Notes: generated from the letters alone by a model not told the origin. 41,231 bases of DNA from Thermoanaerobaculia bacterium (GCA_027069135.1 JALXFE010000478.1:1-41231), one strand, 5' to 3'; positions 1 through 41,231 are shown, counted from the stretch's first letter. Numbers and translations are program-made.

Positions 1-1572
1 TGGTCCCTGCTCGGAGAAAAGTGGGGTCTGGTCTTGGCAGGACTCCTCCTGCTGCTGCCGGGACCGGCCCGAGGTCAGGACGGCGATTGCAATCTGGACG
101 GTGTCGTCAACATCGTCGACGCGCTCCTGACGGCTCGGCACGCTTCCGGGCTCGACACGATTACCGGACCGCGACTTCGGATCTGCGACGCCAACGCGGA
201 CGGACAGGTGGACATTCTCGACACCCTTGTCATCGCACAATTTGCCGCCGGCGTGGGGGTGACTCCGACGAGCCTCGTGTGCGGAGACTGTGACGCGAGC
301 GGTGGGGCAGTCGATCCGGGACTGGACTTCGCGGCGCTTCAGAGCCGCTTGTTCATCGGGGTGAGCACCGCTCAGCATGCTGCCTGTGACACCAACGGGG
401 ATGGGTTTCTCGATCTTCGGGACCAGGCGAATTTTCTGGATTCTGCCGGTGCCTTCGGACCCCACAATTGTCTGACCTGCGGTGATTGCGATTTGAACGG
501 CACCGTCGATCTGCAGGATGTCTTTCTGGCAAACGGGTCCTCGGTGATCAACGTCCCGGCCTTCGATGCCTGCGACATCGTGGCCTGGCCCCCGGCACCG
601 GCACCGGCCGCCGTCAACGCCGTCGATGGGAGCCAGATCAACTGGTGGAATCTGGGTCTGCTCCCAGATCTGACGTGTATCGATCCCCGATCGGCATCTC
701 CCAAGACCCTTTTCACCAATGGGCAGCCCGGCAGCTACTGCGTCCAGGGCTCCGCAAACGGCACGCCTTGGACGTTTTCCATTCAGGGGCCGGGGGCGCT
801 GCCGATGCCAGCAGCATTCTCCTATCCAACTCAGCAAGTGGCCAGCGGAGGGCCAGCGGCCCTCATCGCTGCCTGGGTGGATGCCATCAACGGGACGGTT
901 GGAACACCCTTCACGGCCGTCAGCGTGGGGGCTTGCATGGGGGTCTTTGTAACGGGAACGATGCCGCGGGTGCCGGGGACGGTCATCATCGACGGCTGTA
1001 TCCCCCATCTTTCCCCCACCGGCTGCCCCTTCAACCCGGACCTCGTCGCCGATCCCCTGCTCGGTGACGAGGATGGCGATGGCATCTCCGACGGCGACGA
1101 GATCTTCGGTGGTGGCGACCCGCTGGATCCGGATAGCGACCACGACGGCGTGGTGGACGGAAAGGACAACTGCCCGACGATTCCCAACGACGACCAGAGC
1201 GACCGGGACCAAGACGGCCGGGGCGACGTCTGTGATCCGGCCAACCAGCAGCCGACGATCTACGACGATTTCGGGATCACCAACCCGGATCGAACGCTGG
1301 CCCTCGACCCCCTGGCCAACGACAGCGATCCGGACGGGAATTTGGACTCCGAAAGCCTGAAGGTGATCGGTCTTCCTGAGCACGGCCTCCTGGCAGTGGA
1401 TGAAGGTCTGCTGATCTATCAGCCGGACGGAAACTATGTCGGGGCCGTGCGTGGGGAGTACCAGATCTGCGATACCGAGGGCGAGTGTGGTCAAGGCATC
1501 GTCGTGATCGCAGTGCTGCCTTCGGGCGGAGACGAGGGCGGCGGTGGCAATAACGGTGCAGCGGATCCGTAG
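1..1572 (+). CDS. Secreted protein with dockerin-like, thrombospondin type 3 and cadherin-like repeats (5' end outside window)
   Basis: The frame is open from base 1 and the hydrophobic run before PARGQ looks like the end of a signal peptide, so the true start probably lies left of the window; a TTG at 34 is the first possible internal start. After cleavage come several dockerin/EF-hand-like calcium loops (DGDCNLDGVVNIVDAL, CDANADGQVDILDTL, CDTNGDGFLDL, CGDCDLNGTVDLQDV). Next is an Asp-rich thrombospondin type 3 segment (about residues 345-405: DEDGDGISDGDE, DSDHDGVVDGKDNCP). Last is a cadherin/Ig-like module (about 410-500) with the typical LANDSDPDGNLD and 'hGLLAV...YQPDGNYVG' signature. 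All of this fits an extracellular calcium-stabilised structural or adhesive protein. No enzymatic domain was seen. It ends in a low-complexity Gly/Asn tail and is followed by a strong terminator. Confidence 0.8.
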   Translation, partial: WSLLGEKWGLVLAGLLLLLPGPARGQDGDCNLDGVVNIVDALLTARHASGLDTITGPRLRICDANADGQVDILDTLVIAQFAAGVGVTPTSLVCGDCDASGGAVDPGLDFAALQSRLFIGVSTAQHAACDTNGDGFLDLRDQANFLDSAGAFGPHNCLTCGDCDLNGTVDLQDVFLANGSSVINVPAFDACDIVAWPPAPAPAAVNAVDGSQINWWNLGLLPDLTCIDPRSASPKTLFTNGQPGSYCVQGSANGTPWTFSIQGPGALPMPAAFSYPTQQVASGGPAALIAAWVDAINGTVGTPFTAVSVGACMGVFVTGTMPRVPGTVIIDGCIPHLSPTGCPFNPDLVADPLLGDEDGDGISDGDEIFGGGDPLDPDSDHDGVVDGKDNCPTIPNDDQSDRDQDGRGDVCDPANQQPTIYDDFGITNPDRTLALDPLANDSDPDGNLDSESLKVIGLPEHGLLAVDEGLLIYQPDGNYVGAVRGEYQICDTEGECGQGIVVIAVLPSGGDEGGGGNNGAADP

Positions 1573-1594
1573 ATCGTAGCGCAACGCCGATGGT

Positions 1595-1630
1595 GCGGGG
1601 TGCTGAGGCCTTCCTCAGCACCCCGCTTTT
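1595..1630 (+). terminator. Strong intrinsic terminator
   Basis: A perfect 14-bp stem (1595-1608 with 1613-1626), 4-base loop CCTT, then TTTT at 1627-1630. It starts 22 bases after the stop of the upstream plus-strand gene. On the minus strand the stem is not followed by a T-run, so it mainly stops plus-strand transcription and insulates the convergent protease cluster. Confidence 0.9.
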
Positions 1631-1632
1631 CG

Positions 1633-3378
1633 TCAAGGGTCCAGCGGTAGGAGGATCGGCGTCGCATCCCAGAAGTAGCTGAGCTTATTCTCGGCCGGAT
1701 CGTACCAGCTGAGAAGGGACACCAACGTCGGTTGACGGCTTGGATCGAAGCTCTGAACCTGACCATGAAGGTTCAAGAAGGCCACGTCGCCGTTGCCGAT
1801 ATGGTAACGATCAAGCTTGCTCAGGGGGAGATAGAGGAGGTCCGGTGGAAGCCGAACAAACATTTCCTCCAACTCCATTCCATCGAGAAGCTTCCAACCG
1901 AGGTGAAGATCGATCTCCAGATTCACTTCGACCACCCCCGAGGCGGAGCCGAGCCCCTGCGTCGGCAGCAGGTCGCTTCCGCAGCACATGGAGCAGGGGA
2001 CGCAGGGATCCGGCTCCGGTGCGGGTTTGAGCCGGTCGGAGACCATCTCCACGAGGCTGGGGGAGAGAAAGGGGTTCTTCGAAGGGTCGAGAGGCTCGAG
2101 CTCGACGGTGATGGAGAGGCCTAGCCCTTGACTCGAACCGCAATTCGACCCGTCCTCAGCCAGCGCCGCCATCATGCGTTGACCGGCGCTCGCGGTTCGG
2201 CTGGTGAAGGTCGTAGCCCCGTGCGCAAGGGCGAAAAAACAGGGGGAGCCGGCGGTACAGACTTGCCGTGGTTGCCAACCCGGGCCGCTCCCCAGGGCAG
2301 TGTACACCGGAGCCGGTTGGAAAAGCAGAGCCTCCATCAACCAGCCGCTGAAGAAGGCGCTGGCGAAAGAAGATCCGGCGGGGGGCATCCACTCGACGAA
2401 ATCCCCAGCGATGAAGGCGTTGAGGCAAAGGGCTTCACCGGGCATCAAAGCCTGGGGAAAGTCCAGGGCCAAAGGGGTCTCCCAAGAGGGCACGACGACA
2501 TGGTTTGCGAAGAATTGGGCGAAATCCAGGGCCCCGACGGAGACGACGTGCTCTAACCAGGCTGGGAAGAGGGGTTCCTGATGGTTCCCCGCCGCTGCCA
2601 CCAGAACGCTGCCGGGGGCGCCGTTGTCCCCGGGCCGGGCCAGGTGGTTCAACAGGAGGCTGACCTGGCAGCTCAGTCGGTCTTCAGGACATTGGATACC
2701 CCGCGGATCGTCGATTTCCCGCATCCGCCCGAAACTCATATTGATCACCAGGGGCGGAGGGGTCCCTTGATCCACCGCCTGTGCCACGGTGGCAAGGGTC
2801 ATGATCAGATCAGCTTCGGTGATCGCCGGGCTGGGTAGCACATGGCTCTCGAGGGCCACGAGGACCGTTTCGGTAGCGAGGCCCATCGTGGTTCGGGTCA
2901 CCCGGTCGACGGTCCGCCCGTGCCAATCGTCCCAATCGATGATCGCAACCCAATCTCCTTGAATCGTGCTCAAGGAATTCGAGCAGGCGTCGCCCGGTCG
3001 GCAGTCGATGGCGGCCGGTGCCGGCCCCGGGTGGGGGAAGGCCTTGACGTTTTCGTTACCGAAGGCGAGGGGGTTCGCGCACAGTGGGAGCTCCTGGGTA
3101 TCGAAGTAGAAGACCCCGTAGGTCCCCGCCGGGGCGCTGAAGGTCGATTCGCCACCCAGGTTGCAAACGTCCGGATAGAGGGCCCAATAGATCCGGATCC
3201 CCGGACCCTCCGGTGGGCCGGGATCCTCCGGCATCTCCGGGGTCTTCGGTAGATCCGGGACCTCCGATGGAACACCCGGTTGGGTCAGCTTGTCCTCAAG
3301 GCCGGAAAGGGCCGGTGGATCAGCGATCCAAAGGCCCAGGATCCCGGCGGCCAGGATCAAAGCGGTGATTCGTCTCAT
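1633..3378 (-). CDS. Secreted subtilase-like (S8-fold) protein, last gene of the CHAT cluster
   Basis: 581 residues. The start is fixed by an AGGAGG six bases before ATG. Residues 1-20 are a signal peptide, followed by a Pro-rich linker to about 60. A subtilisin-like core is visible: strand VAIID with Asp148, HGRTV with His153 (HGxxV-like), VINMSFG (about 211-217), VLVAAAGNH with Asn265 at the oxyanion position, and PPAGSSFASAFFSG with Ser337 in the GTSxA position. Normal S8 enzymes have tens of residues between the catalytic Asp and His; here the gap is only 5, and the Pro after the Ser motif is missing. It may be a compact divergent peptidase or an inactive relative. Several Cys (100, 126, 132, 230, 237) suggest disulfides outside the cytoplasm. 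About 230 residues follow the core and were not recognised. Its 5' end overlaps the gene before it by 59 bases, suggesting co-transcription. Confidence 0.65.
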   Translation of the reverse strand: MRRITALILAAGILGLWIADPPALSGLEDKLTQPGVPSEVPDLPKTPEMPEDPGPPEGPGIRIYWALYPDVCNLGGESTFSAPAGTYGVFYFDTQELPLCANPLAFGNENVKAFPHPGPAPAAIDCRPGDACSNSLSTIQGDWVAIIDWDDWHGRTVDRVTRTTMGLATETVLVALESHVLPSPAITEADLIMTLATVAQAVDQGTPPPLVINMSFGRMREIDDPRGIQCPEDRLSCQVSLLLNHLARPGDNGAPGSVLVAAAGNHQEPLFPAWLEHVVSVGALDFAQFFANHVVVPSWETPLALDFPQALMPGEALCLNAFIAGDFVEWMPPAGSSFASAFFSGWLMEALLFQPAPVYTALGSGPGWQPRQVCTAGSPCFFALAHGATTFTSRTASAGQRMMAALAEDGSNCGSSQGLGLSITVELEPLDPSKNPFLSPSLVEMVSDRLKPAPEPDPCVPCSMCCGSDLLPTQGLGSASGVVEVNLEIDLHLGWKLLDGMELEEMFVRLPPDLLYLPLSKLDRYHIGNGDVAFLNLHGQVQSFDPSRQPTLVSLLSWYDPAENKLSYFWDATPILLPLDP

Positions 3379-4294
3379 GGTCTTCCTCCTCGTACGATGG
3401 TCGACCCCCGGTCCGTGACGGGTCCGTGACGGCAGGGGTCGGAGTTAGGAGGTGGAGAACCAACGGATGGAATCGTCGACCGCGACGGATCGTCGGAGTG
3501 TCCCCGCCGGCCGGAACCCGAGGTAGCTTCCGGGGTAGATCGTCGCCCCGGGCACTGACCACGAAGAGCCGGTATGAACCCGGCCTAGATCCCACGAGAG
3601 CCTCCGCCGGTGCTCGGATGAGGACCGCCCCGGGGCGGCGCCGGAGGAGGATTCGAGGATCCTCCGGAACGCGCTCCAGGGAGGCGCCGACCTCTCGGTA
3701 GAGGGCGATCTGAACCTCCCCTTCGGCCCGTTCCCGGACCACGGCCGTGATCTTCACCGAGGAATCCGCAAACGCGGAGGCGGACCCTCCCTCCTCGGAA
3801 CCGTCCCGCCGCTGCGCCAGAGCCGAGATGCTCACATCGTAGATCGGTGGTGGCTCCGGCCGAAGCAGGAAGCCACCGAGGATTACGAGGATCACCGATG
3901 CTGCCAGGAGTGCCCCGAGGCGTCGGCGCCCCAGCCCCTCCCGACGTTCGACCCCGAAGCGATCGAGAAGCTCCTGCCGGAGGTCCCTCGGGACCGTGAC
4001 CTCGTCCAGAGCTGCCTTCCCCTGAAGGCGTTGCCGGGCGGCGGGGTCGCCGACCAGCCGGGCTTCGACCCAACGCCTTTGGGTGGCCGACAACCGACTC
4101 TTGCGGTAAGCCTCGAGCAGGTCTTCCGAGAGCAGGTCCTCCGAGAGCAGATCCTCCGAGAGCAGATCCTCCGTCAGATCCGGAAGCAACGTCGCTGAAT
4201 CCCTGGATTCCTCGGGAGGAGCGTCCTGCCGAGCGGCCGGATCCTCGATCTCGGTGAGCTTCCAGAGGATTTTGTCTCGGTCTTTGCCTCCCAT
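3320..4294 (-). CDS. Single-pass anti-sigma-factor-like membrane protein
   Basis: 324 residues from ATG 4294, which has a GGAG 8 bases upstream; a TTG at 4300 overlapping the previous stop is too close to that site. The cytoplasmic part (1-125) has an acidic LLSED repeat (about 44-58), then a helical stretch (LLEAYRKSRLSATQRRWVEA, RLVGDPAARQRLQ) that resembles the 'xLSPEERxxVExRLxxDPxxR' helices of anti-sigma domains but has no Cys/His zinc ligands. One membrane helix lies at about 126-145. The outer part (146-324) is a beta-rich domain that I do not recognise. Its place between sigma/CHAT and the subtilase-like gene suggests it controls the sigma factor or passes an envelope signal to it. 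The role is inferred from topology and position only. Confidence 0.55.
   Translation of the reverse strand: MGGKDRDKILWKLTEIEDPAARQDAPPEESRDSATLLPDLTEDLLSEDLLSEDLLSEDLLEAYRKSRLSATQRRWVEARLVGDPAARQRLQGKAALDEVTVPRDLRQELLDRFGVERREGLGRRRLGALLAASVILVILGGFLLRPEPPPIYDVSISALAQRRDGSEEGGSASAFADSSVKITAVVRERAEGEVQIALYREVGASLERVPEDPRILLRRRPGAVLIRAPAEALVGSRPGSYRLFVVSARGDDLPRKLPRVPAGGDTPTIRRGRRFHPLVLHLLTPTPAVTDPSRTGGRPSYEEEDHETNHRFDPGRRDPGPLDR
4121..4173 (-). repeat. 15-bp coding tandem repeat (LLSED)
   Basis: Three and a half near-identical 15-base units (gtcctccgagagcag type, plus-strand reading) lie in frame in the anti-sigma-like gene and encode repeated LLSED. This is a likely slippage site; copy-number change by whole units would keep the frame. 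Confidence 0.85.
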
Positions 4295-4296
4295 CG

Positions 4297-7083
4297 TCAA
4301 TTCTCCACACGCCTAGTTGATAGTCCGGTGTCGGCGGCTTTGTCCCTTCCTTCTCCGTGGCCCGCGCCGACCAGGATCAGGTTGGACCAGCCCGAGGCCG
4401 GATATCGCTCTCGAAGGAGCGAGAGGGCGGCCCCAAAGGCTGCCGGTACGTCGGAATTCTCGGCCAGATGTCGATAGAAGCGCCGGTTGAAATCCCCGAG
4501 CAGCCGATCCGCCACCGTCGAGCGGCTGGCGACCACCCAACCGACCCCACGTTGAGCGAGGAGGCCCGCCAACCCTTCCAAAGCGCTATCCCCGGATTCC
4601 CGGGCACCACCGGTGAAACAGCCGCTCAAGTTGATGAGCTCCCGGGGGAACCCGGTGTCGAGGAAATCTCCGATGGTCAAGGCTCCGTCGGAGAGTCCCA
4701 ATCCCGAGAGGGTGGGGTAGGCCGGGTCGAAGCTGCCGTGGGCGTCGATGTGCAGGAAGGAGGCGGAGGGCAGGGCTGCGACGACCGCGGAACGGGTAGC
4801 CTCCGGCCCAAAGAGGATCCTGGCGGCGGGAAAGAGAGCTCGGAACGAGCTTCGAGCTGCCGGGCTGCTCGGCAGAGTCCGTTCCGGATCGACCACGAAA
4901 AGGGGTTGCAGCGGCTGCCTGGCCCCCTTCTCGGCACCCTTCCCAGTGAGCTCTTCGGCGACCAGGGCCGGGTGCCGGGCGACGGTCGTCAAATCCGCCA
5001 GCCAGAAGGCGACGCCATCCTCGGCGATCGGCAGAGCGGAGAAAGGAACGGCCTGGAGAATGCCATGGAGGGCGTACTGCGATACCGAGGGGACGGCGAC
5101 GCCGTTGCCGGGAGCGAGGGCTTGGGCCAGGGGGCGGGTCAGTGCCCGCCAGGTTTCGTCGTCCATCTCACCTTCCCGTTGCGCCTGGGCGATGCGCCGA
5201 AGGCGGCGCCGAAGGTCGAGTCGGAGCCAGGCGGTATGGCGGGCCTCGATGTTTCCGTCCGCTTGCCGGGTGAGCAAGATGATCTCGTCCGGCAGGGCGA
5301 AGGCCCGGTAATGAGCCCCCTGGGTGGGCCGCCGGAGCCGCGGACAGCCGACCCGAAGAAGGTCGCGGTGCACCTCTTCGAGGGCCTCCCGGAGGGAGTC
5401 CCGCATCGAGTCCAACCCCTCCTGACGTCGGGGAGCCAGGGGAGGCTCGGTGCCGGCGAGGCGGTCCAGAAGGTTCTGCCGTCGGGTCTCCAGATCGACC
5501 CGTTTTCCGGAAGCCTCGTCGCAGCCACCACCGACCTCACCGGCCAGGTCGTCCAAAGCCTGGAGGATCCGCCAGGCCTCCTGGGGCCGGCCGTGCTCGA
5601 TAGCGGCGCGGGCAGTTCGATAGTAGTCGTCGGTCCGCTGGCCGGGAGCCACCCGTAGGTCTTGGTCGGAGTTTGGGGAGGCCGAGGCATGGTGTAGGAG
5701 GGCCTGGTGGAAGGCGCTGAGGGCTCTTTGCGGTTGAGAGGCTCTCCGGTGGGCCTGGCCTAAACAGCTCCAGGCCCAGGCCGAGACCCGGGACGCAGCC
5801 CTGGGCCGGGTAGCCTCCTGGCAGATCCGGACGGCCTCCGAGATCCGACCCTCCCGCAAGGCCCACGAACCCTCGATCACCTTTGCCCAGACCGAGAGGG
5901 TCTGCCCTCGGCCTTTCCTCGAAGCTCCCGTCAGAAGCTTTCGAGCCTGGGCCAAAGCGGAGCTCGGATCTCCGCCGACCCGAAGCTGCCAGAGCGCGCG
6001 GTTGATCCGAAGGTTCGCCGCCTCGTCCGGCGAGCCGTTGGCCCTCGCCGCCGTCAGGAAAGAGCCGGCCGTTTCGGTCTCCTTGGTCCCGGCGTCGGGA
6101 TCGACCAGGAGGTACCAGGCGAGAAGGTCGCGAGCCAGGGATTTGACAGCGGGCCGGCAACCCCTTCGAGCGCATTCCTGGAGGACCCGTCGAAGCCGCG
6201 AAGCCGCCTCGACGTTGGCACCGAGGCGGTGGAGGATCTCCGCCTGCTGGGTCGCGATGAGAAGGCCTACGTCGGCGCCGGTTCGTTGGGCGAGCTCCTG
6301 CCCTCGATCCAATTCCATCCAGGCCTGTCGGTGTCGGCGGCGGTTCGCGGAGACCTTGGCCCTCATATAAGCGACGAAGCTCGCTTCCGTCGTGGCCGCC
6401 GGTTGGTCGAGCCACTGGGGGAGATGTGCCAGGCGGCGATCCACCTCGGCGTCGGCCCCGGCCTCACCTCGGCGGCGAATCTCATCGATGACGACCAGGC
6501 GAATCTGCAGAGCGAAGAAGAGGAGCCCTCGGCTCTGCGCATCTTGCGCCAGGGCTTCAAGTCGCCGCGACAACTCCTTTGAAGGAAGCGTCGCGAGATT
6601 CGAGAAAAGGTCGTTCTTGCGTCGACGAAGCTCTCCCAGCTCCGGTGGCGGAGGGAGCCAGCGGCCCGGGAAGCAGGGCAACCGAAAGCGCCGCTGGTCA
6701 AAGGCGTCCTCCACGGTTCCACAGATGGACACGTCGCCGACGGGGGGAACCTCTGCTGGCAGATCCGTCAGGAAACACAGGCTGGATCCCGTGCGCAGGG
6801 TAGGCTCTACGAAAACCGGCCTGGGGACCGTGCCTTGGTCGAGGTAGATGTGAGCCCGCCACTGGCTGGTGTCGAGAGCCACCGGAGCCTGCAGGCAGAC
6901 GCCGATCTTCCCATCGTGACCGAGCCATTTCGGGAGGAGGGATCCGTCCGGGAGGAGCTCGACCTCCCGGTGTCCTCGAGCCGTCCATCGCACGCCCTCC
7001 GGCAGCGGTCCAGCCGGAGGGGGCGCGCAACCCGGGAGGAGCGTCAGCAGGAGGGCAAGGAAGGGTAGGCGCAGATCGATCAT
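4297..7083 (-). CDS. TPR-CHAT caspase-fold protease, predicted lipoprotein
   Basis: 928 residues from the ATG at 7083, which overlaps the sigma stop as ATGA (translational coupling). A longer in-frame start ten codons upstream would spoil the signal peptide. The N-terminus is a lipoprotein signal with lipobox LLPGC (Cys19), so the protein is predicted to be tethered outside the cytoplasm. Residues of about 140-540 are helical repeats of TPR type (for example LGQAHRRASQPQRALSAFHQ). The C-terminal third is a CHAT domain: ALHGILQAVPFSALPI, then the dyad His782 in FLHIDAHGSF and Cys822 in INLSGCFTGG, then GVGWVVASRSTVAD and WSNLILVGAG. Both catalytic residues are present, so activity is likely. 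CHAT proteins are caspase-like cysteine proteases (separase/caspase clan), commonly fused to TPRs. Substrate unknown; the neighbouring secreted subtilase-like protein is a candidate partner. Confidence 0.88.
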   Translation of the reverse strand: MIDLRLPFLALLLTLLPGCAPPPAGPLPEGVRWTARGHREVELLPDGSLLPKWLGHDGKIGVCLQAPVALDTSQWRAHIYLDQGTVPRPVFVEPTLRTGSSLCFLTDLPAEVPPVGDVSICGTVEDAFDQRRFRLPCFPGRWLPPPPELGELRRRKNDLFSNLATLPSKELSRRLEALAQDAQSRGLLFFALQIRLVVIDEIRRRGEAGADAEVDRRLAHLPQWLDQPAATTEASFVAYMRAKVSANRRRHRQAWMELDRGQELAQRTGADVGLLIATQQAEILHRLGANVEAASRLRRVLQECARRGCRPAVKSLARDLLAWYLLVDPDAGTKETETAGSFLTAARANGSPDEAANLRINRALWQLRVGGDPSSALAQARKLLTGASRKGRGQTLSVWAKVIEGSWALREGRISEAVRICQEATRPRAASRVSAWAWSCLGQAHRRASQPQRALSAFHQALLHHASASPNSDQDLRVAPGQRTDDYYRTARAAIEHGRPQEAWRILQALDDLAGEVGGGCDEASGKRVDLETRRQNLLDRLAGTEPPLAPRRQEGLDSMRDSLREALEEVHRDLLRVGCPRLRRPTQGAHYRAFALPDEIILLTRQADGNIEARHTAWLRLDLRRRLRRIAQAQREGEMDDETWRALTRPLAQALAPGNGVAVPSVSQYALHGILQAVPFSALPIAEDGVAFWLADLTTVARHPALVAEELTGKGAEKGARQPLQPLFVVDPERTLPSSPAARSSFRALFPAARILFGPEATRSAVVAALPSASFLHIDAHGSFDPAYPTLSGLGLSDGALTIGDFLDTGFPRELINLSGCFTGGARESGDSALEGLAGLLAQRGVGWVVASRSTVADRLLGDFNRRFYRHLAENSDVPAAFGAALSLLRERYPASGWSNLILVGAGHGEGRDKAADTGLSTRRVEN

Positions 7084-7667
7084 GTCGCCCTCAGACCCAA
7101 CTCCTCGAGGCATTTCACCAGCGCTGCATCCAAGAGCTGTTTGAGCTTATAGGTGGCTCGCTTCGACCATCCGGTCGTCGCCGCCACCTCCGCCGGTGTC
7201 AAACCCGAGCGGAATCGGAGCTGAAAATATAGATAGCTGCGGTCCCCTCGCCGGAGCAGGCAGCGAGCCAGGCGCTCCAAAGCATCCCGGGCCAGGACCG
7301 GCTCCTCATCCCTGGCCTCGGTCGTGGCCTGATGGTCCCGGAGGAGGGTGGTGGGGTGACGCACGAGGGAACGGCGCCGATTGGAGGCGATCCCGCAGGC
7401 GGCGCTCCACAGAAACTGAGAGAGGCTCGCTTCCGTCGGGACTCCGGGACGGTCCAGGAAGCGTTCGAGAACCCGCGCCTCCGGGCGAAGGACATAGACG
7501 AAGGTGTCGTGGAGGAGATCTTCCGCTTCCAGACCCAGACTGTTCTGGAAGCGCTGCCCCAGACGTCGCATCAGGCCCGGAGCAAAAGTATCGTAGATCC
7601 AGGCGAGGGCGTCCCGGTCTCCCGCCAGGACGCTCCGGATCCTCGGACCGATAGATGTAGGACCCAT
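7080..7667 (-). CDS. ECF-like RNA polymerase sigma factor
   Basis: 195 residues from ATG 7667. The frame stays open 105 codons further upstream, but that stretch is low-quality sequence antisense to the decayed peroxidase, while the conserved fold begins right after MGPTS. Region 2 is seen at about 15-60 (AWIYDTFAPGLMRRL, EAEDLLHDTFVYVL) and region 4 at about 145-190 (GLTPAEVAATTGWSKRATYK helix-turn-helix). It heads the minus-strand unit and its stop overlaps the CHAT start (ATGA). It probably directs transcription of its own cluster; the anti-sigma-like gene two places downstream would be its regulator. No clear promoter was identified upstream. Confidence 0.85.
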   Translation of the reverse strand: MGPTSIGPRIRSVLAGDRDALAWIYDTFAPGLMRRLGQRFQNSLGLEAEDLLHDTFVYVLRPEARVLERFLDRPGVPTEASLSQFLWSAACGIASNRRRSLVRHPTTLLRDHQATTEARDEEPVLARDALERLARCLLRRGDRSYLYFQLRFRSGLTPAEVAATTGWSKRATYKLKQLLDAALVKCLEELGLRAT

Positions 7668-7768
7668 AGGCCACCAAAGACGAGAAGTAAGAGCCGTTTC
7701 CCTCGACCGAGCATCGGTCGCCAAATTCGAAATAGATCGTTTCTGAACTGTATAGGAGGTGAGCCGGT

Positions 7769-8895
7769 ATGTCACGCCGAGCTCCGCATCGCGAGGCCCG
7801 TCAAGCAAGGCTATCCGTCTGGGCTCGCCGCCGGAGGCCGACCTAACCCCCCCCGGAACAGATTTGTTCTCGCGATCAGCTCTGTCGTTGCTCTCACTCT
7901 TCTCCTGATCCTTCCGACAGAAACTGCGGATGCTATCTTTGATACCGCTCAAGGGCCCTTCCCCAAGAGAGGGTGAGTGCAACTTGAGTGATCCGTTTTT
8001 TGATGTCGTCCGTCATAAGCTCGGGCGCGATCGAAATATCGGTCCGGGTACCCTGAAAAACACGCAGGTTCCCGAGCCGGAAAATCTTTCGGAATTCGTT
8101 CGGGATCGTGAAGCTGCGATCCTCCTTGGTAAAGTACTATTCTGGGATATGCAGGTCGGAAGCGATGGTGTTCAGGCCTGCGCGACCTGTCACTTCCGGG
8201 CCGGGGCCGATCCGCGATCCAAGAACCAGCTCTCTCCCCGGGGGCTCGCCGACACCACCGGTGTTATCGACATCCGGGGAGCCAATTCACGGCTGACTCT
8301 CGATGATTTCCCCTTTCACCAACTCGCCGACCGCTTTGACAGAACCTCTACAGTCGTCAGCGATACGGACGATGTGGTGTCATCCCAAGGTGTCCTTCTT
8401 ACACTCTTCGAGTCGGTTCGGCCAGGCGAGAGAAAGGATGAAGGATCTCTGATTCCCGATCCTGTCTTCAACGTAAACGGCAGCAATACCCGCCGGGTAG
8501 AGCCGCGGAATACCCGCACCATGATCAATGCGGTGTTCAAACTCCGGAACTTCAGGGACGGTAGGGCGGATTGAAGACGATCCTGGACTCGGGGGTCTCG
8601 ATCCGTTCGGGAATCCCTTGTCCATCGCCGTATGGATCTTGGAATTGGTCGGTTGGAGCTTACGGATGAAGAGATCGATGCCATCGTGGTCTTTCTCTTA
8701 ACCCTCACCGACCAGCGCGTGGTGAATCAATCCGCGCCGTTCGATCATCCGGAGCTTCTGGTGCCCAACGGCCACGAAGGGGATGAGTTCAGCGTCGACG
8801 ATGAAGGCGGCGCTGCAAAGACGGAGTTTCTCAGAATCGAGGCCGTCGGGCGCGATGGCGGCCCGCTACCCCCAGGATTCCTCGAAGGCGTGTAG
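7769..8895 (+). pseudogene. Decayed cytochrome c peroxidase/MauG-type gene
   Basis: A perfect AGGAGGT (7754-7760) precedes ATG 7769, but the frame soon stops. A typical signal peptide (RFVLAISSVVALTLLLIL...ADA) is in another frame after an 8-C run at 7847-7854. The mature protein (NLSDPFFDVVRHKLGRD...) resumes in a third frame after about 7975. The first haem site ACATCH and surrounding GSDGVQACATCHFRAGADPR are intact. At about 8574 the frame breaks after NAVFKLRNFRDGRAD, and only the family's C-terminal end remains (LELTDEEIDAIVVFLLTLTD... to 8895). The middle, which in this family carries the second CxxCH, is missing. Several frameshifts plus a large internal deletion mean no functional dihaem enzyme. 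The intact relative would be a periplasmic dihaem peroxidase-like protein. Confidence 0.8.
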
Positions 8896-9005
8896 CCAGC
8901 GGCAACCCTCCCAAGTCCAATTAGAGGCCCGGCCCGCTCGCGGGGTCGAGCCTCGGACGAGTGCGTTAGGCTAGGTGGCCCGAAACGACGAAGGAGGTCT
9001 TGAAC

Positions 9006-10493
9006 ATGATGCCTCGCCTGACTGGCTCTCCTGGCCTGACTGGCTCACCTCGCCGGTTGGGTTATTCTGTCGCCGTTCTCCTGGTCCTCGGTGCGACTCC
9101 TTCGACCCCGGCTCAGGCGGCAACGACTTGTTTCGACGTGTCCTGCACCATGAGCTGTTCGCCCGGTGTCCCAGTGCAGATCTCGACGCTGGTGCCGAGC
9201 TCCGAGTTCCCGGCCGGGGCTTCTACGCCTATCGCTTTCCTGGATCCGGCGGACGGTAGGAACCGGCGTCTCATCGCGACTCAGGAAGGGGCGATTCTGG
9301 TGTGGGATGGGCCGACCCAGGCGATCCTGCCGAGTCTTTTTCTGGACCTGCGGGACGACACCGGCGGTCCGGTGCGGGATGGTGGCGAGCGGGGGCTGTT
9401 GGCCATGGTGCTCGATCCGGAGTACGTCAGCAATGGTCGCTTTTATGTTTTTTACACTCGCCGAGATCTGGGCGTCGGCACGCTCGGAGACATCGTTATC
9501 GAGCGCTACGAGCGCTCCGCGGGAAACCCGGACATAGCGGACCCGGCCAGCGCCACGACCCTCCTCGTCCTCGAGCATTCCTCGGCGGTCAATCACAACG
9601 GTGGACAGATGGCCTTCGGGCCCAACGACGGTTTTCTCTATATTTCTACCGGCGACGGCGGGCGCGGTTGCGATAGTGATCAAGGTACCAACGGCGACGG
9701 TCAGCGCCCGGATACCCTGGCCGGCAAGATGCTGCGTATCGACGTGCGGGGCATCGACCCCGGGGGTACGCCTCCGGACGATTGCGGCGTGGGTCCGGGC
9801 AGCTACACCATCCCGGCCTCGAACCCCTTCTCGGGCCAGGAGCCGGCTTGCGACGAGGTGTGGGCCCTGGGACTGAGAAACCCCTTCCGCTTCAGCTTCG
9901 ACCGCGCCACCGGCGACCTGTACATCGGCGACGTCGGCCAGGCGAAGTGGGAGGAGATCAATCTCTTGGCGGCGTCTACCCCCGCACCGGTGAATTTCGG
10001 TTGGGTCTGCCGGGAGGGCTGCGAGACCGCCGGCAATAATGAGTCCAATTGTTCGACCGCCGGTTGCCCCAACGATCCCGGCGTCAGCTGCCAATTCCCG
10101 CGGCCCCTGGGTAGCTATTGGGATCCTATCCTCTGCCATCACAATCGTGGCTGGGCCGCCATCATGGGGGGATACCGCTACCGGGGGAGCTTCGTGCCGT
10201 CGATTTCCGGCGATTATATTTACGGCGATGTCACCTGCGGTCAGATCTGGAAGACCACGACCTTGGATCCCGCAGACCCGGCGGGTATCCAATCCTCCTG
10301 CTGGGCCAGCGGCTTCGGCGGTACCTTCGGCTTCGCCGAGGACCGTCTCGGCGAGCTCTACATCATCGTCGGCGCTGCCAGCCGCATCGATTGCATCCAC
10401 AACGGCGAGGGTTGCACCTGGGCCTTCTCCTCGATCTTCGCCGATGGCTTCGAAACCGGCGACCCCAGCGCCTGGAGCTTCGCGGTTCCTTGA
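9006..10493 (+). CDS. Secreted PQQ-type glucose/sorbosone dehydrogenase family protein
   Basis: 495 residues from ATG 9006, 7 bases after AAGGAGGT. The signal peptide is long (about 1-38, AQA cleavage) and its start carries a small LTGSP duplication. The body is a six-bladed propeller of the GSDH family: ERGLLAMVLDPEY, then VNHNGGQMAFGPNDGFLYISTGDGG with the catalytic-type His197, TLAGKMLRIDV, EVWALGLRNPFRFSFD, GDVGQAKWEEIN and FGWVCREG. These proteins oxidise sugars or other alcohols with PQQ in the periplasm or outside; the substrate cannot be read from sequence. Cys-rich loops (340-375) suggest disulfides. The C-terminus ends IFADGFETGDPSAWS..., a short tail repeatedly seen at the end of secreted proteins in some lineages, of unknown function. 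Confidence 0.85.
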   Translation: MMPRLTGSPGLTGSPRRLGYSVAVLLVLGATPSTPAQAATTCFDVSCTMSCSPGVPVQISTLVPSSEFPAGASTPIAFLDPADGRNRRLIATQEGAILVWDGPTQAILPSLFLDLRDDTGGPVRDGGERGLLAMVLDPEYVSNGRFYVFYTRRDLGVGTLGDIVIERYERSAGNPDIADPASATTLLVLEHSSAVNHNGGQMAFGPNDGFLYISTGDGGRGCDSDQGTNGDGQRPDTLAGKMLRIDVRGIDPGGTPPDDCGVGPGSYTIPASNPFSGQEPACDEVWALGLRNPFRFSFDRATGDLYIGDVGQAKWEEINLLAASTPAPVNFGWVCREGCETAGNNESNCSTAGCPNDPGVSCQFPRPLGSYWDPILCHHNRGWAAIMGGYRYRGSFVPSISGDYIYGDVTCGQIWKTTTLDPADPAGIQSSCWASGFGGTFGFAEDRLGELYIIVGAASRIDCIHNGEGCTWAFSSIFADGFETGDPSAWSFAVP

Positions 10494-10646
10494 GGGGAAT
10501 CGGGACCCGACTTGCTAGCTCGACAGCTCGTGGTGGGCAGAGCCCGGCAGCGAGTTGCGTCGGCGCCCCGGCCGGGTTCTTGCGCCGCGGACCTGTTAGG
10601 ATCCCCGGGCGCTATGCGAAGACTCCCGAGGAGAAAGGTGAAGCTC

Positions 10647-11555
10647 ATGATCCGTGTGTTTTTGTTGGTCTTTGGCCTTCTGGTGTGGGCCTCGGCGGGG
10701 CAGGCTCAGAATCTGCTGGAGAATGGCACCTTTGACGCGGACTTGAGCGGTTGGACGACCTTCTCCGACGGCCTGCGGGTGCTGACCCTTTGGCAGGAGG
10801 CGGATGCCGGAGGGAGCCCGGATTCAGGATCGGCTTCGGTGACCAACTTTGACGAGGGGGTGGGCACGACCCAGGTCGGGTTGCTGCAATGTGCTGCGGT
10901 CTCACCGGGGCAGAGCTACGACCTTCGGGGGGCCCTGCAATTTCCCGTGGGGCAGGCCGCCACCGGCTTGGCGGAGGTGACGGTCTTCTGGTTTTCATCC
11001 TCCACGTGTACGGGTTTTCTTTCCGATGAGTTCGCCTTCGCCCAAGGGACTCCCGGTTCTTGGGTTGACCATTCCCGCACCTTGACGGCTCCCGCGAGCG
11101 CCCAGGGCGCGCGGATCAACCTGCGGGTCTTCAAGGAGACCGGTGGGGGAGGCCTCGATACTCATTTCGACGATTTCTTCTTCGGCCCGGAAGGCACCGC
11201 TCCCCCGTGTACCGCCAACGCCCGGACCCTGTGTCTCAACGACGACCGATTCAAGGTGACGGCCAACTGGCTTCGCACCAACGGCGAGGCGGGGACGGGC
11301 AATGCCGTCGAGCTGACCGGCGATACGGGCTACTTCTGGTTTTTCAACGCCGCCAACGTCGAGATGATCGTCAAGGTCCTCACAGGCTGCCCTCAGAACG
11401 GGCATTTCTGGGTCTTTGCCGGCGGTCTCACCAACGTCGAAGTCGAGTTGCGGGTCGAGGACACCCAGAGCGGGATCGTGCGGACCTACAACAACCCTCA
11501 ACGGGCCCCCTTCCAGCCCATCCAGGATACGGCGGCTTTCGAGACCTGTCCCTAG
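10647..11555 (+). CDS. Secreted protein with N-terminal beta-sandwich-like domain and lineage-typical C-terminal module
   Basis: 302 residues from ATG 10647, preceded by GAGGAGAAAGGTG. An in-frame ATG at 10614, just after a TAGGAT box, would add 11 basic residues to the signal peptide and cannot be excluded. The signal peptide ends near GQA-Q. Residues of about 22-190 begin NLLENGTFDADLSGWT, the usual opening of carbohydrate-binding-like jelly rolls in secreted bacterial proteins. Residues of about 195-302 form a separate module (CLNDDRFKVTANW, TGYFWFFNAANVEMIVKVL, NGHFWVFAGGLTNVEVEL) that I recall as a recurrent C-terminal domain in acidobacterial exoproteins, of unknown function. The stop shares a CTAG with the stop of the convergent DHH gene. 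Confidence 0.65.
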   Translation: MIRVFLLVFGLLVWASAGQAQNLLENGTFDADLSGWTTFSDGLRVLTLWQEADAGGSPDSGSASVTNFDEGVGTTQVGLLQCAAVSPGQSYDLRGALQFPVGQAATGLAEVTVFWFSSSTCTGFLSDEFAFAQGTPGSWVDHSRTLTAPASAQGARINLRVFKETGGGGLDTHFDDFFFGPEGTAPPCTANARTLCLNDDRFKVTANWLRTNGEAGTGNAVELTGDTGYFWFFNAANVEMIVKVLTGCPQNGHFWVFAGGLTNVEVELRVEDTQSGIVRTYNNPQRAPFQPIQDTAAFETCP

Positions 11556-12661
11556 GGTTCTTTGGCGGTCGACGGCGTTGGCGCAAGCCCCAACGTCACC
11601 GGAGCCATCTTCTCCGGCTTCTTGCGCAGCAATTTGGCCAGGCGTTCGCCCAAGACCCGCTGCTGAGCCGCCGGATCGCCGTTCCGGAGCTCGATCCAGC
11701 CACCGGCGATCATGGAGTGACCGCCGCCTTTTCCTCGCCGACCGATGAGCCGCCGCATGAGGCGCCCCGCATCCGCTCGGGGGTTGGTGGTGCGGATAGA
11801 AAGGTAGATACGGCTTTCGAAGAGTCCCGTGCACAGCGCCCAGGTCTTGCCTTCCAGCCGAAGGAGGAGGTCGGCAATTTCCGGCACGATATCCGGCTGC
11901 TCCACAATGCCCAATCGGCTGACCACGAGGGTATCGACGGAGACCAGGTTTTCGAGGGCCTCGTGGAGATTTCGGAAATAGGTCGTGGGCAGGGGAGCGC
12001 TCTGGATCTTGCCCAGGAGCCGTTTGTTGGCTCGAAGGAACATCAGATCGTAGATCGCCTTGTCGGGGCCCGGGGACTCTCGGGCGAAATCCTGGGTTTC
12101 CGAGCGGATGGCATAGACCAACGCGGTGGCGCCGTTGCGAGACGGCTCGAGGCCGCTGGCCAGAAGATACTCGGCGACGATGGTGGCGGTGGCACCGTAG
12201 TCGGTGCGGATATCCGCCAAGGGGACCTGAGAGGTCGCCCGGCGCGCCGGGTGATGGTCGATGACCAGGGTCGGAACGATGGAATCCGGCAGGGAGTTGT
12301 TGCCGGTCCGGGGCTGGGTGTCGACCAGCGCGAAGTATTTGTAGTGTTTCAGGTTGAGGTGCCTCATGTGGCTGAGGCGCAAGCCCAGCGTCCGCACCAT
12401 CTCCCGATTCTCAGCGCGACCGATGATGCCGCTATAGGCCATGGTGACCTTCTGCTTGAAGGCCTGCTGCAAGACTCGGGAAAGTAGAGCCGCGGAGGCC
12501 AGACAATCCGGATCCGGGTTGTCGTGGGTGAGCACCAGCCATCGGCCCTTCCCCTCGAGGGTATCGATAAAATCTTTGAGGGCGCTGAAGCGCTGGCCGG
12601 TCAGGTCACTGATCATGAGTTGGGTCTTGCGGTCGGGCGTCCGGGGCGGGGAGGATACCAT
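11552..12661 (-). CDS. DHH/DHHA1 family phosphoesterase (NrnA-like)
   Basis: 369 residues. The DHH domain shows LTHDNPDPDCLAS (motif I, about 44-56) and VIDHHPA (motif III). The C-terminal DHHA1 domain carries GKGGGHSMIAGG. These are the metal and substrate sites of the RecJ/NrnA superfamily, which in NrnA-type members degrades short RNA, pAp or cyclic dinucleotide breakdown products in the cytoplasm. The exact substrate is uncertain. An alternative start at ATG 12616 (MISDLT) would remove 15 non-conserved residues; neither start has a clear ribosome site. It stands alone and converges on the secreted protein gene, sharing its CTAG stop. Confidence 0.82.
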   Translation of the reverse strand: MVSSPPRTPDRKTQLMISDLTGQRFSALKDFIDTLEGKGRWLVLTHDNPDPDCLASAALLSRVLQQAFKQKVTMAYSGIIGRAENREMVRTLGLRLSHMRHLNLKHYKYFALVDTQPRTGNNSLPDSIVPTLVIDHHPARRATSQVPLADIRTDYGATATIVAEYLLASGLEPSRNGATALVYAIRSETQDFARESPGPDKAIYDLMFLRANKRLLGKIQSAPLPTTYFRNLHEALENLVSVDTLVVSRLGIVEQPDIVPEIADLLLRLEGKTWALCTGLFESRIYLSIRTTNPRADAGRLMRRLIGRRGKGGGHSMIAGGWIELRNGDPAAQQRVLGERLAKLLRKKPEKMAPVTLGLAPTPSTAKEP

Positions 12662-12742
12662 AGCCCGAATCGAGCCTCTCGATAGCTGGAGCGCCCGGGC
12701 AAGCCGAAGCTCCGGGACTGTGCGTAGGATCTGTGAGGTAGG

Positions 12743-12908
12743 CTAGCAGCCCGTGGCAGAAGTCAGGCGCTAGCGAGAGCGAGGAATATTCGAGCCGAAT
12801 CAAGGCGGAAAACCGCAGATGATTCGGGAATCATCGAGGTTTGACAACGAAAATTCGGCCGAATAGAACCGCTCGCAGCGCGGTTCGACTTTTGCCACGG
12901 GCTGCTAG
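12743..12908. mobile_element. 166-bp palindrome-rich MITE-like element with 22-bp inverted ends
   Basis: The ends at 12743-12764 and 12887-12908 are inverted repeats matching at 21 of 22 positions (ctagcagcccgtggca... inward). Both outer tips are CTAG. The interior has no gene but several small hairpins: ATTCG-agc-CGAAT (12788-12800), GCGG-aaaa-CCGC (12805-12816), GATTCGGGAATC (12821-12832), ATTCGGCCGAAT (12853-12864) and a GAACCGC/GCGGTTC stem near 12866-12886. It fills most of the gap between the DHH gene and the DUF547 lipoprotein gene. A 14-base copy of its tip is at 18238. No transposase is encoded, so it would need one in trans. Confidence 0.7.
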
Positions 12909-12953
12909 AAGCCCGCTCCCGAGGCCTCGAAAAACACTCGAAAGGAATCCTGC

Positions 12954-13976
12954 ATGAAGCTCCCGCTCCTCCTAGGCTCTCTCATTTTGACTTTGGCCGC
13001 CTGCACCGCTCCGTCCTCGACCGGTGACACCCTCGTCCCGGCTGAGCCTTCTTCGCCAGAACCGGTCTCCGGGAGCCCCGGTCCTCCGCTCGCCGGCTTG
13101 CCGGCTACTATTCCTGCTTCCACCGAGCCCGCCTCCACCGAGCCCGCCTCCACCGAGCCCGCCTCCACCGAGCCTGCCCCCACCGAGCCCGCCGTCTCGG
13201 AACCAGCTCCCCCTGAGTCAGCTCCCGCCAAGTTAGGCTCCCCGGAGCCAGTGGACGTTGACCCGCCGGAAGCCAGCGCTCCGGAGGCGGCTCCCTTGCC
13301 AGATCTGCGGCTCAGTCTTTGGCAGGGCCTCCTGGCTGACCACCAAGATAGGGGGGGGCTGCGCTACGCCGGGCTGGCGAAGGATCGTAGGAAGCTTGAC
13401 GCTTACCTCGATGCGGTGGCGCAAGCGGACCTCGGGAGGCTGGGTCGGGAAGAGAAGCTGGCGTTTTGGATCAACGCCTACAACGCCCTCGTGGCCCGCG
13501 GTGTGCTGGAGCGCTACCCGGGGCTCGAGTCGGTCATCAAAGTGGAGGGCTTCTTCGATGCCGAGCGTCACCTCGTGGCGGGAGAAGATCTGACCTTGAA
13601 CGAGCTCGAGCGAAAGGCTCTGGACTTGGGGGATCCGCGGGTCCACTTCGCCGTGGTCTGTGCCTCGACCGGCTGTCCGGACCTCCTGGGAGAGGCCTTC
13701 ACCGCCCAGAGCCTGGAGGAGCAGCTCGCCGCCCAAACCTCGGCTTTCCTCGGGGATCCATCCAAAGGCCTCCGCTTCGACGAGGAGTCCGGGACCTTGT
13801 GGCTCTCCTCGATCTTCGATTGGTACGCCAAGGATTTCGGCGGGGACGTCCTAGGCTGGATCCTGCCCCTCCTACCGGCGGACTTGGCAGCGGCCCTGGC
13901 TGAGACTTCACCCCGAGTGAAATTCATCGACTACGACTGGTCTCCCAACGACCGCTCTCCCAACGACCGGTCCTAG
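12954..13976 (+). CDS. DUF547-domain lipoprotein with Pro/Glu/Thr-rich linker
   Basis: 340 residues, start ATG after AAAGGA. A lipoprotein signal with lipobox LAAC (Cys17) is followed by a low-complexity linker (about 20-118) containing five tandem ASTEP-type repeats, probably a flexible spacer from the membrane. Residues of about 120-330 are a DUF547 domain: LRYAGLAKDRRKLDAYL, EEKLAFWINAYNALV, DPRVHFAVVCASTGCPDL and SGTLWLSSIFDWYAKDFGG are its typical blocks. The Trp-Ile-Asn-Ala-Tyr-Asn and Cys-Ala-Ser-xx-Cys-Pro motifs are conserved; the biochemical function of the family is not known to me. The tail carries a duplicated SPNDR. It ends 29 bases before lgt, whose product attaches lipid to such proteins. 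Confidence 0.82.
   Translation: MKLPLLLGSLILTLAACTAPSSTGDTLVPAEPSSPEPVSGSPGPPLAGLPATIPASTEPASTEPASTEPASTEPAPTEPAVSEPAPPESAPAKLGSPEPVDVDPPEASAPEAAPLPDLRLSLWQGLLADHQDRGGLRYAGLAKDRRKLDAYLDAVAQADLGRLGREEKLAFWINAYNALVARGVLERYPGLESVIKVEGFFDAERHLVAGEDLTLNELERKALDLGDPRVHFAVVCASTGCPDLLGEAFTAQSLEEQLAAQTSAFLGDPSKGLRFDEESGTLWLSSIFDWYAKDFGGDVLGWILPLLPADLAAALAETSPRVKFIDYDWSPNDRSPNDRS
13116..13190 (+). repeat. Five tandem 15-bp units encoding ASTEP
   Basis: Five units of the form gcctccaccgagccc, nearly identical, lie in frame inside the linker of the DUF547 lipoprotein. Copy number may vary between strains without breaking the frame. Confidence 0.92.
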
Positions 13977-14005
13977 AGAGTTTCGATGGTATCCTTGGCC
14001 GCTCT

Positions 14006-14833
14006 ATGATTCCTGAGTTATTTCGCATCGGCTCGTTCTCCGTCAGCCCTTTTGGCTTGATGCTCGTGCTGTCGTTTCTGGCGGCCTATTGGCAGCTGCG
14101 CCGCGGCATGGAGCGGCTGCAGGTCGGCACCGAGGACGACGCTAGCGCCATCGTCCTGGCCGGTGGCATCGGCGGGATCCTTGGCGCCAAGGCCTATTAC
14201 GCCTTGCTCTACCAGGATTGGCGGCTCCTGTTCAGTCGGTCCGGGTTGGTCTGGTACGGCGGCTTCCTGTTGGCGACGGCGGCGATCATCTGGGTCATGC
14301 GCCGACGCAAGCTTCCCCCCTGGGCAATGCTGGACGCGGCCACGGTATCCCTGGCCCTGGGCTACGGGATCGGGCGGGTGGGATGTTTCCTGGTCGGCGA
14401 TGACTACGGTGTTCCGACGGACCTTCCCTGGGCGGTAGCCTTTCCCAAGGGGCTGCCCCCCACGACGGCGGAGAATCTCCACTACTCCTTCGGTGTCGAG
14501 ATTCCAGCCGGGGTCGCACCTTCGTCCCTGATGGAAGTCCATCCCACCCAGCTTTACGAGACCCTTCTGGCTTTGGTCATCTGGCAGGTCGGTCGTCGAT
14601 GGTTGGGTAAATATCGTCCCGGCACGACGGCGCTGCTGGTCCTTGGGGCTCTGGCTTGCGAACGCTTTCTGGTGGAATTCCTGCGGGCCAAGGACGATCG
14701 GCTGCTGGGAACCTTTACGGTGGCCCAGGGGATCAGCGTCGGAGTGCTGGTGATCCTCCTCGTCGTCTCCCGCTATCGTCCGGTCGCCGCCCGAGCCTCC
14801 GGGCCAAAATCCGCCAAGGAAAGCCGTACCTGA
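14006..14833 (+). CDS. lgt: Prolipoprotein diacylglyceryl transferase
   Basis: 275 residues, multi-pass inner-membrane protein. It moves diacylglycerol from phosphatidylglycerol to the lipobox Cys of prolipoproteins, the first step of lipoprotein maturation. The signature GRVGCF (Arg124) corresponds to the family GRxGNF with Asn replaced by Cys127. LVWYGGF (82-87) and VHPTQLYE (His179) are other conserved Lgt blocks. Six or seven hydrophobic segments are visible. There is no Shine-Dalgarno site, but a TATCCT box lies 11 bases before ATG. The window itself encodes substrates (the CHAT protein and the DUF547 protein). thiD follows after 10 bases. Confidence 0.93.
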   Translation: MIPELFRIGSFSVSPFGLMLVLSFLAAYWQLRRGMERLQVGTEDDASAIVLAGGIGGILGAKAYYALLYQDWRLLFSRSGLVWYGGFLLATAAIIWVMRRRKLPPWAMLDAATVSLALGYGIGRVGCFLVGDDYGVPTDLPWAVAFPKGLPPTTAENLHYSFGVEIPAGVAPSSLMEVHPTQLYETLLALVIWQVGRRWLGKYRPGTTALLVLGALACERFLVEFLRAKDDRLLGTFTVAQGISVGVLVILLVVSRYRPVAARASGPKSAKESRT

Positions 14834-14843
14834 GGATTTCGGG

Positions 14844-15650
14844 ATGGCTCCGACGACCCCTCCCCGACTGCTCTCCATCGCCGGCTCCGACTCCGGGGGT
14901 GGTGCGGGAATCCAGGCAGATTTGAAGACTTTCAGCGCCCTCGGTACCTACGGCATGAGCGTCGTCACCGCGGTCACCGCCCAGAACACCCGGCAGGTCA
15001 CCGCGGTTCACGAGATTCCCCCGGACGTGGTGGCGGCGCAGATCGACGCGGTCTTCGAAGATATCGGCGTCGATGCCGTCAAGGTCGGCATGCTGGCCAA
15101 CGCAGAGCTGATCGGCGTGGTCGCCAAGGGATTGCGCCGTTGGGCTGGGCCGCCCATCGTTGTCGACCCGGTGATGGTGGCCAAGAGCGGAGATTCCCTG
15201 CTGGCAGATTCCGCCGTCGGCGTCTTGATTTCGGAGCTTCTGCCCCTGGCGACCCTGGTCACCCCGAATCTACCGGAAGCCCAACGACTCACGGGATTGC
15301 CGGTGGAGACGCCCCAGGAGCGGGAGGTCGCCGCCCGGGAGCTCTCCAAGCTCGGACCGGCGGTGCTGATCAAAGGGGGGCACGGCATCGGTCCCGAGGT
15401 CGAGGATTTTCTTCTGGACGACGATCGCTGGCTGCGTTTCTCGCATCGCCGGTTGGAAACCTCCTCGACCCACGGCACCGGCTGTACTCTGTCTGCCGCC
15501 ATCGCCGCTGGCCTGGGAGCTGGCCTGCTCCTTGCTTCCGCAGTAGAGGAGGCGACGGCCTACCTTGGGGGGGCCATCGCCGCTGCGTACCCGTTGGGTG
15601 CTGGTCATGGGCCGGTGAATCACTTCTTTCGTACCCTCGGGGAAGGATAG
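14844..15650 (+). CDS. thiD: Hydroxymethylpyrimidine/phosphomethylpyrimidine kinase
   Basis: 268 residues, ribokinase-fold enzyme that phosphorylates HMP and HMP-P in thiamine synthesis or salvage. The N-terminal substrate loop IAGSDSGGGAGIQADLK is intact; VGMLAN, VDPVMVAKSG and the C-terminal ATP/anion-hole motif STHGTGCTLSAAIAAGLG are also present. Length is normal for single-domain ThiD. The start has GAGG 8 bases upstream. It is probably co-transcribed with lgt. No thiamine riboswitch was seen upstream. Confidence 0.93.
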   Translation: MAPTTPPRLLSIAGSDSGGGAGIQADLKTFSALGTYGMSVVTAVTAQNTRQVTAVHEIPPDVVAAQIDAVFEDIGVDAVKVGMLANAELIGVVAKGLRRWAGPPIVVDPVMVAKSGDSLLADSAVGVLISELLPLATLVTPNLPEAQRLTGLPVETPQEREVAARELSKLGPAVLIKGGHGIGPEVEDFLLDDDRWLRFSHRRLETSSTHGTGCTLSAAIAAGLGAGLLLASAVEEATAYLGGAIAAAYPLGAGHGPVNHFFRTLGEG

Positions 15651-15717
15651 TCTGTGGCCCGACGGTGCCGGGACGCTATGCCAAAGTGGCCGGTGCACCG
15701 AAATGGCGAAGGCTGCT

Positions 15718-15723
15718 TATAAT
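15718..15723 (+). promoter_or_regulatory. Candidate -10 box (TATAAT)
   Basis: A perfect TATAAT lies in the 138-base gap before the VWFA-related gene, 65 bases before its ATG. No good TTGACA-like -35 element is visible at 16-18 bases. It is an exact consensus in very GC-rich sequence, so it is a plausible promoter for the three-gene unit that follows. Confidence 0.4.
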
Positions 15724-15788
15724 GCGGGGAACCTGACCGGGAGCGACGATAAGGCTCCGGGAAGAGTCGTTTCAACAAGGAGTGCTCG

Positions 15789-17537
15789 ATGAAAATGGTT
15801 CGGCTTACACTGGTTGTCCTCTGGCTTCTGGCGGTCCTTGGCGGACCCCTCACGGCCCAATCCACGGGCCCGGTGAGATCCCCGGCCCTTGAGGGACGGG
15901 CCCGGCTCGAAGTGATGGATGAGGCCCAGGAGCTCTTCCTGGACAACATCACCGTCAACGTCGTCAACATCGAGGTGGTGGTGACCGACAAGAAGGGCAA
16001 ACAGGTCCGGGGTCTCGTGGCGGACGACTTCGAGCTCTTCGAAGACAAGCGACCGATGGAGATTTCCAATTTTTACGCGGTCGACGGCGGGGTTCCGCGG
16101 GCCGATATGGCCGGCGGTCAGCCGGTTCCCGGGGATGAAGGGATTCCGGGCGTACCGCTCGAGGCCCTGACGATTCCGGAAGATCAGCGCCTCAATCTCA
16201 TCATCTTTATCGACCACTTCAATATCCATGCTTTGAATCGCAATCGCGTCATGCGAGATGTGCGGCAGTTTCTGCTACAGACCATCAAATCCGAAGATCG
16301 GGTCATGCTGATGACCTACACCCGTTCTCTCAAGGTGGAACAACGATTCACCAGCGACCCTCGGCTGGTTTCCGCCGCCCTGTCGAGTCTCGAAAAGAAC
16401 AGTGGTTTCGCCAATCTGCGAGATACCGAACGCCAAGAGGTCATGCGCAATATCGAGGACGCCCGGAGTGGCTCGGCAGCCTTCAGTTTCGCTCGAAGCT
16501 ACGCGGAGTCGGTGTTCAACGATCTGACCTTCACCATCAAGAATCTCAAGCAACTGGTGGAACAGCTAGCCGGTCTGCCGGGGCGCAAGATGGTGTTGCA
16601 CGTCAGCGATGGGATTCCGATGGTCGCCGCTGCGGAGATCTTTGAGTTGGTGGATGGCAAATACCCCGGAATCGGGGCTATCAACGAGACGTTTAACTAT
16701 GACACTTCCCGGCAGTTTCAACAGTTGGTCGCTTCGGCCAATGCCAATCGGGTGACCTTCAATACTCTGGATGCCGCGGGCCTGCGCACGTCCATTTTTA
16801 CGGACGCTTCCCATCAGGGGGGAGTGGGTCGAGGCAACCTCGATTCGACACTGATCCACAACCTCCAGGATACCCTTCACATTCTCGCCGAGGGCACCGG
16901 TGGCCGGGCGATCGTGAACCGCAACCGACCCCTGGCGGCGCTTCGGGAGGTCGCGGAAGACTTTCGCAACTTCTATTCCCTAGGGTTCAGCCCCTCCCAC
17001 GCGGGCACCGGGAGGCTGTACCGCATCCGGGTCCGGTTGAAGGATAAAGCCAAGCGCAAGGCCTACGATGTGAGGTACCGCGACAGCTACCGGGACAAGA
17101 GTGTTGAGACTCGCATGTCCGACGGCACCCTAGCGGCCCTCAATTTCTCCTACGAGGCCAATACTCACGGCGTAAAGATAGAGTTTGGAACCCCGAAGAA
17201 GCAGAGCGAGGGCCGGCATTTTCTGGTGCCCATCGATATCCGGATCCCCCTCGGCAAGGTGACCTTGGTGCCGGTGGAAGGTTCCTACCAGGGCCGCGTA
17301 AGACTCTTCATCGCGGCCATGGATTCCGACGGGGGGAAGTCTCCGGTGGAGGAGGCCTCGGTGCCGATTTCCATTCCCGCGAAGCAATTGGATCCGGAAG
17401 GGCGGCAGCAATATGTCTACTCCGTCGAGTTGCTGATGCGCAAGGGCGGCCATGAAGTCGCGGTGGGCATGCGGGACGACCTGGCCGGCAGTACCTCTTT
17501 CGTACGCCGCCGGATCCGTGTCGGAGCCCGGGGATGA
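15789..17537 (+). CDS. VWFA-related domain secreted protein (acidobacterial type)
   Basis: 582 residues, AAGGAG 8 bases before ATG. Signal peptide 1-24 (GPLTAQ). The block NVVNIEVVVTDKKGKQVRGL followed by DDFELFEDKRPMEISNFYAV is the hallmark start of the VWFA-related family that is abundant in Acidobacteria. A VWA-like Rossmann domain follows (LNLIIFIDHFNIHALNRNR, about 135; GLPGRKMVLHVSDGIPM, about 263); the metal site is not the standard DxSxS. GGRAIVNRN...DFRNFYSLGFSP and YRIRVRLKDK...DVRYRDSY close the core, and about 140 further residues form a beta-rich end. It is presumably periplasmic; molecular role unknown. Its stop overlaps the next start (ATGA). Confidence 0.85.
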   Translation: MKMVRLTLVVLWLLAVLGGPLTAQSTGPVRSPALEGRARLEVMDEAQELFLDNITVNVVNIEVVVTDKKGKQVRGLVADDFELFEDKRPMEISNFYAVDGGVPRADMAGGQPVPGDEGIPGVPLEALTIPEDQRLNLIIFIDHFNIHALNRNRVMRDVRQFLLQTIKSEDRVMLMTYTRSLKVEQRFTSDPRLVSAALSSLEKNSGFANLRDTERQEVMRNIEDARSGSAAFSFARSYAESVFNDLTFTIKNLKQLVEQLAGLPGRKMVLHVSDGIPMVAAAEIFELVDGKYPGIGAINETFNYDTSRQFQQLVASANANRVTFNTLDAAGLRTSIFTDASHQGGVGRGNLDSTLIHNLQDTLHILAEGTGGRAIVNRNRPLAALREVAEDFRNFYSLGFSPSHAGTGRLYRIRVRLKDKAKRKAYDVRYRDSYRDKSVETRMSDGTLAALNFSYEANTHGVKIEFGTPKKQSEGRHFLVPIDIRIPLGKVTLVPVEGSYQGRVRLFIAAMDSDGGKSPVEEASVPISIPAKQLDPEGRQQYVYSVELLMRKGGHEVAVGMRDDLAGSTSFVRRRIRVGARG

Positions 17538-17965
17538 GACGTTGGAGCCGTCGTGCCCAGGCCTTGGGCGGGTCTCTGGTAGAAGTCCTCCAGGCGGAGG
17601 TGCACTCTCTGCTGGCGGAATTTCGAAATACGGGGAAGGGAGCCGTCCGGGCTTTGGTTCTGCTGCTGGCAGCGGCGGCAGTAATTTTCTGGAGCCTGGG
17701 GCTGTTGATCACCTTCGGCGTCGCGCTGTTGACCACCCGAATCGGGCTCTGGCAGGCCGCCGGGCTGAGTTTCCTGATTCTGGCCTTGATCGGTCTGGCC
17801 TTGGCGCTCTGGGGCTGGCGCTCCTTCAAGCGCTTGCAGGCACCGACCCAGATCGTTCGCACCCATGTGGACGATCATGTCCTTTGGTGGAAGGAGACCC
17901 TCACCTCCCGCGAGCGTCGTCCAGAAGTCGAGATCAAGACTTCGGCGGGGGAGAAGCCCAGCTGA
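17534..17965 (+). CDS. Holin-like (Phage_holin_3_6/YqjE type) two-helix membrane protein
   Basis: 143 residues. The start overlaps the previous stop as ATGA. An amphipathic N-terminus (SLVEVLQAEVHSLLAEFR) is followed by two hydrophobic helices (about 38-62 and 72-94) and a charged cytoplasmic tail. This is the layout of the small 'phage holin family/YqjE' membrane proteins found on chromosomes, usually beside YqjD/YqjK-like small proteins, as here. No phage genes are near, so a lytic role is unlikely. Its stop overlaps the next start (TGATG). Confidence 0.65.
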   Translation: MRRWSRRAQALGGSLVEVLQAEVHSLLAEFRNTGKGAVRALVLLLAAAAVIFWSLGLLITFGVALLTTRIGLWQAAGLSFLILALIGLALALWGWRSFKRLQAPTQIVRTHVDDHVLWWKETLTSRERRPEVEIKTSAGEKPS

Positions 17966-18171
17966 TGGCCGGCCACGGATCCAAGGGCCCGGAAGCCCTG
18001 GAGCTCGCGCGCCGTCGGCGTCGGCTGGAGGACGCCCTCGAAGAGACCCGATGGGGCCTCGAACGGGAATTTGGGTGGAAGCTCAGGTCCAAGGGAGCCG
18101 CAATGATCCTCTTGGCCGTTGCGGCGGGCTTCGTCGCCAGCCGGGTATTCGGTCGACGTCAAGGGTCATGA
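17965..18171 (+). CDS. Small single-pass membrane protein (YqjK/DUF3618-like)
   Basis: 68 residues. ATG 17965 overlaps the previous stop (TGATG), supporting translation by coupling. A charged helical N-terminus (LELARRRRRLEDALEETRWG) leads to one membrane helix (about 46-61, AAMILLAVAAGFVASRVF) and a basic end. Small proteins of this form commonly accompany YqjE/holin-like genes in envelope-stress loci. Function is inferred from position only. Confidence 0.6.
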   Translation: MAGHGSKGPEALELARRRRRLEDALEETRWGLEREFGWKLRSKGAAMILLAVAAGFVASRVFGRRQGS

Positions 18172-18237
18172 GATAGAGGCTCGGGTCTCGCGTCGGGGGT
18201 CCGCAAGAGAAGATCAGAGATCGGCTGAGCTTGGCTT

Positions 18238-18251
18238 TAGCAGCCCGTGGC
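18238..18251 (+). repeat. Solo copy of the MITE-like element tip
   Basis: The 14 bases tagcagcccgtggc are identical to the left tip of the element at 12743 (matching 12744-12757). The sequence then diverges, ending in gtgctag. It sits four bases past the stop of the minus-strand DUF4177-like gene and may be an eroded or truncated copy. Confidence 0.55.
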
Positions 18252-18254
18252 GTG

Positions 18255-18443
18255 CTAGCCGTCCATGGGTCTTTTGAAGACCATGGCGATATTGTCGGTG
18301 GCGCCCGTCTTGAAGTTGACCGAGGTCAGCCCGACCAACTCCCAGCCTTTCATTCCCAGCTCCGTCAATCTCGGAGCCGCGTCCGGATCCAGCCGGTAGT
18401 TCTCACTGCGGATATTGATGATTTTGTATTCCCACTTGGTCAT
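18255..18443 (-). CDS. DUF4177-like small protein
   Basis: 62 residues. AGGAG lies 8 bases before ATG. The sequence (TKWEYKIINIR, LTELGMKGWELVGL, NIAMVFKRP) has the 'WEYKxx...LNxLGxxGWELVxv...FKR' pattern of DUF4177-type proteins, which are small cytoplasmic proteins of unknown function. It is a single gene on the minus strand between two plus-strand units. Confidence 0.72.
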   Translation of the reverse strand: MTKWEYKIINIRSENYRLDPDAAPRLTELGMKGWELVGLTSVNFKTGATDNIAMVFKRPMDG

Positions 18444-18626
18444 CGTTCACTCCTTGAGACAGATTTTTGCCGGAAAGCCTGTCCTGCCGAGGACGTCTCA
18501 GCATCTATTGTAGCCCCCAATTCTAGAAGACCGGTCCGAAACAGCATGTCTCGACAGCCTTCCGGGTGAGGCCGTTCAGGAAACCTGGCGCTGTGCATCC
18601 CTCCGAAGCAGGGTTAAACTCGCCCC

Positions 18627-19334
18627 ATGTCCGAGAACCATCACGACCTTCGCCAGCTCCTGATTTTCACCAAACCCGCTCGACCGGGGCACGTCAAGAC
18701 CCGCCTGATCGGTGACTTGAGCGCGGTGCAAACCGCTCAGCTGCACCAGGCGTTCCTGGAGGATGTCGCCCACCGCTTAGCCGCCGGACGATTCCGGTTG
18801 CGTATGGCCTGGGCTCTCGAAGCTGAGGAGGCGGTGCCGGAGTTTCTGCTCGACGATGGCCGTGAGATCGCGGGCCTGCGGCAGGAGGGAGCCTCCCTGG
18901 GGGAGCGCCTTTTCCGTGGCCTCGAGGGGGCTGCTCGTTCCTCGCAGCTGGTCGCGGCCGTCGGGAGCGATCATCCGTCCCTGCCGCTCGAACGGGTTGA
19001 CAGCGCCTTCGAGCTGTTGGAGGCGGGAGCCGAGGTGGTGTTGGGGCCCGCCGAGGATGGCGGGTATTACCTCATCGGTTGCCGCCGGGAGAGCCTGCAT
19101 GAGAGGATCTTCGAAGAGATTCCTTGGAGCACCGAGGAGGTTCTCGAGGCGACGCGGGCTCGCTGCGGGGAGCTCGGTCTGCGGGTCGAGCTCCTCCCCC
19201 GGGGGGCCGATGTCGACACTCCGGAAGATCTCATGGCCTTCGAGGAATGGCTGCAAGGGGAGCCCGAGAGCTGCCCCCGCAGCCGCTGCCTGTTAGCGCT
19301 TTGGGCGCGGTCGGCGGCGGAGACCTCGCCATGA
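18627..19334 (+). CDS. DUF2064/TIGR04282-type nucleotidyl- or glycosyltransferase-like protein
   Basis: 235 residues. The GT-A-like start LLIFTKPARPGHVKTRL is the family signature; GSDHPSLPLERVDSAFELL and VVLGPAEDGGYYLIGCR form the metal/nucleotide-binding blocks, and VDTPEDL closes the domain. Members have been labelled arsenosugar biosynthesis glycosyltransferases, but many lie in other contexts and the substrate here is open. There is no Shine-Dalgarno site; a TAAACT box is 7 bases before ATG, suggesting a leaderless message. The stop overlaps the nnr start (ATGA), so it is co-expressed with NAD(P)HX repair. Confidence 0.8.
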   Translation: MSENHHDLRQLLIFTKPARPGHVKTRLIGDLSAVQTAQLHQAFLEDVAHRLAAGRFRLRMAWALEAEEAVPEFLLDDGREIAGLRQEGASLGERLFRGLEGAARSSQLVAAVGSDHPSLPLERVDSAFELLEAGAEVVLGPAEDGGYYLIGCRRESLHERIFEEIPWSTEEVLEATRARCGELGLRVELLPRGADVDTPEDLMAFEEWLQGEPESCPRSRCLLALWARSAAETSP

Positions 19335-20899
19335 GAATCCTGACGGCTCAAGCGATGCGGGAGGTCGACCGCCGGGCCATCGAGGAGCTCTCAATCCCCA
19401 GCCTTGTTCTGATGGAGAATGCTGCCCTCGGGGTCGTGGACGCTTTGGCGGAGTCCTTTCCCGAAGCTCGCCGGATCGCTGTTTTCTGTGGTCCGGGCAA
19501 CAACGGCGGTGACGGTTTCGCGGTCGGCCGGCATCTCGCGGTCCGGGGGTATGACCTCGAGCTCTTCCTGGTCACGGGGCGCCGGCCTCCCTCCGGGGAT
19601 GCGGCGGTAGAGCTCGAGATTTGTCGGCGTATGGGATTGGCGGTGAAGGACGTCAGCTCCGGAGCCCACCTAGGGAAGGCTCTCGAGGTGGCCGGAACCT
19701 GCGATCTGGTGGTGGACGCCCTCTTCGGCACCGGTCTCGGTCGCCCTCTCGGAGGGCATTTCGGCGAGTTGGTCATAGGGCTTTCGTCGTTGGGCGTCCC
19801 CTGTTTGGCGGTGGATCTTCCGAGCGGCCTCGACGCGAGCTCTCCCCACCCTCCGGGCCCCTATCTTCAAGCGGAGCAGACCGTGACCTTCGCGGCTCCC
19901 AAGGTGGCGCATATCTTTCCGCCGGCCGCCGAGGCGGTGGGGGAATTGGTGGTGACAGATCTCGGGATTCCTCCGGATCTGGTGGCGGACGCGCCCGGAG
20001 ACCTTTCGCTGCTCGAGGCCCAGACCCTCTCCGGACTCTTGTCTTCGCGTCCCGCCGAGGGACATAAGGGGACTTTCGGCCACCTGCTTCTCGTCGCGGG
20101 ATCTCCCGGGAAGGCGGGCGCGGCGATCCTTGCGGCTCGGGGCGCGGTGCGGGGAGGAGCCGGCTTGGTTACCGTCGCAGTACCGGAACCCCTGCGAGAT
20201 TTGGTCGACGGTGGCAGTCTCGAGACGATGACCTTGGGGCTACCTGCCGGGTCGGGCGGAACTTTGGCGACGGAAGCGCTTCCGGACCTTGTTGCCGCGG
20301 CCGTCGGCAAGTCGGCCGCGGCGGTGGGTCCGGGGCTCGGGGAGGAGGCCCAGACCCCGGAGGTGATTCGAGACCTGGCCCTCCGGCTGGAGCTGCCCCT
20401 GGTCCTCGATGCCGACGGTCTCAACGCCTTCGCCGGCCGGCTGGAAGACCTTGCCGGACGCCCCGCCGCGACGATCTTGACCCCGCATCCGGGGGAGCTC
20501 GGACGTCTCCTGAGCTGGCCTACAGGGCGGGTCGTGGAGGAACGGCTGGAAGCGGTGCGGGAAGCGGCGCGGCGCAGTCGATCCGTCGTCGTCCTCAAGG
20601 GGCATCGGACCCTGGTGGCCGATCCCGGGACTGGCGTCTGGGTCAATACGACGGGCAATCCCGGAATGGCGACGGGTGGATCCGGTGATGTCCTCACCGG
20701 CCTCCTGGGAGCGCTGCTGGCCCAGGGGTATGACGCCGTCGACGCGGCTTGCCTGGGGGTCTACGTCCACGGGGCTGCCGGCGACCGGGTGGCCGCCGAA
20801 CAGGGGCCGGAGGCCTTGGCGGCGGGAGATCTCGCGGCGGCTCTGGGCGGCGCTTTTGGCGAGCTCCGGGGCCTGGCCACTGCCGGGAGCCGGCGATGA
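19331..20899 (+). CDS. nnr: Bifunctional NAD(P)H-hydrate epimerase/dehydratase
   Basis: 522 residues. It repairs hydrated NADH/NADPH. The N-terminal epimerase domain (about 1-210) has AMREVDRRAIEEL, FCGPGNNGGDGFAVGRHL and VVDALFGTGLGR. The C-terminal ribokinase-like dehydratase domain (about 225-515) has GHKGTFGHLLLVAGSPGKAG, DADGLN, TPHPGELGRLL, VVLKGHRT and NPGMATGGSGDVLTGLLGAL. Both catalytic halves are complete, as in the E. coli fusion. ATGA overlaps join it to the genes on both sides (DUF2064 before, tsaE after). Confidence 0.93.
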   Translation: MRILTAQAMREVDRRAIEELSIPSLVLMENAALGVVDALAESFPEARRIAVFCGPGNNGGDGFAVGRHLAVRGYDLELFLVTGRRPPSGDAAVELEICRRMGLAVKDVSSGAHLGKALEVAGTCDLVVDALFGTGLGRPLGGHFGELVIGLSSLGVPCLAVDLPSGLDASSPHPPGPYLQAEQTVTFAAPKVAHIFPPAAEAVGELVVTDLGIPPDLVADAPGDLSLLEAQTLSGLLSSRPAEGHKGTFGHLLLVAGSPGKAGAAILAARGAVRGGAGLVTVAVPEPLRDLVDGGSLETMTLGLPAGSGGTLATEALPDLVAAAVGKSAAAVGPGLGEEAQTPEVIRDLALRLELPLVLDADGLNAFAGRLEDLAGRPAATILTPHPGELGRLLSWPTGRVVEERLEAVREAARRSRSVVVLKGHRTLVADPGTGVWVNTTGNPGMATGGSGDVLTGLLGALLAQGYDAVDAACLGVYVHGAAGDRVAAEQGPEALAAGDLAAALGGAFGELRGLATAGSRR

Positions 20900-21327
20900 C
20901 CCGATGGCATTGCCGATCGGAGGCCGAGACCCGAGCCCTCGGGGCGGAATTGGCCCAGGACCTGCTTCCTCGATCCGTGCTCTTGTTGGAGGGGGAGATG
21001 GGGAGCGGCAAGACCGTTCTGGCCCAGGGCATCGCCCAGGGGCTCGGGATCCCTCCCGATGACGTACAATCACCCACCTACACACTCGTGCAAGAGTATG
21101 AAGGTCCCGGCGGACGCCTCGTTCACCTGGACCTATATCGCCTGGAAGGCGCGGAATTGGATCGCCTCGGCCTCGATGATCTCTTGGAAGGCGAGGGTGT
21201 AAAAGTAGTGGAATGGTCCCAGCGCCTCCCCTGGCGTCCGACCGGCAGCCGGAGCCTTCGCCTGTCTCGCGGAGCCGACGGCGGTCGTATCGTGGAAGAG
21301 ATCTTCAGAGACCGAACGAGGTCCTGA
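20896..21327 (+). CDS. tsaE: tRNA threonylcarbamoyladenosine biosynthesis ATPase TsaE
   Basis: 143 residues. The start overlaps the nnr stop (ATGA). Walker A GEMGSGKTVLAQG, then VQSPTYTLVQEY, HLDLYRLEG and VKVVEWSQRLPW (Walker B-like region and the Glu-Trp motif) are all typical of TsaE. It drives the t6A modification complex with TsaB/TsaD, which are not in this window. The nnr-tsaE pair is a common bacterial arrangement. Confidence 0.93.
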   Translation: MTRWHCRSEAETRALGAELAQDLLPRSVLLLEGEMGSGKTVLAQGIAQGLGIPPDDVQSPTYTLVQEYEGPGGRLVHLDLYRLEGAELDRLGLDDLLEGEGVKVVEWSQRLPWRPTGSRSLRLSRGADGGRIVEEIFRDRTRS

Positions 21328-21350
21328 AGACCGGCCCCCTCGATTCGTGG

Positions 21351-21434
21351 CCAGATGTGTGTGCCCAGACGTGCATGCCCAGATGAGTGTAACCAGATGA
21401 GTGTAACCAGGCGGGAGTCACCAGACGGGAGCCA
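21351..21434 (+). repeat. Six degenerate 14-bp tandem repeats
   Basis: Six head-to-tail 14-base units beginning CCAG (ccagatgtgtgtgc, ccagacgtgcatgc, ccagatgagtgtaa twice, ccaggcgggagtca, ccagacgggagcca) fill the gap between tsaE and the 3-hydroxybutyryl-CoA dehydrogenase gene. There are no spacers, so it is not a CRISPR. A binding-site array or simple slippage repeat is possible. Confidence 0.8.
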
Positions 21435-21457
21435 CGGGCTGGAAATAAGGAGAGAAG

Positions 21458-22312
21458 ATGAAGATCAAGAACGTAGGCGTCCTCGGTTGCGGCCTCATGG
21501 GGGCCGGCATCGCCGAGGTCTGTGCCAAGGCCGGCTATAAGACCATCGTCCGGGAAGTGAGCGAGGACCTGCTGGAGAAGGGCATGGGGCGCATTCGCTC
21601 GTCCCTGGAGAAGGCGGTGACCAAGGGCAAGCTCACGGACAAGGATTGCGAGGCGGCCTTGGGGCGTCTCTCCGGGGCGGTGGAGCTCGACGATTTAGCG
21701 GAATGCGACCTCGTCATCGAGGCGATCGTCGAGGACGTCGAGGCGAAGCGCAAGACCTTCGGGAATCTAGACCGGGTGGTCAAGGACAAGGCCATCTTCG
21801 CCAGCAATACGTCGTCTCTGACCATCACCCAACTGGCCGTCACCACCAGTCGCCCGGATCGCTTCGTCGGGTTGCATTTTTTCAACCCGGTGCCGGTCAT
21901 GAAGTTGGTGGAGGTCGTCAACACGTTGCTGACGGCAGATTCGACGGTGGCCCAAGCCCGCAGTTTCGTGGAGTCCCTGGGCAAGCATCCGGTGGATTGC
22001 AAGGACAACTCGGGTTTCATCGTCAATCGGCTCCTGATCCCCTACCTGCTGGACGCCATCCGGTTCTACGAAGAGGGCGGGGGGACTCTGGAGGATATCG
22101 ACGGAGCCATGAAATTGGGGTGCGGCTACCCGATGGGCCCGTTCACCCTCTTGGATTTCGTCGGCTTGGATACCACCTACTACATCGCCAACATCATGTT
22201 CGAAGAGTACCGGGAGAAGCGTTTTGCACCGCCTCCACTGCTGAAACAAATGGTGACCGCGGGACGCCTAGGTAGGAAGAGCGGGCGTGGTTTCTATCGC
22301 TACGATCGGTAG
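21458..22312 (+). CDS. hbd: 3-hydroxybutyryl-CoA dehydrogenase
   Basis: 284 residues, AAGGAG just upstream of ATG. NAD-dependent oxidation/reduction between 3-hydroxybutyryl-CoA and acetoacetyl-CoA in fatty acid or butyrate-type metabolism. Rossmann motif GVLGCGLMGAGIAE at the N-terminus; SNTSSLTITQL and HFFNPVPVMKLVEV (catalytic His) in the middle; NSGFIVNRLLIPYLLDAIR and LGCGYPMGPFTLLDFVGLD in the C-terminal helical domain; it ends GRKSGRGFYRYDR. Single-domain length, as in Hbd/PaaH, not a FadB fusion. Confidence 0.92.
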   Translation: MKIKNVGVLGCGLMGAGIAEVCAKAGYKTIVREVSEDLLEKGMGRIRSSLEKAVTKGKLTDKDCEAALGRLSGAVELDDLAECDLVIEAIVEDVEAKRKTFGNLDRVVKDKAIFASNTSSLTITQLAVTTSRPDRFVGLHFFNPVPVMKLVEVVNTLLTADSTVAQARSFVESLGKHPVDCKDNSGFIVNRLLIPYLLDAIRFYEEGGGTLEDIDGAMKLGCGYPMGPFTLLDFVGLDTTYYIANIMFEEYREKRFAPPPLLKQMVTAGRLGRKSGRGFYRYDR

Positions 22313-22380
22313 AAAATCGCGGCGTAGTAGACTTGCGGGCCCGAGAACCCCATGAGGCGCCAAGAGGCAAGACCCGAACG

Positions 22381-23442
22381 ATGAACGACACTCCGACGAC
22401 CATCTCCACCCCGCCCCCTCCCCCGGAGACCGAGGCGGATCCGGAGAGTCTTCTCATCCCTCTGCCCGCCGAAGGGCTGGACGTTCTTTTCGGGACTCAC
22501 GACGAGCATCTCCTGAAGATCGAGAAGGTCTTCGGGGCCCGGGTTTCCGCCCGCGGGGACGAGTTGCGCGTGACCGGTCCGGGGGCCCAGGTCGTCGGGG
22601 GGATGTTGCAGCAACTGGTGTCTCTGGCGGACGGCGGTTACCGCCTGCGATCCCAGGATATCCAGACGGCGATTCGGATCCAGCAGGAAGACCCGACGCT
22701 GCGCCTCGCAGACTTCTTCCTGCCGACGGGCATGGAGGCCGCGGTCCGGCGCCACGTGACGCCTCGAACCCTGCGCCAACAGCTCTACCTCAAGGCGATG
22801 ACCCAGTTCGAGATCGTCATTTCCATCGGCCCGGCGGGTACCGGCAAGACCTACCTCGCCGTGGCCATGGCGGCGACGGCCCTGATGGAGAAAAAAGTCC
22901 GACGGTTGGTGCTGGCTCGACCGGCGGTGGAAGCCGGGGAGAAGCTCGGCTTCCTGCCCGGGGATCTGGTGGAGAAGGTCAACCCCTACCTTCGCCCCCT
23001 CTACGACGCCCTCTACGACATCATCGGCTACGATAAGGTCGGCCGCATGATCGAGCGGGGGACGATCGAGGTCGCTCCCATCGCCTTCATGCGGGGCCGG
23101 TCCTTGAACGAGAGCTTTATCATTTTGGACGAGGCCCAGAACACCACTTCAGAGCAGATGAAGATGTTCCTGACCCGCATCGGGTTCGGTTCCCGAGCGG
23201 TGATCAACGGCGACATCACGCAGGTCGATCTGCCACCCGGCCGGGTCTCCGGATTGGACGAGGCGCAGAGGGTCCTGCGCGGCGTCAAGGGCATCGCATT
23301 CCAGAACTTCGACCGTCGGGATGTCGTACGCCACCCGCTGGTGCAGAAGGTCGTCAACGCTTACGAGGTCTATGAGCGGGCCCGCGACGAGCGGGCCGGA
23401 AGAGAGCACCGTGGGGACGTCAGCTCGGCGTCGCCGGAATAG
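22381..23442 (+). CDS. phoH: PhoH-family ATPase
   Basis: 353 residues from ATG 22381; a start 16 codons earlier is possible but adds no conserved sequence. A small N-terminal nucleic-acid-binding-like region (about 30-90) precedes the PhoH domain: Walker A SIGPAGTGKTYLAVA (about 149-163), LARPAVEAGEKLGFLPGDL, PIAFMRGRSLNESFIILDEAQNTT (Walker B) and GDITQVDLP. These are ATPases or helicases linked to RNA metabolism. It starts the classic phoH-pgpH-ybeY-corC-era row, in which YbeY and Era act in ribosome maturation. Confidence 0.92.
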   Translation: MNDTPTTISTPPPPPETEADPESLLIPLPAEGLDVLFGTHDEHLLKIEKVFGARVSARGDELRVTGPGAQVVGGMLQQLVSLADGGYRLRSQDIQTAIRIQQEDPTLRLADFFLPTGMEAAVRRHVTPRTLRQQLYLKAMTQFEIVISIGPAGTGKTYLAVAMAATALMEKKVRRLVLARPAVEAGEKLGFLPGDLVEKVNPYLRPLYDALYDIIGYDKVGRMIERGTIEVAPIAFMRGRSLNESFIILDEAQNTTSEQMKMFLTRIGFGSRAVINGDITQVDLPPGRVSGLDEAQRVLRGVKGIAFQNFDRRDVVRHPLVQKVVNAYEVYERARDERAGREHRGDVSSASPE

Positions 23443-23455
23443 TACGTACTGAGTC

Positions 23456-25843
23456 ATGGCCAAGACCACCCAGACCTTCACCCCCCCGCCGCCGAGTCGA
23501 AAGATCGGTCCCTGGGTGGGGCTCGGCTCGCGGGCCCGGGACTTTCGGGACCGGGTCCTGGAATCGTCTTTCTTCTGGGTTCTTATCTTCCTGGCCGTCG
23601 GTACCTGGATCCTCGCACCGGGAAACCTCCTCGAGAGCTTCGATGCCTCGGCCTGGCAAGAGGGGATCATCGCGAGCAAGGATTACGAAGCGCCCGTAGA
23701 TCTACCCATCGAAGACAAGGAAACGACTCTTCAAAAGCGCCGCAAGGCCAAGGAAGACGTTCTGCCGGTCTATGACTTCGATCCGGGGCTGGCCACCGAG
23801 ACCGTGCAGAAATTCGAGACCCTCTTCGCCGAAGGTCGCCGGCTGATCGCCGACGCACCGGACGAGGTACAGGAGATCGCCGCCGACGACGAAGCGGTGC
23901 GAGCGGCCCTCTTGGAGATCACGGATCTCAAGCTGAAATCGGAAGACATCACCCTCCTGGCGGCGCGAGATTTCTCTCCGGATTTAGAGGATCGGCTCTC
24001 GAGCGCCCTCTCGGAGGTCCTGCTCCGAGGCATCGTCGCCAACAAGGCTCTGCTCCTTGAGAACCGGGTCCGGGGCATCACGTTGCTGGACTTGCGCTCC
24101 GGCTCGGAGACCGGGCATTTCGACCTCTACGGTCATTTGGGCTACCCCGAAGAGGTCCGTGCTTTCCTCACCTCGGAAGTCCGTGGTTGGTCGGGGTTCT
24201 CGAGCAAAGATCGCCGGCAGGCGGTCGAGCTGCTCTTCGCCAACCTGGTGCCCAATCTGAATCTCAACAACAGCAAGACCATCGCCCGGCGAGAGGATGC
24301 AGCGCAAGGAGCCCGAGCGGTCTTCATTCAGATCCGAAAGGGCCAGATCCTGGTGCGCAAGGGAGATCAGATCTCCGCTACTGCGGCCCAGGCCATCGCC
24401 GAGATCGCCCGCCGGGGCTCCTCCCGAGGACGCTTGCTGCCGGTTCTCGGAACCCTCCTGTTGCTCCTGCTGTCGTGTCTGGTGCTGTGGTCCACCTTCC
24501 GGACGGAAAAGATCGTCGATCGTAGCCGCCAGCGCCGGTTCAACGAAGGTCTCCTGCTCCTGGTCATCGGCCTTCTGGGGTCAGCCTTCGCCTGCTTGGT
24601 GGGCCGCGCCCTGAGTGAGGCCATGGACACCGCACCCTTCCAGAACCTGGACAGCTACCTCTACGGAGTGCCCTTCGCGGCGGTCGCCCTGGTGGCCCGC
24701 CTGCTCTACACCCGCACCACGGCCCTGACGCTGTCGCTGGTCCTCTCGGTCCTGGTCACCCGCCTGGAGCCGGAAACCGGGGGCTGGATGATGATCTACT
24801 GCCTGGCCGGATCCTTGATGGCCATCGCTGCCCTGGATATGGTGCAGGTCAAGCAGCGGCTGGTCCTCACCCGCGTCGGTGCCATGGTGGGATTGACCAA
24901 CCTGGTCCTGATCCTGATCATCACCTCCCTTTCTCCGGGAGGGTTGGAGAGGGGCCTGGGCCAGGTCGGATTCGACCTGTTCTGCGGTTTCGCCGGTGGT
25001 CTTCTGGCGGGGGCGGCGGCCAGTTTTGCCCTGCCGATTCTCGAATCGCTGCTGTGTATCACCAGCGATATCAAGTTGGTGGAGCTCTCCAATACCAATC
25101 TGCCGCTGCTCCGCCGCTTGGCCTTCGAGGCTCCCGGGACTTTCCAGCACTCCCTCATGGTCGCCAACCTTGCCAAGGCGGGCTGCGAGGCTGTGGGGGC
25201 CGACGCGGTGCTGGCCTACGCCGGGGCCCTCTACCACGACATCGGCAAGATGGAGCGACCGGAGTACTTCATCGAAAACCAGGCTCCGGGGAGAAATCCT
25301 CACGACAAGCTGCAGCCCTCCATGAGCGCTCTGGTGATCACCAACCATGTCAAGAAGGGGCTTTCCCTGGCCCGGGAGTACAATCTGCCGCAACCTCTGC
25401 GGGATGCCATCGCCCAACATCACGGAACCCGTCGGCTGAATTTTTTCTACAAGAAGGCCGAGGAGCGGGGCGATGGGGAAGAGTTGCGGGATGAAGACTA
25501 CCGCTACCCGGGGCCCCGGCCCCGCAACCGGGTCATGGGCATTCTCATGCTCGCCGACGGCGTCGAGGCGGCGAGCCGGACCTTGGTCGACCCTTCGGAC
25601 CTGAAAATCCGTGAGTTGGTCCGCAAGCTGGTGGATGCCTGCCTGCAGGAAGGGCAGCTGGACGACTCGGACCTCACTCTGGCGGAGCTACGAAAGGCTT
25701 CCGAGGCCTTCCAACTGATCCTGTCGAGCATTTATCATCGGCGCATCGACTATCCCGGTTTCGAATTCAATCGGAGATCGAAGCGGGAGACCTCGGTGGA
25801 GCGAGGCCGGCCCAAGACGGCGGGAGCCGCCCGGGCCTCATGA
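23456..25843 (+). CDS. pgpH: PgpH-type membrane HD phosphodiesterase (7TMR-HD family)
   Basis: 795 residues. One helix near 42-60 (FFWVLIFLAVGTWILAPG) is followed by a large extracytoplasmic domain (about 60-335), six or so membrane helices (about 340-520) and a cytoplasmic HD domain. HD motifs seen: FQHSLMVANLAKAG, ALYHDIGKMERPEYF (His594-Asp595), HVKKGLSLAREY, AIAQHHGT and MLADGVEAASRTL. Family members of this layout hydrolyse cyclic di-AMP, controlling ion and wall homeostasis. Gene order with phoH and ybeY supports the assignment. There is no clear Shine-Dalgarno site; it starts 13 bases after phoH. Confidence 0.9.
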   Translation: MAKTTQTFTPPPPSRKIGPWVGLGSRARDFRDRVLESSFFWVLIFLAVGTWILAPGNLLESFDASAWQEGIIASKDYEAPVDLPIEDKETTLQKRRKAKEDVLPVYDFDPGLATETVQKFETLFAEGRRLIADAPDEVQEIAADDEAVRAALLEITDLKLKSEDITLLAARDFSPDLEDRLSSALSEVLLRGIVANKALLLENRVRGITLLDLRSGSETGHFDLYGHLGYPEEVRAFLTSEVRGWSGFSSKDRRQAVELLFANLVPNLNLNNSKTIARREDAAQGARAVFIQIRKGQILVRKGDQISATAAQAIAEIARRGSSRGRLLPVLGTLLLLLLSCLVLWSTFRTEKIVDRSRQRRFNEGLLLLVIGLLGSAFACLVGRALSEAMDTAPFQNLDSYLYGVPFAAVALVARLLYTRTTALTLSLVLSVLVTRLEPETGGWMMIYCLAGSLMAIAALDMVQVKQRLVLTRVGAMVGLTNLVLILIITSLSPGGLERGLGQVGFDLFCGFAGGLLAGAAASFALPILESLLCITSDIKLVELSNTNLPLLRRLAFEAPGTFQHSLMVANLAKAGCEAVGADAVLAYAGALYHDIGKMERPEYFIENQAPGRNPHDKLQPSMSALVITNHVKKGLSLAREYNLPQPLRDAIAQHHGTRRLNFFYKKAEERGDGEELRDEDYRYPGPRPRNRVMGILMLADGVEAASRTLVDPSDLKIRELVRKLVDACLQEGQLDDSDLTLAELRKASEAFQLILSSIYHRRIDYPGFEFNRRSKRETSVERGRPKTAGAARAS

Positions 25844-25887
25844 GATCCGCTCTACCGCAGGCCTGAGTAGGAGCACGAAAGAGAGCT

Positions 25888-26364
25888 TTGAAAACCGAAC
25901 CTCCCAGTACCGAAATCTCTGCGAGCCCCGGCGACGGGGTCTGCGAGATTTCCCTCCAGAATCCCTGCCGTTACCCGGAGGCTGCGGCCCGCCGCATCCG
26001 CCCTTGGCTCTCCCGCCTGGTCGCGGCTCTGGCCCCTAAGGCAGAGAGCCTCAGCGTACGGTTTGCCAGTGATCGGGAGCTGAGTCGCCTCAATCGAACC
26101 TTCCGATCGAAGGAGGGGCCGACGGACGTCCTGTCCTTTCCGGGAGAGATCACCGCGGAGGGGCGGCATCTGGGGGATCTCGCCATCTCTGTTCCGAGGG
26201 CCCGCCAGCAGGCCGAGAACGCCGGGCATTCGACCGATCGGGAGCTGCGCCTCCTCCTCCTTCACGGTTTGCTGCATTGTCTGGGGTACGACCACGAGGT
26301 CGACGACGGCACCATGGAGACCGTGGAGGCGCGGTTGCGGCGCCGATGGCTGGAGACTTCATGA
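25888..26364 (+). CDS. ybeY: Endoribonuclease YbeY
   Basis: 158 residues from a TTG start at 25888; an AGGAG lies about 14 bases upstream, so the exact start is uncertain. The zinc motif HGLLHCLGYDHE (HxxxHxxGxxH) is intact, preceded by the family blocks LNRTFRSKEGPTDVLSFP and GDLAISV. It is an RNase for 16S rRNA 3'-end maturation and ribosome quality control. The stop overlaps the next start (ATGA). Confidence 0.92.
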   Translation: MKTEPPSTEISASPGDGVCEISLQNPCRYPEAAARRIRPWLSRLVAALAPKAESLSVRFASDRELSRLNRTFRSKEGPTDVLSFPGEITAEGRHLGDLAISVPRARQQAENAGHSTDRELRLLLLHGLLHCLGYDHEVDDGTMETVEARLRRRWLETS

Positions 26365-27632
26365 GCGGTACGTGGGTGCTCTTCGCCTTCGCCGCCGGGG
26401 GGCTATCCCTGGCGGCGGTCGTCAGCTCGGTGTTAGCGGCGCTGCTGGAACGGCCCAGCCCGATCCGCTTGAGTCATTGGATGGATGAAGCCGGCGGTCG
26501 TCTTGAGAAGCTCTATGAGTCTCCCCGGCGCTTCGAGGCCTTCCGCTTCTTGCTCAGTACCGGCGCCAAGCTCTCGGCGGTGGCCCTGGGGGTCTTGCTC
26601 GCCCAGGTACGTCCGACGACCCTGCCGATTTCCGCCCCGGTCCTCGCCCTTCTGGTAGTGGGTTCACTCCTTTCTGCTACCGAGCTTCTCAACCGTCGCC
26701 TGGTGCGGCGAGATCCGGAGGGTGCGCTGCAGGGTTTGACCACCGCCTACCGCATGGTCCTCGTTCCCACCCTTCCTCTGGTGTCGTTGCTGGCACCGTT
26801 CATGCCCAATGGCGAGATGGAGCGCAAAGAGGAAGACGAGGACGAGATCTCGGACCAGGAGCTCGATGCCTTCATCGACGTCGGGACTCGGGAAGGCATT
26901 CTCGACCCGGAGGAGAGCGAGTTGGTGCGCAGCGTCGTCGATTTTGGGGACACCTGGGTGCGCTCGGTGATGACCCCCCGCATCGATATCGTCTGTGCTC
27001 CGGTTTCCGAATCTCTCGAAGACCTGGCGACGGTCTTCGTGGAATCGACCCATTCCAGGATTCCCCTCTTCGACAACACCATCGACCAGATCGTCGGTTC
27101 TCTCCACCTTCGGGATCTGATGCGGGGATTGCGGTCCCAGGACATGCCTTCCGCCCGGGACCTCGTCAAGCCGATTCTCTTCGTGCCGGAGTCCAAGCCT
27201 TTGGGAGAGGTCCTCAAGGAGCTTCAGGAAGGGCGCCAACAGATGGCCGTGGTGGTGGATGAATACGGCGGCACCTCCGGGTTGGTGACCATCGAGGACC
27301 TCCTGGAGGAGATCGTCGGTGAGATCGTCGACCAGGACGAAGAGCTTCCACCCCAAGCTCTGGCCTTGGCCGGGGGCGGATGGCGTCTGGATGGTCGGAT
27401 CCGTATCGACGAGCTGGCCCGGATCTTTGATCTGACCCTGGAAGACGAGTCCGTCGACACCGTCGCCGGCATGGTGTTCAGCGCCTTCGGCTATGTGCCG
27501 GAGGTGGGGGAGACCCTCGACATCGGGGGTCTGCATTTCGTGGTCGAAGAAGTGTCGGACCGACGCATCCAAACGGTGCGGGTAGAAGCTCTCCAAGAAC
27601 CCCGGGAACCGGAGGTGGTCGATGCCGTCTAA
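26361..27632 (+). CDS. CorC/HlyC-type hemolysin family protein (CNNM-like membrane, CBS pair, CorC domain)
   Basis: 423 residues from ATG 26361 (ATGA overlap with ybeY). The N-terminal third has three to four hydrophobic segments (DUF21/CNNM-like). An acidic linker (MERKEEDEDEISDQELDAFI) leads to DVGTREGILDPEESELVRSVVDFGDTWVRSVMTPRIDI, the usual CorC entry. Two CBS domains follow (HSRIPLFDN..., QMAVVVDEYGGTSGLVTIED), then a CorC_HlyC end (GGWRLDGRIRIDELARIF). Such proteins take part in magnesium or cobalt homeostasis; the old name hemolysin is misleading. It overlaps era by 11 bases. Confidence 0.88.
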   Translation: MSGTWVLFAFAAGGLSLAAVVSSVLAALLERPSPIRLSHWMDEAGGRLEKLYESPRRFEAFRFLLSTGAKLSAVALGVLLAQVRPTTLPISAPVLALLVVGSLLSATELLNRRLVRRDPEGALQGLTTAYRMVLVPTLPLVSLLAPFMPNGEMERKEEDEDEISDQELDAFIDVGTREGILDPEESELVRSVVDFGDTWVRSVMTPRIDIVCAPVSESLEDLATVFVESTHSRIPLFDNTIDQIVGSLHLRDLMRGLRSQDMPSARDLVKPILFVPESKPLGEVLKELQEGRQQMAVVVDEYGGTSGLVTIEDLLEEIVGEIVDQDEELPPQALALAGGGWRLDGRIRIDELARIFDLTLEDESVDTVAGMVFSAFGYVPEVGETLDIGGLHFVVEEVSDRRIQTVRVEALQEPREPEVVDAV

Positions 27633-28545
27633 GGTGAAGCGCAGCGGCACTGTAGCCCTGATCGGTCGGCCCAACGCCGGCAAGTCGACGCTGATGAACC
27701 ATCTCCTGGAGGAGAAGGTGGCCATCGTCTCGGACAAACCCCAGACCACCCGCCATCGGCTGGTCGGGATTCTGTCCGAAGACCGTGGCCAACTGGTCTT
27801 TCTGGACACTCCCGGGATCCACAAACCCGCCCACCGGCTGAATCGGACCATGGTGCGCCACGCGACGGAGGCCCTTCGGGAGGCGGATATCGTCTGTCTC
27901 TTGGTCGACGTCACCGAGCGATCGGGGGCCGGGGATCGGTTCCTGTTGGAGCTGCTCAAACAGGTTGAAGGACCTCGGATCCTAGCCCTCAACAAGATCG
28001 ATCGGGTGGCCAAGCCTACGCTTCTGCCGCGCATCGCCTTCTACGACGAGACGGGTCTCTTCGAGGAGATTTTGCCCATCAGCGCCCGCCGTGGGGACGG
28101 CTGCGATCTTCTGCTCAGTACCTTCTGGGAACGCCTCCCGGAAGGCGAGGCGCTCTACGACCCGGAGCTTCTCACCATCCATCCGGAACGGTTCCTCGCC
28201 ATCGAGAGGATTCGCGAGAAGGTTCTGATCCAAACTCGGGGCGAGCTTCCTTTCACGACAGCGGTGCTCCTGGACCGTTGGGAAGAAGAGCCCAGCGGTG
28301 GCCTGGTCAGGATCTACGCTTCGATTCTGGCCGAGCGTCCGGGCCAGAAAAAGATTCTCATCGGCAAGCAGGGGAGCCGGATCAAGGCCATCGGGACGGC
28401 GGCCCGCAAGGATTTGGAGGAGTTCCTCGAAAAGCGGGTTTATCTCGATCTTCAGGTCAAGCTCGAGCCGGATTGGCGGGAGAGCCGCAAGGTCCTGCGG
28501 GAACTGGATCGGGAAGTCGATCTGGCCTTTGAAACGGAGGAGTAA
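27622..28545 (+). CDS. era: GTPase Era
   Basis: 307 residues, GGAGGTG just before ATG 27622. G1 GRPNAGKST, switch region DKPQTTRHR, G3 DTPGIHKP, G4 NKID and G5-like ISARRGDG are in order. The C-terminal KH domain carries ILIGKQGSRIKAIGTAARKDLE. Era binds the 3' end of 16S rRNA and assists 30S assembly. Its position downstream of ybeY is a conserved pairing. Confidence 0.95.
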   Translation: MPSKVKRSGTVALIGRPNAGKSTLMNHLLEEKVAIVSDKPQTTRHRLVGILSEDRGQLVFLDTPGIHKPAHRLNRTMVRHATEALREADIVCLLVDVTERSGAGDRFLLELLKQVEGPRILALNKIDRVAKPTLLPRIAFYDETGLFEEILPISARRGDGCDLLLSTFWERLPEGEALYDPELLTIHPERFLAIERIREKVLIQTRGELPFTTAVLLDRWEEEPSGGLVRIYASILAERPGQKKILIGKQGSRIKAIGTAARKDLEEFLEKRVYLDLQVKLEPDWRESRKVLRELDREVDLAFETEE

Positions 28546-28580
28546 ATCTCTCTTCAGAGTCCCTCGGCGGGCTCGCGGGC

Positions 28581-28606
28581 CAGGTTCCCGAGGCAGGTTC
28601 CCGAGG
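28581..28606 (+). repeat. 13-bp direct duplication
   Basis: caggttcccgagg occurs twice head to tail in the 89-base gap between era and mgtE. No function is evident. Confidence 0.85.
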
Positions 28607-28634
28607 GGCTGCCCTATGCTACGATCCCGCCGTC

Positions 28635-30017
28635 ATGACCCTCACTGAGAACCCACGTTCAAGACGGTTCGCCGTCACTCTTCGACGCCTGGTGCGCCGC
28701 GGGGCCAGCTCGCGAATCACCAACCTACTCAAGCGGGTGCGTCCGGAGGATGTGGCGGTCGCCCTGGGCGGCATGACGCCGGCGGAGCAGATCGCGGTCT
28801 TTCGGATCCTCCTGAAGGATTATGCGGAGGCCTCCGTCGATGTCTTGACGGAGCTCGAACCCACCGTCCGGCTGGCGATCTTAGAGCGCCTATCACCGGA
28901 GCAAATCGCCCATCTGGTCGAGAAGGCCGCCGTCGACGACGCGGTCTTTCTGATCGAGAGCCTGCCGCCGGATCTCAAAGAGCAGGTCATGGACCTGGTC
29001 GACGTTCGGGATATGACCGAGGTGCAAAGCCACCTCACCTACGAAGACGATTCGGCGGGTCGCATCATGGATCCGCAGCTGTTTTCGCTGCCGGAGTCCA
29101 CCACCGTCATGGAGGCCATCAATTCCATCCGAGAGCATCCGGATGTGGAGATGATTTTCTATCTCTACGTGGTTGACGAGGGGGGGCGGTTGGTGGGGGT
29201 GACTTCCCTGCGACAGATTCTGGTCTCGCCCGGGGATCGAACGTTGCAGGAGATCATGCAGTCGGATTTGATCAAGGTCACGACGGAGACCGACCAGGAA
29301 GTCGTCGCCCAGCTGGCGGCCCGCTACGATCTGCTGGCGATTCCCGTGACCGATGACCTCAACCGCCTGGTCGGTACCGTGACCGTCGACGACATCGTCG
29401 ATATCGTCCAGGAAGAGGCGACGGAGGATTTCTACAAGATCGTCGGTTCCTCCGACGACGAGCTCCAATTTCAGGGGAAGCCGTGGCGGGTCGCTGGGAT
29501 TCGATTGCCCTGGCTCTTCGCGAATATGGTGGGCCTGCTGCTTTCGGGCTTCCTGCTGGAGTATTTCCAGGCCAGATTCGACGGCGCCCTTTTTCTGTTG
29601 GGTTTCGTACCCCTGGTGATGGGGATGGGAGGTACGACCGGTTCCCAGGCCTCGACCATCACCGTACGCGGGTTGGCCACGGGCCGCCTTGGCGGCGAGG
29701 GCTTTCGCTACCGCACTTTCGTCAGTCAACAGCTCAAGGTCGGATTCGTCGTCGCCCTCTGTACGGGTTTTCTCGGTGGGGTGGTGGCGGTGGTCAAATA
29801 TCAGAATGTGATCCTGGGCCTCACCGTGTGGGTCTCTTTGCTCGTCGTGGTCGTCCTCGCCACCGCCAGCGGCTCGTTGGTGCCCCTCCTTTTCCGGCGC
29901 CTGGGGATCGATCCGGCGGTGTCCGCCGGGCCGCTCGTCACCATGAGCAGTGACGCTTTGGGGATTCTCGTCTACTTCGGCCTGGTCACTTTGTTGATCG
30001 GCTTTCTTCTCCCCTGA
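28635..30017 (+). CDS. mgtE: Magnesium transporter MgtE
   Basis: 460 residues. The N-terminal MgtE_N helical domain (about 25-135, EQIAVFRILLKDYAEA, LSPEQIAHLVEKA, LPPDLKEQVMDLVD) is followed by a CBS pair (about 140-270, EDDSAGRIMDPQ...IPVTDDLNRLVGTVTVDDIVD) and five membrane helices (about 285-458) with PLVMGMGGTTGSQASTITVRGLA, the ion-pathway signature. It imports Mg2+, gated by Mg2+ binding to the cytoplasmic domains. There is no ribosome site; TATGCT and TACGAT boxes lie 10-20 bases upstream of ATG. Its neighbour CorC-type gene is also linked to magnesium. Confidence 0.94.
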   Translation: MTLTENPRSRRFAVTLRRLVRRGASSRITNLLKRVRPEDVAVALGGMTPAEQIAVFRILLKDYAEASVDVLTELEPTVRLAILERLSPEQIAHLVEKAAVDDAVFLIESLPPDLKEQVMDLVDVRDMTEVQSHLTYEDDSAGRIMDPQLFSLPESTTVMEAINSIREHPDVEMIFYLYVVDEGGRLVGVTSLRQILVSPGDRTLQEIMQSDLIKVTTETDQEVVAQLAARYDLLAIPVTDDLNRLVGTVTVDDIVDIVQEEATEDFYKIVGSSDDELQFQGKPWRVAGIRLPWLFANMVGLLLSGFLLEYFQARFDGALFLLGFVPLVMGMGGTTGSQASTITVRGLATGRLGGEGFRYRTFVSQQLKVGFVVALCTGFLGGVVAVVKYQNVILGLTVWVSLLVVVVLATASGSLVPLLFRRLGIDPAVSAGPLVTMSSDALGILVYFGLVTLLIGFLLP

Positions 30018-30030
30018 CGGTTCTCATAGC

Positions 30031-30795
30031 GTGGAGATCTTCACCGCTGACGCCCTGGTCCTCGAGGTCCGGGATCTTTCGGATGCGGACCGTCTCGTCA
30101 CCTTCCTGGTCCGCGATGGTGGCAAGAAGACCGGAGTGGCTCGGGGAGCCCGCCGGAAGCACAGCCGCTACGCCGGCCGATTCCTACCCCTGTCCAAGCT
30201 GACCCTCACCTGGGCGGAGAAGCCCGGGAAGGATTTGGTACGCATCTCCACGGCGGAAACGCAGCGATCGAGCCATCGCATCCAGGAAGATCTGGAGGGC
30301 ATTCTCGTCGCGGCCTACCTCGCCGACCAGGCCAACGTCTTCGTGCAGGAGAACGAACCCGGGGATCTCTATTTTCGGCTTCTGGACACTACCGTCGAGG
30401 GTCTTCTGGAGGGCGTCCCGTTGGACCTGGGAGCTCGATACTTCGAAGCCTGGGCCTTGCGCCTCGCGGGGATTTTTCCGCCGCCGCAGGAGTGTCCCGG
30501 CTGCGGCCAGGACCTGGCCGCGGGGGCCGTCCTTCCCGCCCACGAGGAAATGTTGCTCTGTCCGGAATGCGGAGGGGAGGACCCCGCAGCTCTCTCGGTG
30601 TCCCCGGAGGTCGTCGCCTTCTTCGACGGCGCGCTGATGCGCAAGCTCGAGGAGCTGGCCCAAGATCCTCCCCATCCCAAAGTCCTGCGGCAAGCCGAAG
30701 AAATCTGCGTCCGCATCCGTCGGAGCTTCCTCCAACAAGAGCTGCGCAGCTACCGCGTCCTTCAACAAACCCGACGCCAGCTCGGCGAGCTGTAA
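30031..30795 (+). CDS. recO: DNA repair protein RecO
   Basis: 254 residues from GTG 30031. N-terminal OB fold (TADALVLEVRDLSDADRLVTF, GVARGARRKHSRYAGRF), helical middle, and a zinc site CPGCGQDL...CPECGG at about 154-185. It mediates RecA loading with RecR in gap repair. It lies 13 bases after mgtE and closes the housekeeping row that starts at phoH. Confidence 0.92.
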   Translation: MEIFTADALVLEVRDLSDADRLVTFLVRDGGKKTGVARGARRKHSRYAGRFLPLSKLTLTWAEKPGKDLVRISTAETQRSSHRIQEDLEGILVAAYLADQANVFVQENEPGDLYFRLLDTTVEGLLEGVPLDLGARYFEAWALRLAGIFPPPQECPGCGQDLAAGAVLPAHEEMLLCPECGGEDPAALSVSPEVVAFFDGALMRKLEELAQDPPHPKVLRQAEEICVRIRRSFLQQELRSYRVLQQTRRQLGEL

Positions 30796-30904
30796 CCTCT
30801 ATCCATGGAGCTGCGCTTTGCGACAAAACCCTCGAGATCTTCACGCGTAGGTTAAGAATGGAAGTCTGTCCGGAAAACATCTCAGAACACAGGAGACATC
30901 TCTC

Positions 30905-32092
30905 ATGAATTGTTGGCGAATCCTGATCCTTGCCCTCTTCGGTGTGCTCATGGCGCCGGGGGCGAAGAGTGAGCCCATCGTCGTCGGCGAGCTAGAGACC
31001 CTTGCCTCAGAGGTGCTCGACGAAGAGCGGACCCTGTGGATTTCCCTCCCGGCGGGGTACAACGCCTCGACGACGAGCTACCCGGTGCTCTATCTCTTGG
31101 ATGCTCGGACTCGGTTTCATCACACCACCGGGACGGTCGCGACCCTTTCCCGGATCGGCCAGATTCCCGAGATGATCGTCGTGGGGGTTCAGAATACCGA
31201 TCGCACTCGGGATTTGACACCGCCCTGGACCCAGCCGGAACCGCCGGAGGACCGGGCCCAGGTCATCGCTGCCGGCGGGGGTGCCGACGACTTCCTGCGC
31301 TTTCTTCGGGAGGAGCTCATTCCCCATGTGGAGAGCAAGTACCGCACCGCTCCCTTCCGTATCCTCTCCGGCCACTCCTTCGGGGGATTGTTCGCCGTCT
31401 ACGCGCTGATCCAAGATCCGGACCTCTTCGACGCGACGCTGGCCATCAGTCCGAGTCTGTGGTGGGACGAAGGGCAGAGCATCGAGCAGATGAAAACCCT
31501 CTTCAAGCAGCGGCCGGGTTTGACCCATCGTCTTTTTCTGAGCCTGGGCACCGAGGGTGGGAACATGCTGGCTCAATTCCGAAATATGGAAGCCCTCCTC
31601 CGGTTTCGAGCTCCCGACGGCCTGAGCTGGGAATCTCGGGTCGTCGACGGTGAGAGCCACGGCTCGATTCCGATCCTCAGCACCCATGCCGGCCTTCGAG
31701 CCTTCTTTCCTCGCTGGCAGGCTCCGGCCTTCGTGATTGAGGAAGGCCTCGAAGAGATGGACCGACATTTCGCCTCTCTTTCTCGAGAGTACGGGTATGA
31801 GATCTCGACGCCCGAAGACCTGATCAACAGGCTCGGGTACCAGGCTCTCGGTACCGAAGACACGGCCAAGGCCATCGAGATCCTCAGCACCAACGTGGAG
31901 CGCTTTCCGGAGTCCTCCAACGTCTACGACAGCCTGGGGGAAGCGCTGGAAGCCGCCGGCCGGCTGAACGAAGCTCGGGAGCTGTACTCGCGCGCCTACC
32001 AGCTTTCGGAAGGTCGACAGGATGCTCGCAGGGCCGCCTACAAAGGCCATCTGGAGGCCCTGGAGGCAAAGCTCGGCGAATCTTCCGAATAG
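30905..32092 (+). CDS. Secreted alpha/beta-hydrolase esterase (esterase D/IroE-like) with C-terminal TPR
   Basis: 395 residues. Signal peptide 1-22. The hydrolase of esterase-D/enterochelin-esterase type shows YPVLYLLDARTRFHHTTG, PEMIVVGVQNTDRTRDLTP, nucleophile Ser158 in LSGHSFGGLFAVYAL, AISPSLWWD, and likely catalytic His252 in GESHGSIP. Residues of about 310-390 hold tetratricopeptide-like helices (AIEILSTNVERFPESSNVYDSLGEALEAAGRLNEA). Substrate unknown; a siderophore ester is only one option. GGAG lies 10 bases before ATG. It converges on the MATE gene. Confidence 0.82.
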   Translation: MNCWRILILALFGVLMAPGAKSEPIVVGELETLASEVLDEERTLWISLPAGYNASTTSYPVLYLLDARTRFHHTTGTVATLSRIGQIPEMIVVGVQNTDRTRDLTPPWTQPEPPEDRAQVIAAGGGADDFLRFLREELIPHVESKYRTAPFRILSGHSFGGLFAVYALIQDPDLFDATLAISPSLWWDEGQSIEQMKTLFKQRPGLTHRLFLSLGTEGGNMLAQFRNMEALLRFRAPDGLSWESRVVDGESHGSIPILSTHAGLRAFFPRWQAPAFVIEEGLEEMDRHFASLSREYGYEISTPEDLINRLGYQALGTEDTAKAIEILSTNVERFPESSNVYDSLGEALEAAGRLNEARELYSRAYQLSEGRQDARRAAYKGHLEALEAKLGESSE

Positions 32093-32099
32093 CTGAGAC

Positions 32100-32113
32100 T
32101 CCCCGGCCGGGGA
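32100..32113. other. 14-bp perfect palindrome between convergent genes
   Basis: tccccggccgggga lies between the stops of the esterase and MATE genes. It could form a short GC hairpin serving both transcripts, but no T-run follows on either strand, so a terminator role is weakly supported. Confidence 0.4.
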
Positions 32114-32119
32114 CTTGCG

Positions 32120-33547
32120 TCAGACGACTTTCGACTTCCACTTGCCTCGGCGGAAGAGGGCAAAGGCCATCACGGCCATGACGGATTCAGCGACGACCAC
32201 CGCGTAGAATACGCCCCGGGGGCCCAAGCCGGCCCCATGGGCCAGGGCGTAGGCTAAGGGGATCTGGAGCATCCAGAAGCAGAAGAAGTTGATGACCGTC
32301 GGGGTATAGGTATCGCCCGCCCCGTTGAAGCTCTGCGTCAGGACCATCGCCAGGGCGTACAAGGGGTAGCCGATGGCGAAGATTCGGAGGCAGTCGATGC
32401 CATATCCGGCAACCACCGGATCGGCCGTAAAGATTGCCAGGATCCATCGGGCGCTGAGCCAGAAGAGGATCCCGACGGCGGTCAGAAAGATCGCGTTGTA
32501 GCGCGCTGCATGCCATACGGCTTCCTCGGCTCGCTCGGGTTTCCTGGCGCCGAGGCTTTGACCGACCAGAGTCGCTGCGGCGTTGCTCAAACCCCAGGCT
32601 GGAAGGATCGTGAACATCACCACCCGGATGGCGACGGTATACCCCGCCACGGCCTCGCTGCCGAAGCTCGAAACGATCCGGACCAATCCGATCCAACTGG
32701 ACGTGGCGATGAGGAATTGCAGAACCCCTCCAAGGGAAAGGCGCATTAGGCGCAGCATCACCGCCGGTATCGGACGCAGCCGATCGAATCTAACGGGGAC
32801 TCGAGATTTTCCTTTGAACAGGCAACGCAGCTGGTAGGCGACCCCGATCCCGCGGCCGATGGTCGTAGCGATGGCAGCACCGGCGACCCCCATCTCCGGA
32901 AACGGTCCGAGCCCGAAGATCAGGCATGGATCGAGGATGAGGTTGATGCCGTTGGCGAGCCACAAAGATCGCATGGCGATGGTGGCGTCGCCGGCACCTC
33001 TGAAGACCGCGTTGATCAGGAAGAGAAACATGATCGTTCCGGAGCCTCCGAGGAGCACCGCGGTATATCCGGCACCCTTGCGGACGACATCGGCTTCGGC
33101 ACCCATGAGCCCCAGGATCCGGGGTGCAAAGAGGACACCGACCGTGCCCACGATCACCGACAGGCCGAGGCCGATCCAAAGGGCTTGAACCGCCGCCGTT
33201 GCGGCCCCTTCAGCGTCCTTCTCGCCGATGCGGCGGGCTACCATCGCGGTGGTGGCCATGCTGATGCCGATGGCCAAGGCGAAGAGCAAGGTGACCGTGG
33301 CTTCCGTCAGACCGACGGCGGCGATGGCGCCCGGTCCCAGGTTCGAGACGAAGAAGATGTCGGCGACGGCGAAGATCGATTCCATGACCATCTCCAAAAC
33401 CATGGGAATGGCCAAGAGGATCACCGCTTGCCGAACGGGGCCTTGGGTGAAGTCTTCCTGACCGCCCCCAAGGGCTCGGAAGATCAAGCTCAGGAGACTG
33501 CGCCGCCGGGGCGAGAGGGGCGACGTTGTTTGGATTTCGGGACACAT
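32120..33547 (-). CDS. MATE family efflux transporter
   Basis: 475 residues from ATG 33547, with GAGG 8 bases upstream; the longer open frame upstream lacks conserved sequence. Twelve hydrophobic segments in two six-helix halves: first half AILLAIPMVLEMVMESIFAV then DIFFVSNLGPGAIAAVGLTE; second half LRLMRLSLGGVLQFLIATSS then SWIGLVRIVSSFGSEAVAGY. MVARRIGEKDAEGA, AAATLVGQSLGARKPERAEEA and SFNGAGDTYTP are MATE signatures. It exports drugs or metabolites by H+ or Na+ antiport. A Fe-S-like regulator gene lies upstream on the same strand, separated by 396 bases, and may control it. Confidence 0.92.
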   Translation of the reverse strand: MCPEIQTTSPLSPRRRSLLSLIFRALGGGQEDFTQGPVRQAVILLAIPMVLEMVMESIFAVADIFFVSNLGPGAIAAVGLTEATVTLLFALAIGISMATTAMVARRIGEKDAEGAATAAVQALWIGLGLSVIVGTVGVLFAPRILGLMGAEADVVRKGAGYTAVLLGGSGTIMFLFLINAVFRGAGDATIAMRSLWLANGINLILDPCLIFGLGPFPEMGVAGAAIATTIGRGIGVAYQLRCLFKGKSRVPVRFDRLRPIPAVMLRLMRLSLGGVLQFLIATSSWIGLVRIVSSFGSEAVAGYTVAIRVVMFTILPAWGLSNAAATLVGQSLGARKPERAEEAVWHAARYNAIFLTAVGILFWLSARWILAIFTADPVVAGYGIDCLRIFAIGYPLYALAMVLTQSFNGAGDTYTPTVINFFCFWMLQIPLAYALAHGAGLGPRGVFYAVVVAESVMAVMAFALFRRGKWKSKVV

Positions 33548-33943
33548 GATCGAATCCTCGGACAAAAAAAGAAATAAGGGAAAGGTCTCGCAGCGCTGGG
33601 CATGGCCGGCGGCAGCGGTGGGGACGCCGAAGACGAGGGCAAGGCCGAAGGGCAACCGAGCCACGGGCTCCTGCATCGAAGCCGAGGAAATTTCGGAAAC
33701 TATGGAAGCGTCGGGGACCAACGCCTCTTAGGTCAGCGACTCGAGCGTCAGATGATCGAGCTGCGGTACGACTTCTTCCGGAATACCATCGGTGAATGGG
33801 GAGCGAGGACAGCGGCCGCCTCAAGATCTTGGATGCGCATCGGCGTGCTCCTGATGGTTGGAAGAGGTCGATTCAGATTGCGAAAAGTCAGCCTAGCACA
33901 GAAGAAGCCTTGGAGGCAGGAGGAATTCTTCGCCGGAGGATCC
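33548..33943. other. 396-base gap without a recognised gene
   Basis: It separates the regulator stop from the MATE start, both on the minus strand. A pyrimidine-rich stretch (tttctttttttg on the minus strand, about 33553-33575) lies shortly before the MATE ribosome site. No convincing promoter, hairpin or small gene was recognised. Open frames here lack protein-like composition. Confidence 0.5.
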
Positions 33944-34657
33944 TCAGCGGGCGGGAGATTCGATGGAGGGTTTTTCCCATTCGAAGACGGTGCGTTCCGG
34001 ATTCAACGCGCGGTCTCTGCAGACCTCGAAGACACACCGGCCATTGCCGGCTTGGAAGCTTTCGGTGCGAACCACTTCGTGGCCCAGGAGACGACGCAGC
34101 ACGGAAACGGTAACGCTGCAAAGAGCCGGTCGGCGCCGTGCCACTTCCAAATAGGGGCAATTCATAGCTATCAACCGCGGTACTGCCTCATCTCCGAGCT
34201 CGATTCGGCAATGAGGGTCGTCCTGGGCGTAGATTCCCCGCAGTGCTTCGAGGCGCTCTTCCAAGGAGAGATTCCGGAGCGTAGGCTCCCAGCGCTCGGC
34301 CTTTCCCCGGGCCACTTCCGCCAGCAGTCCCCGCAGGGCCTTCGGACCGAGGGTCTCGGCGATGGCGTCGATAAGGGCTATGGCGAGCTCGTCATACTCC
34401 TTGGGGAAGAGGTGCTCCCCGGCACTGGTCAGATGATATGAGGACCGGGGGCGCCCCGGGTTGCCGGAGTATTGCTCCCGGCGCCGGGCGATCCAGCCCG
34501 CCGTCTGAAGTTGTTGGAGGTGTTGACGGGCACCTTCGTAGGAGATGCCGAGACGGCGAGAGAGTTCCCCGATACCGAGGGGCCCACCCGTCTTGAGAAT
34601 GAGGAGAATAGAGCTGCGAGCCTCATTCATGGTTTCCAGGGTCAGATTGTTGCTCAT
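33944..34657 (-). CDS. Winged-helix regulator with C-terminal Cys set (SufR/ArsR-like)
   Basis: 237 residues, AGGAGG 6 bases before ATG. The N-terminal winged helix (about 10-80) shows ARSSILLILKTGGPLGIGEL, RRLGISYEGARQHLQQL and GRPRSSYHLTSAGEHLFP. The C-terminal part has Cys150, then Cys167-x12-Cys180-x27-Cys208 (NCPYLEVARRRPALC, GNGRCVFEV). This pattern is like SufR-type repressors that sense iron-sulfur clusters. No suf genes are nearby; the next gene on the strand encodes a MATE exporter. Sensing of a cluster or redox state is inferred from the Cys set. Confidence 0.78.
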   Translation of the reverse strand: MSNNLTLETMNEARSSILLILKTGGPLGIGELSRRLGISYEGARQHLQQLQTAGWIARRREQYSGNPGRPRSSYHLTSAGEHLFPKEYDELAIALIDAIAETLGPKALRGLLAEVARGKAERWEPTLRNLSLEERLEALRGIYAQDDPHCRIELGDEAVPRLIAMNCPYLEVARRRPALCSVTVSVLRRLLGHEVVRTESFQAGNGRCVFEVCRDRALNPERTVFEWEKPSIESPAR

Positions 34658-34874
34658 CTCTCGCCTCCTTCTCCATGGCCGGGTGTCCCCGTAGTCCTAT
34701 GACCGCTTGCACCGTGGCGAAAGACCAGCTCGCCGCCCGACCAGCCTCCCGTCAAACAAGAGGATAGCGTCCCGAGGGCAAAACCCATAACGGACGGCGA
34801 TGCGATGCCCAGCAGACTCATCGAGGGTTGAGGAGTTTCCGGCTGGAGGATGTGGCCGGCAGCTCTGGGAGCGC

Positions 34875-35153
34875 CTATTCCTCGGCCGCCGTAGACCGAC
34901 CGCCTTCCCGGTAGATCAGCCGGAGGTTGCGCGAATAGACGAAGAGGCCCGTGAGCTGGCCGACGATGAAGACCGGGTCCTGCCGGTAGAGGGCATAGGC
35001 GAGAAGTGTGGCCCCGCCGGCTAGGCTGAGGAACCAAAACGCTACCGGCACAGTGCTCTTTCCTGCTCGTTCGCTGGAAATCCACTGGACCAGAAAGCGT
35101 AAGGAGAACAGAGCCTGACCGAGGAATCCGACGACCATCCAGGAAGTTGCCAT
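34875..35153 (-). CDS. LAB_N (lipid-A-disaccharide synthase N-terminal-like) membrane protein
   Basis: 92 residues, three membrane helices. FLGQALFSLRFLVQWISSER and VPVAFWFLSLAGGATLLAYAL, then GQLTGLFVYSRNLRLIYRE, are the LAB_N signature, a stand-alone small domain with a PQ-loop-like look. It usually neighbours a GT2 polyprenyl-phosphate glycosyltransferase, as here (21 bases downstream of it), in lipid A or cell-surface glycan modification. Confidence 0.88.
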   Translation of the reverse strand: MATSWMVVGFLGQALFSLRFLVQWISSERAGKSTVPVAFWFLSLAGGATLLAYALYRQDPVFIVGQLTGLFVYSRNLRLIYREGGRSTAAEE

Positions 35154-35174
35154 AAGAATAAGGTTCCTCGTCGC

Positions 35175-35945
35175 CTATTCGGAGGATAGCTTCGGGTCCA
35201 GGCGGCGGCGAGTCAACCACCAGACCCCGGCAAGATCGACGATTCCCTCGGCCGCCCGATCGAGGATTCCGTACTTCGAGCGCCCCGCCTCACGCGGTCG
35301 ATGCCCCACGTCCACGGTATCCAGACCGACTCCCTTAGCGTGGGCCAGAGCCGGTAGAAAGCGGTGCATGTGGTCGAAGGGCGGGAAGCTCAGGTAGAGC
35401 TTTCGTTGAAAAAGCTTGAGGCCGCAGCCGGTGTCTTCCATTCCGTCTCGAAGAACTCTCCGACGCAGCCCGTTGGCGACGCGGGAGGCCAGCCGTTTCG
35501 AGAAACTATCCTGTCGTCGGTTGCGGATTCCGCACACCATAAGGAGGTCCGGATGATCGAGGTGATGGAGCCAGAGTCGTGGCAGGTCGGCCGGATCGTT
35601 CTGCCCGTCGCCGTCTAAAGTTGCGATCCACGACGCTTGGGCCGCCCGGATCCCGGTGAGCAAGCCGGCACTCTGCCCGGAGCGATGCCGATGCCGGATC
35701 ACCGTCAAGCGCGGTAACAAATCGGCAGCGGCTTGCAGCACTTCCCGGGTGCCGTCCGTGCTGCCGTCGTCGACCACGATCACTTCGTAGACGAGAGATT
35801 CCTCCATGACCTGGTCGACTTCCTTCAGGAGGGGGAGAATGGCTCCGGACTCGTTGTGGACGGGGATGACGACCGAAAGATCCGGCACGGCGGGTTGCTC
35901 GGCAGCTGTCGGTGAGGCGAGGGTCTTGGAGGTGACGTCAGACAT
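35175..35945 (-). CDS. Family 2 glycosyltransferase (dolichyl/undecaprenyl-phosphate sugar synthase type)
   Basis: 256 residues, AAGGA before ATG. GT-A fold: LSVVIPVHNESGAILPLL, YEVIVVDDGSTDGTREVL, GQSAGLLTGIRAAQASWIA, TLDGDGQNDPADLP (DxD-like), then FSKRLASRVANGLRRRVL, DTGCGLKLFQRKL and REAGRSKYG, as in ArnC/DPM1-type enzymes that load a sugar onto a polyprenyl phosphate at the cytoplasmic face. It lacks the C-terminal membrane helices of ArnC. It is paired with the LAB_N gene; a membrane transferase that would use the lipid-linked sugar is not present. Confidence 0.9.
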   Translation of the reverse strand: MSDVTSKTLASPTAAEQPAVPDLSVVIPVHNESGAILPLLKEVDQVMEESLVYEVIVVDDGSTDGTREVLQAAADLLPRLTVIRHRHRSGQSAGLLTGIRAAQASWIATLDGDGQNDPADLPRLWLHHLDHPDLLMVCGIRNRRQDSFSKRLASRVANGLRRRVLRDGMEDTGCGLKLFQRKLYLSFPPFDHMHRFLPALAHAKGVGLDTVDVGHRPREAGRSKYGILDRAAEGIVDLAGVWWLTRRRLDPKLSSE

Positions 35946-35957
35946 AGTTGGGATCCT

Positions 35958-36143
35958 TTAAAGCTCCGCGTCCCTCGGCAGAGACGTGATGTCTCCGGCT
36001 GAGTCGATGGCCGTGGAGGTGCCCTCTGCGCCCCTCCAGCCGCCGAGCCTTACGATCGCGACGGACACCGCGAGCCAGGGCATCACAAGCCAGACCCGAG
36101 AGCGAGTCCCATAGTCCATGGAGTTGTGCAAACTTCGTTTCAT
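35958..36143 (-). CDS. Hypothetical small membrane protein, possible remnant of a GT39/ArnT-like gene
   Basis: 61 residues, GAGG 5 bases before ATG; ends 12 bases before the GT2 gene on the same strand. One hydrophobic segment (about 17-34, RVWLVMPWLAVSVAIVRLGG) is followed by an unremarkable tail. The position and the segment 'RLGGW...GDITSLPRDAEL' faintly recall the N-terminus of ArnT-like mannosyl/arabinosyl transferases (RLxxW...GDwxTPRL), which often accompany GT2 and LAB_N genes. It may be a broken remnant or a real small protein; evidence is thin. Confidence 0.35.
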   Translation of the reverse strand: MKRSLHNSMDYGTRSRVWLVMPWLAVSVAIVRLGGWRGAEGTSTAIDSAGDITSLPRDAEL

Positions 36144-36467
36144 CAGAACCTCAACCCGACCGTCGACGGAAAACGAGAAAGCGTCAAAGCCGTCATCTCG
36201 AGTGTAGCTCGAAGCACGGCTCCCGAAGAAGCCGATATGACGTTTCCGGCCACGGCGGGCACGATCGATGGGTGGCTGCCTCGCAGACCGGGGCGAGGCT
36301 TGAGGCTAGATCCCAAGTCGAGAGGAGCGAGATAGTTCCGAATCTAGGCAAGTTACGAGGACTCCCGGGGCGTGGCCGGCTGCTTCTTGTGTGATAGAAA
36401 GTAGTAGCGTCCGCGAAGCGGCACTCCGCGCTTCGATCCCTTGGGGCTACGGAACGATCAATATGCC
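36144..36467. other. 324-base divergent intergenic region with a hairpin before the receptor gene
   Basis: It lies between the small minus-strand gene and the TonB receptor gene. CGAAGCG (36414-36420) and CGCTTCG (36429-36435) form a 7-bp stem with an 8-base loop, 33 bases before the receptor ATG, a possible leader structure. A clear promoter or Fur box was not recognised. Confidence 0.45.
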
Positions 36468-39035
36468 ATGAGAGTCACCTCCCAATCAAATCCTTCCTCC
36501 CCTTGCGGAGAATCTGGCCCGGCGGTCTGGCTAATTCTCGCGGTTTTGCTCTTCCCTTCTCTCGAAGTTTTCGGCCTCGAGGCCACCGCCTCATCCCCGG
36601 TCCTCTTCGCCGGCCGGACCTTGACGGAAGCTCTGGGCCTCCTTGAAAACGAGGGCCTTCGGATCGTTTTCAATAGCCGGGTCGTCAGCGAAGATCTGCG
36701 GGTCGTATCGCGGCCGACGGCTACGGATCCCCGAGGGATCCTCCTCGAGCTCCTCGAGCCCCACGGCCTGATGTTTCGGGAGGGCCCCGGGGGCCGGCTG
36801 GTGGTCGTACGGGAGGAACGGCTCCGTCAGGTCCGGGGCTGGGTGAGGAATCAGGAGACCGGAAATCCAATTTCGCAGGCGACGCTGGAACCGTCTGGCA
36901 CGGCCCCGACGCGGACGCGGGAGGACGGCTCGTTTGTCCTGGAGCTCGCCGTCGACGAGGCTTCAGCGGTCGATGTCCAGGCCATCGGCTTCGCTCCCCG
37001 CCGCATCGAGATCCTCAAGACCGGGGTTCAAGATCCCCTCGTCTTCGAGCTCACCCCTCTCCCGCCAACGTTCGATGAGATCGCCGTCACCCCGAGTCAG
37101 CTCACCTTGAAGAGGCAGCGGGCGAGCGATCCTTTGAGCCTTGGTAAGGACCTCGCCCTCACCCTTCCAGGCTTGGCGGACGATCCGATCCGAGGGCTGA
37201 AAGTCGTGCCCGGCATCACCGGCGACGATACCTCCGCTCGGCTCAGTGTTCGTGGTGGCCCCGTTGACGGAACGCAGCTATTTCTCGACGGCCTCGAGCT
37301 TCTGGAGCCCTTTCACCTCCAGGACTTCGGCGGTGCGTCCTCCATCGTGGCCCCGGAAGCCATTGAGTCCGTCGACATCATGACCGGCACGGTTCCGGCG
37401 GAACACCGAGGACGCTCCGGCGGTGTGGTCGACATGCACAGCCTCGTGCCCGAGGGAAAAACGCGGACGCGGCTCGGAGTCGGCCTTCTCGATAGCCATC
37501 TCCTACGGAGCGGGCGGTTTCCCCAGGATCGGGGCTATTGGTTCGGGATTGCCCGGTTGGGGACCTTCGACCCCGCCCTGCGTTTCGGCGGTCGTCGAGA
37601 TCAGCCGAATTTCTGGGATCTGTTCGGCAAGGCCGAGCTGCGCATCGGCGAAGCCCGAACCCTCACGGCAAGGGTCCTGGTGGCGGACGATCACCTCGAG
37701 GACTTTACCCGGAGCGGAGAGGACGCTGTGGAGGCTCTGGGGACTCGGTACCGGAGCAACTATCTATGGGGTAGCTACTCGGCCACGGTCTCGGATCGGC
37801 TTTTTTCTGAAACCACCCTTTCCTACACGCTGTTGGACCGGACACGTCTAGCTGAGGAAACAGGCCCGGAAATCGACTTTGTTCTCGACGATTCCCGCGA
37901 CCTCAACCAATTTGGTCTGACGCAGGATCTCAGCTATTTCCTGAATCCCCGGCACTCTCTGGCGATGGGATTGGACGTTCGCCACCTGAATGCCCGGTTT
38001 CGCTACAGCAGCGAAGTGGAGACTACCGATCCGTTGGCGGTGATCCGAACCGGGTCGGCGTCCGGGGCTTTTGTGGGAGATCTCCGGGAAGAGCAGTGGA
38101 GCCTCTACGCTTCCGATCTCTACCGTCCCTTCGAATTCTTGACCCTCCATCTGGGCCTCCGCTTCGAGGAATACACCCTCACCGATCGTTCGGATCTGAC
38201 GCCCCGGTTGGCTTTGGCTTTTTGGTTGCCGGGGGAGCGGGTGCTGCGTCTGTCCTGGGGCAGTTTCGTACAGAACCAGAGGCCCTACGAGTTACAGTTG
38301 ACCGACGGTGAAACCGAATTTGCGGTGGGGGAGCGCTCGGAGCAGGCGATCCTGTCCTTCGAACAACCCTTGGCTCGGAAACTCACCCTGAGAGTCGAGG
38401 CCTACCGGCGAACGACTTCCAATCCTCGGCCTAGATTCGTCAATCTGTTCGAGTCCCGGACCCCGGTGCCCGAGGTGCAGAGCGACCGGGTGAGAATTTC
38501 CCCGGAACGCAGCGAAGCCGAGGGTGTCGAACTTCTTCTGCGCAGTGCCACGAAAAAGCAGAGCTGGTGGATTCATTATGCCCGGTCCGAATCCCGCCAT
38601 CGAATCGCCGGACGGGAGTTCTCGAGCTCCGTAGATCAGCCTGACGCCTTTACCCTTCAGTACGAGCGCCGCATCGGACGACGTTGGAGGGCGGGGGCGG
38701 TCTGGCGCTACCACTCCGGCTGGCCGACGACACCGGTGACCGCGGACGAAGAACCGGGCGAAACCGGCGAGCTGATCCTTCGTCCCCGGCTCGGAGAGCT
38801 TTTCAGCGATCGCTTACCGACCTATCATCGACTGGATCTGCGGGTCAATCGGGTCTGGCGTGTCGGGAGGGGCAAGCTGGAAACGTACGTCAATGTCCAA
38901 AACGCCTACGACCGGAAGAACGTTCGGGGCTACGAGTTCGAGTTCGTGAGTGGCCCAGAGGATCCCATCGTCGATCGCGAGGAGAAGCTTTGGCGCGGGC
39001 TTTTCACGTCCGCGGGGATCAGTTGGTCGTTCTGA
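36468..39035 (+). CDS. TonB-dependent receptor with N-terminal STN signalling domain
   Basis: 855 residues from ATG 36468; a TTG at 36441 would add nine residues. A signal-type hydrophobic segment lies at about 19-36. An STN domain (about 42-115, FAGRTLTEALGLLENEGLRIVFNSR) is followed by a carboxypeptidase-regulatory-like beta domain (about 120-200, VRGWVRNQETGNPISQATLE) and a plug with LKVVPGITGDDTSARLSVRG, LFLDGLELLEPFHL and ESVDIMTG. A long beta barrel (about 320-855) ends in an aromatic-rich strand (FTSAGISWSF) typical for outer-membrane insertion. The substrate cannot be read. It converges with, and overlaps by 17 bases, a FecR gene followed by an ECF sigma gene. STN plus FecR plus sigma is the surface-signalling layout of FecA systems. 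Confidence 0.9.
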   Translation: MRVTSQSNPSSPCGESGPAVWLILAVLLFPSLEVFGLEATASSPVLFAGRTLTEALGLLENEGLRIVFNSRVVSEDLRVVSRPTATDPRGILLELLEPHGLMFREGPGGRLVVVREERLRQVRGWVRNQETGNPISQATLEPSGTAPTRTREDGSFVLELAVDEASAVDVQAIGFAPRRIEILKTGVQDPLVFELTPLPPTFDEIAVTPSQLTLKRQRASDPLSLGKDLALTLPGLADDPIRGLKVVPGITGDDTSARLSVRGGPVDGTQLFLDGLELLEPFHLQDFGGASSIVAPEAIESVDIMTGTVPAEHRGRSGGVVDMHSLVPEGKTRTRLGVGLLDSHLLRSGRFPQDRGYWFGIARLGTFDPALRFGGRRDQPNFWDLFGKAELRIGEARTLTARVLVADDHLEDFTRSGEDAVEALGTRYRSNYLWGSYSATVSDRLFSETTLSYTLLDRTRLAEETGPEIDFVLDDSRDLNQFGLTQDLSYFLNPRHSLAMGLDVRHLNARFRYSSEVETTDPLAVIRTGSASGAFVGDLREEQWSLYASDLYRPFEFLTLHLGLRFEEYTLTDRSDLTPRLALAFWLPGERVLRLSWGSFVQNQRPYELQLTDGETEFAVGERSEQAILSFEQPLARKLTLRVEAYRRTTSNPRPRFVNLFESRTPVPEVQSDRVRISPERSEAEGVELLLRSATKKQSWWIHYARSESRHRIAGREFSSSVDQPDAFTLQYERRIGRRWRAGAVWRYHSGWPTTPVTADEEPGETGELILRPRLGELFSDRLPTYHRLDLRVNRVWRVGRGKLETYVNVQNAYDRKNVRGYEFEFVSGPEDPIVDREEKLWRGLFTSAGISWSF

Positions 39036-40023
39036 CCTCTTCGACGATCAACTCAGAACCCACGATCTGCGCGCGGAGGCCGCTGCCTTCCATCGCCAAC
39101 TCCAGGCCTTCCCACAGACCGAGACCGTCGATAGAACCGTGCAAGAGAATCTCTTGAGCGCTGGTCTTGGCGGAAGCGTCGACGAAGCGTAGGTCCCAAC
39201 CCCCTTCTCGGGCCGTCCGTTCCAAGAGAGCCTCCAGGGTGATGCCTTCGATTCCCAGGGGGGGCGCGGTCGTGAGAGTCCAATCCCAGGATGCATCGTC
39301 CGGGTGGTGATCGAGGCGCTGGGAAGAGCCATCGGCCTTCAAGATCAACTCTTCACCGCCGACGATGCGGAAGTCTTGGAGCTTGCCGCCACGTCGGTTC
39401 GAGAGCTCGACTCGGCCCTCCCGCACCCGCACCCGCAGGTCGTCCGCCAGAAGACGGACTTCATATTGGGTTCCGATCTCGTGGACGTCGCCGAAGGCCG
39501 TCGAAACGACGATGCCCGGACCGCCCCTGTCGCCGGAATCCGAGTAGATGGCTCCGGCCAGGAGTTCCACGCGGCGGTCCGAGGCAAAGCGCACCCGGGA
39601 CTCTTCATCCAGACGGAGGGAGCGGGAGCCTTCGAGGCGGAAGGAGATGCGTCCCCCGGGGCCGGTCGCGATTTGCGTTCCCGGCAGGATGCCGTCCTCC
39701 GGGGAGCCGCTGATCTCTACCGGGCCAGAGCTCTGCCAGGCCATCGCCCAGGGTGATTCTTGTTCCTGCGAACCTGGAAGAAAGAGCCAAAGAGCGAGGA
39801 TTGCGGGCACCAAGGCGGCTGCTGCCGCCCACCATTCCCAGTGGCTCTGCCGGGGTTCCGTCTCCCGGCGGGTCGAGGCCTGCCAGCGGTCCGTCACCGT
39901 TCGGCGCAGGCGGTCGAGGTCCGCCGGGAGGGCCTCAGGAGGACCTGCGCTAGAGAGTAGGCGGTCGAGGATCGCCTCGTCCTTTTGGCTCCAAATTTTT
40001 CTGGGTTCATCGTTACGTTTCAT
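39019..40023 (-). CDS. FecR-family anti-sigma/sigma regulator
   Basis: 334 residues. N-terminal cytoplasmic part (1-60, DEAILDRLLSSAGPPEALP), one membrane helix (about 62-83, WEWWAAAAALVPAILALWLF), then the FecR domain: LPGTQIATGPGGRISFRL, SLRLDEESRVRF, VELLAGAIYSDSG, VSTAFGDVHEIGTQYEVR and VREGRVELSNRRG. The C-terminal part (about 260-334, GITLEALLERTAREGGWDLRF) resembles an STN/secretin N-type fold like that in the receptor. It lies 12 bases downstream of the sigma gene. It would pass the receptor signal across the inner membrane to the sigma factor. Confidence 0.9.
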   Translation of the reverse strand: MKRNDEPRKIWSQKDEAILDRLLSSAGPPEALPADLDRLRRTVTDRWQASTRRETEPRQSHWEWWAAAAALVPAILALWLFLPGSQEQESPWAMAWQSSGPVEISGSPEDGILPGTQIATGPGGRISFRLEGSRSLRLDEESRVRFASDRRVELLAGAIYSDSGDRGGPGIVVSTAFGDVHEIGTQYEVRLLADDLRVRVREGRVELSNRRGGKLQDFRIVGGEELILKADGSSQRLDHHPDDASWDWTLTTAPPLGIEGITLEALLERTAREGGWDLRFVDASAKTSAQEILLHGSIDGLGLWEGLELAMEGSGLRAQIVGSELIVEEVRTTN

Positions 40024-40035
40024 GACGATTCCGTT

Positions 40036-40683
40036 CTATGCCTTAGAGGGCTTTTGCCGTCCGTCGAGAGCTGTCCAGATATCGGCCCCCACGCCCATGG
40101 ACCTGAACCGGCTCTTGAAAGCTGCCCGAGCCCGAGAGAGCCTCGATTCCGCGGCCTTCGCCGTGATCTCGAGTCGCTTGCCGATCTCCTCGACCGAGAT
40201 TTCGTCCAGATACTTCCATTGAAGAACCTCTCCGTGACCGCCGGGCAGGGTATCGAGAGTTAGGTGAACACGCTCCGCCAGCTCTGTTGCCCGAAAGTCT
40301 CCCTCCGGTGTTCGGATGGCCCTAAAGGGCAGCGCATCTTCCAAGATTGCTTCGTCCAACTCCACCGAGCTGGGGCTGCGGGCCCTCACTTTGCGCTGCC
40401 GCAAAATTTCGTAGTGACAACAGGTGCACAGCCAAGTAAAAAGCGACGCTTCCCCGCGATAGGTCTCGATCCCTGCTACGGCGCTACATAGCGTCGTCTG
40501 CACAACTTCCTGGGCAGCCTCCAGATCTCCTCCCAATCGCTTCAAGGCCCAACGCACGAGACCCTGGGCGTTGCTCTCGAAAAACTCGTCAAAAGCCTCT
40601 CGGTCACCGCCCCGCAGACGATCCACCAGAGCCTTGTCTCGATGAAATCGCTGCCTCGTCACTCCAAGCCCCTCTACAGTCAT
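40036..40683 (-). CDS. ECF sigma factor paired with FecR
   Basis: 215 residues from ATG 40683. A GTG at 40662 has a better purine-rich site (GAGGGG) and may be the true start (208 residues). Region 2: LVDRLRGGDREAFDEFFE, LEAAQEVVQTTLC, ASLFTWLCTCCHYEILRQRK. Region 4: LPGGHGEVLQWKYLDEISVE, then GKRLEITAKAAESRLSRARA. The double Cys near 'CTCCHYE' is unusual but the fold is standard. It is probably held or activated by the FecR protein encoded next and would drive the receptor gene. Confidence 0.9.
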   Translation of the reverse strand: MTVEGLGVTRQRFHRDKALVDRLRGGDREAFDEFFESNAQGLVRWALKRLGGDLEAAQEVVQTTLCSAVAGIETYRGEASLFTWLCTCCHYEILRQRKVRARSPSSVELDEAILEDALPFRAIRTPEGDFRATELAERVHLTLDTLPGGHGEVLQWKYLDEISVEEIGKRLEITAKAAESRLSRARAAFKSRFRSMGVGADIWTALDGRQKPSKA

Positions 40684-40779
40684 GAGAGTCGCATTGTAGA
40701 CCGATCCTTCGGCGGATTTTTGGAATCCCGCGGGCCAACTCCTTCGCGGCTCCTACCCTCCGCAGTCGGACTCAGTTAT

Positions 40780-40814
40780 TCCCGAGAGGCTTCGGGATAT
40801 TCCGGGATATTCGG
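40780..40814. repeat. Small REP-like palindrome and 10-bp direct repeat upstream of the Y1 transposase
   Basis: TCCCGA (40780-40785) pairs with TCGGGA (40792-40797) around a six-base loop, and ttcgggatat/tccgggatat are repeated head to tail (40791-40810) followed by tcgg. It lies about 95 bases before the IS200-like gene. REP-type palindromes often flank such transposase genes; only this one copy was seen here. Confidence 0.4.
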
Positions 40815-40909
40815 CTGCCCCTTCTGGAAATACCCCGAATTCCGCCGTTTCCCCAAATTCTCCCCCCGAATCTGCAAGATCCTGCTCCTACCTTCCGTCC
40901 TTAAGGAGT

Positions 40910-41231
40910 ATGAAGCACTTACCTAGGTATCTTCCGCCCGGCACCTTCCTTGCCGAAATCACCCAACGCTGCCTCCTGGGTTTCCATCTGCTGAGACCCT
41001 CTAAGAGGCTCAATCTCCTCATCGCGGGCGTCGTCGCCCGGGCCCTGGAGAAGTACCCCGTCGAGGTCATCGGTCTGGCCGTGCCCTCCAACCACTATCA
41101 CCTGATTGCCACCGGTACGAGCCAGGAGGATCTCTCCAAATTCATGAACTTCGTCGCCGGTAACATCGCCCGGGAAGCGGGAAAGCTCCACGGTTGGGAG
41201 GGCAAGCTCTGGGAAGGACGCTACGATTGCA
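40910..41231 (+). CDS. IS200-like/REP-associated (Y1) transposase, 3' end outside window
   Basis: The first 107 residues of a frame that is open to the window end. It starts at ATG 40910, with AAGGAG unusually close (one base). The sequence shows TFLAEITQRCLLGFHLLRP, LALEKYPVEVIGLAVPSNHYHLI with the HUH metal motif (His-Tyr-His), and then NFVAGNIAREAGKLHG and GKLWEGRYDC, where the family has 'G.LWxGRY'. The fold is that of single-strand Y1 transposases and the chromosomal RAYT group, which act on hairpin ends. The catalytic Tyr may lie in or beyond the visible part. Confidence 0.75.
   Translation, partial: MKHLPRYLPPGTFLAEITQRCLLGFHLLRPSKRLNLLIAGVVARALEKYPVEVIGLAVPSNHYHLIATGTSQEDLSKFMNFVAGNIAREAGKLHGWEGKLWEGRYDC

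Follow-up and report, generated by a model that had tools for sequence, protein, structure and literature searches.

Known systems of CHAT-linked sigma control

CHAT proteins are common, and to our knowledge their substrates outside CRISPR are mostly unknown. We begin by considering DdvA, which is said to hold a periplasmic TPR-CHAT in the same chain, with an incomplete dyad, and for which self-cleavage has reportedly been proposed. DdvA is the transmembrane anti-sigma factor of DdvS in Myxococcus xanthus (PDB accession codes: 8rot, 8rw5; Bernal-Bernal 2024, Sci Adv eadp1053), and an antiphage island of Myxococcus is under the control of DdvS (PMC12288465). In Craspase, the cleavage of Csx30 by Csx29 relieves the inhibition of CASP-sigma (PMC10028731).

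The locus that we compare with these systems comes from Thermoanaerobaculia bacterium (GCA_027069135.1, JALXFE010000478.1:1-41231); this whole stretch of 41,231 nt is called the window. The module occupies positions 1633-7667 on the minus strand and contains four genes:

7080..7667, minus strand: SIG, a divergent ECF sigma factor of 195 aa (family profile A10 against the PDB)
4297..7083, minus strand: CHAT, a putative lipoprotein and TPR-CHAT protease of 928 aa (PF12770, AF2 model, fold matches)
3320..4294, minus strand: ASF, a single-pass membrane anti-sigma factor without zinc motif, 324 aa (NF052375, family profile)
1633..3378, minus strand: SUB, a secreted pro-subtilase-like protein of 581 aa (PF00082, AF2 model, pro-subtilisin fold matches)

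SIG and CHAT overlap in an ATGA (7080-7083), ASF starts 2 bases past the CHAT stop, and ASF and SUB overlap by 59 bases (3320-3378). All four minus-strand reading frames, with these overlaps and abutments, are present where the initial annotation had placed them, and its numbering of His782 and Cys822 in the 928-residue CHAT is right as well.

The module shares with DdvA/DdvS an ECF sigma factor, a transmembrane anti-sigma factor and the TPR-CHAT fold. In DdvA, however, the anti-sigma domain, the span and the TPR-CHAT form one chain, whereas the window and every complete relative encode them in separate genes; moreover, the CHAT here is a putative lipoprotein with a full His-Cys dyad, it is accompanied by a subtilase, and no zinc ligands are present in the anti-sigma factor. 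The likeness to Craspase is that a protease of the TPR-CHAT fold is tied to an ECF sigma factor and its inhibitor. Here, however, secretion is predicted for CHAT, the inhibitor sits in the membrane, and Csx29 is not matched at the sequence level; where Craspase calls for a cytoplasmic CHAT, a signal peptide with a Cys, or an anchor, is predicted across the relatives. No gRAMP-sized protein, Csx30 or Csx31 is seen, and PADLOC gives no gRAMP/Cas7-11 match in the module; the RAMP genes of the same genome lie on other contigs of a fragmented assembly, where their open frames do not exceed 692 aa. The module would work like DdvA and Craspase and is a member of neither, since it has neither the DdvA fusion nor the gRAMP effector.

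Conservation and distribution

Does the same set of four genes exist elsewhere? To answer this question, we search 148 relatives, 396 and 297 genomes across the phylum, and GTDB contigs, the last scanned with patterns from one subset only (13 loci found). All four genes are present in 22 loci, where the proteins have a mean identity of 29-44% and SIG, CHAT, ASF and SUB follow one another on one strand. The same holds for every locus that no contig end interrupts, apart from the three exceptions given below, and partial loci cut by contig ends agree with this order. The same order in so many loci at such identities excludes a chance arrangement. The initial annotation had proposed a single unit and pointed to other Acidobacteriota as the place to look for its gene order; the order recurs there, and the unit holds as a co-inherited one. 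Its opposite case, that relatives of CHAT are mostly found without the other three genes, is the reverse of what is seen, as only two close relatives stand alone.

These two (L077 and L080) are lone CHATs without any partner, both without the catalytic His and Cys. In G023, the third exception, a single contig carries SIG and ASF some 45 kb away from CHAT and from a SUB whose core is deleted. The genome of the window contains a second complete module (32% CHAT identity), and Acidobacteria bacterium Mor1 contains four distinct complete ones. Within the relatives, the phylum genomes and the subset-pattern GTDB scan, the family is met only in Acidobacteriota. A single carrier record bears the label Deltaproteobacteria, and its sequence is that of G001, which is placed in the window's own genus. 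The protein distances between loci correlate for all six pairs of families (r 0.60-0.77, 0/2000 permutations each), which shows co-inheritance and not contact. No fifth conserved gene is found near the module, the largest neighbour cluster spanning 5 loci.

In the open-access literature searched, no description of the SIG-CHAT-ASF-SUB set is found. We establish computationally the four domains, the gene order, the co-inheritance and the conservation of residues, and our verdict from these comparisons is that the module is a real, tightly conserved and newly seen form of CHAT-linked sigma control.

The sigma factor and its membrane inhibitor

SIG matches sigma70-ECF with E 6e-7, under the cut-off, and every PDB entry matched by its family profile (A10) is an RNA polymerase sigma factor, in most cases an ECF one, E. 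coli sigmaE (1or7) among them. A promoter motif common to the regions upstream of SIG, which would point to autoregulation, is not found by gapped k-mer counts; these do no better than shuffles in what is a weak test.

ASF matches NF052375 with E 8e-5, again under the cut-off. The PDB matches of its profile are weak and there are no others: ChrR (E 0.003) and 3hug_B (E 0.07). The latter is titled a Mycobacterium membrane protein, and we take it to be the anti-sigma factor of SigL. The N-terminal part of ASF alone matches many other genes in the genomes searched. The protein begins with an anti-sigma domain, crosses the membrane once and ends in a beta domain in the periplasm, and the HxxxCxxC motif (ZAS, zf-HC2) is absent from it and present in the paralogues L100 and L102. 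Two features matter for what follows:

3863..3916, minus strand: ASF transmembrane segment, aa ~127-144, Arg-rich on its cytoplasmic side (sequence)
3806..3808, minus strand: ASF Arg163, candidate CHAT cut site in LAxxR[SDG], conserved in 32/32 sequences covering it

Arg163 lies shortly past the membrane span, ahead of a loop whose length varies. It is the sole invariant residue of ASF outside the cytoplasmic anti-sigma domain.

The CHAT protease

The CHAT domain is recognized well above the gathering score (PF12770, E 1.2e-24, 87.7 bits against 24), and the AF2 model of the protein has a mean pLDDT of 81.7. Its parts are as follows:

7027..7029, minus strand: Cys19, putative lipobox cysteine in LLPGC (sequence)
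6649..7011, minus strand: N-terminal beta-rich domain, aa ~25-145, with Cys63, Cys103, Cys121 and Cys137 (DSSP of the model)
5350..6645, minus strand: TPR superhelix, aa ~147-578 (model, PF07719)
4366..5151, minus strand: CHAT domain, aa 645-906 (PF12770)
4738..4740, minus strand: catalytic His782, kept in 32/34 copies
4618..4620, minus strand: catalytic Cys822, kept in 32/34 copies

A Cys comparable to Cys19 is found in most CHAT relatives, with an N-terminal membrane anchor instead in four; Cys63 and Cys103 are present in every copy covering them, and Cys121 and Cys137 in most. Because of the signal peptide with its Cys or the membrane anchor, together with the conserved cysteines, CHAT is predicted to lie outside the cytoplasm, and we infer an extracytoplasmic compartment for it. 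This, the membrane anti-sigma factor and the secreted subtilase fold described below all agree with what the initial annotation had read. The His/Cys dyad is intact in 32 of the 34 copies, both losses being the stand-alone relatives. Asp859, which we guess to be the P1-binding residue, is Asn in three copies and Glu in one.

The best fold matches of the CHAT model are DdvA, Csx29 and separase. DdvA, which the initial annotation did not have, ranks first in Foldseek (E 3e-15) and aligns in VIA with Z 21.3 and an rmsd of 5.2 across 512 residues, and Csx29 (7y84_C) superimposes with Z 28.1 and rmsd 10.0 over 557 residues. A sequence-level match to Csx29 or DdvA is not found in the PDB, therefore the kinship to both rests on fold.

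The subtilase-like protein

SUB carries a signal peptide and falls slightly under the cut-off of PF00082 (E 8e-4, 19.3 bits against 21.8), while its relatives L137 and L133 are above it; the family profile matches subtilisins and PCSK9. The AF2 model (pLDDT 69.8) has the subtilisin fold with Z 15-19, the matches to pro-subtilisins reaching Z 18.9. We describe it as follows:

3034..3201, minus strand: propeptide-like domain, aa ~60-115 (the best VIA matches are proenzymes, aligned from model residue ~60)
2191..2961, minus strand: subtilase core, aa ~140-396, with Asp148, His153, Asn265 and Ser337 (conservation, model)
1993..2004, minus strand: CVPC motif within a disordered linker; where the motif occurs, its two Cys are conserved
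1654..1932, minus strand: C-terminal beta domain, aa ~483-575 (model; unmatched in a fold search that barely tested it)

In the model, the core has a strand at 143-149 and helices at 152-165 and 337-352, and the SUB of the window has the Asp/His/Ser triad and the oxyanion Asn. The order Asp-His-Ser, the oxyanion Asn and the propeptide-like domain are shared with S8 subtilases (Tk-subtilisin, PCSK9). SUB differs from them in that Asp148 and His153 are unusually close, five positions apart, and in its additional CVPC linker, its C-terminal beta domain and the existence of dead copies. Of 30 assessable copies, 26 retain the four residues. Three of the degenerate copies are related and have Arg, Asp and Pro or Ala at the positions of His, Asn and Ser; in the fourth the core is deleted. 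The CHAT dyad is intact alongside all four, for the core-deleted SUB in the same genome. SUB catalysis hence seems dispensable in some lineages. Because the CHAT dyad is kept in 32/32 copies, leaving the stand-alone ones aside, and the SUB residues in only 26/30, CHAT is the constant protease of the module.

In the related loci L076/L137, ASF and SUB are naturally fused into one protein of 764 residues, and this fusion places the action of SUB on the periplasmic side of ASF.

The substrate of CHAT

The next question is "which protein does CHAT cut?" The initial annotation had named SUB or ASF as the substrate. The second half of this suggestion is the one favoured here, and the first fares less well. 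Three observations favour ASF: the CHAT dyad survives in modules whose SUB triad is gone, the same genome has sets of sigma factor, anti-sigma factor and CHAT that lack a subtilase, and the single invariant basic hinge residue lies in ASF. On this reading of conserved residues, cleavage of ASF is probable in comparison with that of SUB, and the sets in question are L100 and L102, each with a sigma factor, a zinc anti-sigma factor and a CHAT with a signal peptide. Their anti-sigma factors have an Arg at a place similar to the hinge (judged by eye).

A second TPR-CHAT clan, reached via weak subtilase matches, occurs elsewhere in the phylum (24 loci). Its anti-sigma-like proteins are small, many with the zinc motif, and have a hinge Arg between two parts in 15/15, followed mostly by Ser or Gly (counted by eye, with two spurious frames set aside). 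Cleavage after Arg is a known trait of clan CD proteases, separase and gingipain R among them. The invariant Arg of ASF, the hinge Arg in other CHAT-linked anti-sigma-like proteins and this specificity are the grounds on which we propose that CHAT may cleave ASF after Arg163. Alternatively, the conservation of Arg163 could be explained by the fold.

No complete module lacks SUB. This counts against a pure CHAT-to-anti-sigma model, as such a model needs no SUB, and would fit a cascade, in which CHAT cuts the propeptide linker of SUB and the active SUB serves as the site-1 protease on ASF. The pro-subtilisin architecture of SUB, with a low-confidence linker at aa 119-132, and the ASF-SUB fusion, which places both at the same site, speak for such a cascade. 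We nevertheless consider it unlikely, as the catalytic residues are gone in three related SUB copies and the core in a fourth while CHAT is intact, and as the SUB linkers hold no conserved basic residue that could be a CHAT site; the only one, Arg218, is in the core.

SUB could instead be an output, the sigma factor driving the secretion of a protease while CHAT controls the sigma factor in another way. The second clan suggests this arrangement, with a sigma gene upstream in 19/24 loci and, in 16/24, a secreted subtilase encoded immediately downstream; in L148 no signal peptide can be seen on the CHAT protein, which would therefore not share the compartment of the subtilase. The ASF-SUB fusion and the catalytically dead copies are, however, ill-suited to a plain secreted enzyme, and this role too is improbable.

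Proposed mechanism

Returning to cleavage of ASF by CHAT, we propose that CHAT is a site-1 protease that would cut ASF near Arg163 and free the sigma factor, so that the module would be a transmembrane switch. The chances of this proposal we put at about even. The cleavage, the cut site, the RseP step, the sigma release and the role of SUB are inferred steps, as follows. ASF would keep SIG at the inner membrane; its anti-sigma domain, free of zinc, faces the cytoplasm, and past the one membrane span its beta domain lies in the periplasm. CHAT, a cysteine protease, would be lipid-tethered on the periplasmic side and, upon a signal, would cut the juxtamembrane periplasmic segment of ASF, most likely after Arg163. 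The shortened ASF would then be degraded by an RseP-type intramembrane protease, and the sigma factor released. SUB may be a secreted proenzyme working in contact with ASF and CHAT, as a sensor, a brake or an auxiliary protease. The RseP-like protein of the same genome is seen only as a contig-end fragment (C-terminal match, E 1.7e-15); this, the variation at Asp859 and the missing common promoter motif upstream of SIG speak against the proposal.

The scheme resembles RseA-DegS-RseP in having a membrane anti-sigma factor and a proposed periplasmic site-1 protease. It differs in that the proposed site-1 protease is caspase-fold, lipid-tethered and encoded in the same operon.

Biological role

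We turn our attention to what the switch may control. In the manner of DdvA/DdvS or Craspase, the module may serve phage defence or cell death, the switch turning on immunity genes; such a role is compatible with the cleavage of ASF by CHAT. DdvS governs an antiphage island (PMC12288465), the closest folds are DdvA and Csx29, and type III CRISPR RAMP genes occur elsewhere in the same genome. Among the 97 neighbours of 23 module loci, however, the matches to defence models are few and mostly generic, and PADLOC gives neither a match to the module proteins nor a defence-system call. The neighbours are mostly unrelated to each other, and the defence role that the initial annotation had entertained finds no local enrichment among them. 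What suggests such a role is analogy to DdvS and not the neighbourhood, and we give it a low chance.

Secreted proteases under an ECF sigma factor are a common stress-response layout, and in an envelope quality-control role CHAT and SUB would degrade damaged proteins while the sigma factor merely raises their expression. The CHAT dyad is, however, lost only in copies without ASF, which ties its activity to the anti-sigma factor, although two cases are few; we regard this role as very unlikely.

Implications

The strictly conserved sigma/anti-sigma/CHAT set names a candidate CHAT substrate and a candidate cut site. If the proposal is true, it would add a periplasmic protease of caspase fold to the enzymes known from regulated proteolysis of anti-sigma factors. 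TPR-CHAT proteins might even form a general class of proteolytic sigma switches (periplasmic lipoprotein, cytoplasmic, fused as in DdvA, or RNA-guided as in Craspase) that cut an anti-sigma factor at one conserved Arg hinge, Craspase being a form captured by CRISPR; we put this forward tentatively, as a possibility that we lean against. A clear second question comes from the dead subtilase copies and from the fusion of the anti-sigma factor with the subtilase, and the switch, if true, would hint at the origin of Craspase and DdvA.

Variants of the module genes

We begin by considering the anti-sigma and the secreted pro-subtilase-like protein (SUB) of the four-gene module, for which two variant arrangements are seen in Acidobacteriota relatives.

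L137:12749-15040 (= L076:2653-4947), anti-sigma and subtilase naturally fused into a single protein of 764 residues
L138:8509-9768 (= L083), intact SUB-type frame of 415 aa, divergent from the CHAT gene

The product of the latter keeps the N- and C-terminal parts of SUB and is missing most of the catalytic core. Two stand-alone relatives of the CHAT protease gene have lost the three partner genes, and neither retains either of the catalytic residues.

L077:6066-8903, CHAT relative
L080:6672-9335, CHAT relative

In the module's own genome (G000), two sets encode an ECF sigma, a zinc anti-sigma with a membrane span and a signal-peptide TPR-CHAT protein, without a subtilase.

L100:400-4900, subtilase-free set
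L102:2098-8256, subtilase-free set, with an extra CHAT-like gene downstream

The same genome carries several CHAT-containing genes inside 20 kb (L104, on contig G000:C625), and type III CRISPR RAMP genes on contigs C228, C366 and C403, apart from the module.

Other genes in the window

34-1572, adjoining the module and convergent with SUB, a secreted protein whose domains are dockerin type I, TSP3 and Big_9
7930-8895, CCP_MauG sequence, di-haem cytochrome c peroxidase-like, with a second short frame adjoining; together possibly a split or broken gene
39019-40683, further ECF sigma and FecR-type anti-sigma, with no relation to the module

A second TPR-CHAT clan

Several Acidobacteriota families contain a second clan of TPR-CHAT genes (loci L196-L219, L147, L148, L155 and L156), flanked on one side by a sigma gene (19 of 24 loci) and on the other by a secreted subtilase gene (16 of 24). 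The small proteins encoded between the flanking genes frequently carry the zinc motif HxxxCxxC and have a hinge Arg in common.
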